Source: an uncultured Lachnospiraceae bacterium (lineage in GTDB: Bacteria; Bacillota; Clostridia; Lachnospirales; Lachnospiraceae). From it: 64,000 bases of DNA. The notes below the pieces were generated by a model. The model was not told the origin of the DNA. It saw nothing but the letters and a program-made list of their open reading frames with translations, and did no database searches. The translations under genes were made by a program, and so were the position numbers. This document shows, piece by piece, positions 1 to 64,000 of this stretch (the first letter of the stretch is position 1; every line of letters starts with the position of its first letter). Location: assembly GCA_951802115.1 (NCBI GenBank), contig CATOPL010000004.1, positions 62,001-126,000 of the forward strand, read 5' to 3'.

Positions 1-455
1 ATATTGGTCTGATCGGCAATCGATACAATGCTGCTCATGCACTGTTTAATCTTATCCACCGAAGTTTTTAACCCTTCAAAGGTATCCTCCATCTTGTCAA
101 AACAGCCTTCCACCTGTCTGGAATTGACCTGCAGCCACTCTACTTCCTTCTGCGCCTGAACCACAGATGCTGTAATCGCTTCTTTTACATCTTCAAATTG
201 TCTGGAAACCTCGCTGATGCTGGAAAAAGTCTCTTCAAACTCTTCCAGCTTCTGCTGAAAATTTTCTGCTTCATCCAAAACCCCATTAAAGGAACTTCCT
301 ACCAGACCCAGTTCCTGCAGCGACTGGACCTCTTTTTGAAGCAGATCCTTCTGATAGCCTTTCAATACGTTTGTCACATACAGTACCGGATACAGGCCTT
401 TTTCCTCCTGCGGCGTTCCGGACACCGTCCTCCGGTTCTTTCTCTGAAACAGCAC
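1..455 (-). CDS. Methyl-accepting chemotaxis-type protein, N-terminal part (runs off window edge), probable GTG start
   Basis: Not in ORF track. Minus-strand translation from GTG at 455 gives VLFQRKNRRTVSGTPQEEKGLYPVLYVTNVLKGYQKDLLQKEV...SSIVSIADQTN. SIADQTN is a classic MCP signalling-domain motif. GGGGGAGAGG RBS upstream. Confidence 0.75.
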   Translation of the reverse strand, partial: MLFQRKNRRTVSGTPQEEKGLYPVLYVTNVLKGYQKDLLQKEVQSLQELGLVGSSFNGVLDEAENFQQKLEEFEETFSSISEVSRQFEDVKEAITASVVQAQKEVEWLQVNSRQVEGCFDKMEDTFEGLKTSVDKIKQCMSSIVSIADQTN

Positions 456-470
456 TTTCCCTCTCCCCCT

Positions 471-1601
471 TTACTCAAATACGACACAGGTCATGGACTG
501 ATTCACAAACCGGTTATTGTAATGTTCTCCATATCCCACAAATCCTGCATGGCTTCCCAGTGTCCGCATCTCTTTCAGATATTCTTCCATATAACGATGT
601 TCACTGAACAACTTGTACCGGAACAGACAGTTCACAGAAAATACAGCTGACAATCTGGGGAAATCTTTTCGGATAGTGCTGATCGTTTCTTTGACAATCG
701 CCCGATAGTCTCCGAGTTCCAAAAGGACCAGCACATCCGAATCATTGACCTGTCGGAAACAGGCCAGTGCATTTCCATCCACTTCCTTAATTGAAACAAT
801 ACAGACATCATCCCCATTCAGTTTTCCAAAAGGATTTTTAAAAGTCTGTGTGGAAATCTGCTGCTCACTCACATGGAGGATATTCTGATATACCTGTCTG
901 GCAGGCTGTCCATTCAATGCCCCCAGTATGTATTTTGCTTTATCTGTACCCGATGCGATAAAACGATGATCTCCCATCTGATGATAAATATTTTCTTTGT
1001 AGGTTTTCACCCTGCCACCCAGATTTTTAACCAGTGCATATGCCACTGCATCTTCATAGACCTTCCCGTTGGCAGATACTCTGCCGGCATCACCGGTCCC
1101 GCCCACCAGAGAGATATTCCTTTTATTCAGCGCTGAATGAATTGTCGTCAGAACACAGGCATCATTTCCGGAGCAAAAATCGATACACACAGTATCTTTA
1201 TTGGAACCGTCTACCTTTTTGATATCTTCTTCCATCCGACGGATATACTTAACCGGCATCACAGATACCTGTTCCAGCACATTGGCCGCTGCGCTGACAC
1301 CATCCAGATACGCAATGACACTGACGCCTTTCTCCACTACCCGGGTGTCATAACTCATCCCGATACAACCGATACTTGGTACACCAGGATAGAGAGCCTC
1401 CACTTCTTTTACATGCGTGTCAAACTGTCCATCATTGGAAAAGAGCATGATGAACTGGGGATGGCTAAGACCCTGCACTGCCTCTTTGATATTTCCATGA
1501 CGGCTGGTGCCAAAAAACTGCCTCACTGCGCCACTCCTTTCTTTCGTGGTATTATTTTCTATATCGAATTGATTATACCGGAAAAATATGTATGTCGTCA
1601 A
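471..1601 (-). CDS. FIST N/C domain-containing sensory protein
   Basis: 376 aa; GTGDAGR, CIDFCSGNDACVL and C-terminal GFVGYGEHYNNRFVNQSMTCVVFE resemble FIST proteins; directly upstream of the MCP. Confidence 0.75.
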   Translation of the reverse strand: MTTYIFFRYNQFDIENNTTKERSGAVRQFFGTSRHGNIKEAVQGLSHPQFIMLFSNDGQFDTHVKEVEALYPGVPSIGCIGMSYDTRVVEKGVSVIAYLDGVSAAANVLEQVSVMPVKYIRRMEEDIKKVDGSNKDTVCIDFCSGNDACVLTTIHSALNKRNISLVGGTGDAGRVSANGKVYEDAVAYALVKNLGGRVKTYKENIYHQMGDHRFIASGTDKAKYILGALNGQPARQVYQNILHVSEQQISTQTFKNPFGKLNGDDVCIVSIKEVDGNALACFRQVNDSDVLVLLELGDYRAIVKETISTIRKDFPRLSAVFSVNCLFRYKLFSEHRYMEEYLKEMRTLGSHAGFVGYGEHYNNRFVNQSMTCVVFE

Positions 1602-1619
1602 TAGCAGGAAGAAACAGAA

Positions 1620-2000
1620 TTATGATAACATTCCTCCCAGCATTCCTCCGCCCATACAAAGAAGAAAAGAAGTAATAAAACCGGCGGTACTGCTCTGCAG
1701 TTCCCGGTTCACTGCCAGGGACACCAGCATCATGATAAGAAAATACAAAAGTCCAAGAAGTACGCCCCACAAAAACTGCCTGCTCTTCATCATTTTTCCC
1801 GCAAGAAATCCTCCCGTAAAGCAAGACAAAATATAAGTAAGTATGATTCCGATCTGAACCTTTCCTTCATCTAACTGGAACCGGTACAAAAGTCCGGCAA
1901 TTAAAAGTAACAGCAGTCCGGTTACCAGATAGGAAACCAGAAGCGCTTTCATGATTCGGACTGCAGAACCTGTATAAGCATTCATATTCGGCTGTTTCAT
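1620..2000 (-). CDS. TIGR04086-like small membrane protein
   Basis: 126 aa with four hydrophobic segments; overall pattern of the TIGR04086 family. Confidence 0.6.
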   Translation of the reverse strand: MKQPNMNAYTGSAVRIMKALLVSYLVTGLLLLLIAGLLYRFQLDEGKVQIGIILTYILSCFTGGFLAGKMMKSRQFLWGVLLGLLYFLIMMLVSLAVNRELQSSTAGFITSFLLCMGGGMLGGMLS

Positions 2001-2231
2001 AATGAGACTCCCTTCTCTGTTCCTGTTTTTATTGTATTCATCTGCTGTTCATTTATGTCTGGGTATTGCATTTTCTCCTGAAATACCGTATACTTAATAA
2101 CTACCCAACAATGCAGAACATCTGCCGCTACAAAGATGCTTCTGCATGAAAACACATATAAAAGCAGCCTGAAGAAAGCCTGTCTGTCCGGGCAGGAACA
2201 AAGCTGCATAATTCAAAAGGAGTGAACTGTT

Positions 2232-3545
2232 TTGGATCCAAGTGACGCCATACAGGTGCTGGTACTTCTGGCCCTGATTGGTCTCTCCGCTTTTTTTTCA
2301 TCTGCGGAGACCGCACTGGTAACTGTTAACAAAATCCGGATCAGAAATCTGATCGAAGAGGGCAACCGGCGTGCGGTCACGCTCTCAAAAGTTATCGAAG
2401 ATCAGGGAAAAATGCTGAGTGCTATTTTAATCGGCAATAACATCGTAAATATTTCCGCCTCTTCTCTCTCAACTATAATGGTCACCCGATGGCTGTCCGG
2501 CACCGGTTTTGCAGCATTAGCGGCAGGTATCTCCACCGGTGTGCTGACACTGATTGTGCTTGTTTTCGGCGAGATCACACCAAAGACATGCGCAACTGTC
2601 CATTCTGAGAAGATCGCCCTTTCCTATGCTCCAATCATCTACTGCTGGATGACTGTTGCAACCCCTCTGATCTATATCATGAATAATTTCTCCATGGGGA
2701 TTCTTTTCCTCATGCGTGTGGATCCCAATGACAAATCTGAATCTTTTACAGAAGAGGAGATCCGTACCATCGTAGAAGTCAGCCATGAGGACGGGGTGAT
2801 TGAACCGGAAGAACGCAAAATGATCAACAATGTCTTTGATTTCGGAGATGCCACCGCCAAAGATGTCATGGTTCCCAAAGTAGACATGAGCTTTTTAAAT
2901 GTAACTGCGGGCTACAGCGACATGCTGGAACTCTACAAAGAGAACAAATATACGCGCTACCCGGTATATGAGGAAAGTACAGACAACGTCATCGGTATGA
3001 TCAATGTCAAGGATCTGCTTATTTATGAAGACAAAGAGCACTTTGATGCCCGCAACATTATGAGAGAGGTCCTCTATACGCACGAGCACAAAAAAACTTC
3101 CGACATTATGCTGGAGATGAAACAGAGTTCTACCAACCTTGCCATTGTGCTGGATGAATACGGAGTTACTTCCGGTATGGTAACCATGGAGGATCTTCTG
3201 GAAGAGATTATCGGAGACATCCGCGACGAATACGATGAAGATGAAGAGACACTTGTCACACAACTCTCGGAACGGGAATTCGTTGTTGCCGGAGCAATGA
3301 GTCTGGATGATCTGAACGAATATCTGGAACTGGATGAAAAAGGACTTCATCTGGAATCGGAGGATTATAATTCCATAGGCGGAATCATTATCGGACTTCT
3401 GGATCATCTTCCGGAAATCGGAGAGGAAACCATCACCGAAAACGGAATCCGTCTGATTGCGGATTCTGTGGAAAAAAACCGCATCAATGAAGTTCACATC
3501 ATTCTTCCGGAACCGGAAAAAGAAGAGCCCTCGGAAGATACCTGA
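2232..3545 (+). CDS. CNNM/HlyC-CorC family transporter (DUF21 + CBS + CorC_HlyC)
   Basis: SSAETALVTVNKIRIRNLIEEGN, CBS region (VMVPKVDMSFL), LDEYGVTSGMVTMEDLLEEIIGDIRDEYD. Confidence 0.9.
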   Translation: MDPSDAIQVLVLLALIGLSAFFSSAETALVTVNKIRIRNLIEEGNRRAVTLSKVIEDQGKMLSAILIGNNIVNISASSLSTIMVTRWLSGTGFAALAAGISTGVLTLIVLVFGEITPKTCATVHSEKIALSYAPIIYCWMTVATPLIYIMNNFSMGILFLMRVDPNDKSESFTEEEIRTIVEVSHEDGVIEPEERKMINNVFDFGDATAKDVMVPKVDMSFLNVTAGYSDMLELYKENKYTRYPVYEESTDNVIGMINVKDLLIYEDKEHFDARNIMREVLYTHEHKKTSDIMLEMKQSSTNLAIVLDEYGVTSGMVTMEDLLEEIIGDIRDEYDEDEETLVTQLSEREFVVAGAMSLDDLNEYLELDEKGLHLESEDYNSIGGIIIGLLDHLPEIGEETITENGIRLIADSVEKNRINEVHIILPEPEKEEPSEDT

Positions 3546-3611
3546 ACTGCTCTTCGAGCATTATAACAAATATTTTACGGGAGCTGTCAAACACTGCAGC
3601 CCCCGTTTTAT

Positions 3612-3638
3612 GTATGATACCAGTAATATGTATCATAC
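3612..3638. promoter_or_regulatory. Candidate operator: two GTATNATAC palindromes (GTATGATAC-N9-GTATCATAC)
   Basis: 3612-3620 gtatgatac and 3630-3638 gtatcatac are exact reverse complements and each is itself GTAT-N-ATAC. Confidence 0.5.
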
Positions 3639-3821
3639 GCCTGCCATGAACCGTTGTTTCTTTCAGTCAAACAATCAGAACTTCTCCCGCTTACGTGGCT
3701 CCCTCCTCATTATAAAGGATTGGCGCCTTACGATGAGTCTTAAAGAAATAATGGTCCATGGCGACTGTATATTGGCGGATTAATAAAATAACATTTTTAA
3801 TCATAAGGAGGACCCTGTCAG

Positions 3822-4298
3822 ATGGGACACATATTTAAATTCCACACAGATGTAGATACGGACCAGATCATTGCATCTCAGTATCTGCTCTTTCCAACCA
3901 TCGACGAGATGAAAGTACATACTTTTGAGTCTCTTGATCCCGATTTTGCTTCCAGAGTAAAGCCCGGGGATTTCGTGGTCGCCGCAGAAAATTTTGGCTG
4001 CGGTTCGTCCAGAGAACAGGCACCAAGTGTCTTAAAAGCACTGGGAGTCAAGGCTGTCATCGCCAAATCTTTCGCCCGGATCTTTTACCGCAACGCCATC
4101 AATATCGGACTTCCGGTCATTGTCTGCCGGGATCTCTACGACCATGTTTCCGATGAAGACGAGATGGAGCTGTCTCTCACAGACGGAATTGCCAAAGCAA
4201 ACGGACAGGAATATGTCTGTACAAAGCTCCCGGCTTATATGCAGAACATCCTGGATCAGGGCGGGCTGATCGCATCGCTGAATACGGAAGCAGAATAA
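3822..4298 (+). CDS. Aconitase/isopropylmalate dehydratase-family small subunit (LeuD-like), copy 1
   Basis: NFGCGSSREQAP...KSFARIFYRNAINIGLP; aaggagg RBS. Confidence 0.85.
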   Translation: MGHIFKFHTDVDTDQIIASQYLLFPTIDEMKVHTFESLDPDFASRVKPGDFVVAAENFGCGSSREQAPSVLKALGVKAVIAKSFARIFYRNAINIGLPVIVCRDLYDHVSDEDEMELSLTDGIAKANGQEYVCTKLPAYMQNILDQGGLIASLNTEAE

Positions 4299-4330
4299 CA
4301 GACACAGGAGCAGACGAGGAGGACAGTTAT

Positions 4331-5587
4331 ATGGGAATGACAATCGCAGAAAAGATCATCGCCCGCGCCGCCGGCGTGGACAACGTAAAAGCCGGAGATA
4401 TTCATACAGTGGAAGTAGACCAGCTTCTGAGCAATGACGGCACGACTCATCTTACCATCGACATGTACAATAACCAGCTCAAACATCCACATATCGCCGA
4501 TGTAAAAAAACTTATATGGGTCGTGGACCACAATGTACCGGCAGACAGCCCCAAAACCGCCGCTTCCCAGAAAAAAATGCGGGATTTTGCCAGAGAACAC
4601 AATATTACGTTTTATGAAGGCCAGGGCGTCTGTCATCAGATTATGATGGAACATCATGTCTGTCCGGGAGAGCTGATCTTCGGCGCCGACAGCCACACCT
4701 GCGCCTACGGCGCTCTGGGAGCATTCGGAACCGGCGTAGGCTGCACAGACTATCTTTATGCCATGGTAACCGGCAAATCGTGGGTTCTCGTTCCGGAAAC
4801 CCTTCGTTTTCATCTGAACGGAAAACTTCCGGAAGGAGTCTACGCCCGTGATCTGATTCTGACCATTATCGGCATGATCGGAGCCAACGGCGCCAATTAC
4901 AAGGCTATGGAATTCACAGGAGAAGGGCTGAAGACTCTGACCATGAGCGACCGCATCTCTATCTGTAATCTGTGTGTGGAAGCGGGAGCCAAAACCGCCC
5001 TGATGGAAGTCGATGATATCGCCATGGAATATTTACATCAACACGGCAGAGAACCAAAAGCATGCTTTACCAGTGACAGTGACGCCGTTTTTGCCGCATC
5101 TTACGAGATTGATCTGTCCACAGTTGTACCGATTGTGGCAAAACCGCATTTTGTCGACAATGTATGTCCGGCAAAAGAAGCAGCCGGCATCCATATTGAC
5201 GAAGCTTTTCTGGGTTCCTGCAACAACGGACGTATTGAAGATCTCCGGGCAGGCGCAGCGCTCATCAAAGGAAGAAAAGTTCATCCGCTGGTCCGTTTTC
5301 TGGTCGTTCCGGCAAGCCAGGCTGTCTATCAGGAAGCACTGAAGGAAGGAATCCTGCAGACATTTATGGACGCCGGAGCCATCGTCATGAATCCCAACTG
5401 CAGCGTCTGCTGGGGAAGCTGCCAGGGTGTGATCGGAGAAGGCGAGACTCTGATCAGCACAGGAACCAGAAACTTTAAAGGACGCGCCGGGCATAAAGAT
5501 TCGTTCGTGTATCTGGCCAGCGCAGCAACGGTAACGGCGTCAGCCATCAAAGGAGAGATCACCGTCGCCGATATGCTTGATTGTTAA
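4331..5587 (+). CDS. Aconitase/isopropylmalate dehydratase-family large subunit (LeuC-like), copy 1, divergent
   Basis: GADSHTCAYGALGAFGTGVG; FeS-ligand motifs GSCNNGR and NPNCSVCWGSCQG. Confidence 0.85.
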   Translation: MGMTIAEKIIARAAGVDNVKAGDIHTVEVDQLLSNDGTTHLTIDMYNNQLKHPHIADVKKLIWVVDHNVPADSPKTAASQKKMRDFAREHNITFYEGQGVCHQIMMEHHVCPGELIFGADSHTCAYGALGAFGTGVGCTDYLYAMVTGKSWVLVPETLRFHLNGKLPEGVYARDLILTIIGMIGANGANYKAMEFTGEGLKTLTMSDRISICNLCVEAGAKTALMEVDDIAMEYLHQHGREPKACFTSDSDAVFAASYEIDLSTVVPIVAKPHFVDNVCPAKEAAGIHIDEAFLGSCNNGRIEDLRAGAALIKGRKVHPLVRFLVVPASQAVYQEALKEGILQTFMDAGAIVMNPNCSVCWGSCQGVIGEGETLISTGTRNFKGRAGHKDSFVYLASAATVTASAIKGEITVADMLDC

Positions 5588-6104
5588 GAAAGGGATTGTA
5601 AAATTTATGAATGAGACATTTACCGGCAGGGTATGGACTCTGGGAGACGATATTGACACGGATATTATCATTCCTACAGAATACCTTGCATTAAAGACGG
5701 TACAGGACATGACGCCCTATGCATTTTCCCCGCTTCGCCCGGAACTGGCTGCCCGGATTCAGCCCGGAGACATCATTGTGGCGGGAAGAAATTTCGGTTG
5801 CGGTTCTTCAAGGGAACAGGCGCCGGAGATCATCAAAGCGCTTGGTATCAAATGTGTCGTCGCAAAGTCATTTGCACGTATTTTTTTCAGAAACGCTATC
5901 AATAATGGTTTGCTTTTGATTGAAAATGCGGACCTTCAGGATGCGGTATCCGAGGGCGACACCATAGAAGTACAGGTGAACAAAAAGATCATCTGCCGCG
6001 GAAACGATTATCCGATCGTATCTCTTCCGCAGAATCTGGTGGATATTATTGATGCAGGCGGACTGGTAAAAGCCATGCGTCGTCTGAACGGACTGGGGGA
6101 TTAA
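5577..6104 (+). CDS. Aconitase/isopropylmalate dehydratase-family small subunit (LeuD-like), copy 2
   Basis: NFGCGSSREQAPEIIKALGIKCVVAKSFARIFFRNAINNGLLLIEN; overlaps the preceding gene; start may be the internal ATG (MNETFTGRVW). Confidence 0.85.
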   Translation: MIVKKGIVKFMNETFTGRVWTLGDDIDTDIIIPTEYLALKTVQDMTPYAFSPLRPELAARIQPGDIIVAGRNFGCGSSREQAPEIIKALGIKCVVAKSFARIFFRNAINNGLLLIENADLQDAVSEGDTIEVQVNKKIICRGNDYPIVSLPQNLVDIIDAGGLVKAMRRLNGLGD

Positions 6105-6107
6105 GCT

Positions 6108-7352
6108 ATGGGACAGACAATTATCGAAAAGATCGTAAGCCGCAACGTCGGACATGAAGTAAAACCGGGAGATATTGTAACCGTTCAGGTTGACCGGGTT
6201 ATGATTCATGACATCTTTATCCCTTTTGTGGCTGAAAAGTTCGAAGAAATGGGATTCAAAAAACTCTGGGATCCGGACAAGGTTGTGCTGATCTATGACC
6301 ATCTGGTTCCTGCAAGCCAGGTGGACGATACCAGACACTTTCGTATCGGCAACGAATTTGTAAAAAAGTACGGAATGAAAAATGTACATCGCAGCGATGG
6401 CATCTGTCACCAGCTTATGACAGAAGCTCTCTATGTAAAACCAGGAGATATTGTTTTCGGAACAGACAGCCACACGACTACCTACGGATGCGTAGGAGCA
6501 TTTTCCTCCGGAATCGGATATACCGAAATGGCAAGTATTCTTGGAACCGGAACTATGTGGATCAAAGTTCCGGAAACCATTAAAATTGTAATTGAAGGAG
6601 AGCTGCCTTCAAATGTCACCTCCAAGGATGTGATCCTGCGTCTGATCGGCGATCTGCGCGCAGACGGCGCAACCTATCAGGCGCTGGAATTCAGCGGAGA
6701 TACCGTAGAAAACATGAGTGTTGCCAGCCGTATGACCATGGCGAATATGGCGATTGAAGCGGGAGCAAAATGCGCTCTGTTTACACCGGATGAAAAAACA
6801 GCGGAATACTGTCAGATCCGTTTGACCGAAAAAGAACGCTCTCTGAGCGGCGACGAGGATGCTTCTTACGTCCGTACCATCCGTTATCACGCAGAAGAAC
6901 TGGTTCCGGTTCTTGCCTGTCCGTCCCAGGTAGACAATATTCATCCGGTCAGCGAATATGAAGGAATTTCCATTGACCAGGTATTTATCGGTTCCTGCAC
7001 AAATGGCCGACTGGAAGATCTGCAAAACGCCGCTGCTATTTTAAAAGGGAAAAAAGTTGCCCCGTTTGTAAAGCTGATTGTCACCCCGGCAAGCCGCAAG
7101 ATCTATCAGCAGGCATTGTCTGACGGCACCCTAGCAGTTCTGGCCGGCGCCGGCGCCATCATCACCCATCCTGGCTGCGGTCTCTGCTGCGGTCGTGCAG
7201 GCGGCATCCTTTCAGACGGAGAACGGGTAGTCGCCACTAATAACCGAAACTTTTTAGGGCGTATGGGAACTTCGAAAGTTGAAATCTTCCTTGCTTCCCC
7301 CGCCACTGCAGCCGCCTGCGCAGCCGCCGGAAAGATCGTTGTTCCGGACTGA
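6108..7352 (+). CDS. Aconitase/isopropylmalate dehydratase-family large subunit (LeuC-like), copy 2
   Basis: GTDSHTTTYGCVGAFSSGIG; GSCTNGR; HPGCGLCCGRAGGIL. Confidence 0.85.
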   Translation: MGQTIIEKIVSRNVGHEVKPGDIVTVQVDRVMIHDIFIPFVAEKFEEMGFKKLWDPDKVVLIYDHLVPASQVDDTRHFRIGNEFVKKYGMKNVHRSDGICHQLMTEALYVKPGDIVFGTDSHTTTYGCVGAFSSGIGYTEMASILGTGTMWIKVPETIKIVIEGELPSNVTSKDVILRLIGDLRADGATYQALEFSGDTVENMSVASRMTMANMAIEAGAKCALFTPDEKTAEYCQIRLTEKERSLSGDEDASYVRTIRYHAEELVPVLACPSQVDNIHPVSEYEGISIDQVFIGSCTNGRLEDLQNAAAILKGKKVAPFVKLIVTPASRKIYQQALSDGTLAVLAGAGAIITHPGCGLCCGRAGGILSDGERVVATNNRNFLGRMGTSKVEIFLASPATAAACAAAGKIVVPD

Positions 7353-7363
7353 CTAAACAAAAC

Positions 7364-7411
7364 ATTCTGCCTCTGTGATCCGCAGTGCTGTGCAGATCAC
7401 AGAGGCAGAAT
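7364..7411. terminator. Bidirectional hairpin between convergent genes
   Basis: Perfect 17-bp stem attctgcctctgtgatc (7364-7380) / gatcacagaggcagaat (7395-7411). Confidence 0.8.
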
Positions 7412-7423
7412 CATCTTTTCCGG

Positions 7424-8179
7424 TCATGCATCTCTGTCCGCCATCTCAATATTCTCCCCGGCAACCCTCAGCAAGTCTTCAATCTCTTCCACTGGCATAT
7501 CCAGATAGAGCGACAGTTCTTCCGGCGTCACCTGTCTGCCCATATCTTCTGTCAGTTCCGTAATAGAATCTGCCAGACGATTCAGTTTTTCCGTAATCTG
7601 CTCTCCTGTGCTGTCGGAACCTGCCTGTTCATCCAGCGCCATACGAATCGCCTGACGGATTTCATGCTCCAGATGCACTTCCCATGACAATCCATCTTCC
7701 AGCAATCCAAGCGTGTCCACCCCGGTCATCAGTCCCAGATGGCCCTCCTGCACAAGATCCTGAATGCTCAGCCCCCTGTGCGCATATTCACCGGCAATCG
7801 GAAGAACCCGGTCCATGCAATGTTCTGCCAGAAGCCTTTTTGCCTGTCCGTCTCCATCAGACGCCTGAGCAATCAGTGCCGGTAATATGTGTTCCGATTG
7901 CTTTTCCGCCATTTGTACATCTTTTTTATACCTCTGCAGAAATGCTTTTTCCTCCTCCGTGTACGGCTGTTCCTCCAGAGGAACCGGCGGCAGCTCCACC
8001 CCTTCCACCTGGATCCTTTTGGACGCAAGATATGCGTATACCAGCTGATACTGCTCCTCGCTGAATCCCATATCCTGAAAAAATTCCTGCACCTCTTCTT
8101 TTCTCAGTTTTCTGTCCCTGTTCTCCGCGCTTGCGCCAAGTGCTGCCAAAGCGGTTCGAAATCTGGTCTGTTCATCCAT
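7424..8179 (-). CDS. Sigma-70-like protein lacking region 4
   Basis: Region 2-like HCMDRVLPIAGEYAHRGLSIQDLVQEGHLGLMTGVDTL and region 3-like TPEELSLYLDMPVEEIEDLL; start set to ATG 8179 (MDEQTRF) with aggag RBS. Confidence 0.7.
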   Translation of the reverse strand: MDEQTRFRTALAALGASAENRDRKLRKEEVQEFFQDMGFSEEQYQLVYAYLASKRIQVEGVELPPVPLEEQPYTEEEKAFLQRYKKDVQMAEKQSEHILPALIAQASDGDGQAKRLLAEHCMDRVLPIAGEYAHRGLSIQDLVQEGHLGLMTGVDTLGLLEDGLSWEVHLEHEIRQAIRMALDEQAGSDSTGEQITEKLNRLADSITELTEDMGRQVTPEELSLYLDMPVEEIEDLLRVAGENIEMADRDA

Positions 8180-8413
8180 CCTGCAGTCTCCTGTTTCTCT
8201 TTTCTCTGATTCGGTGGAACCATCATACTCTATTCTGCAGAAAAAATCCAGTCCTTCCCGCTCTGTTTTTTTAATTCCCTGCTCATTGGGCGTACGAGGG
8301 ATCATTCCCTGTTTCTCCGATGCTGCAATCGTCCGTACAGCGCGAACCCTTCCGTTCCGTCACATGTATCTGTTCCATACATATACTGTTATAAAAAGCT
8401 TTCAGGAAATCAC

Positions 8414-9190
8414 ATGGTAAACAGAATCGTAATTGATGCCGGACACAATGGTCTGACCGATCCAGGCGCCGTCTTCAACGGCAGAAGGGAAAGCGACGAT
8501 ACACTGCGCCTGGCAAATGCTGTGGGAGAGATTCTCTCCCGAAACGGCTATGACGTAATCTATACCAGAACCGGAGATATCAGCCAGTCGGTTCTGCAGA
8601 AAGCAGAACTGGCAAATGATGCCGATGCCGATTTGTTCGTCTCCATCCACCGGAACATGGGAACCTATCCGGAACAGTATAACGGTGTACAGACTCTGGT
8701 CTATGACCGTTCCGGATTCAAAGTACCGATGGCCGAAAACATCAATCAAAATCTGGAAGGACTCGGCTTTCGAAATATCAATGTAGACGTACGCCCGGAT
8801 CTGGCAGTTCTGCGCCGCACAAAAATGCCGGCTCTGCTGGTAGAAGCCGGCTTTCTGGACAGCCAGGAAGACAACCGGCTTTTTGATTCCAGATTTTATG
8901 AAATCGCCCAGGCGATCGCTGACGGCATCATGGACACCCTGACCACAGAAGCTGCCGATCCGGAAGAGCCTGTAACCTTTGCATCGGTGCAGCCGCCTCT
9001 GCCCCCCATGCAGACTGCATCTTCCGTACCCTGGTCTGCATTTCGAACGGAAACGGCATCCACAGCTTCCACAGACAACCGGCCGCTCTACCGCGTACAG
9101 GTTGGCGCTTTTCACAATATGCAAAATGCCATCGAACTGGAGCAGGAGCTGAAACGTCTTGGATACAATACCTGGATTGTAACTGTATGA
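8414..9190 (+). CDS. N-acetylmuramoyl-L-alanine amidase (Amidase_3) with C-terminal SPOR domain
   Basis: IVIDAGHNG...DVIYTRTGD...LFVSIHRN...LLVEAGFLDS; C-terminal YRVQVGAFHNMQNAIELEQELKRLGYNTWIVTV. Confidence 0.9.
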   Translation: MVNRIVIDAGHNGLTDPGAVFNGRRESDDTLRLANAVGEILSRNGYDVIYTRTGDISQSVLQKAELANDADADLFVSIHRNMGTYPEQYNGVQTLVYDRSGFKVPMAENINQNLEGLGFRNINVDVRPDLAVLRRTKMPALLVEAGFLDSQEDNRLFDSRFYEIAQAIADGIMDTLTTEAADPEEPVTFASVQPPLPPMQTASSVPWSAFRTETASTASTDNRPLYRVQVGAFHNMQNAIELEQELKRLGYNTWIVTV

Positions 9191-9200
9191 CCGCATGAAC

Positions 9201-10517
9201 CTATCGGTTTCGCAGCCGGTCCAGCCGTTTTGCAATCTCCTTTTCATATCCTATATCTGTCGGATGATAAAAAGTTTTCCCTTCAATTTCATCCGGCAGA
9301 TATTGCTGTTTTACATAATGTTCCGGAAAATCATGAGCATAGAGATATCCGACTCCATGTCCCAGCTTTTCCGCTCCTTTGTAATGCTTGTCCTGCAGAT
9401 GAACCGGAATTGTAGTGGTGGTAGTCTTTACTGTATCCATCGCCAGAGAAATGGCATTGCAGGCAGCATTGCTCTTCGGTGCAGATGCTACATAGGATAC
9501 CGCATGAGAAAGAATGATCTGTGCCTCCGGCATCCCGATGCGCTCCACCGCCTGCGCTGCAGCTACCGCCACCAAAAGCGCCTGCGGATCTGCATTTCCC
9601 ACGTCTTCAGAAGCGCAGATCATAATTCTTCTGGCTATAAATCTGATATCTTCTCCTGCATACAGCATTTTTGCCAGATAAAATACAGCCGCATCCGGGT
9701 CTGAACCTCTCATGCTTTTAATAAATGCAGAAATTGTATCATAATGGTTGTCCCCGCCTTTATCATAACGCACTGTTTTTTTCTGGATACATTCGGATGC
9801 CGTATCCAGTGTAATGTGAATTTTTCCGTCTGCATCGCGTTCAGTTGTCAGGATTCCAAGCTCCAGTGCATTCAGCGCATTTCTCGCATCCCCTCCCGCA
9901 ATGTCAGCCAGAAACTCCAGTGCGTCTTCTTCAATCACCGCCTCATAGGCACCCATTCCTTTCTCCACATCCGTAAGCGCCCGTACGAGAAGTCTTTTGA
10001 TATCCTCTTTTTCCAGCGCCTTCAATTCGAAAATAACAGAGCGGGACAAAAGAGCTCCATTGACTTCAAAATAAGGATTTTCCGTCGTTGCCCCAATCAG
10101 GATTAAGGTGCCGTCTTCCACATAGGGCAACAGATAATCCTGTTGTCCCTTGTTAAAGCGATGAATCTCATCCACAAACAGTATCGTCCGTTTTCCATAC
10201 ATTCCCAGACTGTCTTTTGCCTGACGAACCACCTCTTCCATATCTTTTTTTCCGGCCACTGTCGCATTGATCTGCGTAAATTCCGCGCTGGTTGTGTTGG
10301 CAATCACCCTGGCGATCGTTGTCTTGCCGCTTCCCGGCGGTCCGTAAAAAATCACAGACCCCAGCTTGTCCGCACGAATCGCCCGGTACAAAAGTCTGTC
10401 TTTTCCCAGTATATGCTGCTGCCCTACAATCTCCTCCAGCTTCGCCGGCCGCATTCTGGAAGCCAGAGGCGCCTCAGATTTCATCGTGTTGTTTCTCATA
10501 AAATCAAATAAATCCAT
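9201..10517 (-). CDS. rarA: Replication-associated recombination protein A (AAA+ ATPase)
   Basis: SVIFYGPPGSGKTTIARVIA, LFVDEIHRFNKGQQDYLLPYVE, HYKGAEKLGHGVGYLYAHDFP; start MDLFDFMRN at 10517 with GGGAG RBS. Confidence 0.9.
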   Translation of the reverse strand: MDLFDFMRNNTMKSEAPLASRMRPAKLEEIVGQQHILGKDRLLYRAIRADKLGSVIFYGPPGSGKTTIARVIANTTSAEFTQINATVAGKKDMEEVVRQAKDSLGMYGKRTILFVDEIHRFNKGQQDYLLPYVEDGTLILIGATTENPYFEVNGALLSRSVIFELKALEKEDIKRLLVRALTDVEKGMGAYEAVIEEDALEFLADIAGGDARNALNALELGILTTERDADGKIHITLDTASECIQKKTVRYDKGGDNHYDTISAFIKSMRGSDPDAAVFYLAKMLYAGEDIRFIARRIMICASEDVGNADPQALLVAVAAAQAVERIGMPEAQIILSHAVSYVASAPKSNAACNAISLAMDTVKTTTTTIPVHLQDKHYKGAEKLGHGVGYLYAHDFPEHYVKQQYLPDEIEGKTFYHPTDIGYEKEIAKRLDRLRNR

Positions 10518-10536
10518 AATTTCTCCCATAAAACAG

Positions 10537-11325
10537 TTAATCAAACAGTACTTCATCCACTGTCACAAACTCGAAACCGTCCGCTTTCAGAAGACGAATG
10601 ATCCTTTCCGTAGCCTGTACAGTACTCTGATAACTGTCGTGCATTAATATTATATCATTTTCACCGGCATTTTTCACTACATGGTTTACAATCGAATCCA
10701 CATTTTTCGTAGTCCAGTCTTTGGTATCTATCGTCCACATAACCGGTATCAGGTCCAGACTGGATTCCAGCCCTTCATTCCATGTCCCGAAAGGCGGACG
10801 TACATATTCTGTTCCCGTTCCGGTCAGTTCCTCAATCAATTTGTTTGTTTCTTCAATTTCTTCGCACGCCTGTTCTTTGGACAGTCCGGTAATCTGTACA
10901 TGATGGAACGTATGATTGCCGATCAGATGCCCTTTTTCGGCAATTTCTCTTACAATCTTCTCCTGTCCTTCAATATTCTGTCCAAGAAGAAAAAAAGTGG
11001 CAGGAACCTCAGCTTCCTCCAGCACTTCCAACATTCGTTCTGTATAAACCGGGTGGGGACCGTCGTCAAATGTCAGGGCTATCTTCTTAATCTCCTGATC
11101 TTCTTTTTCCTCCGGACTTTCCATAGTATCCATTTCCTCATTCAGTTCCAGTGAGGACACCGGGTTTGTCTGCTCTTCTGTTTCTGCTTTCTGCGCAGTA
11201 TGATGAAGAATAACTCCACAGCCCAAAATGCACAAAACTCCCCACATCCACCATCGTTTTTTCCATTCCGGCATATTCGATCTCCGTAATCTGACTAGCT
11301 CAGTGCTGATATATTTCCTTAACAT
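10537..11325 (-). CDS. Polysaccharide deacetylase (NodB-type)
   Basis: IALTFDDGPHPVYTERMLEVLEEAEVPATFFLLGQN...GHLIGNHTFHH...RPPFGTWN. Confidence 0.9.
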   Translation of the reverse strand: MLRKYISTELVRLRRSNMPEWKKRWWMWGVLCILGCGVILHHTAQKAETEEQTNPVSSLELNEEMDTMESPEEKEDQEIKKIALTFDDGPHPVYTERMLEVLEEAEVPATFFLLGQNIEGQEKIVREIAEKGHLIGNHTFHHVQITGLSKEQACEEIEETNKLIEELTGTGTEYVRPPFGTWNEGLESSLDLIPVMWTIDTKDWTTKNVDSIVNHVVKNAGENDIILMHDSYQSTVQATERIIRLLKADGFEFVTVDEVLFD

Positions 11326-11531
11326 ACTTTATGACCATCTGCTTGTTTCATATGACTGCTCTCATCGTCAACACCGTCTTCTTCCTCTGACTGCATAATT
11401 TCTTTTTGTTTTTTTCCAATTTTCTTTACGTTTTTTAGAATTCTTTTAGAACAGTTACACATTTTAGACATATTTCCCTGCTAATATAAGTATTGTAAAG
11501 AAGACATATCCGTATTTCATTCATAACACTT

Positions 11532-11603
11532 GGGGGGCCGTAAAAAGCCCTCCACTCCCTCGAAAGATTAAGGTTTTCACGGAAGTGAGAGCCTTTTCTT
11601 TTT
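11532..11603 (+). ncRNA. Candidate structured leader or small RNA ending in an intrinsic terminator
   Basis: Hairpin ggggggc(11532-11538)/gccctcc(11547-11553), then terminator aaggttttcac-ggaa-gtgagagcctt (11570-11595) followed by ttcttttt. Confidence 0.45.
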
Positions 11604-11701
11604 GGAATTACTCCTGTTTTTCTTCTTCTAAAATATAATGACAAACTAAATTCATAATGTTATAATAAATAATGTCAGAAAAAGTCAGGAGGGATATCAT
11701 T

Positions 11702-13837
11702 TTGGACAGACCACATAAAACAAACCACGGCTTAATCGAATATATGTTATCCCTATTAAATCTTCCTCCTCACTGCTCTGATTCTGACGATCATCCTCTT
11801 AGTCAAGTCAAAACCTCAGAGGCGTTCCCCCTCTCAGAATTTTCTTATACTCACACAGCACTTGAAGTGAAAGCTTTTATGGATCAGATGCCCGGCGGTT
11901 TTTTCATTTATCAGGCAGACGGAAAGGAAGAACTCCTCTATGCAAATAAAGCCATGCTCCGTATCTTCAACTGTGACACAATGGAAGAATTCCGGGAGCT
12001 GACCGGGAATTCTTTTCGTGGAATCGTACATCCGGACGATCTGGAAGAGGTAGAAAAAAGCATACAGGAACAGATCGCTCACAGTCAGCATGATCTGGAC
12101 TATGTAGAGTACCGGATCATACAAAAAGGCGGAACGATCCGCTGGATTGAAGACTACGGACACTTTATCCACAGCGAAACGGCAGGCGATATTTTTTATG
12201 TATTTGCAGGAGACGCCACAGAAAAGCGTCAGAGACAGGAAGCCGAACATCTGCAGCGCCTTGAAGTTATTGAAGGTCTCAGCATCAATTACGAGTCCAT
12301 CCTTTACATAAATCTGGACATAAACAAAGTACTGCCCTACCGGCTCAGCGGCAGAACCGAAAAGCAGTTCGGAAAAACCTTTCAGTTAAAAGAATATGAC
12401 TGGTTTGTTTCTGAATATGTGAAACTGTGGGTTTATGAAGAAGATCGCCCTCTCATGTTCCGGGCACTGAATCCTGATTACATCCGAAGCAAACTGGCAG
12501 ACTCCCGGACTTTCTATGTAAATTACCGGGTTTTAAAGGATGAAGAACTCCAGTATCTCCAGCTGCGGATTGTCGACGTCAGCAATGCAGGCCAGGCATC
12601 CCGAATTGTCCTTGGCTGCCGTCGGATTGACGAGGAGATTCAGCACGAGATTGAACAGAAGAAAATTTTTGAAGATGCATGGAACCATGCACGTCTGGCT
12701 AATATTACCAAGGACACTTTTCTTTCCAATATGTCTCATGACATGCGTACCCCGCTCAATGCCATCTCTGGCTACACAGCAGTTGCCAAAAATTATGTGA
12801 CGGATCCGGAGAAAATTCTGGATTATCTGGAAAAAATTGAATCCTCCAGCGAAAATCTTCTGCATATTATCAACGATATCCTGGAAATCTCACGGCTGGA
12901 ATCAGGCACCATCCAGATGGAAGAATCTGAATGCCGGATTTCTGATCTGGTCAAAGAAGTCCATGAGGCTCTCCTTCCCCGCGCCCGTTCAAAATCCATC
13001 ATCTTTTCCACGGATCTTTCCGGGATCGAGCACGATCATGCCTGCTGCGACTGTAAAAAACTGATTCAGATACTGTCTCACCTCGTCAGCAATGCCATTA
13101 AATATACAGAACAGGAAGGCCAGGTGCGTATAACGGTTACCGAGCGGCCCGAAACGGCCAGCGAATATTCTCTCTATTATTTTTCAGTAAAAGATAACGG
13201 GATCGGAATTGATGAAAAAAATCTGGAATGCATCTTTGAGCCCTTTGAACGAATCTCCAACACTACATTCTGCGGTGTTCCCGGCACAGGACTCGGGCTG
13301 ACCATCGCCAGATACCTTGCAGAGATGATGGGCGGACATCTTGAGGTACAGAGCGCTCTGGGCATCGGCAGCAGATTTACCGTCTCTCTTACGCTTCGGT
13401 CTCTGCATATTCTGCCGCCCGTCAGAAGTCAGGAAGCGCTGATTCAATATCTGAAAGGGAAAAAAATCCTGCTGGTCGACGACAACGAAATCAACCTGGA
13501 AGTAGAAGCCGCACTTTTAGAGGACTACGGATTTTCCGTGGATCTTGCATTTAATGGACGCGCAGCCGTTGATAAAATTGTCAATTCTGTTTCCGGAGAA
13601 TACGCTCTGATTCTCATGGATATCCAGATGCCGGTTATGAATGGACATGAAGCCACCAGAGCAATCCGCCGTCTCCCTGATCCGGCACTGGCGCAGATCC
13701 CGATCATCGCCCTATCGGCTAATTGTTTTGAAGAAGACCGCCAAAATTCTCTGAAAAGCGGTATGAATGCCCATATGGCAAAACCTTTCGATCCCGCAAA
13801 GTTTCTGGAACTGACTGCGGGCATCCTGCAGTTTTAA
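11702..13837 (+). CDS. Cytosolic PAS-containing hybrid histidine kinase / response regulator
   Basis: FLSNMSHDMRTPLNAISGYTAVA; GLGLTIARYLAEMMGG; REC DDNEINLEVEAALL...LILMDIQMPVMNGHEATRAIR. Track ORF starts 11672 but AGGAGG precedes an in-frame TTG at 11702. Confidence 0.88.
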   Translation: MDRPHKTNHGLIEYMLSLLNLPPHCSDSDDHPLSQVKTSEAFPLSEFSYTHTALEVKAFMDQMPGGFFIYQADGKEELLYANKAMLRIFNCDTMEEFRELTGNSFRGIVHPDDLEEVEKSIQEQIAHSQHDLDYVEYRIIQKGGTIRWIEDYGHFIHSETAGDIFYVFAGDATEKRQRQEAEHLQRLEVIEGLSINYESILYINLDINKVLPYRLSGRTEKQFGKTFQLKEYDWFVSEYVKLWVYEEDRPLMFRALNPDYIRSKLADSRTFYVNYRVLKDEELQYLQLRIVDVSNAGQASRIVLGCRRIDEEIQHEIEQKKIFEDAWNHARLANITKDTFLSNMSHDMRTPLNAISGYTAVAKNYVTDPEKILDYLEKIESSSENLLHIINDILEISRLESGTIQMEESECRISDLVKEVHEALLPRARSKSIIFSTDLSGIEHDHACCDCKKLIQILSHLVSNAIKYTEQEGQVRITVTERPETASEYSLYYFSVKDNGIGIDEKNLECIFEPFERISNTTFCGVPGTGLGLTIARYLAEMMGGHLEVQSALGIGSRFTVSLTLRSLHILPPVRSQEALIQYLKGKKILLVDDNEINLEVEAALLEDYGFSVDLAFNGRAAVDKIVNSVSGEYALILMDIQMPVMNGHEATRAIRRLPDPALAQIPIIALSANCFEEDRQNSLKSGMNAHMAKPFDPAKFLELTAGILQF

Positions 13838-13876
13838 AAACAGTCTCTCCCTAAGAACAGAAAGAGACCCGGGCCG

Positions 13877-14185
13877 TCAGAACTGCCCAAATCTCTTCCT
13901 GTTCTCTTCTGTATATCCCACTGCCATATCTGGATTTTCTTTCTGAAGTTTCGCCAGCAGTTCTCTCGCTTCCTGCATACTTTCAAACTGAAAAATTTCT
14001 TTTTTCCCATTCCTTTCCAATACAATCACCCTGCCGATTTCTGCATGATAACTTCCGCAGCACATTTTCGCCGGCACATCTTCCTGCTGAAGATAGGCCC
14101 ATACCAGATCTGCAATCCGAAGTTCGCAGACCGTCAGGTATTTTCTGTATCTTACCTTTCCGTCTGCCACCGTTATCTTTGCCAT
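13877..14185 (-). CDS. Hypothetical protein (102 aa)
   Basis: aggagg RBS and plausible composition; no family recognised. Confidence 0.6.
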   Translation of the reverse strand: MAKITVADGKVRYRKYLTVCELRIADLVWAYLQQEDVPAKMCCGSYHAEIGRVIVLERNGKKEIFQFESMQEARELLAKLQKENPDMAVGYTEENRKRFGQF

Positions 14186-14284
14186 AGATTCCTCCTGAAA
14201 GTTCTTTATTTACCTGCAATCCCCGGATTCTGACCGCACCGGAATGTTACCCCCCCCCTGTAGCATTGTTCCTGCAGATACTTT

Positions 14285-14512
14285 CTAAATCTCAGTGAAC
14301 GAATAACGCTGCAGGATTCCCGAAGCATTTACATGGTAGAGGATCGTACCGTCCGCCAGCTCTTCACGCTCCAGTTTAAGGTCATGATCCTTGTGTTTTC
14401 CCCGGATATATCTTTCCAGGTCTTCAATCATCACCTCTTCAAAAAATACATCCCGCATCTGATTATTGGCACATTCATTAAAAATCTCATGTACTACTTC
14501 ATATTCTTTCAT
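14285..14512 (-). CDS. Hypothetical small acidic protein (75 aa)
   Basis: aaaggagg RBS; directly downstream of the VWA gene. Confidence 0.6.
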   Translation of the reverse strand: MKEYEVVHEIFNECANNQMRDVFFEEVMIEDLERYIRGKHKDHDLKLEREELADGTILYHVNASGILQRYSFTEI

Positions 14513-14543
14513 CTTGTCCTCCTTTTTATTCCTGATGTGAATT

Positions 14544-16334
14544 TTACTGATCGTCCACCTGTTTTTTTAAATATCTGCCCACTATATGTGCAAACGTGGA
14601 AATATCTCTGATATATGCAAAATCCTTTCCGAAGATCCGTCTCTCCGCCATCAGATCTTTTTCCTCTCCCGCAAAAACTCCCAGAACCGCAATTCCCTGG
14701 CTTCTGAGTCTTCGCACCTCGGCCGCGGTATCTTTGACCGCATATTCTCCTGTATAAACAGCCGGATTTCTCACATTCGGCCGGTTAACCACCAGATCAT
14801 TGGGACGTCCGTCACTCAGCACAATCAATACTTTGTTTTCTTCCGGCCTGTTAAGGAGCCCGTCTGCTGCCGCCCGGAGCGCAAGCCCATCCCGGTTATT
14901 GGAAGAAGATGTGAATTCCATCAGCCTCCAGTCTGCTTCTCTGCCCTCTTCATACTCCCGAAATCTGCGCATGATCGTATGGTCCCAGAAGGTACAAAAA
15001 CTGAGCACCCGATGAGGGATTCCCGCTCTTGACAGTGCTGCGGACAGAATATATCCCTGCAGCGCCACCAGATGCTGTCGGCTCCGCTGGGAACCGCTGG
15101 CATCAATCAGTACATCTACCACAAAATCTGAACTGCGCCTCTGAATCTCCTTGACAAAAAGACGGGCGTCTTCGGATCTTCCCACTTTCCAGAGTCTTGC
15201 CGACAGAATTGTTCCGCAGGATGACAAATATCGTTCCTCTTCATTCTGTGCCTGCATGGAACGCTTCAGAATATCGCCCAACTCCTGAATATTGTGACGT
15301 GCCACACGCTGATTCTGGCGGTAAAAACGCTGATTCATTTCCCAGGTCCGTTTTGCCATCACATATGTGTTATTCTCTCTTACATAATTGTGTATAATGC
15401 CATCCGTAAAATACAGTCTGCAGTCCGCATGGACTCCCCGGCAAACCCTGCGGTCCAGCCTTTGGCGCTCCAGCTCATCCATATAAGATGTCCCAAAATG
15501 CAGTTCTATATAAGAATGCATTTTTTTCGCAGCTTCCTCTGTGACCAGAATCCGTCCGGCACGCGCTTTTCTGTCCTCCTCATCTTCCGGAAGCAAGCTA
15601 CTGTTCGCCTGACGAATCATCTCTTCCAGCGCAGATTCAGACGCAGCCTCGTCAAGAAAATCCTGCCAGTCAAATTTCTTCAAGTCTTCCGCTGACACTG
15701 CCAGAACTGTTTCCAGATCTCCGATCCGGGTTTCAAAATCCGGATCTACCAACCGGTTATAAAACATATCCACTTTCCGAATCACATCTATCGTCTGTTC
15801 TGCCCTTCTGATGGAAAAAAGCTCTTCAACCTGCTGCTGAATACGCTTTTCCGCCGAATATGTGCCGTCAATCCCTTCCTGAAGCATCGCAATTTTCATC
15901 CTGCCCGGCAGATTGCCGGGCTTTGACATACCCGGAAAATCCCTCTCCAGAATATCTTCAAACGCTTTTTTGCGCAATGAGGCCACGCCTCTGCGCTCAC
16001 GAATCACCTTTTCCGATATTGCCTGATCCACACACATCTGCGCCAGATTCGCAAGCGCAGCCTCATCCGCTCCCAGATACAGTTTTTTCACCAAATATAT
16101 CCCGAACTCGTCTTTTGAAAAATAACGGGCAAAAGCCCCCTGTTTGACGGCATCATAGAGCGATATATACTTGGAACGCTGAAAAGACCGGATATCCAGC
16201 TCCACATCCAGCTCATAATCTCCGCTTACAGCCCACAGAAGATTTCTCATACGGTTTTCGATCTCGTACTGATATTCCTCGGCTGCATATCCTTCCGACA
16301 GCTCCTGCATTAAAACACCTGCTCTTTCGTCCAT
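14544..16334 (-). CDS. VWA-domain protein (NorD/CobT-like)
   Basis: VDVLIDASGSQRSRQ...NKVLIVLSDGRPND; overlaps the MoxR-type ATPase gene. Confidence 0.8.
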   Translation of the reverse strand: MDERAGVLMQELSEGYAAEEYQYEIENRMRNLLWAVSGDYELDVELDIRSFQRSKYISLYDAVKQGAFARYFSKDEFGIYLVKKLYLGADEAALANLAQMCVDQAISEKVIRERRGVASLRKKAFEDILERDFPGMSKPGNLPGRMKIAMLQEGIDGTYSAEKRIQQQVEELFSIRRAEQTIDVIRKVDMFYNRLVDPDFETRIGDLETVLAVSAEDLKKFDWQDFLDEAASESALEEMIRQANSSLLPEDEEDRKARAGRILVTEEAAKKMHSYIELHFGTSYMDELERQRLDRRVCRGVHADCRLYFTDGIIHNYVRENNTYVMAKRTWEMNQRFYRQNQRVARHNIQELGDILKRSMQAQNEEERYLSSCGTILSARLWKVGRSEDARLFVKEIQRRSSDFVVDVLIDASGSQRSRQHLVALQGYILSAALSRAGIPHRVLSFCTFWDHTIMRRFREYEEGREADWRLMEFTSSSNNRDGLALRAAADGLLNRPEENKVLIVLSDGRPNDLVVNRPNVRNPAVYTGEYAVKDTAAEVRRLRSQGIAVLGVFAGEEKDLMAERRIFGKDFAYIRDISTFAHIVGRYLKKQVDDQ

Positions 16335-17227
16335 TCCTCTGGTATCCTGGTCATGACCAGATCTGATACGATCTCTCGTTCAAAAATATCGAATGCTTTA
16401 TTTGTGACTCCCATCTGCACCGCCTGCCAGGGTCGAAGTCCGATTCTGACTGCTCCAAGAGCCGCCAGAAGCCCTCTCAGATCCATAGCCTTGGTGGAAA
16501 TCTCACCGTTTTGCGCTTTGATCTGCAGATCCAGAAACAGTCCGGAAAACGCCTGCAGAGCGTCTTTTTGAATTTCAGGATAATCATGTTTTATAATTCT
16601 GTGCAATGTTTTCTCCGAGAGCATCGGCATATCAATAACCAGAAAGCGGGAAACCAGCGCTTCATTCAGCTCTTTTGTACCCGCATATCCATAATTCATA
16701 GTCCCGATAAAACGGGCTGCCGGGTGCAGATTGATCTTTTCATAACCTGGAACATCAATGATTCTTCTGTGATCCAGCGTCGCATGAAGCACCGAAGCCG
16801 CATCGTTTTTCGCCATGTTGATTTCATCCAGAATACCAAAGCCCCCTTCTTCCGCACAGCGGTAAACACTGCCCTTCCGAAGCTGCACCTCATTGTCACG
16901 AAAGGTATCCGTTCCAATCAAAGAACTGCTGTCCGTATTGACATTAAAAGAAATATTATATACCGGCCGTTGAAAAATCCAGGCCAGATTTTCCGCCAGA
17001 ATGTTCTTTCCGGTCGCTTTTGCTCCGCTGAGCAGCAGATTGGAACCTTCCAGCAGAGCCGCAATCGCCATTTCCAGAATCTCTTTCCCGTAAAACGGAA
17101 TAGAAGGCTTCAGCACCCGGTCCTTCACCTTGTCCGTCAACGGATATTCCCGGCAAAACGCCTCTACTTTACAAATCAAAGTATGATCCACATTCTGTTC
17201 ATCTAAAAACTGTAACTTTTCCTCCAT
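16310..17227 (-). CDS. MoxR/NorQ-type AAA+ ATPase
   Basis: NLLLSGAKATGKNILAENLAW; GILDEINMAKNDAASVLHATLDHRR. Confidence 0.85.
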   Translation of the reverse strand: MEEKLQFLDEQNVDHTLICKVEAFCREYPLTDKVKDRVLKPSIPFYGKEILEMAIAALLEGSNLLLSGAKATGKNILAENLAWIFQRPVYNISFNVNTDSSSLIGTDTFRDNEVQLRKGSVYRCAEEGGFGILDEINMAKNDAASVLHATLDHRRIIDVPGYEKINLHPAARFIGTMNYGYAGTKELNEALVSRFLVIDMPMLSEKTLHRIIKHDYPEIQKDALQAFSGLFLDLQIKAQNGEISTKAMDLRGLLAALGAVRIGLRPWQAVQMGVTNKAFDIFEREIVSDLVMTRIPEEWTKEQVF

Positions 17228-17252
17228 TTTTATCCCCTCCGCAGCCGGTTTA

Positions 17253-18374
17253 TCAGTTCAGAAACTGTGCCAGCACATAGTTGCTTACATCAACACCTCT
17301 GTCTGTCAGACACAGCCTGCCTTTTTTTTCCTCTAAAAGCTGCTGTACCTGCAGCTTTTCTATCAACTCTTTGTAATACTCCCGATACATTCCCGGACTT
17401 ACGCCTTCTGTCTTGCGAAGCCCCAGGAAAAAGTACTCTTCTCTGACTGCCCGGCTGTCCAGCCGCTCCTCTGTTCCCTTCAGACTTCCCTTCAGATATT
17501 CTGAAAGCTCTGTCTGATTTGTATACCTGACGTTGTCCAGAAGTGAAGCGGCGCCAAGCCCGTATCCTCTGTAGTCCGTTCGCTCCCAGTACCCCAGATT
17601 ATGACGGCATTCATATCCCGGCCTGGCATAATTAGAGATTTCATAGCGTACATATCCGTCAGCACACAACCGATCCCGGATATCATAATACATCTGTCGT
17701 TCTTCATCCTCGGACGGCAGAAGCTCCGGATGCTCTCCATAACGCCCGTAAAAAGGCGTTCCCTCTTCTATCATCAGGCTGTATGCCGATATATGTTCCG
17801 GTAAAAGAGTCAACACCTGTTCCAGCGTCTTTCGCATATTCCCTGCCGTCTGCCCGGGCAGGGCGGACATCAGATCAATATTGATATTCTGAAATCCGGC
17901 CCCCCTTGCCATGGAATAGCTTTCAAGAAACTGCTCCCAGGTGTGAATCCTTCCCAGCAGCTTCAGTTCCCGGTCATCCGCCGACTGCAGCCCGAAGCTG
18001 ATACGGTTCACCCCGGCCTCATGATACTGCAAAAATTTTTCCCCGTCCGCAGTCTCCGGGTTTACTTCCACAGTAATCTCCGTATCGTTTAAAAACACAA
18101 ACTGCTGCCGTAATATTTCAACAATACGGCAAATCTGTTCTCCTTTCAGAATGCTGGGAGTACCGCCCCCGAAAAAAACGGTCTGCACATTATATTCGCC
18201 AGACAACTCCTCCGACCTGCGTATTTCTTCCAGAAGTTTTTCAACATAAGCCTCCTGCACTTCCCGCTCCGCCGGAGCAGACAGAAAATCGCAGTATGCG
18301 CACTTACGGATGCAAAAAGGAATATGGACATAGATTTCCAGCGGCTTTTTCATATTATCACTATTTTTTATCAT
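17253..18374 (-). CDS. hemW: Radical SAM HemW-type protein
   Basis: [52 protein letters not shown]. Confidence 0.9.
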
Positions 18375-20178
18375 CCAGCTTCAGCACACTCATAAACGCC
18401 TTCTGCGGAATCTCTACATTTCCAATCTGCCGCATCCGTTTCTTGCCCTCTTTCTGCTTTTCCAAAAGCTTTCTCTTTCGGGTAATATCACCGCCATAGC
18501 ATTTTGCCAGTACGTCTTTTCTCATGGCTTTAACGGTTTCTCTGGCTATGATCTTGCCGCCGACTGCCGCCTGGATCGGAATCTCAAACAGGTGCCTGGG
18601 AATCTCATCCTTCAGTTTTTCACACATTTTCCTTCCTCTGTCGTAGGCTGAAGCGCCATGCACGATAAATGACAGTGCGTCTACTTCTTCCCGGTTGATC
18701 AGAATATCCAGCTTTACCAGTTCCGACTGCACATAACCTTTAAAATCGTAGTCAAACGAAGCATAACCTCTGGAACGGGATTTCAACGCGTCAAAAAAGT
18801 CATAAATAATCTCATTAAGCGGAAGGTCGTATTTTAACAGTGCACGGGTTTCTTCCATATATTCCATGCCCAGATAAATACCCCGACGCTCCTGGCAAAG
18901 CTCCATGATAGAACCGATAAACTCTGTTGTCACCATAATTTCCGCGCTGACAATCGGTTCTTCCATATATTCAATCTCCGACGGATCCGGCAGATTGGAC
19001 GGATTCGTCAGCTCGATCATCTCTCCGTTGGATTTGTGCACCCGATAAATAACTCCTGGCGCCGTTGTCACCAAGTCCAGATTGTATTCCCGTTCCAGCC
19101 GCTCCTGAATGATCTCCAGATGCAGAAGCCCCAGGAAACCGCAGCGAAATCCGAACCCCAGAGCAATCGACGTCTCCGGCTCAAACTGCAGCGCCGCGTC
19201 ATTGAGCTGAAGCTTCTCCAGAGCATCCCGCAGATCCGGGTATTTCGCTCCGTCTGCCGGATAGAGACCGCAGTACACCATAGACTGCACCTTCTTATAT
19301 CCGGGAAGAGGTTCTGTGCAGGGATTCGACCGGTCTGTCACCGTATCACCCACCCGTGTATCCTTTACATTTTTAATACTCCCGGTAATATACCCAACCA
19401 TACCAGCGCTTAATTCTTCGCAGGGAATAAACTGACCGGCTCCAAAATATCCGACTTCGACCACATCCGCTTCCGCTTTGGTAGCCATCATCTGAATCGG
19501 AGTCCCTTTCCTGACAGTTCCTTCTTTAATCCTGCAGAAAATGATAACTCCCTTATACGGATCATATACCGAATCAAATATCAGAGCCTGAAGAGGAGCA
19601 TCCGGACTTCCGCCCGGCGCCGGTATCCTTTTCACGATCTGTTCCAGAACCTCATCCACGTTCTGGCCGGTTTTCGCTGAGATCAGCGGCGCATCCTGGG
19701 CCTCGATTCCGATAACATCCTCGATTTCATCCATCACGCGCTGCGGCTCCGCACTTGGCAGATCAATTTTATTGATCACAGGCATCACATCCAGGTTGTG
19801 ATCCAGAGCCAGATATACGTTGGCCAGCGTCTGAGCCTCAATCCCCTGGGCGGCGTCCACCACGAGAATCGCCCCGTCGCACGCTGCAAGGCTCCTGGAT
19901 ACCTCATAATTAAAGTCTACATGTCCCGGTGTATCAATCAGATTAAAGATGTATTCTTCTCCGTCCTGTGCCCTGTACACAGTACGAACCGTCTGCGCCT
20001 TAATCGTAATCCCGCGCTCCCTCTCCAGATCCATATTGTCCAGTACCTGCGACTGCATCTCTCTGCTAGTAAGCAGACCGGTTTTCTCAATAATCCGGTC
20101 TGCCAGTGTGGATTTTCCATGATCGATATGCGCCACTATACAAAAATTGCGGATTTTACTTTGATCCACGAATGCCAT
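18361..20178 (-). CDS. lepA: Elongation factor 4
   Basis: [51 protein letters not shown]. Confidence 0.97.
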
Positions 20179-20345
20179 CTTAAGTCCTCCATCTATTCAG
20201 TCTCTCCCGAAGTGAGGCCCGATTCCGTTCCTTCTGCTGTCAGGTTTTCTGAACAATCTTACGCTCACTTCTCAGTGCAGCAGCCTGCTTTTTCATCACT
20301 GCATCCCGCTGCCGGGTATTTACACTGTTCACTGGTTATAATATA

Positions 20346-21638
20346 TCATGGATCAAATACCTTATCAAGTATGTCTGAAAGGGGTTCCATCGTATTGAGC
20401 ATTTCCTGAAGCGTATTTGTCTGCGCCCCTGCTTCAATTAACAGAGCCTTATCCGACAGATGCAGATTATAGCGCAGACTCCTCAGATAGATATTTCTTG
20501 CCAGTCCCGGATAATACTGTTCGCTCATCAGCTTTAACTGCAAAGTCAGCGCCAGATTATTCTGTATGTAAGGATTATATAAATACTCGATGGGTCCGTT
20601 TTTTTTCGTCCGGCTCAGACCGTTAAAAAACATGAACCTTGCCATTGTTTTTCCATCAATCTCTGTGACCAGGCGTGTTCCTTCTGCCACCCCGTCCCGG
20701 TGCAGGTCAATCACCGACTGAATACTTTCATATTCTTCCAGTATTGCACTGATTTCCGCCTGGGCCTTGGTATATGCCTCGTTTCGATCCAATTTCCCAT
20801 CCACCAGATCATAAACGCTGGTCACATGCATCACGTCGTATCCTTTCTCCCTGAGAAGCTGCGCCAGATATTCTCCCACTCCAATAATCGTCGTCGAATT
20901 ATCTCCGGGAACCGAATCCACGAACCCCTCCTGCGAATGCGTATGATAAATCAGTATCTGCGGTCCCTCCACCTCTTTGTCAATGCTCATATCCATGGAC
21001 AAAAGCGTCTCCGCATTCAAATCTGCCGGTGAAATGGTGGTTGTTTTGTCCATCGTATAAAAGTTTTCAAATAAAAATTCAAAATCTGACAGCTCTTCCA
21101 TATTATATATGGTCCCCGCAGTTATGGCAGCAGGCTCTTCTTTCACCGGTTCTTCCTCTGTCTGTTCTGTTTCTTTCTGCTGTTCCTGCTCCTTTTCTGT
21201 CTGTTTCTCCAGAGCTTTTTCGTTTTCTGCCTGAGCCAGCGCTTCTACGTCATATTCTTCACCGTGTTCGTCCAGTTCGTTCTCGTCATGAACTCCACCG
21301 CTCACCAGCATTTCGTAAGTAGATGCATTTTCCATTCCTCCTGTCTGTTTTGCTCCATATTGCAGCCGATACAGAGGATGCATCTCCATCACTCGCTTTA
21401 TGTACCAGTCAGAGAAAGGAAGTATATCCTCCTCTGCATATTCCAGGAAAAGTCCAGGATACAGGCAGCGTGCAAATTCTCTTTGACATACACGCTGCAC
21501 AGACGCCTTTCCTTCATGAATCATGGCCTGCAGATCCCCCATCCAGAATCTTCTCCCACCGGTAAACACAATATAAAATCCTGCCATGAAAAAAATCATC
21601 CACAGTATCCAGTTCCAAAGTCGTGATAATCTCTCCAT
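20346..21638 (-). CDS. spoIIP: Stage II sporulation protein P
   Basis: ILIYHTHSQEGFVDS; SVIDLHRDGVAEGTRLVTEIDGKTMARFMFFNG; LLIEAGAQTNTLQE. Confidence 0.9.
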   Translation of the reverse strand: MERLSRLWNWILWMIFFMAGFYIVFTGGRRFWMGDLQAMIHEGKASVQRVCQREFARCLYPGLFLEYAEEDILPFSDWYIKRVMEMHPLYRLQYGAKQTGGMENASTYEMLVSGGVHDENELDEHGEEYDVEALAQAENEKALEKQTEKEQEQQKETEQTEEEPVKEEPAAITAGTIYNMEELSDFEFLFENFYTMDKTTTISPADLNAETLLSMDMSIDKEVEGPQILIYHTHSQEGFVDSVPGDNSTTIIGVGEYLAQLLREKGYDVMHVTSVYDLVDGKLDRNEAYTKAQAEISAILEEYESIQSVIDLHRDGVAEGTRLVTEIDGKTMARFMFFNGLSRTKKNGPIEYLYNPYIQNNLALTLQLKLMSEQYYPGLARNIYLRSLRYNLHLSDKALLIEAGAQTNTLQEMLNTMEPLSDILDKVFDP

Positions 21639-21678
21639 TTAATCCTCACCCATTTATTATATGGGAAAAGCATTCTTT

Positions 21679-22599
21679 CTATGCCTCGTTTGACACCTGA
21701 AATGCTATATTCAGCGCCTCCGAAAGCGTAAAGCTCAGCTGCTTGATTGTCTCGTCTATATTTTTCGGCGTCACAAACATCCCGTTCAGATGAGGAGGCA
21801 TCTGCTCGCAGTTTCCCTGCGCATCATAGATGATCGAGGCCGCCTCCACCACCGTCGGTACTCCGATGGCAATGACCGGAATTCCCAGACTTTCCTCTGT
21901 CAGACAGTTTCTGTGATTACCCACGCCGGACCCCGGCTGAATCCCTGTATCCGTAAGCTGAATCGTACGGCTCAGCCTCTTTGTGCTTCTTGCTGCCAGT
22001 GCGTCAATGACAATCAGAAGATCCGGTTTTGTCTGTTCCACAATTCCGCGTATGATCTCCGATGTCTCCATCCCTGTCTGAGCCATGACCCCGGGAACAA
22101 TTCCGCTGATCTGGCAGCATTTTTCCGTACCCATTACCTCTTTTCCATATTCTTTAATCAGATGTCTGGTAATTAAAAGATTGGAAACCGTCTTAGGTCC
22201 CAGTGCATCCGGAGTCACATCCCGATTACCAAGCCCTGCAACCAGAATCGAACGTTCCCTTTCTTCCCCCATCAGTTCTTTCAGATAACAGGCAAGCGTC
22301 TCGGATATTTCCCGATGATAGTCTTCATCCGGAGATGCCATTCCGGGAGCCTCCAGTGTCAGATAATTGCCCATGGGCTTTCCCATTTCCCGCGCCCCGC
22401 GTTCTGAAACAATCTGTACTCTTGTGAGGCGGATATCTTTAAACTCGTCGTAATCCTCCTCCACAATCACCCCATGAACTTCCTCTTCGCTGCCCTCAAA
22501 GCTTTCTCTTGCCTCCAGCGCCAGATCTGTCCGTACCCTCATCCGTTCCATCTGTTCTTCACTCCTCGTAATATCGTTCGTCACGATTTGCATCTGCAA
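21679..22599 (-). CDS. gpr: GPR endopeptidase (germination protease)
   Basis: RTDLALEARE; ILVAGLGNRDVTPDALGPKTVSNLLITRHL; LLIVIDALAARSTKRLSRTIQLTDTGIQPGSGVGNHR. Confidence 0.95.
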   Translation of the reverse strand: MQMQIVTNDITRSEEQMERMRVRTDLALEARESFEGSEEEVHGVIVEEDYDEFKDIRLTRVQIVSERGAREMGKPMGNYLTLEAPGMASPDEDYHREISETLACYLKELMGEERERSILVAGLGNRDVTPDALGPKTVSNLLITRHLIKEYGKEVMGTEKCCQISGIVPGVMAQTGMETSEIIRGIVEQTKPDLLIVIDALAARSTKRLSRTIQLTDTGIQPGSGVGNHRNCLTEESLGIPVIAIGVPTVVEAASIIYDAQGNCEQMPPHLNGMFVTPKNIDETIKQLSFTLSEALNIAFQVSNEA

Positions 22600-22720
22600 A
22601 CTGTAACTTCTGTGTCGTTACTGTTCTGATTCCGGCCGGCTAAGACAGCCCGTCCTGGAAAGCATACGTACAAACAGTAACATTGTTTATAATATTTCCG
22701 TAAAAATATAGATTTATGTA

Positions 22721-22749
22721 TTGACACCAGCCTTCCTTTCGACTAGAAT
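22721..22749 (+). promoter_or_regulatory. Sigma-A promoter for rpsT
   Basis: TTGACA (22721-22726) - 17 bp - TAGAAT (22744-22749). Confidence 0.8.
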
Positions 22750-22856
22750 ATATTCGTGTGTTTCCATGTAAAGCTATACCGTGTCTCGCTTTCATGAAGC
22801 ACGTCATATAAACATCATGAAATTGAATCACAGAAAATAAACCGGAGGTGCACAAA

Positions 22857-23120
22857 TTGGCTAATATCAAATCTGCTAAGAAAAGAATTCTGGTTACACA
22901 GACCAGAACCGCAAGAAACAAAGCAATCAAATCTGAAGTAAAGACAATGATCAAAAAGGTATACGCAGCCATTGATTCCAAAGATCAGGAGTCTGCAAAA
23001 GCTGCTCTGAAAGACGCCATCTCCACAATGGACAAGGCAACTTCCAAAGGCGTATATCATAAAAACACAACTTCCAGAAAAATTTCCCGTTTGCAGAAAG
23101 CTGTAAACGCCATGGCTTAA
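22857..23120 (+). CDS. rpsT: 30S ribosomal protein S20, TTG start
   Basis: (M)ANIKSAKKRILVTQTRTARNKAIKSEVKTMIKK; TTG at 22857 follows the ccggaggtgcacaaa RBS. Confidence 0.93.
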   Translation: MANIKSAKKRILVTQTRTARNKAIKSEVKTMIKKVYAAIDSKDQESAKAALKDAISTMDKATSKGVYHKNTTSRKISRLQKAVNAMA

Positions 23121-23138
23121 AGCCTTTGATACATGTAT

Positions 23139-23176
23139 AAAACCGGCTGGTTCCGTCATTCCAGCCGGTTTTTTAT
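23139..23176 (+). terminator. Terminator after rpsT
   Basis: aaaaccggctgg / ccagccggtttt followed by T run. Confidence 0.85.
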
Positions 23177-23222
23177 ATGATCTGCAAAAAATATTCTCTG
23201 ACTTTGCATCTGTTTACTGCGT

Positions 23223-24212
23223 TCACTCCGAAACCGGTGAACTGTATTTTACAATCAGCAGCTCCACGCTGAGCTGATCAGACAGACGGCCGGTTTTGAC
23301 TTTTTCCTCGGTATCCACGCAGTCTTCCACTGCCCTGCGAAGCTGTACCGACGTAAATTTTCTGCACTGCGCCATGTATTTTCCCATGGCAAAAGGCGGA
23401 ACGCCTGCCGCTTTTGCCATCTCTCCCCGCTCCATTCCCTGAGCAGACAGTTCTTTCAGCTGTAAAAGCTGATGAAACTGCCGGGTGATCAGATAAAGGA
23501 TCCTCATAGGAGGCTCTTTCATAGAAAGAAGATCCGCATATAAATTCAGCGCCCGCCTCTGGTCCTGTTCTGTAATCGCCTGTATCATATCAAAGATGCG
23601 GTTTTCTGTCCGTTCTGTACAGACTGCTTCTACGTCAGCCGTTGTGATCACGTCTTTCCCCTCTGTATAACACAGAAGCTTCTCCAGCTCATGGTCAATA
23701 TGTTCCATGTCCGCACCGGTACGCTCCAGAAATACATGCATGGTTTCTTCTGTAATACTTCTGCCTTCTTTTTTCAAAGTGCCCAATACCCACCGCGTCA
23801 GCGTACGTTCATCCTGGCGTTTAAATTCCACAACTCTTCCGGCTTTTTTAATCGCCTTATAAAGCCTGCCTCTTTTATCTATTTCTGCTTCTGTCAGGAT
23901 CAGAAAGGTGCTCGCCGGAATGTCCGCAAGATAGTCAGCCAGCTCCGGGCATGCATTTTTGGCAAATCCGCTGTCCTGAAGTTCTATGACTCTCCGCTCC
24001 GCAAAGAAAGGCATCGTCTCAGCCAGATCGATAATTTCCCTGGGATTGATATTTTTCCCCTCAAAAGACGCAGCATTCATCGTATCTTCCGGATCCAGCA
24101 AAGCGTCGCGCAGCCGTTTTCTGTACTGGTTCCGCAGATAAGTCTCCTCACCGGTCAGAAGATACACATTTTTAAATTTTCCGCTTTTTATATCTTCCAT
24201 CAACAATTTCAT
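23223..24212 (-). CDS. holA: DNA polymerase III delta subunit
   Basis: VYLLTGEETYLRNQYRKRLRDAL; ARNILYLITRQF-type C-terminal region. Confidence 0.88.
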   Translation of the reverse strand: MKLLMEDIKSGKFKNVYLLTGEETYLRNQYRKRLRDALLDPEDTMNAASFEGKNINPREIIDLAETMPFFAERRVIELQDSGFAKNACPELADYLADIPASTFLILTEAEIDKRGRLYKAIKKAGRVVEFKRQDERTLTRWVLGTLKKEGRSITEETMHVFLERTGADMEHIDHELEKLLCYTEGKDVITTADVEAVCTERTENRIFDMIQAITEQDQRRALNLYADLLSMKEPPMRILYLITRQFHQLLQLKELSAQGMERGEMAKAAGVPPFAMGKYMAQCRKFTSVQLRRAVEDCVDTEEKVKTGRLSDQLSVELLIVKYSSPVSE

Positions 24213-24269
24213 AACGTCTTTCTCTCCATTCCATCCCTGCTGCCGTTTTAATATTCTATCACGAACCCC

Positions 24270-26492
24270 TCATGGAAGCAAGTCAAGCTTTTTCATCCCT
24301 TTTATACGTACGCGCTTCCCGTCAGTCCATACCCGGACGGCTCCGCAGTCCTTCGTGACGCAGACTTTGCTTCCGACGTCTCTTAGTCTGTCAAGCGTCT
24401 CTTTTCCCGGATGTCCGTATCGATTCGTGGAACTGCAGGATATCAGGCTGACCGCCGGACGCAGCTGCGCAAGAAACCGTTCTGCAGAGGAATGCTTCGA
24501 ACCATGATGGGCCGTTTTCAGAATCTCTATTTCTTTCAGTATGCCAGTGGATACAAGCTTTTCCTCCGTCTTCTTTCCGATATCTCCGGTAAAAAGCATC
24601 TGAAATTCCTGATATTCAGCCATCAGAACCAGCGACAGATCGTTTCTGTCTTCCGACGCTGTTTTTTTATCCGGCCAGAGGCAGGAAAGAGAAAAATCAG
24701 CTTCTGTCAGACGATCGCCGGCTCCCATATACAGAACCGGAATTCCTGCCTCCAAAAAAACTTTCTCCGCCTCCTCATAAGCTTCGTCTTTTACTGCCAG
24801 CCTGGGAAGCACTACATGACCGATTCGCAGACCGGCGCTGCTTCTGCTTTCCTCCGCCAGTTCCAAAAGTCCGTTGATATGGTCCTGATCCATATGAGAA
24901 ACAAATATGTAGTCCAGCGTCCGTATACCTGACCATTGAAGAAAGGGCAGAATTCGATATTTTCCTACATTTTTCACATTGGAACTTCCGCCGTCATACA
25001 GACAGGCTGATCCGGACGGTGTCCGAAAAAATATAGAATCCCCCTGTCCTACATCCAGCATGCAAATCTCCAGTCCATGGGAGATACGCAGACATAAAAG
25101 ACATGCACACAGCATCAAAGGACCCAGCCCGGCAGCCAGAATTTTTCTTCGAGGACAGAACTTTTCTTTTTCTCTCCAGTATTTTTTTCTTCGTTTTTCT
25201 CTGTATAAAAGCAATAGTCCTGCTGACAAAACTCCATAGTAAAACAATAGTTTCCAGACAGGCGGACAGCCGACAGTCAGGACTGAACCCGGCAAAGCCA
25301 GGCAGCTTCGTCCCGCCCACTCATACAGTTTAAGGATCAGGCGGCAGGGAACCGCACACACAGCGGCGGCCGGAAGGCAAAACAGTCCGGTAATGCCGCA
25401 TACAAATCCGCATATCATCAAAACGCTCATCAGAGGAACTGCCAGCAAGTTTAAAATCGTGGAATATAACGGATATTCATAAAAAAAGACGAGCAGAAGA
25501 GGAAACGTCATGAGCAGGACGGACAGACTGACTGACAGGGCCTGACATATCCGTCCCTGTTTCTCTTTATACAATTTCCAGACCGGAAGAAACAGTGCGA
25601 TCGCAGTGACTGCGCCATAAGATAAAAGAAACGCGCTCTGCTTTACACAGATCGGATTTGTACACATAAGAATCAATGCGGAAATGCCAATTCCTGTCAG
25701 CATATCATAGGTACGTCCGATCAGTTCCGCCAGAATTGCCATACCGCACATCAGCACTGCTCTTACGGTAGATATAGAAGCTCCTGTCATCCAGCAGTAT
25801 GCAAACAGGAATGCTGCCACAGGTATCCCTGATCCCGCGCAGGAACCGGTTATCCTCCGCAAAAGACGATACAGTCCCATCCCTGCCAGAGAAATATGAA
25901 GTCCTGATATTGCCAACAGGTGAGAGATGCCGTTTTTCTGATACAGTTCTTTCAGTTCTCTGTCCAGTTCCTCTTTTCTGCCCAACACCATCGCCTGCAT
26001 CAGCCCACTGTCCTGTTCATCCAGGACTTTTTTATACACCTCGCCGATTTGTTTTTGCAGATCCAGAAGTCTCTGCCGCACAGGGGAAGCGCAAACCGCC
26101 AGAACTTTTGCATGTTCTGCATAAAATGTATAGGAGATTCCTTTTCCCTGATAATATAGCCTGCTGTTAAATTGTCCCGGATTAGTTGCTTCTTCGATTG
26201 GATAAATAGTTCCCGAAAGGGATAGATATGTTCCTGCCTGATATCCACAGGATTTTTTCAGATACACAAGAATCTGTCCGGTTTCAAAATCAAATCCATT
26301 TCCCTCCACCTGACAGTCTGTCAAATAAATCTGTATTTTATCATCTTTTTCCATCTGCCGGCTTACCTTCCCGATAACCTGCGCCTCGCATTTCTCTGCC
26401 ATTTTAAGGGGTTCATAAAAGAACCCCGCCGGCAGCAGACTCAGGATCAGGAATACCAGCAAAGCCAGACACGCCATCGGCCGCTGTTTCAT
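24270..26492 (-). CDS. comEC: DNA internalization-related competence protein ComEC/Rec2
   Basis: HLLAISGLHISLAGMGLYRLLRR; C-terminal beta-lactamase-like LDVGQGDSIFFRTPSG...SHMDQDHINGLLEL. Confidence 0.92.
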   Translation of the reverse strand: MKQRPMACLALLVFLILSLLPAGFFYEPLKMAEKCEAQVIGKVSRQMEKDDKIQIYLTDCQVEGNGFDFETGQILVYLKKSCGYQAGTYLSLSGTIYPIEEATNPGQFNSRLYYQGKGISYTFYAEHAKVLAVCASPVRQRLLDLQKQIGEVYKKVLDEQDSGLMQAMVLGRKEELDRELKELYQKNGISHLLAISGLHISLAGMGLYRLLRRITGSCAGSGIPVAAFLFAYCWMTGASISTVRAVLMCGMAILAELIGRTYDMLTGIGISALILMCTNPICVKQSAFLLSYGAVTAIALFLPVWKLYKEKQGRICQALSVSLSVLLMTFPLLLVFFYEYPLYSTILNLLAVPLMSVLMICGFVCGITGLFCLPAAAVCAVPCRLILKLYEWAGRSCLALPGSVLTVGCPPVWKLLFYYGVLSAGLLLLYREKRRKKYWREKEKFCPRRKILAAGLGPLMLCACLLCLRISHGLEICMLDVGQGDSIFFRTPSGSACLYDGGSSNVKNVGKYRILPFLQWSGIRTLDYIFVSHMDQDHINGLLELAEESRSSAGLRIGHVVLPRLAVKDEAYEEAEKVFLEAGIPVLYMGAGDRLTEADFSLSCLWPDKKTASEDRNDLSLVLMAEYQEFQMLFTGDIGKKTEEKLVSTGILKEIEILKTAHHGSKHSSAERFLAQLRPAVSLISCSSTNRYGHPGKETLDRLRDVGSKVCVTKDCGAVRVWTDGKRVRIKGMKKLDLLP

Positions 26493-27403
26493 TCAATTAA
26501 GTCCTCATTTCTTTCAAATATCGTATCAAAATTAATGCTTTCCCGAAAGATCCGGTCCGTCTCTCCGTCGATGCTGATCTGTACTTTCTGCGCATCCGTA
26601 TTCTTTATCAGCGAATTGACAATCGAGTAAATCGGAATGCTCTCTGTCACATTGTATCCTGTTTCCAGAAACCCCGCGTCCAGATTGACATAACAGATTC
26701 CGTCCCTGACCGATACACTGACCAAGCGGGTATTCACCGGGATTGTCGGATATGCACCTTCATAAGGCGGACCGGCGATCAACCGCTCTACAATCAGTTT
26801 TTCCAAAGATATATTACTGTTGTATTCCATCGGCACACGCTGCGTAACCAGTTTGTCTCCCGCCTCATTTGTATAATACAGTGTCAGATCTGCCGTCCGG
26901 TAAGCATTGATCTCCTCCCCGGCATTTTCTATGAACTGTTCCTCATTCATCAGCCCCACTGCCTTCCCTTTCAAATCCATAAGAGGCTGATCTACAACAC
27001 GAAATCCGATGTAATCAATTTCCGGAATCTGACACAAGGTTCTCACCAGAGCTGCACGACACAGAACTTCATAAACCTTGAGCATATCCAGGTACTCGAC
27101 AGAAAAGTTCAGATAAAGCTGATTGTGCTCAATCTCATAGCTTTCGATCCGCACATTCTCCGGAAGCGGCGGCTTATAACTTCCATTCTCCGGATTTTCA
27201 CGCAGAAGCCCCAGCATCTCGCTCAACAGTCCTTCTGTATTTTCCGCCTGCAGTTCCCTGTATTCATAATCAAGCCGGGTCTCCTCCTGGTTTATATACC
27301 AGATGCGATATCCGCTCTCTTCCACCTCACTCTGTCTGCCGCATCCTGCCGCAAACAGACAGAATAATCCTCCAAGGAGAAAAAAAATCATCCATTTTCT
27401 CAT
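26489..27403 (-). CDS. GerMN-domain lipoprotein
   Basis: Lipobox-like LFAAGC; two GerMN-like repeats (LYLNFSVEYL..., ICYVNLDAGFL...). Confidence 0.8.
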   Translation of the reverse strand: MRKWMIFFLLGGLFCLFAAGCGRQSEVEESGYRIWYINQEETRLDYEYRELQAENTEGLLSEMLGLLRENPENGSYKPPLPENVRIESYEIEHNQLYLNFSVEYLDMLKVYEVLCRAALVRTLCQIPEIDYIGFRVVDQPLMDLKGKAVGLMNEEQFIENAGEEINAYRTADLTLYYTNEAGDKLVTQRVPMEYNSNISLEKLIVERLIAGPPYEGAYPTIPVNTRLVSVSVRDGICYVNLDAGFLETGYNVTESIPIYSIVNSLIKNTDAQKVQISIDGETDRIFRESINFDTIFERNEDLIE

Positions 27404-27565
27404 CTTTTTTCCTTCTGATCAAAATTTTTCATCCGCCCCGAAATATACGCTTGTAGCCATAAAGGTTTTGCAGGAATATATATTCTTCAATCCTTTTGAA
27501 CCTCTGCAGACAGACGATGTCCTTTTTATAAAACTGATAAATTTTCAGACGCACATCAAAGCGTC

Positions 27566-29014
27566 TCAAATAATATAGCGAAGCGGAATTCTTACGGTAA
27601 AAGTAGTGCCCTGACCCGTCTCACTCTGTACACGGATTGCCCCTCTGTGTGCCACGACCGCGCTTTTCGTAATCGCAAGCCCAAGTCCTGTGCCGCCAAT
27701 CTCACGGGAATGGGACTTATCCACCCGGTAAAACCTTTCAAATATATAATCCAGCGACTCCTGAGGAATCCCCATACCGGAATCACTGACCTTTACATAA
27801 AAAAACTTATGATCTGCATCCAGGCTGACCCTGACCCAACCGTTCTCGCGATTGTATTTGATTGCATTTTCCACCAGATTTGAAAAAGCCAGCGACAGTC
27901 TGGTCGTATCAATCTCCGCACTTACCTTGCGATTGCTTTCAAACACGACCTCTATGTTCGCCAGTTCTGCAATCGGGCGCAGACGCTTCAAAATCAGTTC
28001 CAGAAACTCATTGACATTCGTAACCGTCACATTCAGTTCCGTCACCTTGCGATCCGTTTTTACCAATGTCAGCAGATCGGAGATGATCGTATTTTCCCGG
28101 TCGATTTCTTCTGCTATATCCTGCATAAATTCCTGATACAGTTCCACGGGCGCACCCTCCTGCACAAGCAGAGAATCTGCCAGCACTTTCATGGAAGCAA
28201 GCGGCGTCTTCAGTTCATGGGAGACGTTTGAGACGAATTCCTGTCTGGATTCCTCCATCAGACGAAGTTTGGTCAGAAGGCTGTTGAATGTATTGGAAAT
28301 ATTCTCCGTCTCCGTACAATCGTGAATATCCAGATCTCCGTCCAGCGCCCCTTCTACCAGATCACCGATAAATTTATTCATATAGCGCAATGGTTTTACC
28401 AGCCATCCGGACAGGAAAACTGCCAGTGCCAGCACGCAGAGACTCCCTGCCACCAGCCAGATCTCCATAAAATTCCGCAGACTGTCGCGTCTGGCGTTCA
28501 GACTGTCTGTCGACGCACTGGCCAGAATCACCCCAATCACAGCTTTGTCTTCCGAACTGCTCATGATAGGAACTGTCATCTCGATAAACCGGCCGCTGAC
28601 ATAATGGCTCGTACTTTCACCTTTGAAGCATTTGATCACTTCTTCCGCCAGCATGGTACGGCCTTCTTCCAGCGCATATGTATCCACCATAATCTGAAAA
28701 TTACGGTCAATAATAAGAAGTCTTCCATCATACAGCGTGGCAAGCTGTGTAAGTTCGCCTGTGAGCGTCTCATTGCTCGGATCATCCAGATAATTAGCGC
28801 TTCCAAGCTGTGAAGCAAGAATCTGGCACTGATTATTCACATCATTTCCCAGCCTGGTAAGCGACTGCTCTGTATATGCAGATAAAAAGACCGACGAAAG
28901 AATCAGTGCCGGAACCGTTCCGATCAAAAAAAGAATCACCAGAATGCGAAAATTAAGACTTTTAAAAAATTTACCGTTCAGAAAAAAATTTTCCGCCACA
29001 TTCAGTTTAAGCAT
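27566..29014 (-). CDS. Membrane sensor histidine kinase (HAMP)
   Basis: FVSNVSHELKTPLASMKVLADSLL; RVDKSHSREIGGTGLGLAITK. Confidence 0.92.
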   Translation of the reverse strand: MLKLNVAENFFLNGKFFKSLNFRILVILFLIGTVPALILSSVFLSAYTEQSLTRLGNDVNNQCQILASQLGSANYLDDPSNETLTGELTQLATLYDGRLLIIDRNFQIMVDTYALEEGRTMLAEEVIKCFKGESTSHYVSGRFIEMTVPIMSSSEDKAVIGVILASASTDSLNARRDSLRNFMEIWLVAGSLCVLALAVFLSGWLVKPLRYMNKFIGDLVEGALDGDLDIHDCTETENISNTFNSLLTKLRLMEESRQEFVSNVSHELKTPLASMKVLADSLLVQEGAPVELYQEFMQDIAEEIDRENTIISDLLTLVKTDRKVTELNVTVTNVNEFLELILKRLRPIAELANIEVVFESNRKVSAEIDTTRLSLAFSNLVENAIKYNRENGWVRVSLDADHKFFYVKVSDSGMGIPQESLDYIFERFYRVDKSHSREIGGTGLGLAITKSAVVAHRGAIRVQSETGQGTTFTVRIPLRYII

Positions 29015-29708
29015 TGAAATAATACCCTACTCCCCACTTGGTATGTACATACTTCGGTTCGCTTGGTTTCTGCTCAATTTTTTCGCGAAGCCTCCGGATA
29101 TGCACATCCACCGTACGCACATCGCCTGGATAATCATATCCCCAAACTGCATTGAGAAGATGATCCCGGCTGTATACCTTATTCGGGTTCAGCGCCATAA
29201 GCTCCAGAAGATCAAATTCCTTGGCCGTCAGATTGATCTCTCTTCCGGCTATATTCAGTCTGCGGCTCTCACAGTCCAGATGAAACTCTCCTTTGTCAAC
29301 GACCCTGCGCTTCTCTTTTTCCGGCGCCTTTTTTCTGGTACGGCGCATAATAGCTTTGATTCTGGCCTTTACTTCCAGAATATTAAACGGTTTCGTTATA
29401 TAATCATCCGCACCGTAATCCAGGCCCAGAATCTTATCCATATCATCGCCTTTTGCAGTCAGCATGACCACCGGAACACTGGAAAATTCTCTAAGCTGCT
29501 GACATACTTCAAAACCTGTCAGTTTCGGAAGCATTACATCCAGGAGAACAATGTCATACTCATTGTCTTTGATCATTTCCAGCGCTTCTTCTCCATCATA
29601 GGCACAGTCCACCTCCATACCGTCCTGCTCAAGACTGAACCGGATTCCTTTAACGATCAGCTTCTCATCGTCCACTACCAATACTTTCTGTCCCATTTCC
29701 CACCTCAA
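29007..29708 (-). CDS. OmpR-family response regulator
   Basis: VLVVDDEKLIVKGI...VVMLTAKGDDMDKILGLDYGADDYITKPF; winged-helix GYDYPGDVRTVDVHIRRLREKIE. Confidence 0.93.
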   Translation of the reverse strand: MRWEMGQKVLVVDDEKLIVKGIRFSLEQDGMEVDCAYDGEEALEMIKDNEYDIVLLDVMLPKLTGFEVCQQLREFSSVPVVMLTAKGDDMDKILGLDYGADDYITKPFNILEVKARIKAIMRRTRKKAPEKEKRRVVDKGEFHLDCESRRLNIAGREINLTAKEFDLLELMALNPNKVYSRDHLLNAVWGYDYPGDVRTVDVHIRRLREKIEQKPSEPKYVHTKWGVGYYFNA

Positions 29709-30217
29709 TCAACTGCTATCTGATTTTGTATTTTAGAAAAAATGCCTTCCTTAATGCCCGGAACCAGCATAATATCTTCTTCTTTTGTAAATAAGCCGTT
29801 CTGTGTGCGATACTCAATGATCGCTTTCGCCCGGGTTTCTCCAATGCCGTTCAAAGTCATAAGTTCTTCCGCGCCTGCAGAATTGATGTTGATTTTTCCG
29901 TCGGATCCCGCCGTTTCATTTGCAAAGAGTCCGGACTCCTGTTCTTTCTTTCCTCCGGCCTGCTCCAAATCCAACCTGTCTTTCTGACCGTTTCGCTGCT
30001 CAGAAGTCTCTGTCTGTTCCTGCGTTCCCTGCCAAACAGACCTGTTCTCTTTGATTTCTTCCGTCTCATCCGAATTTTCTTCTTCGCAGAAAAATGTCAG
30101 TTCTTCCTTTCCTCTAAGCTGCAGGCCACAGAAAGAAGTGCTGCATCCGGCCAGACACAAAAGAATGCCTGCACAGGCCAGATATACTACTGTCCGCCAT
30201 GTTCTTTGATACTTCAT
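29705..30217 (-). CDS. comEA: ComEA-like helix-hairpin-helix protein with lipobox
   Basis: INSAGAEELMTLNGIGETRAKAIIEYRTQNGLFTKEEDIMLVPGIKEGIFSKI; N-terminal LLCLAGC; start MKYQRTW. Confidence 0.85.
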   Translation of the reverse strand: MKYQRTWRTVVYLACAGILLCLAGCSTSFCGLQLRGKEELTFFCEEENSDETEEIKENRSVWQGTQEQTETSEQRNGQKDRLDLEQAGGKKEQESGLFANETAGSDGKININSAGAEELMTLNGIGETRAKAIIEYRTQNGLFTKEEDIMLVPGIKEGIFSKIQNQIAVD

Positions 30218-30297
30218 ATTCTTCTTCCTTTCGGAAGAAAAGTCATCCATGCCTGTTTTCATTGTAACGGACTTGTATCAGAAACACAAGAAAAATC

Positions 30298-30732
30298 TTA
30301 ACTTTCCCACTCAAATAATATTACGCCTGCCACTGCTACCAAAAGCCCTGCCAGCTTCCGGACAGAAAAGTCTCCCTTTTCTACTCCGAACAGGCCAAGC
30401 AGCTCCACTCCCCACGAGACGGAAAGCTGGGCAATCACGATCAGCATAGTTGATTTTGCCGGACCCAGAACAGACATACTCTGAATCACCGTATAGGTGA
30501 TAAACGCGCCGAAAACTCCGCCCAGCAGTACATATTTGGGATTTATTTTCAGCAGTGCGGAAAAACTGCTTCTGTCAGACACTGCCCATACGGCAAGACA
30601 GGTCAGCAGTGCAGAAAACTGTACCCAGGACGCCGATACCCACATACTGCTCTGCTTGGTCACTTCCGTATTAAAAACACCCTGAAGGCTCATCAGCGCA
30701 CCTGATATCAATGCAATAAAAATTCCAGTCAT
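30298..30732 (-). CDS. YdcZ-like DMT-superfamily membrane protein
   Basis: 144 aa hydrophobic; SGALMSLQGVFNT...GPAKSTMLIVIAQLSVSWGVELLGLFG. Confidence 0.75.
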   Translation of the reverse strand: MTGIFIALISGALMSLQGVFNTEVTKQSSMWVSASWVQFSALLTCLAVWAVSDRSSFSALLKINPKYVLLGGVFGAFITYTVIQSMSVLGPAKSTMLIVIAQLSVSWGVELLGLFGVEKGDFSVRKLAGLLVAVAGVILFEWES

Positions 30733-30817
30733 AGGGACCCCTCCTTTTTTTCAAGTGTGTCCATATAACCGGAATTCTATACTTTTTGAACTACTAATGT
30801 TCAATAAGGTATACTTT

Positions 30818-32194
30818 TTAATTCAACTGTGTTTCCAGAAGTTCTTTAAAACCAGTCATTCTTTCTCCCGCATCCGCTCCGCGCCAGATATCTGCCAGGA
30901 CTACCTCAAGCTGCAGCCACATATTGGACAGTTCCATGATTTTCGGAACTTCTGCAGCCGCCTCATATGCTTCATATACGGTCATATATTGATCGGCATT
31001 TTCCCCGTCCGGGGACGTCTGGGACTGCCCCAAAAGACGATCATACAGAGACTGATAACCCCAAATTCCCTCTTTTTCTTCCGGTTCTGATGATCCGAGA
31101 AGATTTTTACAGGCTGTCAGTTTCTTTGCCTCCTCATAAAGTCTGTCCGCCCGCTCCTGCGTCAGATATCTCGCACAGGCTTCTGCAGCTTTTACATTGG
31201 AAGAATATGGATTCACCACCACACTGTTTGTTACTGACAATCCCCTGGAACTGAGCGTATCTGTCAGCGGCGGAAGCTGGATCACCTGATAAAAAGGATC
31301 AAAATGAGCACCTTCCTCCTCTTCATATTCCGGTATCTCGCCTGCCGCAACTGCCCGGTCCAGCTCCGCCAGCATGGGCACATTGACAATGGTAAATACC
31401 GATTTCCCGTCAATAAATTCCTGAATTACTTCTTCTGAAGTTACTGTATCGGCATCTATGGCAAAAAATCCGTTCAGACTCTGGTAATAATTCATACAGC
31501 TGATAATCTGCTCCAGGTCCATGGAAACCATCTGCTTATCGTCCCCTTCTGGCCCGCCCAGATTCGTATATGCTCCCAGGAACATATAATTATTGATTAC
31601 ATCCGCCACATTCCATTTAAAAATATGTTCTACTTTTTCAGTCAGTGCATCCGCTTCAAAATTTTCCGCATAAGCCAGAATCCCTTCTATACTTTGAGGA
31701 ACCTCCTCCGGTTTTACATAATACCGGTTATACAGCATAAAACAGGTCTCAATGAAAAAAGGCCTTGCCACTACATTTCCGTCATAAGTAACCGCCTGCA
31801 CAGCCTTTTCAGAATAAATATCCGACAGCCCGGTATCCTTTACCGGCACGGCCAGTCCGGCCAGAACAGCTTTTTCAAGAAGCGCGCTGGAGGCAACATA
31901 CAAATCCGGTCCCTGCATTTCTTCCGCCACAGATTTATCGCTGATATGTTCAATATAATCCACTTCAGAAACCAGCTCTGCACGTACTTCCACCTGATAT
32001 CTGGATGCCGTCTCTGCCGCAGCCGCCTCCATATAGTCCTGAATATCCGGATCTGTATACCAGATCAGAAGCGGACGTTCCACAATGATCTCTTCTTCCT
32101 CAGGCTTTTCTTTCAGCCCCATATGCACCAGCTCCGCTGCCAGCAGAAGCACGATCAGCACTGCGACGATTCTCTGGTATTTTATTGTCATCAT
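30818..32194 (-). CDS. Membrane-anchored extracellular solute-binding-like protein
   Basis: N-terminal TM, LLIWYTDPDIQDYMEAAAAETASRYQVEV, FNIVNVPMLAEL-like region; no permease adjacent. Confidence 0.7.
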   Translation of the reverse strand: MMTIKYQRIVAVLIVLLLAAELVHMGLKEKPEEEEIIVERPLLIWYTDPDIQDYMEAAAAETASRYQVEVRAELVSEVDYIEHISDKSVAEEMQGPDLYVASSALLEKAVLAGLAVPVKDTGLSDIYSEKAVQAVTYDGNVVARPFFIETCFMLYNRYYVKPEEVPQSIEGILAYAENFEADALTEKVEHIFKWNVADVINNYMFLGAYTNLGGPEGDDKQMVSMDLEQIISCMNYYQSLNGFFAIDADTVTSEEVIQEFIDGKSVFTIVNVPMLAELDRAVAAGEIPEYEEEEGAHFDPFYQVIQLPPLTDTLSSRGLSVTNSVVVNPYSSNVKAAEACARYLTQERADRLYEEAKKLTACKNLLGSSEPEEKEGIWGYQSLYDRLLGQSQTSPDGENADQYMTVYEAYEAAAEVPKIMELSNMWLQLEVVLADIWRGADAGERMTGFKELLETQLN

Positions 32195-32272
32195 GTTCCT
32201 TTCTGTCTTTTAAATCACTGTCCTGCTGCACAGTCGCACCGCAGAACAGCTTTGTCCCATACAATCAGTGTA

Positions 32273-33457
32273 TCAAAACGACGCTTCCAGTCTCTTCACC
32301 ATATCGTCTACATCTTCCCTGGTGATCACCAGCGGCGGGGTAAAACGGAGTACATTGCTGCCCGCCGTAATTACGACCAGACCGTTTTCAAGAGCGCGGT
32401 TCACAATCTCGCCTACCGGTCGGCCGGTCACTTCCAGCCCCTGCAGCATACCTTTTCCACGGCGCTCTTTCAGAAAATCATATTTTCCTGCCAGTTCATC
32501 CAGCTTTTCTGTCAGATACGCACCAACGGTGCGTACATGCTCCACAATCTGCTCTTTTTCGTAAAGATCAAATACTTTGCTGACAGCCGCGCAGACAAAA
32601 GGATTGCCGCCGTAAGTCGTACCATGATCTCCCGCCTTCAAAGAGCTTTCCGCCGCCTTCTTTCCAAGCACAAAAGCTCCCACCGGAACTCCGCATCCAA
32701 TCGCTTTGGCACAGGTCATAATGTCCGGTTCCACACCATATTCCTGCCATGCGAACATATATCCGGTCCGGCCCATACCGCACTGAATCTCATCCAGAAT
32801 CAGCAGAATATCGCGCTCCTCACACAACGCTTTCACTCCGCGCAGAAATTCCTCCGTAGCAGCATAGATACCGCCTTCTCCCTGAACTGTCTCCAGGATA
32901 ACGGCACAGGTTTTATCTGTTATCTGTGCCTTTACACTTTCCAGATCATTGTAGTCTGCAAACCGGACACCCGGCAGCAGCGGGCGAAACGGAATCTGAT
33001 ATTTCTCATTCCCGGTGACTGACAGAGCACCCAGACTTCTTCCGTGAAAAGAATGGTTCATGGCAATGATTTCATGATCCGCTTCTCCATCTTTTTCATA
33101 CGCATACTTCCTGGCCGCTTTTAAAGCGCCTTCGATCGCTTCTGTCCCGCTGTTTGTAAAAAACACTTTGGACATGCCGCTGGCTTTTATAACCTTTTCT
33201 GCCGCTTCCATCATCGGCTTCGTATAAAAAAGGTTGGAAACATGCGTCAGCTTATCAATCTGCTCCTTTAATGTCTGCGTATATTCTTTATGATTGTATC
33301 CAAGCGACTGTACGGCAATTCCGGCTGCAAAATCCAGATATTTTTTTCCGTCCACATCATACAGGTGCACACCCTCTCCGTGGTCAAAGACTATCGGGAA
33401 TCGATTATAGGTGTGTAAAATAGCCTCCTCAGCCTTCTCAATATATGGATTACTCAT
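32273..33457 (-). CDS. argD: Acetylornithine aminotransferase
   Basis: [55 protein letters not shown]; start [11 protein letters not shown]. Confidence 0.93.
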
Positions 33458-34346
33458 GATAAAATTTCTCCTCCGTATCTCCCAGAATTGCCGTACCGAT
33501 GCCTTTGTTGGAAAACACTTCCAAAAGAATACTGTGCATGATCCTTCCGTCCATAATATGAACTCTGGATACCCCCGCTTCGATGGCATCAATACAGTTG
33601 CCAAGCTTCGGCAGCATCCCTCCGCCGATCGTCCCGCTTTCCAGAAGTTCTCTCGCTTCGCTGATGGTAATCTCCGAAATCAAAGAATCCTTGTCATCAA
33701 AATCCCGGTAAACACCTTCAATATCTGTTAAAAATGCCAGTTTCTCCGCCTTCACCGCTCTGGCAATGGCACACGCCGCATCATCTGCATTGATATTATA
33801 GGTTTCAAATTTTTCATCCAGTCCTACCGGACAGACAATCGGCAGAAAATCTTTTTCCAGAAGATCGTACAGAATCTTCGGATTGACTTCTGTAATCTCT
33901 CCCACATACCCCAGGTCTTCTCCATCTGCGTATTTCTTTTCCACTTTCAGAAGACCGCCGTCTTTGCCGCTGATGCCTACTGCCTTGACACCCAGTTCCT
34001 GCACCATGGTTACAAGTCCTTTGTTTACTCTGCCCAGTACCATCTCGGCTATCTCCATCGTATCTGCATCTGTCACCCGAAGCCCGTTCACAAAACGCGG
34101 CTCCATACCTGTTTTCTGGACCCACTTGCTGATCTCCCTGCCGCCTCCGTGTACGATAATCGGTTTAAAGCCGACCAGCTTTAAAAGCGTCACGTCACTG
34201 ATCACGCTTTTTTTCAGAGTCTCATCCACCATCGCGCTGCCTCCGTATTTTACCACGATGATCTTACGGTTAAAACGCTGGATATATGGAAGCGCCTCCA
34301 CCAGGACGGCTGCTTTCTCCAGATATTTCTCTGTGTCTTCTCTCAT
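33450..34346 (-). CDS. argB: Acetylglutamate kinase
   Basis: [58 protein letters not shown]. Confidence 0.95.
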
Positions 34347-34500
34347 AATCTCCTGCTCCTCATCTGCTGCTGTGCCTTTTATTTTACACAGCCGTCATTT
34401 TTCAGCTTCTTTATGCTCCACAGCTCCTCTGCCTGCCTGTGTTTCCAATAATCTTACTACCCTCAGTGGATGAGGGTACTGATGATACAGTCCACTTTAA

Positions 34501-34664
34501 AGCGTGCCTGAAAATCACTTTCCAGTATCTCTGCGTCGCACTTTGCAGGAAATTTGACCCTGATGAACAACGCGCAGAGGGCTGCGCGTATCATAAATCC
34601 GAACCAAATATACTGCAAAGCAGGACACACAGACGGCAGGAAAGAATTTTCAGACACGCTCTGG
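34501..34664. mobile_element. MITE-like non-coding element with 15-bp terminal inverted repeats
   Basis: agcgtgcctgaaaat (34501-34515) vs attttcagacacgct (34646-34660): 14/15 inverted match; internal ctctgcg...cgcagag complementarity. Confidence 0.5.
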
Positions 34665-34721
34665 AATACTGAATAGCAAATGTTCGCTGTAGTTCCGCCA
34701 GAACCGTCCTGCGTTCAGAAA

Positions 34722-35258
34722 TCAGTAGTTTTCCGCACTGATCTCAAAGTAACTCTGTGGATGGTTACAGGTCGGACATACCTCCGGCGCCTCAGCGCCC
34801 ACCACAATGTGGCCGCAGTTACGGCATTCCCATACTTTCACTTCGCTTTTTGCAAAAACCTGTGCCGTCTCGATGTTATTCAGAAGCGCACGATATCTCT
34901 CTTCATGATGCTTTTCAATAGCCGCTACCAGAAGGAACTTTTTCGCCAGCTCCGGAAAGCCTTCGCTCTCCGCAGTTTTCGCAAATTCTTCATACATATC
35001 CGTCCATTCAAAATTCTCGCCGTCAGCCGCTGCTGCCAGATTCGCTTTTGTATCGCCGATCCCGCTCAGCTCTTTAAGCCACATTTTCGCATGTTCTTTT
35101 TCATTGTCGGCTGTTTTTAAAAATAAAGAAGAAATCTGCTCATATCCTTCTTTTTTAGCCACAGAAGCAAAATATGTATATTTGTTTCTCGCCTGCGATT
35201 CACCGGCAAATGCCGCCTCAAGATTTTTTTCTGTCTGTGTTCCTGCATATTTACTCAT
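34722..35258 (-). CDS. Rubrerythrin
   Basis: [16 protein letters not shown]-terminal rubredoxin-like [30 protein letters not shown]. Confidence 0.95.
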
Positions 35259-35530
35259 GCTCTGTCTCTCCTTTTTTCTCTTTCACATCTATCCTGACAG
35301 CCCCCTCAGTGACAGTTCTGTCAGGATACACTGCTGTCTCCAAGTATAACAGAGATTCTTCTGCAATTCAATGGAATCAGCATATCAATGTCAAAACGAT
35401 CCAGCAATTTCTCCTGCCTATCATACAGATATCAATGCACAGATCCGGAATATCGCAGGTAAAGCGGCCCACTCGCAGATCGTCCAGTGTAAATATTTCC
35501 CGAAGTCTGGCGATATACGCAATCTGATGA

Positions 35531-36754
35531 TCAGCTCCGATAGTCTGCGTTAATGTTGACATATTCATGGGTCAGATCACATCCCCAGGCGGTGGCGGAT
35601 GCCTGCCCCATCTTTACATCCGCGATCGCCGTCACATGCTCTTCTGACAAAATTTTAGTCGCCAGTTCCTCGCTGTATCCGGTCGACACTCCATTTTCAA
35701 TAATTTTCAGTTTCCCTGCCGGACTCTCAAAATACAGATCTACTTTTTCCGGATCAAACTGCACACCGGAATATCCCATGGCGCACAAAATCCGTCCCCA
35801 GTTGGCATCATGTCCGTATATTGCCGCTTTCGTCAGGCTGGAGGTAATGACCGATTTACTCAGCGTCACCGCCTGCTCTTTACTTTCTGCTCCGATTATT
35901 TTTACCTCGAACAGACAGGTAGCTCCTTCCCCGTCCCCCGCGATCTTCTTTGCCAGCTCTGTATTGACATAATTCAGCGCTGCTTTAAAAGCTGCATAAT
36001 TCTCATCTTCTTTTGCAATCAGCGGATTTTCCGCCATACCATTGGCAAGCAGCAGCACGGTATCATTGGTTGACGTGTCTCCGTCCACAGAAACCATATT
36101 ATAGGTATCTTTAATGTCCTCACTCAGCGCCTTCTGCAGCATTTCCTTCGTGATAGCCGCGTCCGTGGTCACAAATCCCAGCATTGTACACATATTGGGA
36201 TGAATCATGCCGGACCCTTTGCACATACCGCCCACCGTAACGGTTCTGCCGCCGATCTCCACCTGTACCGCTGCGTATTTGGGTTTCGTATCCGTAGTCA
36301 TGATCGCCTTTGCCGCTTCCAGCCCGGCTTCTTCCGTATCTCTCCGGTTTTCAGTCAAAAGAGCCACCCCATCCCGGATTTTCTCTATGGGAAGCTGCAT
36401 CCCGATGACGCCCGTGGACGCCACCAGTACCGAAGACACCGGAATCCGAAGCAGCCGCTCTACAGCCTGAGCTGTCTGCTCACAATATCCATATCCTTGT
36501 GTCCCTGTACAGGCATTGGCAATACCGGAGTTAACGACCACCGCATGCACTTTTGTAGATTTTTTCACAATCTCCTGATCCCATCTGACCGGCGCCGCCT
36601 TGACCACATTGGTAGTAAATGTTCCCGCCGCCACACACGGAGTCTGGCTGTAGATCAGCGCCATATCCTTCCTGTCCTTGTATTTGATCTGCGCTGCTGC
36701 TGCCGCCGCTTCAAATCCCTTTGCTGCTGTCACTCCGCCGCTTATGATTTTCAT
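35531..36754 (-). CDS. argJ: Bifunctional ornithine acetyltransferase / N-acetylglutamate synthase
   Basis: VVNSGIANACTG; ASTGVIGMQLP; GKGSGMIHPNMCTMLGFVTTDA-type motif; GHDANWGRILCAMGYSG. Confidence 0.94.
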   Translation of the reverse strand: MKIISGGVTAAKGFEAAAAAAQIKYKDRKDMALIYSQTPCVAAGTFTTNVVKAAPVRWDQEIVKKSTKVHAVVVNSGIANACTGTQGYGYCEQTAQAVERLLRIPVSSVLVASTGVIGMQLPIEKIRDGVALLTENRRDTEEAGLEAAKAIMTTDTKPKYAAVQVEIGGRTVTVGGMCKGSGMIHPNMCTMLGFVTTDAAITKEMLQKALSEDIKDTYNMVSVDGDTSTNDTVLLLANGMAENPLIAKEDENYAAFKAALNYVNTELAKKIAGDGEGATCLFEVKIIGAESKEQAVTLSKSVITSSLTKAAIYGHDANWGRILCAMGYSGVQFDPEKVDLYFESPAGKLKIIENGVSTGYSEELATKILSEEHVTAIADVKMGQASATAWGCDLTHEYVNINADYRS

Positions 36755-36790
36755 CTTCTATCCTCCTGCTTAAAATGCTTTGGTTTCACA

Positions 36791-37246
36791 CTAATCAACA
36801 TCCTCAATAAATGCCGTAATATTCGCTTCATTCAGTGTAAAATCATAATAATTCAGATCCTGTCGTTTTGTCCATCCCATCTTATTCCAGAATGCGTTTC
36901 CAATATCATTTTTCGTAAATGCAATCAGACTGACTTTATTGATTTCTTGCGCTCTCAAAGCTTCCATGCAGGCAACCACCATTGCCTTTCCCACACCCTG
37001 ACGCCGGTGGCTTTTACGCACACAGACATGATACAGACATCCCCGTCTCCCGTCATGACCACAGAGTATGGCGCCGATCAGAATATCTCCCTCCCAGGCT
37101 GTCATACTGGTTGTCGGATTCCGTTTCAGAAAACGTGCAATCCCATCTCTGGAATCATCCATGCTCCGGATGCCAAAGCCTCTGATCGTCCTCCAGAGAC
37201 CATACACTTTATCATAATCCTTAATTGTCATAACCCGAATATCCAT
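36791..37246 (-). CDS. GNAT-family N-acetyltransferase
   Basis: VCVRKSHRRQGVGKAMVVACMEAL; between argJ and argC. Confidence 0.85.
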   Translation of the reverse strand: MDIRVMTIKDYDKVYGLWRTIRGFGIRSMDDSRDGIARFLKRNPTTSMTAWEGDILIGAILCGHDGRRGCLYHVCVRKSHRRQGVGKAMVVACMEALRAQEINKVSLIAFTKNDIGNAFWNKMGWTKRQDLNYYDFTLNEANITAFIEDVD

Positions 37247-37345
37247 GATCCGTGTCTCACTCCTAACTGTTCACTGTTTTTCTGCCGTTATCGTGCACCG
37301 GTTGAGATCGGATATTCTTCCAGCCGTTGCACCCTGTGAGGACCT

Positions 37346-38386
37346 TTATGGAAACACCGGCGCCATCTGCAGTCCCTGCGTCTCATTAAGCCCAAACATC
37401 AGATTCATATTCTGCACCGCCTGTCCGGCCGCACCTTTCACCAGGTTATCCATGGCTCCCATCATAATAATCCGCCTGGTCCTCTGATCGATCTTAAAAT
37501 TCACGTCCACAAAATTACTGCCTTCCACCCAACGGGTCTGAGGGCACACGTCCTTTTTCAGCACACGGACAAAATATTCCTTTTCATAGTAACGGTCATA
37601 AACCGCTTTCACTTCTTCATAAGAAACATCTTTTTTCAAAGAAGCATATGCCGTCACCAGAATTCCCCGCTGCATAGGCACCAGATGAGGCGTAAAACTG
37701 ATAAGCACCGGCTTTCCTGCCGCTCTGCCAAGCTGTTCTTCAATCTCCGGCGTATGACGATGGCCGGCCACTCCGTACGCCTTGATATTCTCATTGACTT
37801 CACAGAACAGATTGTCTACCTTTGCGCCCCGTCCAGCGCCGGATGTCCCGGATTTGGCGTCGATAATGATCGTATCCGGATCAATCAGCCCTTCTTTGAC
37901 CAGAGGATAGACGGACAGAAAACTGCAGGTCGGATAGCATCCGGGATTGGCAATCAGCCTTGCTCTTTTTACTTGCTCCCGGTTAAGCTCGCACAACCCG
38001 TATACCGCTTCCTCTATATACTGCGGCGACTTATGCCGGATCCCATACCATTTTTCATAGACTGCCACATCTTTGATTCGAAAATCGGCACTCAGATCTA
38101 TAATTTTTACCTTATGCAATATATTATCATTTACAAGGGAAGCGCACAGACCCTGAGGCGTGGCTGTGAAAATTACGTCTACCTGCTCCGCCATTGCTTC
38201 CATATTATCATCCAGACAGATGTCCTCCACCAGCTGAAACATATTCTGATAAATATCCGCATACTTCTGATCAACATAGCTTCTGGAACCATACCATACA
38301 ATCTTTGCTTCTTTATGTCCTAAAAGCAATCTCACCAGCTCTGCACCGGCATATCCTGTCGCCCCGACAATTCCCACTCTGATCAT
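37346..38386 (-). CDS. argC: N-acetyl-gamma-glutamyl-phosphate reductase
   Basis: MIRVGIVGATGYAGAELVRLL; IANPGCYPTCSFLSVYPLV; VAGHRHTPEIEEQLG. Confidence 0.95.
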   Translation of the reverse strand: MIRVGIVGATGYAGAELVRLLLGHKEAKIVWYGSRSYVDQKYADIYQNMFQLVEDICLDDNMEAMAEQVDVIFTATPQGLCASLVNDNILHKVKIIDLSADFRIKDVAVYEKWYGIRHKSPQYIEEAVYGLCELNREQVKRARLIANPGCYPTCSFLSVYPLVKEGLIDPDTIIIDAKSGTSGAGRGAKVDNLFCEVNENIKAYGVAGHRHTPEIEEQLGRAAGKPVLISFTPHLVPMQRGILVTAYASLKKDVSYEEVKAVYDRYYEKEYFVRVLKKDVCPQTRWVEGSNFVDVNFKIDQRTRRIIMMGAMDNLVKGAAGQAVQNMNLMFGLNETQGLQMAPVFP

Positions 38387-38526
38387 CTTTTTCACCTCAT
38401 TCTCTTTCCAAAAATACTGCTCACTATCATATAATAAAACCTGCACCCATGCAAGTGCTTTTCCCTGAAGCCCGAATGTCTGTTGTGCCGCCCCTCAGGA
38501 ATAATTCCAGAAACTTTTTGAATTGA

Positions 38527-38562
38527 TTGCATAATTATACGTTATTTATTAAATTTATGCAA
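38527..38562. promoter_or_regulatory. Candidate ArgR-type operator (TTGCATAA ... TTATGCAA)
   Basis: Inverted TTGCATAA (38527-38534) and TTATGCAA (38555-38562), AT-rich, between divergent argC and argG; 5' part ttgcataattatac resembles an ARG box. Confidence 0.45.
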
Positions 38563-38604
38563 GTATTTTTTATAAAATCCATTGAAATATGTATATTTTT
38601 TCAC

Positions 38605-38633
38605 TTGCATTCTGTGTAAACTTGTTGTATAGT
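38605..38633 (+). promoter_or_regulatory. Promoter for argG
   Basis: TTGCAT (38605-38610) - 17 bp - TATAGT (38628-38633). Confidence 0.6.
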
Positions 38634-38683
38634 AATATGCAGTTAAAAACAGACGATTATCATTGATTCAGAGGAGAATACGT

Positions 38684-39907
38684 ATGAAAGAAAAAGTAAT
38701 TCTGGCTTATTCCGGCGGTCTGGACACGACTGCCATCATCCCGTGGTTAAAGGAACATTTTGATTATGAAGTCATCTGCTGCTGCATCGACTGCGGGCAG
38801 GGAAACGAGCTGGACGGGCTGGAAGAGCGTTCCCGACTGTCCGGTGCAGCAAAACTCTATATTGAAGATATTGTAGACGAATTTTCAGAAGAATATATCA
38901 TGCCCTGCGTTCAGGCAGGCGCCGTCTACGAGAACAAATATCTGCTTGGAACTTCCATGGCACGACCGGTCATCGCCAAAAGACTGGTGGAAATTGCAAG
39001 AAAAGAAGGAGCTTCTGCAATCTGCCACGGCGCGACCGGAAAAGGCAATGATCAGATCCGTTTTGAACTCTCTATCAAAGCGCTCGCCCCGGATCTGAAA
39101 ATTATCGCTCCCTGGCGGATGACCGATGTCTGGACCATGCAGTCCCGGGAGGATGAAATTGAATACTGCAGGCAGCACGGAATCAACCTCCCGTTCGATC
39201 ACAGTCACAGCTACAGCCGCGACCGGAATCTGTGGCATATCAGCCACGAGGGACTTGAGCTGGAGGACCCGGCAAATGAGCCTAACTACGATCATATGCT
39301 GGTTCTGGGTGTCACTCCGGAAAAAGCTCCTGACGAAGGGGAATACGTGACCATGACTTTCGAAAAAGGCGTACCAACCTCTGTCAACGGCGAGAAAATG
39401 AAAGTTGCCGACGTCATCCGCAAATTAAACGAACTGGGCGGAAAACACGGAATCGGTATTGTGGACATCGTGGAAAACCGCGTCGTAGGCATGAAATCCC
39501 GCGGCGTCTACGAAACCCCTGGTGGAACAATCCTGATGGAAGCACACGATCAGCTCGAAGAACTGGTTCTTGACCGCGCCACTATGGAAGCAAAAAAAGA
39601 TATGGGTAATAAAATGGCCCAGATTGTATATGAAGGTAAATGGTTCACACCGCTGCGCGAAGCCGTACAGGCATTCGTAACCAGCACACAGGAATATGTA
39701 ACCGGAGAAGTAAAATTCAAACTGTATAAAGGCAATATCATCAAGGCCGGCACCACTTCCCCGTACAGCCTGTACAGTGAATCTCTGGCCTCCTTTACCA
39801 CCGGAGACCTGTACGATCACCACGATGCCAGCGGATTCATCACTCTGTTCGGACTGCCCTTAAAAGTCCGCGCCATGAAGATGGCTGAATCCCAGGAAAA
39901 AAACTGA
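38684..39907 (+). CDS. argG: Argininosuccinate synthase
   Basis: KVILAYSGGLDTTAIIPWLKE; CHGATGKGNDQIRFE; start MKEKVILAYSGG. Confidence 0.96.
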   Translation: MKEKVILAYSGGLDTTAIIPWLKEHFDYEVICCCIDCGQGNELDGLEERSRLSGAAKLYIEDIVDEFSEEYIMPCVQAGAVYENKYLLGTSMARPVIAKRLVEIARKEGASAICHGATGKGNDQIRFELSIKALAPDLKIIAPWRMTDVWTMQSREDEIEYCRQHGINLPFDHSHSYSRDRNLWHISHEGLELEDPANEPNYDHMLVLGVTPEKAPDEGEYVTMTFEKGVPTSVNGEKMKVADVIRKLNELGGKHGIGIVDIVENRVVGMKSRGVYETPGGTILMEAHDQLEELVLDRATMEAKKDMGNKMAQIVYEGKWFTPLREAVQAFVTSTQEYVTGEVKFKLYKGNIIKAGTTSPYSLYSESLASFTTGDLYDHHDASGFITLFGLPLKVRAMKMAESQEKN

Positions 39908-39912
39908 CTGCT

Positions 39913-39930
39913 TTTTCAGACACGCTCTGG
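39913..39930. repeat. 18-bp exact copy of the MITE-like element end
   Basis: ttttcagacacgctctgg, identical to 34647-34664. Confidence 0.6.
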
Positions 39931-40107
39931 CAGCGATTCTTCAATCTTCTAAAATAATGGTGGAAATCTTTCAGAATTATGTTATAATGTCGACAGGCAT
40001 GATACCGGCAACCATCCGCTCTTGAGAAAATATTTTCAGAAGCCTCTGCTTTCTGAAAAGCGGGACATGCATACGGATACAGGAGCGAAAAAGGAGATAT
40101 CGAATAT

Positions 40108-40350
40108 ATGAGTCAGGAAAAAGTAAACCGTTACAAAGAGCAGAAAAAAAACCGTAAAGCGATTCAGGCCCGAAAAAAAAGAAATGCACTGATCACCAGA
40201 GTGTGTGCATCTCTGATCGCGCTGGCGCTGGTGGCATGGCTTGGATATTCCGTTGCAGATTCCTATACGAAAAAGCAGAACAGCGGACCCGTAACAGCGG
40301 ATATTACTGCCCTGGATGATTACATCACATCATTGAATACGGAAGAATAA
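40108..40350 (+). CDS. Small single-pass membrane protein (80 aa)
   Basis: Basic N-terminus followed by one hydrophobic segment (ALITRVCASLIALALVAWLGYSVA). Confidence 0.65.
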   Translation: MSQEKVNRYKEQKKNRKAIQARKKRNALITRVCASLIALALVAWLGYSVADSYTKKQNSGPVTADITALDDYITSLNTEE

Positions 40351-40354
40351 CAAT

Positions 40355-40412
40355 AAAGGTGTTGTAAAACGCGGACTGGCTTTTTGGTTCCGCATTTACA
40401 ACACCTTTTACA
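40355..40412. terminator. Bidirectional terminator
   Basis: aaaggtgttgtaaaacgcgga (40355-40375) / tccgcatttacaacaccttt (40389-40409). Confidence 0.8.
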
Positions 40413-40442
40413 GTCTTTCATATATCTCTTTCTGACCAGTTT

Positions 40443-41294
40443 TTATATCACCATAATAATACCGCCCTGAGAAGCGTACAGCGTACTGACACCGTTGGTC
40501 TCCGTGATGATAATATCTTTTACCTTCAGAAGCTTCTTCACTTCTTCTTTTACATATTCCGCCCGCTCCCGATTGTTGCAGTGAACGATTCCCAGCACCT
40601 TGTCAGCCGGATCTTTTACCTCCGCCACCATCGTTTCCACCATACTGCGCAGCGCCTTTTGTATTCCTCTCGCCTGTCCAAGCTGGATGATCACACCCTG
40701 ATCGGTTGCACCCATAACCGGCTTGATATTCAGCGCTGAGGCAAGAAACGCTTTTACTGCGCTGAGACGGCCGTTTTTCCTCAGGTTATCCAGAGATTCA
40801 AGCACAAAATACGTATGCAGCTCCAGAATAAACTGTTCCACAGTCTCAACGACCGTTTCAAAATCCATACCTTCCTCTTCACACTCCTGTATTTTCTGCG
40901 CAATCCTCGTCTCTCCGATAGATGCCGAACAGGAATTAAACACATGAACCTTCCCTTCCGGATGCTCCTCCAGATACAGTTTCCGACCCAGCTCGGCGCT
41001 GTTGTAAGAACCGCTCAGTTCAGCCGACAGCGTAACCGCATACAGATGAGCCGCCCCACAGTCGTATGCTTCCCGATACGCCTCCGGTGAAGGGCAGCTG
41101 GATTTTGGGCAGTTGGGACTGGCCTGCATCTTCTTTAGAAAATCCAGTCTGTCAAACGTCTCATCATCTACAAACTCTTCTCCGTCAATGTCCAGGCGAA
41201 GCGCCACATGTACAAAATGCGGATCCCGCTCCATCTTCTCTGTAAACTCCCCACAACTGTCCACTACAACCCTGTAACTCATATCTCCTACCAT
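40443..41294 (-). CDS. DegV-family fatty-acid-binding protein
   Basis: CPKSSCPSPEAYREAYD; VTLSAELSGSYNSAELG; LESLDNLRKNGRLSAVKAFLASALNIKPVM. Confidence 0.9.
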   Translation of the reverse strand: MVGDMSYRVVVDSCGEFTEKMERDPHFVHVALRLDIDGEEFVDDETFDRLDFLKKMQASPNCPKSSCPSPEAYREAYDCGAAHLYAVTLSAELSGSYNSAELGRKLYLEEHPEGKVHVFNSCSASIGETRIAQKIQECEEEGMDFETVVETVEQFILELHTYFVLESLDNLRKNGRLSAVKAFLASALNIKPVMGATDQGVIIQLGQARGIQKALRSMVETMVAEVKDPADKVLGIVHCNNRERAEYVKEEVKKLLKVKDIIITETNGVSTLYASQGGIIMVI

Positions 41295-41614
41295 CCCTGT
41301 CTATGATCTCTCTATAAGCTGTTCATCTGTTTGAAACTTCTGCGGCACACATCGGATTCCGGCCACTCTCAGAATCCGCTTCACATCCGAAGCAAAGCCC
41401 GCGCAGGACTTTCGAACACCTTACAAATATACTTTATCACGCATCTTCCTGTATTCGTGACATAGTTTTTATTACCACATTATCTTATCACAATACTGCA
41501 GGATATGCAAGGGCTCATACGCTTATAATCCTGTTCCCAGAACATTACATTGTCGTCACTGTCCAGTCCAGTATCGTTCCACACACGCACTGCGAGAATG
41601 CGAGAGAATGTGAC

Positions 41615-42913
41615 TCAGGAGAACGTGTAATATGCCCGGATCAAATCTGTCAATGCAGACTCGTCCTCTGCCCCCATCAATTCTCTTGCTGAATGCATGG
41701 CGAGAACCGGAACTCCCACATCTACGGCCGGAACCGGAAGCATGGCGGTGGCAACTGCACCCAATGTCCCTCCTGATGTTCCATCTGACCGGTTAAAATA
41801 CTTTGTATATGGAATGTTTTCTTTCATACAGATTTGCTGGACCGCTGCAATCGCTCTGCTGTCGGTCACATACGTCTGTGCACAGGCTTCTTTGATACAA
41901 AGCCCCCGATTTAAAGGACACAGATTCGTCAGATCCATTTTCTCCGGATAATTGGGATGAAATGCATGACCTACATCCACAGACAGAAGCATGCTGTCCT
42001 GAAGCGCGCCCAGAAACTCCAGCCGCTCTTTTCCCAGACCGGCAGAAATTTTTTCCAGCACCATATTCAGAAGCAGAGAACCTGCCCCCTGTTTCGTCCT
42101 GCTCCCGATCTCTTCATGGTCAAAAAACGCCGCCACATTAACGCCGGCATCTCTCCTGCCGCCCAAAATTCCGGAAACAATGGCCTGTACGCCGGACAGG
42201 TTATCAATCCTGGGCGCCGACAAATATGGTCCTTTTTTCCCGGTTCCTATATATTCCGGCATATCCCGGTTATAAACTCCCAGCTCATAGTCAAGAATCT
42301 CCTCTTCCTCTACCCCCAGCTCTTCTGACAACAGCCTTCTGAAATAATTTTCCGTCATTTCTTCTCCGGTGATTCCCACAATCGGCAGCATCTCTTTCTG
42401 CCTGTTCAATTCTACCCCCTTGTTAACTTCCCGGTTCAGATGAATTGCCAGATTGGGAATCACAAACAGAGGACGTTTAAAATCAATCAGCCTTGTCAAT
42501 GGATGAAAGATGTCCCCGCTTTGCAGAGAAACTCTGCCTGCTGCGGACAGCGGACGGTCCAGCCATGTATTCAGAACAGCTCCTCCATATACTTCTACAT
42601 TCAGCTGTGCATAGCCATTCCGGATCAGTTCCGGCTTCTGCTTTAAGCGCAGTCCCGGAAAATCCGTATGGGCCGCTGCAATCCGAAAGTCTCCCGTCCC
42701 CGCTTGTTCCCCAATCGAAAATGCGATCAATGCGGACTCATATGCTATTGTATAATAACGGCCGCCGCATTTAAGATTCCAGGGTTCTTTCAGAAGAAGC
42801 AGCTGATAACCTGCGTTCCGGAACTGACGTTCCACATTTGCAACCACATGATATGGAGAAGTTCCCTCTTTGATCAGTTCCGTCAGTTGTTCCATTACCC
42901 CGTTTTCTGTCAT
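41615..42913 (-). CDS. M18-family aminopeptidase
   Basis: AAHTDFPGLRLK; FFDHEEIGSRTKQGAGS; NRSDGTSGGTLGAVA. Confidence 0.9.
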   Translation of the reverse strand: MTENGVMEQLTELIKEGTSPYHVVANVERQFRNAGYQLLLLKEPWNLKCGGRYYTIAYESALIAFSIGEQAGTGDFRIAAAHTDFPGLRLKQKPELIRNGYAQLNVEVYGGAVLNTWLDRPLSAAGRVSLQSGDIFHPLTRLIDFKRPLFVIPNLAIHLNREVNKGVELNRQKEMLPIVGITGEEMTENYFRRLLSEELGVEEEEILDYELGVYNRDMPEYIGTGKKGPYLSAPRIDNLSGVQAIVSGILGGRRDAGVNVAAFFDHEEIGSRTKQGAGSLLLNMVLEKISAGLGKERLEFLGALQDSMLLSVDVGHAFHPNYPEKMDLTNLCPLNRGLCIKEACAQTYVTDSRAIAAVQQICMKENIPYTKYFNRSDGTSGGTLGAVATAMLPVPAVDVGVPVLAMHSARELMGAEDESALTDLIRAYYTFS

Positions 42914-43170
42914 ATTTCTGTATCCTTTCTATTTGACTTTTATACAGATCCTTCCTGTATAGACTGTACCGCAGTATCCATCAAAATATATGTGCTGTCA
43001 TTTTCTGAATATTTTAAAAACAGTATAGCAAAGTATTCCATTTTCTTCTATAATAAAACCAGCAAAAATGAGTCGTCCGGTACAAACACCCTCACCGCCC
43101 GTCCAAAAACAGCAGATGCCTGCTGCAAACAACTCCACTGGCATCATCAATGTTTAAAGGAGAACCCGAT

Positions 43171-43668
43171 ATGATCGCACTGCAAATCGCGGATATTAAA
43201 TCTTTTATGAAAAAGTTACTGCTTACGGATTCTTTCGACCGCTTTCTTCTTTTAGACGGCGCCGTCACCACTTTTAACACCTTCCATATAGACGGAAACC
43301 TTCAAAAATCTTATTATACCCGGGAAGAGCAGGAACTACTCGCAAAACGCAGCCTGTCTTTCTGGGGCGAAGTCCGTCCTTTCTGTCTGGAACTGATCAA
43401 AGGAAAACGTACTCCTTTGTCCTTCCGCTTTACCTTTCAGCTCTCCGCATCCAATACGGAAAAGCTGCTTGATCAGACCGGGATCACCATTTTACCGGAA
43501 CAAATCCGGGGACTCCTGATAAATATCAGATACGACGGTCATATCCTTTCCTGCACCACCGGCACATCCCTTGCAGTCTTTACCATGGATAAAAAACTGG
43601 ACCATGCTTGGGATGACATGGTCCAGAAATATTTCCGCCAGCAGGAAATTCCTTTTGAAACGGTATGA
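43171..43668 (+). CDS. DUF5721-like protein
   Basis: MIALQIADIKSFMKKLLLTDSFDRFLLLDGAVTTFNTFHIDG; aaaggag RBS before ATG 43171. Confidence 0.65.
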   Translation: MIALQIADIKSFMKKLLLTDSFDRFLLLDGAVTTFNTFHIDGNLQKSYYTREEQELLAKRSLSFWGEVRPFCLELIKGKRTPLSFRFTFQLSASNTEKLLDQTGITILPEQIRGLLINIRYDGHILSCTTGTSLAVFTMDKKLDHAWDDMVQKYFRQQEIPFETV

Positions 43669-43671
43669 TTT

Positions 43672-45780
43672 TTACTTTGTAAGCAGCATCATGATCTCAT
43701 TGCTTCTGGTAACGAATCTGGTCATCGCTTCCGGTGCCAGCGGCTGATGGCTGATCATCGCCAGATCATAAAGCTGTTCGCAGATCATATTCGCATTTTC
43801 ATTTTCCGGATGCTCGAACAGATATTGCACCAGAGCATTGTTGGCATTCAGGATCAGAGTGGTGGAGGCGCCAAATGCATTTGGATCCATACCGTACATA
43901 TTATACATCTTCATCATCTCCTGCATCCTGCGGTTTTCCTCTGAAAGCGTGATTATGGAAGAAACTTTCTCATTCTTCAGCTTTTCCACCTTAACTTCAA
44001 GCTTCTCATTCTTCAGCGCCTTGCGGAATAAATCTGTCAGAGCATCTGTCTGCGCCTTGAGTTCTTCCTCGGAAGTCTCTTCCTTCATGGAATCTGTCAC
44101 ATCCGCATCGATACGCTGGAACTTCACTGTCTCATTTTTAGCCTCCAGATGACTGATAAACGGATTGTCAATGTTGTGTTTCAAGACAACTGCATTCATT
44201 CCCTGCTCACGGAACATATTGATGTACTGACTCTGCTGTATCTCATCGGTCACATAATAAATCGTCGTCTTCGGCTCTTCCTTTTCTTCGTCAATCGTCT
44301 CGCCGTCTGCGGTTTCCACCGTCTGCTCCGGCTTTTCTTCCGCTGCATCGGCGTCTTCCGGTTTCGGCTCTTCGCCTTCTGCCGCGTTGTCTCCTTTGTC
44401 CTTTGGCTCCAGATATTCTTTCATCGTCGTATAGTTACTGTCGATATCTTTAAAAAGAACATAGTCCATCATGCGTTCACAGAACTTTTCGTCTTTGATA
44501 CAGCCGAATTTTATAAACGGATTAATATCATCCCAGTATTTCTCATAGTTTTCACGGTCGGTTTTGCACATACCGCTCAGCTTGTCTGCCACCTTCTTGG
44601 TAATGTAGTCAGAAATCTTCTTCACAAAACCGTCATTTTGCAGAGCGCTTCTGGATACGTTCAGCGGAAGATCCGGACAGTCGATGACACCTTTTAACAG
44701 AAGCAGAAATTCCGGAATAACCTCCTTAATATTATCTGCAATAAACACCTGATTATTGTAGAGCTTAATCGTTCCTTCAATGGACTCATACTCCATGTTG
44801 ATTTTCGGAAAATAGAGGATTCCCTTCAGGTTAAACGGATAGTCCATATTCAGATGAATCCAGAACAATGGCTCTTTATAATCCATAAAGACCTTACGGT
44901 AGAATTCTTTGTACTCTTCTTCTGTACACTCATTTGGATGTTTGGTCCAGAGAGGCTGGGTATCGCTTAAGGATACTGGGCGCTTGTTGATCTTTACTTT
45001 ATCCCTGGCCGGAGAAATCTCTTTTGTCTCCTTGGTACCGTCCTCATTCTCAATCTCTTCTGTCTTGGCCTCCTCATGAATGCGCTCTACAACCACGTCT
45101 TCCTCTGTCAGCTCACTCTCATCAATCGTTTCATATTCCTGCTCCGCATTCTCCTTTGCCAGGAAAATTTCCACCGGCATGAAGGAACAATATTTGGAAA
45201 TCACTTCCCGCGCACGATACTCATTGGCAAACTCCAGGCTTTCCTCATTCAGGAACAGCGTAATCTCCGTACCTACCTCTGTTCTGGAACCTGCCGCCAT
45301 GGAAAATTCTGTTCCGCCGTCGCATTCCCAGTGCACTGCCTCTGCATCTTCTTTGTAGGAAAGCGTATCGATATGCACTTCATCCGCTACCATAAACGCC
45401 GAATAGAAGCCCAGACCGAAATGCCCGATAATCTGATCTTCATTCGTCTTATCCTTATACTGCGCCAGAAAATCCGTAGCTCCGGAAAAAGCAATCTGAT
45501 TGATATACTCTTCCACTTCCTCCGCTGTCATACCAAGACCATTATCAATAAATTTCAAGGTTTTCTCATCCGGATTCACCAGGATCTGTACCTGCGGTTT
45601 GTATTTGTCAGGAAGCGTATATTCTCCCATCATATCCAGCTTTTTTAACTTGGTGATCGCATCGCATCCGTTGGAAACCAGCTCTCGGAAGAAAATATCG
45701 TGGTCGGAATAGAGCCATTTTTTAATAATCGGAAAAATATTGTCGCTGTTGATCGAAAGATTACCATGTTTCTCGTTCAT
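43672..45780 (-). CDS. htpG: Hsp90-family chaperone HtpG with long acidic inserts
   Basis: MNEKHGNLSINSDNIFPIIKKWLYSDHDIFFRELVSNGCDAITKLKKL; IGHFGLGFYSAFMVAD. Confidence 0.95.
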   Translation of the reverse strand: MNEKHGNLSINSDNIFPIIKKWLYSDHDIFFRELVSNGCDAITKLKKLDMMGEYTLPDKYKPQVQILVNPDEKTLKFIDNGLGMTAEEVEEYINQIAFSGATDFLAQYKDKTNEDQIIGHFGLGFYSAFMVADEVHIDTLSYKEDAEAVHWECDGGTEFSMAAGSRTEVGTEITLFLNEESLEFANEYRAREVISKYCSFMPVEIFLAKENAEQEYETIDESELTEEDVVVERIHEEAKTEEIENEDGTKETKEISPARDKVKINKRPVSLSDTQPLWTKHPNECTEEEYKEFYRKVFMDYKEPLFWIHLNMDYPFNLKGILYFPKINMEYESIEGTIKLYNNQVFIADNIKEVIPEFLLLLKGVIDCPDLPLNVSRSALQNDGFVKKISDYITKKVADKLSGMCKTDRENYEKYWDDINPFIKFGCIKDEKFCERMMDYVLFKDIDSNYTTMKEYLEPKDKGDNAAEGEEPKPEDADAAEEKPEQTVETADGETIDEEKEEPKTTIYYVTDEIQQSQYINMFREQGMNAVVLKHNIDNPFISHLEAKNETVKFQRIDADVTDSMKEETSEEELKAQTDALTDLFRKALKNEKLEVKVEKLKNEKVSSIITLSEENRRMQEMMKMYNMYGMDPNAFGASTTLILNANNALVQYLFEHPENENANMICEQLYDLAMISHQPLAPEAMTRFVTRSNEIMMLLTK

Positions 45781-45865
45781 ATTTCCACTGCCTTTCTTTG
45801 TCTGATATAGTGTCAGCAGTCCCGGCCATATGTTTTCCGGTCCTTTACTGCAACGATTTAATAGT

Positions 45866-45894
45866 AATATAATCCCACCGGCTCCAAAAGTCAA
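45866..45894 (-). promoter_or_regulatory. Promoter for htpG
   Basis: Minus strand TTGACT - 17 bp - TATATT. Confidence 0.75.
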
Positions 45895-45901
45895 GACATT
45901 T

Positions 45902-45928
45902 TTAGCACTCAATCTTTGTGAGTGCTAA
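45902..45928 (-). promoter_or_regulatory. CIRCE element (HrcA operator) upstream of htpG
   Basis: ttagcactc-aatctttgt-gagtgctaa: perfect CIRCE. Confidence 0.93.
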
Positions 45929-46038
45929 TAGTTTTTCCCTTAAATTTTAAACAAATTCCAAAACACCTGGTCCATTTGTTGATTTCGCCCATATCCTGTG
46001 TTACAATAATACTCGACTTATAATATTTCCACAAAGGG

Positions 46039-46677
46039 GTGGTGTATATGGCAAAAAAATTTACGATTACATTAGGACGTGAGTGCGGTGCAGGCGCAAC
46101 GCTGATCGCACAGACATTATCTGCAGACCTGGGTATCCCGTATTACGACAAGGATATCTTCCGCATGGTCTCCGACAGAAGCGGCGTACTGGAAGAATTT
46201 TTTCATGTGAACAACGAACGGCCCGGCAACAATCTTCTGTACAAAATCATCAAGGAACTGAACCCAAGAGACCAGAAACCTTCCCTGGGAAAAGATATTG
46301 TCTCTCCGGACAATCTGTTCCGTTTCCAGTCCGAGCTGATCCGCGAGCTTGCAGAAAATGAAACCTGTATGATTATCGGACGCTGTTCTGATTACATTCT
46401 GAGGGATCATGACAACGTTGTAAAAGTATTTGTATGCGGAGATTCCGAGAGCAAGATCCACCGGATGATGAATACGTTCTCACTGGAACGCAATACCGCC
46501 ATTGACCGTATCAAAGATACCGATAAGCAGCGCCGCAAGTATTATAATTATTATACAGGCAAGACCTGGGATGTGGCAGCCAATTACGATCTCTGTCTGA
46601 ACACCGGCAATATGTCGATTGAAGAAGGCGCCGAAATCATCAAGTGTTATCTGAAACAGAAAAACTATATAGACTGA
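46039..46677 (+). CDS. Cytidylate kinase-like family protein
   Basis: FTITLGRECGAGATLIAQTLSADLGIPYYDKDIF; MIIGRCSDYIL; start may be the second ATG (46048). Confidence 0.88.
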   Translation: MVYMAKKFTITLGRECGAGATLIAQTLSADLGIPYYDKDIFRMVSDRSGVLEEFFHVNNERPGNNLLYKIIKELNPRDQKPSLGKDIVSPDNLFRFQSELIRELAENETCMIIGRCSDYILRDHDNVVKVFVCGDSESKIHRMMNTFSLERNTAIDRIKDTDKQRRKYYNYYTGKTWDVAANYDLCLNTGNMSIEEGAEIIKCYLKQKNYID

Positions 46678-46725
46678 TCACGGCGCAGGATGCAGTTGTG
46701 TACAAACAGCACGGTCGCGAAATCA

Positions 46726-46768
46726 ATCCTGCCTGTTTACTCAGCAACGCTGTGTAAACAGGCAGGAT
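46726..46768. terminator. Bidirectional terminator
   Basis: Perfect 15-bp stem atcctgcctgtttac / gtaaacaggcaggat. Confidence 0.8.
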
Positions 46769-46793
46769 CATACATTATACAGTCTCAGAACAA

Positions 46794-47279
46794 TTACTGC
46801 AGATCCAGTTTCATATAAATGCTGCCCTTCATCGGACTGTCATTATATCTGGAAATCTCATAAAACCCCAGGCGTTTATACATCCTGACTGCATCATTCA
46901 AAAAAGGCAGTGTATCCAGAAGCATGTGCCGATAACCGATCTCCTTTGCATCTTCCACAACCCGCCTTACAAGCCGGCTTCCGATCTGCCTGCCTCTGTA
47001 CGCAGGCCGTACATACAGACGCTTCATCTCACAGTTTTCACTGTCTATTTTTCGAAGTCCAATACACCCGGCAGGAGAGTCTTCCTGACAGGCCAGATAG
47101 AGCCTCCCTTCCGGCGGGCCGTACTTTAACCCCAAATTTTTAATTTCTTTTTCATAATTCTGTATTTGCAGATATTGCCAAATGGCAGGATCTCCTTTGG
47201 CCAGCATATCCGTATATTCTGAAAACAGCATACCAATCTCCTCATGGCGATCATATGCAGGCAATATATTTATATCCAT
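46794..47279 (-). CDS. GNAT-family N-acetyltransferase
   Basis: MKRLYVRPAYRGRQIGSRLVRRVVEDAKEIGYRHMLLDTLPFLNDAVRMYKRLGF; start MDINILPAYD with gaggg RBS. Confidence 0.88.
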   Translation of the reverse strand: MDINILPAYDRHEEIGMLFSEYTDMLAKGDPAIWQYLQIQNYEKEIKNLGLKYGPPEGRLYLACQEDSPAGCIGLRKIDSENCEMKRLYVRPAYRGRQIGSRLVRRVVEDAKEIGYRHMLLDTLPFLNDAVRMYKRLGFYEISRYNDSPMKGSIYMKLDLQ

Positions 47280-47334
47280 TTTATCCCTCTTTCCTAAAAG
47301 CAGCCTTTGTACATACTCTGCAAAAATGAAACAT

Positions 47335-48867
<1,533 letters not shown>

Positions 48868-48926
48868 TTAAGCGCCTCTGTATTGACCTCTGATCGACGC
48901 TTTTCAGACAGCTGATATTCGATACA

Positions 48927-48952
48927 CGAAAAAGAGTCCGGCGAGCCGGACT
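48927..48952 (-). terminator. Intrinsic terminator
   Basis: Minus strand AGTCCGG-CTCG-CCGGACT followed by CTTTTT. Confidence 0.7.
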
Positions 48953-49001
48953 ACCGAGCCATAGCATGTTCATATCACAGAATACATTTCTACACGAAAC
49001 A

Positions 49002-49028
49002 AAAAAACCCGGAAGCCATACTTCCGGG
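49002..49028 (-). terminator. Terminator after tRNA-Leu genes
   Basis: Minus strand CCCGGAAG...CTTCCGGG followed by TTTTTTT. Confidence 0.8.
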
Positions 49029-49037
49029 AATCAGCAA

Positions 49038-49122
49038 TGCGGAAGAAGGGACTTGAACCCTCACGAGCGTAGCGCTCACAAGAACCTGAATCTTGCTCGT
49101 CTGCCAATTCCGACACTTCCGC
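49038..49122 (-). tRNA. tRNA-Leu(CAG)
   Basis: GCGGAAGTGTCGGAATTGGCAGACGAG CAAGA TTCAGGT TCTTG...GGTTCAAGTCCCTTCTTCCGC; long variable arm; anticodon CAG. Confidence 0.95.
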
Positions 49123-49163
49123 AAACCGTATGAATTTTTTTAACAGAGCCCATACTCTCTGTA

Positions 49164-49247
49164 TGCGGAAGATGGGACTTGAACCCACACGACCTAACGG
49201 TCACAAGATCCTTAGTCTTGCTCGTCTGCCAATTCCGACACTTCCGC
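49164..49247 (-). tRNA. tRNA-Leu(AAG)
   Basis: GCGGAAGTGTCGGAATTGGCAGACGAG CAAGA CTAAGGA TCTTG...; anticodon loop CTAAGGA gives AAG. Confidence 0.93.
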
Positions 49248-49282
49248 GAACCGCTGAATCACTAAGCGACTCAACGATAGAT

Positions 49283-49311
49283 ATTATAGCACGTGATATT
49301 ACTCCCGTCAA
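49283..49311 (-). promoter_or_regulatory. Promoter of tRNA-Leu pair
   Basis: Minus strand TTGACG - 17 bp - TATAAT. Confidence 0.85.
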
Positions 49312-49566
49312 TACTATTTTTCAAAATTTTGTAGAAAAATTGACAGTTTTGTTGCCGGCCACAATTCTGTACATAATTTGAAGCTATTTTATTATATTAT
49401 TTCTGAGTGTGTTTGAACATTGCTTTCCGTCAGATGTGCGTCAGTCTGCGGGAAATTGATTCCGAATGAGGCAGGCATAACGGATATGTTGGCCGAATAA
49501 GGGACAACTATACCGCAAAATACCGCGTGCAGATGATAGAAATAAATACGCAAATACTCTTTAAAA

Positions 49567-49610
49567 AGAAAAAACGCGAAGCATAAAACCTCACCGGGCC
49601 TGCTTCGCGT
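49567..49610 (-). terminator. Terminator after third tRNA-Leu
   Basis: Minus strand ACGCGAAGCA...TGCTTCGCGT followed by T-rich tract. Confidence 0.85.
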
Positions 49611-49616
49611 CTGCAG

Positions 49617-49701
49617 TGCGGAAGAAGGGACTTGAACCCTCACGAGCGTAGCGCTCACAAGAACCTGAATCTTGCTCGTCTGCCAATTCCGACACTTCCG
49701 C
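49617..49701 (-). tRNA. tRNA-Leu(CAG), second copy
   Basis: 85 nt identical to 49038-49122. Confidence 0.95.
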
Positions 49702-49728
49702 ATCTCAAATATAACTATCACAAACGTT

Positions 49729-49757
49729 ATAATACAACAACTTGACAAAAAAGTCAA
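49729..49757 (-). promoter_or_regulatory. Promoter of third tRNA-Leu
   Basis: Minus strand TTGACT - 17 bp - TATTAT. Confidence 0.75.
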
Positions 49758-49862
49758 ATATTTTTACAATGTATCTTAAAAAATGCTCTCCGCAGGTTCT
49801 AATTATGACCTGTTTTAAAGTATTATTTAATAATAGAACCCAGTCTGAAAGGAAGGTCAAAA

Positions 49863-50183
49863 ATGGATTATCATGCATTAGGAAAAAGAATTCGGGAAGA
49901 ACGTCTAAGGCTGAATCTGACCCAGGAAAAGTTAGCGGAAGAGGTCGGAGTATCCACCGCCTATATCGGTCAGATTGAGAGAGGAGAGCGTAGTCTGACC
50001 TTGGACAAGCTTGTGAAGGTCGTAAATCGTCTTGGCGTTACTATCGACTTTCTGCTTGCTGATTATGTCGTAGCAACAGACGACACCAGCATGAATCTGT
50101 TGATCCAGCTTATGCACGATCGTACAACCGAAGAGAAGGCACTGGCGATTAATTTGCTGAAAGTTCTTTTCGCAAGCAAATAG
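49863..50183 (+). CDS. XRE-family HTH regulator
   Basis: LGKRIREERLRLNLTQEKLAEEVGVSTAYIGQIERGERSLTLDKLVKVVNRLGVTIDFLL. Confidence 0.92.
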   Translation: MDYHALGKRIREERLRLNLTQEKLAEEVGVSTAYIGQIERGERSLTLDKLVKVVNRLGVTIDFLLADYVVATDDTSMNLLIQLMHDRTTEEKALAINLLKVLFASK

Positions 50184-50194
50184 GTCATTTGCAA

Positions 50195-50233
50195 AAAGGG
50201 GTTGTCGGAAAAATTTGCCGGCAGCCCCTTTTG
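50195..50233. terminator. Bidirectional terminator
   Basis: aaaaggggttgtcgg / ccggcagcccctttt. Confidence 0.8.
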
Positions 50234-50250
50234 CTGCTTGCAGAATATTT

Positions 50251-51015
50251 TCAGCAAGGCGCTGACAGATACCAGCCTGCCGCCTCATCTCCCCAGAAAA
50301 GCGCCGCCGCAAGACCGAGGGCAAGAAACGGGCCCAGGGCAACTGTGTCTTTGCGGCCAAGCTTTTTACACATCATCATCAGGACGCAGTAAACGCCTCC
50401 TGTCGTCAGGCCCGCGAACATTGCAAAAATGATCGCCCGCCATCCCAGAAAAAATCCGCTGAAAGCCATCAGTTTAATATCTCCGCTTCCAAACGCTCCG
50501 ACAGTCAGAACCGCTATCAGCAGCATGGGCAGAGACGCCGCAACCATACCCGAAAGCCGGTCCTGCACCCCATGTTCCGGAAAAATCCACAGAGCTGCAA
50601 CTCCCAGCAACAGGATCCATACGTGAAAATGATTGTAAATAGTTTTCGAATCCCAGTCTGTCCATGCTACAATGGTCAGAATTCCCAGATAGAAAAACGA
50701 TACCAGTCCTTTTAAAGACAGGATTCCCGTACTTTGACAGCCAAAAAAGAACATACAGACAATATACATCACACCACCTGTGCATTCCATTCCTAAACGA
50801 CGCCAGGATCTGACCGTCCCACATTCAACACAGGCGCCGCTTTCTTCGACCATACATTTCTCCTGGGACAACCTCCAGGACATCCTGTCCAGAAAACCGA
50901 ATATCCAGGCACCCGCCAGAAACTGAAGCAGGCATATACTTCCTTTCAGTACAACAGTCACAAATGCATTTCCTCCCGAACATGAGGTCTGAATGCCCTC
51001 TTTAAACAAAGCCAA
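50251..51015 (-). CDS. A24 prepilin peptidase-like protein
   Basis: TIVAWTDWDSKTIYNHFHVWIL; VGAFGSGDIKLMAFSGFFLGW (GxGD motif). Confidence 0.82.
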   Translation of the reverse strand: MALFKEGIQTSCSGGNAFVTVVLKGSICLLQFLAGAWIFGFLDRMSWRLSQEKCMVEESGACVECGTVRSWRRLGMECTGGVMYIVCMFFFGCQSTGILSLKGLVSFFYLGILTIVAWTDWDSKTIYNHFHVWILLLGVAALWIFPEHGVQDRLSGMVAASLPMLLIAVLTVGAFGSGDIKLMAFSGFFLGWRAIIFAMFAGLTTGGVYCVLMMMCKKLGRKDTVALGPFLALGLAAALFWGDEAAGWYLSAPC

Positions 51016-51040
51016 CTGTTTTAAAAAAACTGAGCCGACA

Positions 51041-51979
51041 TTAAAAATATACCAGCTCCTCTTCTGGTTTTACCGCCTTTTTTATATTGGTAGAATGGAG
51101 CACGATTCCTTCTTCGCCGTTATATTCCGGACGCTTTTCGACCTGCGCTTTTGCCGTCACCGTAATCCATTGCCGCTGTTTTAAGCGGTCTATATACGCA
51201 GAACTGCAGAGAAACCCGATAAAAGCCGTATCATCTGCACAACACGTCATAGCCATACGGCCCGGCACAAAATATCCCTCTGGCAGATGCTTTCCATTAT
51301 AAACCATGGCTGTAAACTGCAGAAGCTTCCCATCATATTTCTCCGGATGATCCATGGCGTCAATATACCAGATTCCATAGTCCGCATCCGCAATCTCAAT
51401 CACATCTGCTTCCAGATCAAACGGCAGCTCCTCCTCAAATTCCAGCATGGCGCCGTCTTCTTTCTCAAAAACCACCTGCGCCTTCGGATTCACAGCGCGC
51501 ATATTCCTTTTATAAGTAGCAGCCGGAATATCGTCACTGCTCCGATTGAAAATGATCAAATCTGAATCCTTTGCCATTTCCATAAAAAGCGACTTCATGT
51601 TTTTAAGATACACATCAAAGGTAGACGCATCCACCACGGTAATCACCTGCGCCACAAACCACCCTTTTGGCATGTACATATCGCGCAGAAAATCCATCCC
51701 CCACATACAGTTGTATTCCAGAACAATCTGTGTGGGCTTGTATTTTTTCTGGCATTCTGCAAGAAACATTTCGTTAAACTCACTTTTGTCTTCCAGCATT
51801 ACCAGAGTGGCATTGGCCTGTTTTAATATTTCTTCATCATATTCTTCGATTCCTTCTTCGCAGGCAAGCACCAGATTGCGCTCTCCGCCGGAAAAATATT
51901 CGTCTGCAAGAGTTTCCAGTGCAAATCTGGTTTTACCGCCCTCCAGAAATCCATGAATCACAAATACAGGAATTTTCAT
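51041..51979 (-). CDS. COG0523-like P-loop GTPase fused to TIGR03943-like C-terminal domain
   Basis: P-loop GFLEGGKTRF; C-terminal GRMAMTCCADDTAFIGFLCSS resembles the TIGR03943/YcgQ family. Confidence 0.7.
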   Translation of the reverse strand: MKIPVFVIHGFLEGGKTRFALETLADEYFSGGERNLVLACEEGIEEYDEEILKQANATLVMLEDKSEFNEMFLAECQKKYKPTQIVLEYNCMWGMDFLRDMYMPKGWFVAQVITVVDASTFDVYLKNMKSLFMEMAKDSDLIIFNRSSDDIPAATYKRNMRAVNPKAQVVFEKEDGAMLEFEEELPFDLEADVIEIADADYGIWYIDAMDHPEKYDGKLLQFTAMVYNGKHLPEGYFVPGRMAMTCCADDTAFIGFLCSSAYIDRLKQRQWITVTAKAQVEKRPEYNGEEGIVLHSTNIKKAVKPEEELVYF

Positions 51980-52013
51980 AATCAGCTTCTCCTATCTTAC
52001 TGCCATTGCACCC

Positions 52014-53075
52014 TCAAAGCTCAAAAAGCTTTGTCAGCTCTTCTTCACTCAGATGAGAACCGATCACACAGAGACGTCCGGTATAATCCGCCTCTCCATG
52101 ACGCACTTCATATTCTTCCGGTACCATGTCAAAGTGCAGCCATCCTCCGTCTGTACAGGGGACGATGCCTTTGGCACGCAGAATAATCCCGCAATCGTCG
52201 TCATTTGAAAGCTTTTCCAGTATTTCACAAAGTTTCTCCTCACTGTATTTATGCGGTGTCTCCTGTCCCCAGCTTGTAAATACTTCATCTGCATGATGAT
52301 GGTGATGGTCATGACAGCCGCAGTCTTCTCCATGCACATGGCAGTGTTCATGCTCTCCATGCGCATGATGCTCATGACTGTGTTCCTCATGGTCGTGATG
52401 ATTATGATCATGCCTGTGATCATGGCATCCACAGTCCCCGTCATGCACATGCGCTTCCAGTTCTTCTTTCATCAGCAAGTCCTGATGCTGCATCGCTGCC
52501 AGAATCTGCTCTCCTTTTAATTCCTCCCAGGGAGTCGTAATAATCGTCGCCGTCCCGTTTTTCTCCCTCAGCATCTTCACGCAGGCTTCCAGCTTTTCTT
52601 CTGTCATCTTCTGTGTGCGGCTGATCACAATCGTCCCTGCATGCTCCACCTGATTATTAAAAAATTCCCCAAAGTTTTTCATATACATCCGACATTTCTG
52701 TCCGTCCACCACCGTCACCGAACTGTTCAGCTCCACCGGTTCATGCGCAGCCACACCCTGTACCGCTTTCGTTACATCCGACAGTTTCCCCACACCTGAC
52801 GGTTCAATCAAAATACGGTCCGGAGCGTAAGTTTCGATCACTTCCTTGAGCGCGCTTCCAAAATCTCCCACCAGAGAACAGCAGATACAGCCCGAATTCA
52901 TCTCTGTGATCTGAATACCCGCTTCCTTTAAAAATCCACCGTCGATACCAATCTCTCCGAATTCATTTTCAATCAGGACAATCTTTTCTCCTGCAAACGC
53001 TTCCTTTAACATTTTTTTGATCAACGTGGTCTTTCCGGCTCCCAGAAAACCGGAAACAATTTCAATTTTCGTCAT
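52014..53075 (-). CDS. COG0523 (CobW/ZNG-type) GTPase metallochaperone with His-rich insert
   Basis: VSGFLGAGKTTLIKKML; SGCICCSLVGDF; HVHDGDCGCHDHRHDHNHHDHEEHSHEHHAHGEHEHCHVHGEDCGCHDHHHHH. Confidence 0.92.
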   Translation of the reverse strand: MTKIEIVSGFLGAGKTTLIKKMLKEAFAGEKIVLIENEFGEIGIDGGFLKEAGIQITEMNSGCICCSLVGDFGSALKEVIETYAPDRILIEPSGVGKLSDVTKAVQGVAAHEPVELNSSVTVVDGQKCRMYMKNFGEFFNNQVEHAGTIVISRTQKMTEEKLEACVKMLREKNGTATIITTPWEELKGEQILAAMQHQDLLMKEELEAHVHDGDCGCHDHRHDHNHHDHEEHSHEHHAHGEHEHCHVHGEDCGCHDHHHHHADEVFTSWGQETPHKYSEEKLCEILEKLSNDDDCGIILRAKGIVPCTDGGWLHFDMVPEEYEVRHGEADYTGRLCVIGSHLSEEELTKLFEL

Positions 53076-53184
53076 ATTCTGCTCCTTTTCTGTATCCCGC
53101 TAAATCGTATCTCTGTAAAACGAAGCCCTCGGAAACCTGCCTGTCCAAGCAGTCCTCCCAAGGGCTTTTGTGCAACATAGTCTT

Positions 53185-53544
53185 TTATTGATTCAGTGCA
53201 TTTTTTGCAGTCTCTGCCAGTGCAGTAAAGGACGCTGCATCATTTACCGCCATATCTGCCAGAATTTTCCTGTTCATCTCCACGCCTGCAGTCTTCAGTC
53301 CATACATAAATCTGCTGTAGGAAAGTCCGTTCATACGTGCCGCCGCATTGATACGTGCAATCCAGAGCTGTCTGAACTGACGTTTTCTCTGCTTGCGTCC
53401 GGCATAAGCGCTGGTCAGCGCTCTCATCACGGACTGTTTTGCGATTCTGTACTGCTTGCTTCTTGCTCCTCTGTAGCCCTTTGCAAGCTTTAATACTCTA
53501 TTATGTCTCTTTTTAGCGTTTAAGCCGCCTTTCACTCTTGCCAT
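53185..53544 (-). CDS. rplT: 50S ribosomal protein L20
   Basis: [37 protein letters not shown]. Confidence 0.98.
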
Positions 53545-53571
53545 TTTTCTTCCTCCTTAACTGCCAAAATC

Positions 53572-53769
53572 TTATAAATAAGGTAAAATCTTCTTCATGT
53601 TTTTTACATTGGTCGCATCCGTAATCGTGGATTTTCTGAGATTCCTTTTTCTCTTCTGAGATTTTTTCGTTAAGATATGGCTCTTATAAGCTTTCATTCT
53701 TTTTAACTGTCCGGTTCCGGTCTTTTTAAAACGTTTTGCAGCTGCTCTGCTTGTCTTTACCTTTGGCAT
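53572..53769 (-). CDS. rpmI: 50S ribosomal protein L35
   Basis: [36 protein letters not shown]. Confidence 0.98.
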
Positions 53770-53874
53770 ATGTTGATTCCTCCTGTAAACATATTCTATA
53801 TTGCCCAGATCACAGACCTGGCATAACTTACCGGTCTCTGTAAGAGACCCGCCCTTTACAGCTTTTTAGATAAG

Positions 53875-54384
53875 TTAATTACGCTTTTCACTGAAAAACA
53901 TGGTCATGCTGCGGCCTTCCATCTTCGGCGCTCTGTCGATAACCGCGATGTCTGCCAGCTTTTCGGCAAACACATCCAGGATCCGTTTACTACTCTGCAC
54001 ATGCGCCATTTCACGTCCACGAAAACGCAGGGTAACTTTCACCTTGTCACCCTTCTGAATGAACTTTCTTGCCGCATTGACCTTCGTATTCAGATCGTTG
54101 TCATCAATATTCGGAGACAGACGAACTTCTTTGATTTCGATGGTTTTCTGCTTCTTTCTTGCTTCTTTCTCTTTTCTTGCCAGCTCATAACGGTATTTGC
54201 CGTAATCAATGATCTTACATACCGGCGGCTTGGCAGTAGGAGCAATCTTTACAAGATCCAGCTCAGCCTCCCTCGCCATTTTCATTGCCTCACTGGCAGA
54301 CATAATGCCCAACTGCTCTCCATCCCGACCGATCAGGCGGATCTCCCGATCTCTGATCTGCTCGTTAATCATTAATTCGCTAAT
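53875..54384 (-). CDS. infC: Translation initiation factor IF-3, probable AUU start
   Basis: (M)SELMINEQIRDREIRLIG...; ATT at 54384 lies 8 nt after GGAGG. Confidence 0.92.
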   Translation of the reverse strand: MSELMINEQIRDREIRLIGRDGEQLGIMSASEAMKMAREAELDLVKIAPTAKPPVCKIIDYGKYRYELARKEKEARKKQKTIEIKEVRLSPNIDDNDLNTKVNAARKFIQKGDKVKVTLRFRGREMAHVQSSKRILDVFAEKLADIAVIDRAPKMEGRSMTMFFSEKRN

Positions 54385-54570
54385 AACTGTACACCTCCGC
54401 GCATAAAAAAGTGGATAGAAAACTATCCACTTAACATACAAAAGAAATATGCTGACGCATACTGCTTTACCGTATTAACCCAGGTCACTTCCTGTGCCAA
54501 GGTGAGAGTGGATACTCTTCTTTCATTTCATAACCTTAAATACCATAACACAGGAAATGTCCGGTGTCAA
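54385..54570 (-). promoter_or_regulatory. L20-type attenuator leader of infC-rpmI-rplT (promoter, antiterminator, terminator)
   Basis: Minus strand TTGACA-17-TATGGT (54570-54542); terminator AAGTGGATAG-TTTT-CTATCCACTT-TTTT (54432-54409); upstream TATCCACT (54514-54507) can pair with the terminator 5' arm. Confidence 0.85.
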
Positions 54571-54578
54571 CTGTTTTT

Positions 54579-54752
54579 TCAAACAAAACGATTGGTTTTT
54601 TCATCGTATTCATAATCAATGCTGCGAAGTTTCTCTACCAGTTCTTCTGTCTCTATCCCCTTATCCCTGCAAAAACATGCAAGGTCAGGATAGAAATCAC
54701 GAAGCTGGGTATTTACATAACTTAACAGCATGACCGGATCTTTTGGTATCAT
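54579..54752 (-). CDS. DUF4250-like small protein (57 aa), absent from ORF track
   Basis: MIPKDPVMLLSYVNTQLRDFYPDLACFCRDKGIETEELVEKLRSIDYEYDEKTNRFV*. Confidence 0.82.
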   Translation of the reverse strand: MIPKDPVMLLSYVNTQLRDFYPDLACFCRDKGIETEELVEKLRSIDYEYDEKTNRFV

Positions 54753-54762
54753 ATTTATCGCA

Positions 54763-57345
54763 TCACCTTTCCCGGATCACAAGTCCGTCATCATTCCGCT
54801 CCACCACCATTGTGCTTCCCGCATGTACCTGACCGGACAGCATATATCTGGCCGCCATCGTTTCCACATATTTCTGAAGATAGCGCTTCAGCGGGCGGGC
54901 TCCGTACACAGGATCATAACCGTTCTCCACAATATATGCTTTCGCTTCATCCGTCAGCTTCAGCGTCAGTTCCTTTTCCGCCAGTCTGCGGTTCAGATCT
55001 GCAAGCAGAAGATCCACAATATGTCCGATATTGTCTTTGGTCAGCGGTTTAAACAGAATCGTCTCGTCCAGACGGTTTAAAAACTCCGGGCGGAAATGAT
55101 TCCGCAGGTCATCCATAACCAGCTTTTCACTCTCCGGACGAATCTCTCCTTTTTCGTCAATACCTTCCAGAAGATAAGAAGACCCGATGTTGGATGTCAT
55201 GATCAGAATCGTGTTTTTGAAATCCACAGTCCGGCCCTGAGAGTCAGTGATCCGTCCGTCGTCCAGTACCTGCAGGAGCACATTAAATACGTCCGGATGA
55301 GCCTTTTCCACTTCGTCAAAAAGCACAACCGAATACGGATGTCTGCGGACCGCTTCCGTCAGCTGACCTCCTTCCTCGTATCCCACATATCCGGGAGGCG
55401 CTCCGATCAGCCTGGAGACCGAATATTTCTCCATATATTCGCTCATATCAATCCGGACCATATTCTGTTCATCGTCGAACAGACTTGCCGCCAGCGTCTT
55501 TGCCAGTTCTGTTTTTCCTACTCCGGTGGGGCCAAGAAACAGAAAAGAACCAATCGGCTTCCCCGGATCTTTAATCCCCGCCTTGGAACGGATAATGGCA
55601 TCCGATACCTTCCGCACTCCTTCATCCTGACCGATCACGCGTTTGTGAAGCTCCTCGTCCAGATGCAGCGTCTTATTCCGCTCGCTCTCCGTCAGCTTCG
55701 ACACCGGAATACCGGTCCAGCGGGAAATAATCCGTGCGATCTCCTCATCCGTCACACTCTCATGGACAAGGGACAGATCCTGTTTCTTTACTTTCTCTTC
55801 CTCCTCTGAAAGCTGCTTGTGAAGCTGGGGCAGCTGCCCATACTGCAGCTGGGCAGCTTTTTCCAGATCATATCCCTGCTGCGCGGCCTGGATCTGTTTA
55901 TTCACAGATTCAATCTCTTCCCGAATCCTGCTCAGACGCTCTACGGAACGCTTTTCATCATCCCATTGTGCCTTCTTATTATTAAATTCATCCCGAAGCT
56001 CCGCCAGTTCTTTCTGAAGAGATTCCAGACGGTCCCGACTCAGACGGTCTGTTTCTTTTTTCAGCGCCGCTTCTTCAATCTCCAGCTGCAGCACTTTACG
56101 GCGCAGCTCGTCCAGTTCGGTGGGCATGGAGTCCAGCTCGGTTTTGATCAGTGCACATGCCTCGTCCACCAGATCGATTGCCTTGTCCGGAAGAAACCGT
56201 TCTGAAATATAGCGATGCGACAATGCCGCCGCCGATACCAGAGCAGAGTCCGTAATCTTCACCCCATGAAACACCTCATAGCGCTCTTTCAGGCCTCGCA
56301 GAATCGAAATCGTATCCTCCACCGTCGGCTCATCCACCAGCACCTGCTGGAAACGCCTCTCCAGCGCCGCATCCTTTTCAATATACTGCCGGTATTCATC
56401 CAGCGTTGTAGCGCCGATACAGTGCAGTTCTCCCCGGGCCAGCAGCGGTTTCAGCATATTGCCTGCATCCATGGCTCCGTCGGTTTTGCCGGCCCCCACA
56501 ATCAGATGCAGCTCATCAATAAACAGTATAATGCGCCCTTCGCTTTTACGCACTTCCTCCAGCACCGCTTTCAGCCGTTCTTCAAACTCGCCTCGATACT
56601 TGGCGCCCGCTACCAAAGCTCCCATATCCAGCGCAAAAACTTTCTTTTCTTTTAATCCTTCCGGCACATCTCCGCGGACAATCCGCTGTGCAAGCCCTTC
56701 TACAACCGCCGTCTTACCGACGCCGGGTTCTCCGATCAGCACCGGATTGTTCTTTGTCTTACGCGACAGAATCCGGATTACATTGCGGATCTCCGCGTCT
56801 CTGCCGATAACCGGATCCAGTTTCTGCTCTCTGGCCCGTTCTACCAGATCGTATCCGTATTTGTTCAACGTATCATAAGTTGCTTCCGGGTTATCGCTGG
56901 TTACCCGCTGATTTCCCCGGACCGTGGACAGCGCCTGTAAAAACCGGTCTCTTGTAATCCCGTTTTCTTTAAAAAGTGTTTTCAGCGATGGACTTGGATA
57001 ATCCAGAAGCGACAGAAACAGATGTTCTACAGAAACATATTCGTCTCCCATTCGCTTCGCTTCCTCTTCTGCACTGATCAATACCCGGTTCAGGTACTGC
57101 CCGACATAGGGTTTCCCCCCAGAAACTTTCACTCTTTTATTCAGAGACTCTTCCACTCTCTCTTTAAACAAACTGATGTCTATGTCCATTTTTGTAATCA
57201 GTCTGGAGATCAGGCTCTCGTCCTGAGTCAGAAGACTGTACAGCAGATGTTCCTGCTCAATTTCCTGGTTCCCGTATTCCAGAGCAGTTTTCTCCAGATC
57301 ATTCACTGCCTGAACAGATTTCTGCGTAAATTTCTGAAAATTCAT
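54763..57345 (-). CDS. clpB: ATP-dependent chaperone ClpB
   Basis: Two Walker A motifs ([33 protein letters not shown]); [29 protein letters not shown]; coiled-coil middle domain. Confidence 0.97.
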
Positions 57346-57444
57346 ATGCCCTCCTTATATTTGCGTATCCGCCGGATACTGTGAAAACTTCCGGTCGGAT
57401 GTTCTCCGGTTTTATTTGTTCTACAATGACTATAACACTAATTG

Positions 57445-57471
57445 TTAGCACTGTCAAGAGTCGAGTGCTAA
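57445..57471 (-). promoter_or_regulatory. CIRCE element upstream of clpB, one mismatch
   Basis: ttagcactg-tcaagagtc-gagtgctaa; minus-strand -35 TTGACA lies inside it, 17 bp from TATAGT. Confidence 0.88.
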
Positions 57472-57518
57472 TTTTATTTGATTTTTGCATGATTAACCGT
57501 AATCAATAATAACAAAAA

Positions 57519-57545
57519 GGCCCCGCCGCAGACCGACGGGGTTTC
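57519..57545 (-). terminator. Terminator after hybrid histidine kinase
   Basis: Minus strand CCCCGTCGGTCTGCGGCGGGGCCTTTTT. Confidence 0.7.
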
Positions 57546-57557
57546 TTAAATTTCTGT

Positions 57558-60221
57558 TTAATATTCCTGTTCAGACTGTGTTTCCAGCACTGCTCTGACG
57601 GTCTGTTCCAGCACCGCCATATCAATAGGCTTGGCCACATGAGCGTTCATCCCGGCTTCCAGTGCATCCCTGATATCCTCCGCAAAAGCATTTGCCGTCA
57701 TGGCGATAATAGGGATCGTCAGAGCCAGCGGATGTCCCAGATCGCGGATCGTCCTTGTTGCCTCATAGCCGTTCATCACCGGCATCTGCACATCCATCAG
57801 GATCAGGTCGTACTGTCCATGAACGGATTTTTCAAAAGCTTCCACCGCCAGCCGGCCATTTTCACAGATTTCACAGGACGCTCCCGACATATCCAGCAGT
57901 TCTCCAAGTATCTCCGCGTTGATCTCATTGTCTTCCGCCACAAGAATATGCATTCCCTCCAGCACACTCTGTTCATTGTCTGTTTTTGCTTCCTGTTCAT
58001 CGCCCCGTATCACATCCATCTTCTGCCGAAAACTGGTAAGAAAAAAAGGCTTGGACAAAAAGGCATCCACACCCGCGGCCTTTGCCTGCTCTTCAATTTC
58101 CGGCCAGTCGTAACTGGTCAGCACAAGAATCGGTACAGATTCCGACGCCTCCTTGCGGATACGTCTGGCTGTCTCCACACCGTCCATTCCCGGCATTTTC
58201 CAGTCCAGAAGAACCACATGATAGGGCTGTCCTTCTTCTTCTGACTGCTTCACCAGTTCCACTGCCTTTTCACCTTCCAGCACATAGTCCACCTGCACGC
58301 CGGTCCCTTCCATAGTCAGCTGAATATTCTGACAGATTACTTCCTCGTCATCCACAGTCAGCAGTCTGGTAATTCCTTTTTTCTGCCAGAAATCCTGATC
58401 CACTGCCTGATCGCTGATCTGCAGTTCCAGATCCACAGTAAACGTTGACCCTTTTCCTTTCTCGCTTTCCACCTGAATCTTTCCGCCCATCAGATCCAGC
58501 AGATTCTTGGTAATGGCCATTCCCAGGCCCGTTCCCTGAATCTTATTGGTCACGCTGTCCTCTTCTCTGGTGAATACCTGGAATATCTTCTTCACATATT
58601 CACGGCTCATGCCATATCCGTTATCCTGCACAATAAACCGGAAATGCGCCAGCTTCCTGGCGTGCTGCTTCAGCTCCTGGATTGTAAACGTAACGCAGCC
58701 GCCCTCCGGTGTATATTTAACCGCGTTGGACAGCAGGTTCAGCAGAATCTGGTTCAACCGCAGTTTATCCATCACCACCTGCTCATGCTTCAGGCCGCTG
58801 TTCAGAACTTCAAATACATGACCTTTTGCTTTCATCTGTGGACGAATAATGGAATCGATATTTTCAATCAGATCCACCATACTCTCATCTGACAGATTCA
58901 ATACTGTTTTGCCGGCCTCAATCTTGCTGATATCCAGAATATCATTGATCAGGCCCAGCAGATGCTGACTGGAAGAAGTAATCTTACGGGTATATTCTCT
59001 TACTTTGTCCGGCCTGTCCGCATCTCTTGCCAGAAGGGCGGCAAACCCCACGACAGCGTTCATCGGCGTACGGATATCGTGGCTCATATTGGACAGGAAA
59101 GAGCTCTTGGCTCTGTTTGCTTCTTCCGCAATCCGAAAAGCCTGTTCCGCTGTTTCCTTTGATCGGGCAAGCAGCGCATTGGACTCTTCCAGTTTTGCGT
59201 TCAACTCCTCCTGCCGTCGCAGATTTTCCTGTTCCTGACGATACAGCCGGATACTGCTTTGCTGTCTCACAATCGATATCACAACCAGCATCAACATAAA
59301 CAGAAGACTCATCAACAGAAATAAAAGCATCCGGATTACAGCTCCCACCATTTTCACAGTTCCGGAAGCCACATAATCTGCCGGGATCAAAAAGAGCAGC
59401 AGCGTATCATATTCTGCCAGAGAAGTAAGACAGTAAAAATATTCAATTCCGTTGTATGTAAAATTGGTACTGATAATATTGTTCTCTTTTAACGCTCCCC
59501 GAATATCGGGATACGCCTGCCCTTCCATCTCTTCCAGTACTTTCAGAACATTATAGGACTGAATCGTATTGTCTTCTGAAATATCATCATGCATCCGCGT
59601 TCCATTACTTTTCAGGATATAAGTTTCATTCTGACTCCCATAGGCGGCGCTGTCATAATACTCCGCCAGTGTATAGACATCTTTCAGAAGAAGCACATGT
59701 GTAAAGCAGGTATCCGGCTCTTCTCTGATCACAAGCGGAACGTCCAGCTTCTGCACAAAAGCCCAATAGCTGCTTTCATAAATTTGAGAATCTGTGATAA
59801 AAGTATACCGCTTTTCTCCGCCGGAGATGCGGTCGATGTCGGACCATACTCCGTGTTTTCCTTCTGCATCATAACAGTTCCCCTGACGGTCAAGAAGAAC
59901 AAGTCTTGAACTGTAATTCTCTATCTCCAGAAGACTTTCCAGTTCTTTAACAAATCCGACGCCTTCCTCCGCCGTGTCAAACTCCTGCTGCTTCAGCACA
60001 TTGACCGCAGCAGTCAGATAATTCCAGTGAGAATCCAGCACATTATCCAGATTTACCCGCACCTGAGATGTGATTTCGTTTAACTGTGTCGTACGCTCTT
60101 CAAAAATCCGTGCCCGCAGATATTCTGTAAAATAAATACCGCCCACCATCAGAAACAGAAGCAGGCTGACTGCCAGTACTGCCGGAAACACCTTATGATA
60201 TTTTTTCCTTTCCGTCTTCAT
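57558..60221 (-). CDS. Membrane hybrid histidine kinase with two receiver domains (HK-REC-REC)
   Basis: Two TMs flanking an extracytoplasmic sensor; FLSNMSHDIRTPMNAVVGFAALLA; RLLTVDDEEVICQNIQ...LLDWKMPGMDGVETARRIR; HILVAEDNEINAEILGELL...LILMDVQMPVMNGYEATRTIR. Confidence 0.92.
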   Translation of the reverse strand: MKTERKKYHKVFPAVLAVSLLLFLMVGGIYFTEYLRARIFEERTTQLNEITSQVRVNLDNVLDSHWNYLTAAVNVLKQQEFDTAEEGVGFVKELESLLEIENYSSRLVLLDRQGNCYDAEGKHGVWSDIDRISGGEKRYTFITDSQIYESSYWAFVQKLDVPLVIREEPDTCFTHVLLLKDVYTLAEYYDSAAYGSQNETYILKSNGTRMHDDISEDNTIQSYNVLKVLEEMEGQAYPDIRGALKENNIISTNFTYNGIEYFYCLTSLAEYDTLLLFLIPADYVASGTVKMVGAVIRMLLFLLMSLLFMLMLVVISIVRQQSSIRLYRQEQENLRRQEELNAKLEESNALLARSKETAEQAFRIAEEANRAKSSFLSNMSHDIRTPMNAVVGFAALLARDADRPDKVREYTRKITSSSQHLLGLINDILDISKIEAGKTVLNLSDESMVDLIENIDSIIRPQMKAKGHVFEVLNSGLKHEQVVMDKLRLNQILLNLLSNAVKYTPEGGCVTFTIQELKQHARKLAHFRFIVQDNGYGMSREYVKKIFQVFTREEDSVTNKIQGTGLGMAITKNLLDLMGGKIQVESEKGKGSTFTVDLELQISDQAVDQDFWQKKGITRLLTVDDEEVICQNIQLTMEGTGVQVDYVLEGEKAVELVKQSEEEGQPYHVVLLDWKMPGMDGVETARRIRKEASESVPILVLTSYDWPEIEEQAKAAGVDAFLSKPFFLTSFRQKMDVIRGDEQEAKTDNEQSVLEGMHILVAEDNEINAEILGELLDMSGASCEICENGRLAVEAFEKSVHGQYDLILMDVQMPVMNGYEATRTIRDLGHPLALTIPIIAMTANAFAEDIRDALEAGMNAHVAKPIDMAVLEQTVRAVLETQSEQEY

Positions 60222-60268
60222 ACAGTCTCCTTTCTATCCTGAGTTCCGCATTCGCCCTCATTACCAAA

Positions 60269-62122
60269 TCAGTCTGCTTCGCGGCGCAGCGTAATATAAG
60301 GCGTCGGTGCAGCAAGCTGTTTTCCTGTCAGCAGACGATCTGTGATGATCTGTTTGTATGTATTTTCCGACCGGGTATACTCTGTAACTCCGACCGACGC
60401 CAGAACTTCTTTTTGCATCATCCACTCATTACCCAGCACCGCTACTGAATATATATCATCCAAGGCCAGTTCTTCTCCTCCCATGGTCAGTTTTTCCAAC
60501 ATATAACCGTTGTCCGTTTTTCTGACCTCCATCTCAAAACCGCTGGATACATAAAGAGACGAATCATTAATGACAGAGCCCCTCTTTCCGGATGCCGCAA
60601 AGACCTGGTTTAAATAATCTGTAAGCTGCCTGCCGGTCATCTCGCACAGCAAAATCTCTACAGCTTCTCCCATGGTCAGATATCTCAGCTCCTCTTCCGT
60701 ATAATCACCAGACAAAATATCACCAGAAACATTGATCGACTGGCCGGTCAGAAACTGCGTGCCCAGCTCCTCCCGCAGGGAATTCATAACTGCAGATGCT
60801 GCCGGACTGCCGCCCTCAGGCTCAAACCGATAAGAGTAGCCCGTATCAATATGCGCAGCAAAAGACGGTCCTTCGTCATCTTCTTTCATCGCCTCATTAA
60901 AGGCGTCAAACGCAGCTTCAGCGTCCGGATATTCTCCCAGAATCATTCCCCGGACCACCCGTCTGGAGGCAGAAAACATATCAGCAGAAGCCAGCCGAAT
61001 ATACAGCCGGTTATTGTCAATATACGGCTGCATCCGTTCCAGTATAGACGAGCATTCCAGTTTCACATCTTTATTATATGCGATCATATCCTGTCCGGTA
61101 GCGATATGCTCCAGTCCTTCCTGCCCCAGCATGGCGCTCATGATATCAAGAATCAGCTTTTCCCTTTTTGGACTTTCCTCCGCCTTAACATTAGCAGCAA
61201 TCTGAAAGGCCGGATAACTCAGATACCAGCTGTCCTCCTTTGTCTCCCCGCAATACGGAATCATCACTGCTTTTTCTTCCACATTATACCGGACGGCCTC
61301 TGCACTGGTACCACGGATCATGGCTGTCTCATTCTCCTGAAATCCGTAATAAGTATCCGCAATACTGCTTTCCAGATCTGACGCTCCAATCCCGGCAAGA
61401 TCAATGAATTCCTGCATCCGTTCAAAAACCGGCAGCCACACTTCCCTGCTCAGCTGATTGGTCTGTCCGCTCTCATACTGCTGCCTCCATTCCCTGCCTT
61501 CCTGGGATGTCAGACTCTGCACCGAAAGTCCCTGAAGAATTTCCATACAGGTATAGTCCGCCGCAAAATCAGAACGAAAAGGCCTTATTCCCGCTTCTTT
61601 CAAGGCAACACAGACTTCTGTAAATTCCTGATAGTCTGTCGGAATATCCAGCTTGTGCTCTTCCAGCAGCGCCTGGTTCACAAGTATGCTGTCGATCTCC
61701 GCGCAAGCAGGAAGCCAGTTCATCGTGCCATCGCTGTAAGTATAGCTGCGCAGATAAGATTGATGAAACGTACCTGCCAGTTCTGTATCACTCAGATCCA
61801 TCAAAGAGTCTTTAAAGGAGGCCACATCTCCCAGAGAAAAACGCCGAACGGTCAGAATGTCAGGCAGCGCTTTCCTTTCTGCCCGAAAACGATAATAATC
61901 CGTGGAATTTGTGATAACATAAAACTCAAAATCCACTTCCGGAAAGGTTTTCTGTAAATACTGCCCATAATTTTCCGTCAGCTGATCGCTCCAGAAAGCG
62001 ACCGTAACCGTTTCTTTTTTCTCTGCTGTCCCTGAACCGACCGTCTTCTTGCCGCATCCGTTCAGTCCCGCAATCAAAATCAAACCGGCAAGCAAGAACA
62101 CCGGACATTTTTTCTTCTGCAT
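60269..62122 (-). CDS. Lipoprotein: ABC-type solute-binding domain fused to 5'-nucleotidase-C-like domain (copy A)
   Basis: Lipobox LNGC; VAFWSDQLTENYGQYLQKTFPEVDFEFYV; C-terminal ASAVMNSLREELGTQFLTGQSINVSGDILSGDYTEEELRYLTMGEAVEILLCEMTGRQLTDYLNQVF. Confidence 0.75.
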   Translation of the reverse strand: MQKKKCPVFLLAGLILIAGLNGCGKKTVGSGTAEKKETVTVAFWSDQLTENYGQYLQKTFPEVDFEFYVITNSTDYYRFRAERKALPDILTVRRFSLGDVASFKDSLMDLSDTELAGTFHQSYLRSYTYSDGTMNWLPACAEIDSILVNQALLEEHKLDIPTDYQEFTEVCVALKEAGIRPFRSDFAADYTCMEILQGLSVQSLTSQEGREWRQQYESGQTNQLSREVWLPVFERMQEFIDLAGIGASDLESSIADTYYGFQENETAMIRGTSAEAVRYNVEEKAVMIPYCGETKEDSWYLSYPAFQIAANVKAEESPKREKLILDIMSAMLGQEGLEHIATGQDMIAYNKDVKLECSSILERMQPYIDNNRLYIRLASADMFSASRRVVRGMILGEYPDAEAAFDAFNEAMKEDDEGPSFAAHIDTGYSYRFEPEGGSPAASAVMNSLREELGTQFLTGQSINVSGDILSGDYTEEELRYLTMGEAVEILLCEMTGRQLTDYLNQVFAASGKRGSVINDSSLYVSSGFEMEVRKTDNGYMLEKLTMGGEELALDDIYSVAVLGNEWMMQKEVLASVGVTEYTRSENTYKQIITDRLLTGKQLAAPTPYITLRREAD

Positions 62123-62167
62123 GATAGCCTGTTCCCCCTTTATCCTGTTATGTTGCTCTCTTTTCTA

Positions 62168-63958
62168 TTATTTCCAGGGATTGCCGTTTGCAGAAACAGA
62201 CTTCTGCTCTTCCAGCCAGGTATGCAGAAAACTGCGCAAAGAGCCCTGACATACCTGAGCAGAATATTTTTCTGCTGTCTCTTCCGTATATCCCTGCATG
62301 AGAAACGCTACCTGATAAACCACATCGTCCTTAAGCTCCATATCTCCCTTTGTTATCAGCAGATATGGAAACGGATTTCCATCCCCTGCCACATCAAAGC
62401 CAGCCCCTGCAAGTTCCTTTGCCTCTGCCCCGGTCATCGTCATGACCACATATTCTCCGTCATAAGAAGGCATAATCATACTTACAACATCTGTGTTGAT
62501 TTTGCCTTTATACAGCTTTCCGGTAATTCCCTGTCTTAATTCCACAGCGCCTTCATGAAAACCACCCAGAGGAATCATGACCGCATCTGTCCCGGCTGCG
62601 CTTCCCAGCGCCTTGCCAACCAGCTTCCCGGTTTCTTCCAGACTAAAATCCTCCGTACTTTCACAAAAATCAAGTTCTCCTGAGCTGCGCAGATAACTCT
62701 GCTGCAGTTCATCCATCCGGACAATACACTGCGAACCGTCCACTCCATTCTCTCTGCGGAACCATTCTTTATAGACCTGTCCGATATCCGCCAGGATATG
62801 CTCCCATCCGGCATAAGTCATCTGAAACGCCCGCCCGTCCCGAAGCGCCTGCTGCGCGTCATAGATCATGGAATCCTCCATGACATCAATACTTCTGACA
62901 GGACTCATGACACACGGCGTCGTTTCATCAATGAACGTAGCCTGACCTTCCGGCGAATACATCAGCGACAAGAGTTTGACGGCATTTTCCAGCTTTTTTT
63001 CATTGCCCGGTTCCGTCAGGCGGCTGCTGATTCCGAAATAAAAAGTCGGACTGTACATATAGATATTTTTACTTCCGTCTTCACTGATAAATGGCATCAG
63101 ACCAAGTTCATCGCCGGTATCCGGAAGCTCTGTAATGTTCACAGTCTGTACTGCAGTGCAGAATACAGACTTTCTCTGTCCAAGATAATCAAGGATCAGA
63201 TCAGGATTATTTCTGTCCTCCGGATCCGTCTCGAACATTCCAATATCCATATACCGTTTTACATAATCCATGGTGTGTTCCCACATTCCCTCCGCAAGAA
63301 CGTCACCTGACAGGAAATCTCTCTCCCACTCAACCCCTTCGGGCGTTGTAAGCCAGTCGGTCTTGGCCAGATTGAAAACAGTGGAAAACGGACCGCCTGT
63401 AAGCTGTGTACCCAGCACACCAGGTATCAGCCCCTGCTCCCGGATCTCCCCGCACAGCGTCTCCAGTTCGGCAAAATCAGAGGGAATTTCCCATCCGTTT
63501 TCCTCCATCAGCGTTTTATTATAGTAAATACCATACATCGAATAACTGGTGGGAAGAAGATAAATCCCACCGTCGACAGAGACCTGATCGAGAACAGAAA
63601 CCGGAAAATCATTGATAAAATCATAACCGGACAAATCTGCCAGTCGCTCCTTTGCCAATTCTTCATCCAGGATCTGTGAAGTAATAAAAATATCCGGAAT
63701 ATCATCCGCACGCATCTGCGCCCAGCTGTAACCGGTAATGTTTCCTCCTGTATAAGAGATAAATTCCAGTTCCATTTCCGGATATGTATCATTTAACAAT
63801 TCAAGAAATTTTTCATATCTGCCATAGCTTCCCCAGGTCCCCCAGGTCAGAGCATCGCTGTTTTGTTCTGCACCTGCTCCGTCAGGAGCACACGCCTGCA
63901 GCAATATGGCGGCAGCAACAGACAGCAACAGAACTTTTTGTTTCAATCCTGCATACAT
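62168..63958 (-). CDS. Lipoprotein: ABC-type solute-binding domain fused to 5'-nucleotidase-C-like domain (copy B)
   Basis: Start MYAGLKQKVLLLSVAAAILLQAC (lipobox), GAGAGGAG RBS; LELLNDTYPEMELEFISYTGGNITGYSWAQMRADDIPDIFITS; C-terminal ETGKLVGKALGSAAGTDAVMIPLGGFHEGAVELRQGITGKLYKGKINTDVVSMIMPSYDGEYVVMTMTGAEAKELAGAG. Confidence 0.75.
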   Translation of the reverse strand: MYAGLKQKVLLLSVAAAILLQACAPDGAGAEQNSDALTWGTWGSYGRYEKFLELLNDTYPEMELEFISYTGGNITGYSWAQMRADDIPDIFITSQILDEELAKERLADLSGYDFINDFPVSVLDQVSVDGGIYLLPTSYSMYGIYYNKTLMEENGWEIPSDFAELETLCGEIREQGLIPGVLGTQLTGGPFSTVFNLAKTDWLTTPEGVEWERDFLSGDVLAEGMWEHTMDYVKRYMDIGMFETDPEDRNNPDLILDYLGQRKSVFCTAVQTVNITELPDTGDELGLMPFISEDGSKNIYMYSPTFYFGISSRLTEPGNEKKLENAVKLLSLMYSPEGQATFIDETTPCVMSPVRSIDVMEDSMIYDAQQALRDGRAFQMTYAGWEHILADIGQVYKEWFRRENGVDGSQCIVRMDELQQSYLRSSGELDFCESTEDFSLEETGKLVGKALGSAAGTDAVMIPLGGFHEGAVELRQGITGKLYKGKINTDVVSMIMPSYDGEYVVMTMTGAEAKELAGAGFDVAGDGNPFPYLLITKGDMELKDDVVYQVAFLMQGYTEETAEKYSAQVCQGSLRSFLHTWLEEQKSVSANGNPWK

Positions 63959-64000
63959 AAAGGCCTTTTCTCCTCTCATTTTTTACCTTATTGTATGTAT

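Follow-up and report, generated by a model that had tools for sequence, protein, structure and literature searches.

The locus at the end of the window, a stretch of 64,000 nucleotides from the genome of an uncultured Lachnospiraceae bacterium, raises the question of what two consecutive lipoprotein genes and a membrane hybrid kinase gene accomplish together when neither a permease nor a cognate regulator lies beside them. An ORF check places the three genes on the minus strand, at 62168-63979 (lipoA), 60269-62122 (lipoB) and 57558-60221 (the kinase), precisely where a preliminary description of this DNA had put them, with gaps of 45 bp between lipoA and lipoB and 47 bp between lipoB and the kinase gene. 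The terminator claimed there was recovered too: a consensus scan, the only method applied to it, finds an intrinsic-terminator-like hairpin with a T tract on the minus strand directly 3' of the kinase gene (57541-57521; L001 2542-2522), which comprises eight pairs, seven of them G-C, and the tail CCTTTTTGTT. Past the terminator the next gene encodes a ClpB-like AAA protein; the operon contains no cognate regulator, the sole receivers being the hybrid ones of the kinase itself. The genes upstream of the window, named here from their sequences, include a divergent one resembling a C-N hydrolase and one resembling a glucanotransferase. A promoter-like site (TTGACT-17-TAAAAT) is located upstream of lipoA just past the window end (L001:9004-9032); it is a consensus match only, and sites of this kind show no excess over shuffled sequence.

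The products of lipoA and lipoB, of 603 and 617 amino acids, carry the lipoboxes LLQAC (lipoA, lipid-anchor Cys30) and GLNGC (lipoB), as read from the sequence. Both join a solute-binding protein (SBP) half to a C-terminal domain like that of 5'-nucleotidases (5NTC), a fusion that had been proposed for both proteins and that Pfam and family profiles uphold. The SBP half of lipoA, at about residues 44-350, matches SBP_bac_8 (39 bits, E 1e-9) and SBP_bac_1 (E 1.7e-7) in Pfam, that of lipoB gives an SBP_bac_1 match below the cut-off (E 1.9e-4), and the two proteins are paralogues across this half (24% identity, E 2e-18). Against the PDB, the lipoA family profile retrieves family-1 SBPs, with 3quf best (E 2.5e-21) and several sugar, maltose and chitooligosaccharide binders following; the hits also include 4G68. 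From these homologies, a sugar or an oligosaccharide is the most likely guess for the ligand of the SBP half.

The 5NTC-like domain spans residues 428-603 of lipoA (62171-62698, minus strand), supported by family profile A6 against the PDB and by hhalign to UshA, and residues 437-562 of lipoB (60437-60814, minus strand; extent of the PF02872 match, with hhalign to UshA). In Pfam, lipoB scores 25.2 bits against the curated PF02872 cut-off of 23.6, and the single lipoA sequence has no PF02872 match. Across the families the domain is detected in 10 of 20 lipoA members (best E 2.6e-21) and 22 of 26 lipoB members (best E 4.4e-11), or 32/46 overall at E<=0.1. By hhalign, the C-terminal profile of lipoA aligns with that of lipoB (97.7%, E 2e-12), and both align with E. 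coli UshA (E 3.8e-4 and 1.3e-5, respectively). The best PDB match of both is the 5'-nucleotidase 3ivd, at E 2.1e-6 for lipoA and weakly for lipoB (E 0.032), whose following hits include UshA entries. The predicted 5NTC fold thus stands for both C-terminal regions at the level of profiles but not for lipoA on its own, and the motif that the preliminary description quoted from 'copy B' comes in fact from lipoA, the gene whose lone sequence misses PF02872. A PF02872 search over the whole genome at E<=0.001 returned nothing even though lipoB passes the cut-off in the protein-level search, and this genome-level negative is not relied on. Because an AlphaFold2 model of lipoA, computed from a 4-sequence alignment, reached a mean pLDDT of just 36.5, sequence profiles are what supports the 5NTC fold and any interface.

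The third gene encodes a hybrid histidine kinase of 887 amino acids with the order TM-dCache-like ectodomain-TM-HisKA-HATPase_c-REC-REC, in agreement with the HK-REC-REC architecture first assigned to it, as Pfam finds HisKA, HATPase_c and two Response_reg domains. The catalytic core comprises residues 371-601 (58419-59111, minus strand) and features the motif FLSNMSHDIRTP; the receivers follow at 58017-58367 (LLDWKMPG) and, for residues 759-875, at 57597-57947 (LMDVQMP), both on the minus strand and located by Pfam and motif position. The ectodomain, about residues 36-290 (59352-60116, minus strand; TM ends read from the sequence), is the proposed docking surface for the lipoproteins. Pfam does not detect dCache_1 in the window's ectodomain alone; the N-terminal regions of homologous kinases align with it (alignment A4), and 11 of 26 match dCache_1, with a best E of 4.8e-14.

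The association of these lipoproteins with kinases extends well beyond the window. At E<=1e-30, 19 genomes in a sample of 298 from the same family encode a lipoA homologue and 20 a lipoB homologue, and wider samples yield few, with 3 of 398 genomes in the phylum and 6 of 388 in the class, the window's own genome being counted in each. In an initial survey of 48 full-length lipoproteins with neighbours, 39 have a hybrid kinase gene directly beside their own in the same orientation, compared with 15 of the 145 remaining large genes of these loci. The counts come from related genomes and are not independent, so a Fisher value computed from them should not be read as a probability, and the background is itself inflated by kinase clusters. 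The spacing is usually 4-70 bp, and a 4-bp overlap is frequent. Six further cases keep the link in a cluster, an operon or a different protein context: four non-adjacent lipoproteins (L001, L026, L029 and L045) are encoded by the first gene of an A-B-kinase operon or lie beside a kinase truncated at a contig end, that of L089 adjoins a kinase split into two ORFs, and in L043 (11431-13725) a dCache-GGDEF-EAL membrane protein takes the place of the kinase beside the lipoA homologue, a direct c-di-GMP variant of the module. Three of the 48 are left as exceptions to kinase linkage. For two of them, the 'orphan' lipoA of G106/L030 and that of the genome of L044, a lipoB-kinase pair whose ectodomain is the cognate one is encoded at another site of the same genome; a second lipoB copy of L077 has no adjoining kinase. 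The pairing recurs for six further lipoproteins in five loci, as well as in three loci of other families within the phylum, one of them in a genome of a different class. The linkage that the preliminary description expected in homologues has therefore held. Since the kinase can lie up- or downstream of the lipoprotein and the flanking genes differ between loci, we reject passive synteny as its cause.

Several loci show additional arrangements. In one clade (L083, L084, L085, L087, L089 and L090), another hybrid kinase and an SBP_bac_3 protein, a domain checked in L083 only, precede the lipoB-kinase pair, with the result that SBPs of two kinds and at least two kinases share a cluster. On two IMG/VR contigs, lipoA-kinase and lipoB homologues sit at the ends of proviruses, near a lysin-like gene in L124 and an integrase-like gene in L125; these ends are probably host DNA flanking prophages that had integrated next to the module. 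In L041 (1608-2708), the reading frame of a lipoA homologue continues into the last part of a receiver domain, as would be expected from a deletion joining lipoA to the kinase gene or from a chimeric assembly.

The lipoproteins had initially been taken to act as a pair, and this does not hold as an obligatory arrangement. The A-B-kinase order is found in the window, G261 and G060, lipoA with a kinase and no close lipoB in G280, G107 and G692, and lipoB with a kinase and an unlinked lipoA in G106 and G691; the existence of lipoA-only genomes with a kinase, together with the two genomes in which lipoA lies apart from the lipoB-kinase pair, leads us to reject the obligatory pair. All eight genomes with the window's kinase type have lipoA, while lipoB is optional; the set was picked by lipoA presence and hence cannot show that the kinase never occurs without lipoA. 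G013 retains lipoA beside a divergent kinase, no kinase of the window's type was found in G188, and a more distant locus, L127, has HPt, kinase, lipoB and lipoA genes in one run.

Which signal such lipoproteins could perceive, and for whom, is best approached through the alternatives. The C-terminal half shares homology with the domain that binds the substrate in 5'-nucleotidases, and on this ground the lipoproteins might sense nucleotides or sugar-nucleotides through it and relay them to the kinase, the ligand class originally suggested. The residues that form the UshA pocket (R375, R379, R410, F429, N431, F498 and D504) are, however, replaced or missing in essentially all 46 homologues: R375 is lost in 46/46, R410 is T/S/N/G/A in 46/46, the D504 position is gapped in 46/46, F498 has no aromatic equivalent in 46/46, and at F429 an aromatic residue (Y/W) persists in some lipoA members only. 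As Phe429 and Phe498 of UshA stack the purine (PMC7922932), canonical nucleotide binding is not expected. Furthermore, Pfam finds no PF00149 metallophosphatase domain in lipoA, lipoB or their families, an SBP standing in its place, so the catalytic partner domain that forms the cleft is absent. With the pocket residues lost and the metallophosphatase half absent, the 5NTC-like half is, by these comparisons, a non-catalytic derivative of a nucleotidase domain. We consequently reject a nucleotide ligand, also in view of the SBP half being nearest to sugar SBPs, and regard nucleotide sensing as very improbable.

The lipoproteins could instead be ordinary SBPs of an ABC transporter with its permease elsewhere, the neighbouring kinase merely regulating uptake genes. 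Their SBP_bac_1/8 homology to sugar-transport SBPs would fit this, SBPs with distant permeases exist, and some SBPs combine transport with signalling. Yet there is no BPD_transp_1 permease on the whole 210-kb contig, in keeping with the claim that none adjoins the genes and including the region upstream of the window, where one would have spoken against a signalling role; most ordinary SBP_bac_1 genes of the same genome have a permease within about 3 kb. None was seen beside any module map examined in relatives either, the systematic permease search covering the window's own genome only. The steady pairing with kinases of one ectodomain type in varied gene settings, and a large additional 5NTC domain that transport SBPs lack, also argue against this explanation, which we consider unlikely. 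It is slightly harder still to maintain that the kinase acts alone through its ectodomain and that co-regulation of the lipoproteins serves a different task outside the cell, such as scavenging ligand away from the kinase or work on the cell envelope. dCache domains usually bind ligands directly, and a related hybrid kinase of the same genome (L107) has no adjoining SBP, both as a kinase working alone would have it. Against it, lipoprotein divergence follows the kinase ectodomain more than the catalytic core, with Mantel r of 0.83 versus 0.74 and partial Mantel values of 0.57 versus 0.21, a comparison without tree correction to which shared species phylogeny may contribute. Moreover, L043 pairs the same lipoprotein family with a dCache GGDEF-EAL protein, leaving the ectodomain as the common part.

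We therefore favour, with a probability of roughly 0.7, a three-gene sensing operon in which lipoA and lipoB would be signalling-only SBP co-receptors of a dCache hybrid kinase, in the manner of LuxPQ or CuaDSR. Because the SBP-5NTC fusion comes without transporter genes and with a conserved kinase link, the best inference is that the lipoproteins present a ligand to the kinase and not to a transporter. On the molecular level, lipoA and lipoB would be membrane-anchored SBPs dedicated to signalling, whose SBP half may capture a small molecule from outside the cell, with a sugar or an oligosaccharide as the most likely candidate, and whose catalytically dead 5NTC half would probably act as an arm for docking or closure. 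On the model of LuxPQ, TorTS, XylFII-LytS and CuaDS, the loaded or the empty lipoprotein would touch the neighbouring kinase at its dCache-type ectodomain and shift the balance between its autokinase and phosphatase activities. The phosphoryl group would then pass to the two receiver domains, on to an HPt protein and from there to receivers elsewhere, with c-di-GMP enzymes as the favoured output.

The kinase probably feeds such an HPt relay, judging by the neighbours of homologous modules. HPt genes adjoin the modules of L039, L045, L091, L127 and L128, REC-HD genes those of L045 and L082, and REC-GGDEF-EAL genes those of L037 and L039, and it is this recurrence that makes c-di-GMP enzymes the favoured output of an inferred route from kinase through HPt to c-di-GMP enzyme. 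HPt and c-di-GMP genes adjoin only some homologous modules, and none adjoins that of the window. Two HPt proteins are encoded in the window's own genome: one is long, with the length of CheA at 718 aa, and the other is solitary (G000:C6:60148) and has a different HK-REC-REC gene beside it. The genome also encodes a REC-HD-GGDEF protein (G000:C15). In the same genome, a receiver is fused to a RelA/SpoT synthetase-type domain (L136:1109-2158, G000:C1), a candidate phosphorylation-controlled alarmone enzyme.

More tentatively, and less likely than not, a whole undescribed receptor class might exist in Lachnospiraceae-type bacteria and sporadically in other Clostridia, in which SBP-5NTC lipoproteins, single or as a lipoA/lipoB heteromer, would be obligatory co-receptors of dCache hybrid kinases or dCache GGDEF-EAL enzymes, the 5NTC domain being a kinase-docking arm exapted from a nucleotidase and c-di-GMP the output. 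Many hybrid kinases of gut Clostridia have unknown signals, and the conserved SBP-5NTC partner offers a handle on them: a soluble form of the lipoprotein could be purified for ligand screens and so provide the signal for a whole kinase family. If the proposal is true, the substrate-binding domain of a nucleotidase has been reused without catalysis inside a receptor, and extracellular, probably glycan, sensing is tied to c-di-GMP in gut Clostridia.

SBP-kinase pairs as such are known, among them LuxP-LuxQ, TorT-TorS and XylFII-LytS (PMC6321045), and SBPs adjoining kinases also occur in Pseudomonas (PMC11113362). In the CuaDSR system of Ruminiclostridium cellulolyticum, another member of the Gram-positive Clostridia, the gene of a signalling SBP lipoprotein likewise lies directly beside that of a membrane kinase; CuaD binds CuaS, is separate from the transport SBP and was modelled on 4G68, the template that also appears among the lipoA matches (PMC10384115). 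CuaD is described as a 410-residue mature SBP, with no mention of a 5NTC domain, and CuaS is not hybrid and has an AraC-type regulator in its operon (PMC10384115). In the window, lipoA and lipoB have the 5NTC domain, and an HK-REC-REC kinase is combined with two SBP paralogues and no adjacent regulator. LuxP-LuxQ and TorT-TorS share with the window a periplasmic SBP partner and a membrane hybrid kinase (PMC6321045). They differ from it in taxa, ligand and the 5NTC tail, and the SBP halves of lipoA and lipoB are, by Pfam and across the families, of the SBP_bac_1/8 and not the LuxP type (periplasmic-binding type 1). LuxP and TorT are single-domain proteins of a different SBP type, and LuxQ/TorS-type hybrid kinases use an HPt step. 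Hybrid systems such as LuxQ also lack an operon regulator, which is not strictly defining for three-component systems. In Vibrio parahaemolyticus, the periplasmic SBP-like protein ScrB is coupled to the membrane GGDEF-EAL protein ScrC, an arrangement that resembles the L043 module; it differs in organism and SBP type and has no kinase.

Within the same genome, a second SBP-hybrid kinase pair, its genes 2 bp apart, lies at about 28.2-31.7 kb of G000:C8 (L105:6242-9747); its kinase core is 58-62% identical to that of the window and it too has no permease nearby, but its 439-aa SBP lacks a 5NTC domain and its kinase has one receiver. On the same contig, an SBP lipoprotein gene is directly followed by one for a 4HB methyl-accepting chemotaxis protein, with no permease (L106:6531-9431), a possible SBP-chemoreceptor pair. 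Compared with the 5'-nucleotidase/UshA/CpdB family (PF00149 plus PF02872), to whose C-terminal domain theirs is homologous, lipoA and lipoB have an SBP instead of the metallophosphatase and have lost the nucleotide-binding residues of the 5NTC domain, and are not enzymes of that family. A search confined to open-licence literature, and so a weak indication of novelty, turned up no paper on the combination of SBP, 5NTC and kinase; what appears to be new is the SBP-5NTC fusion as a kinase partner, its breadth and its two-paralogue form.
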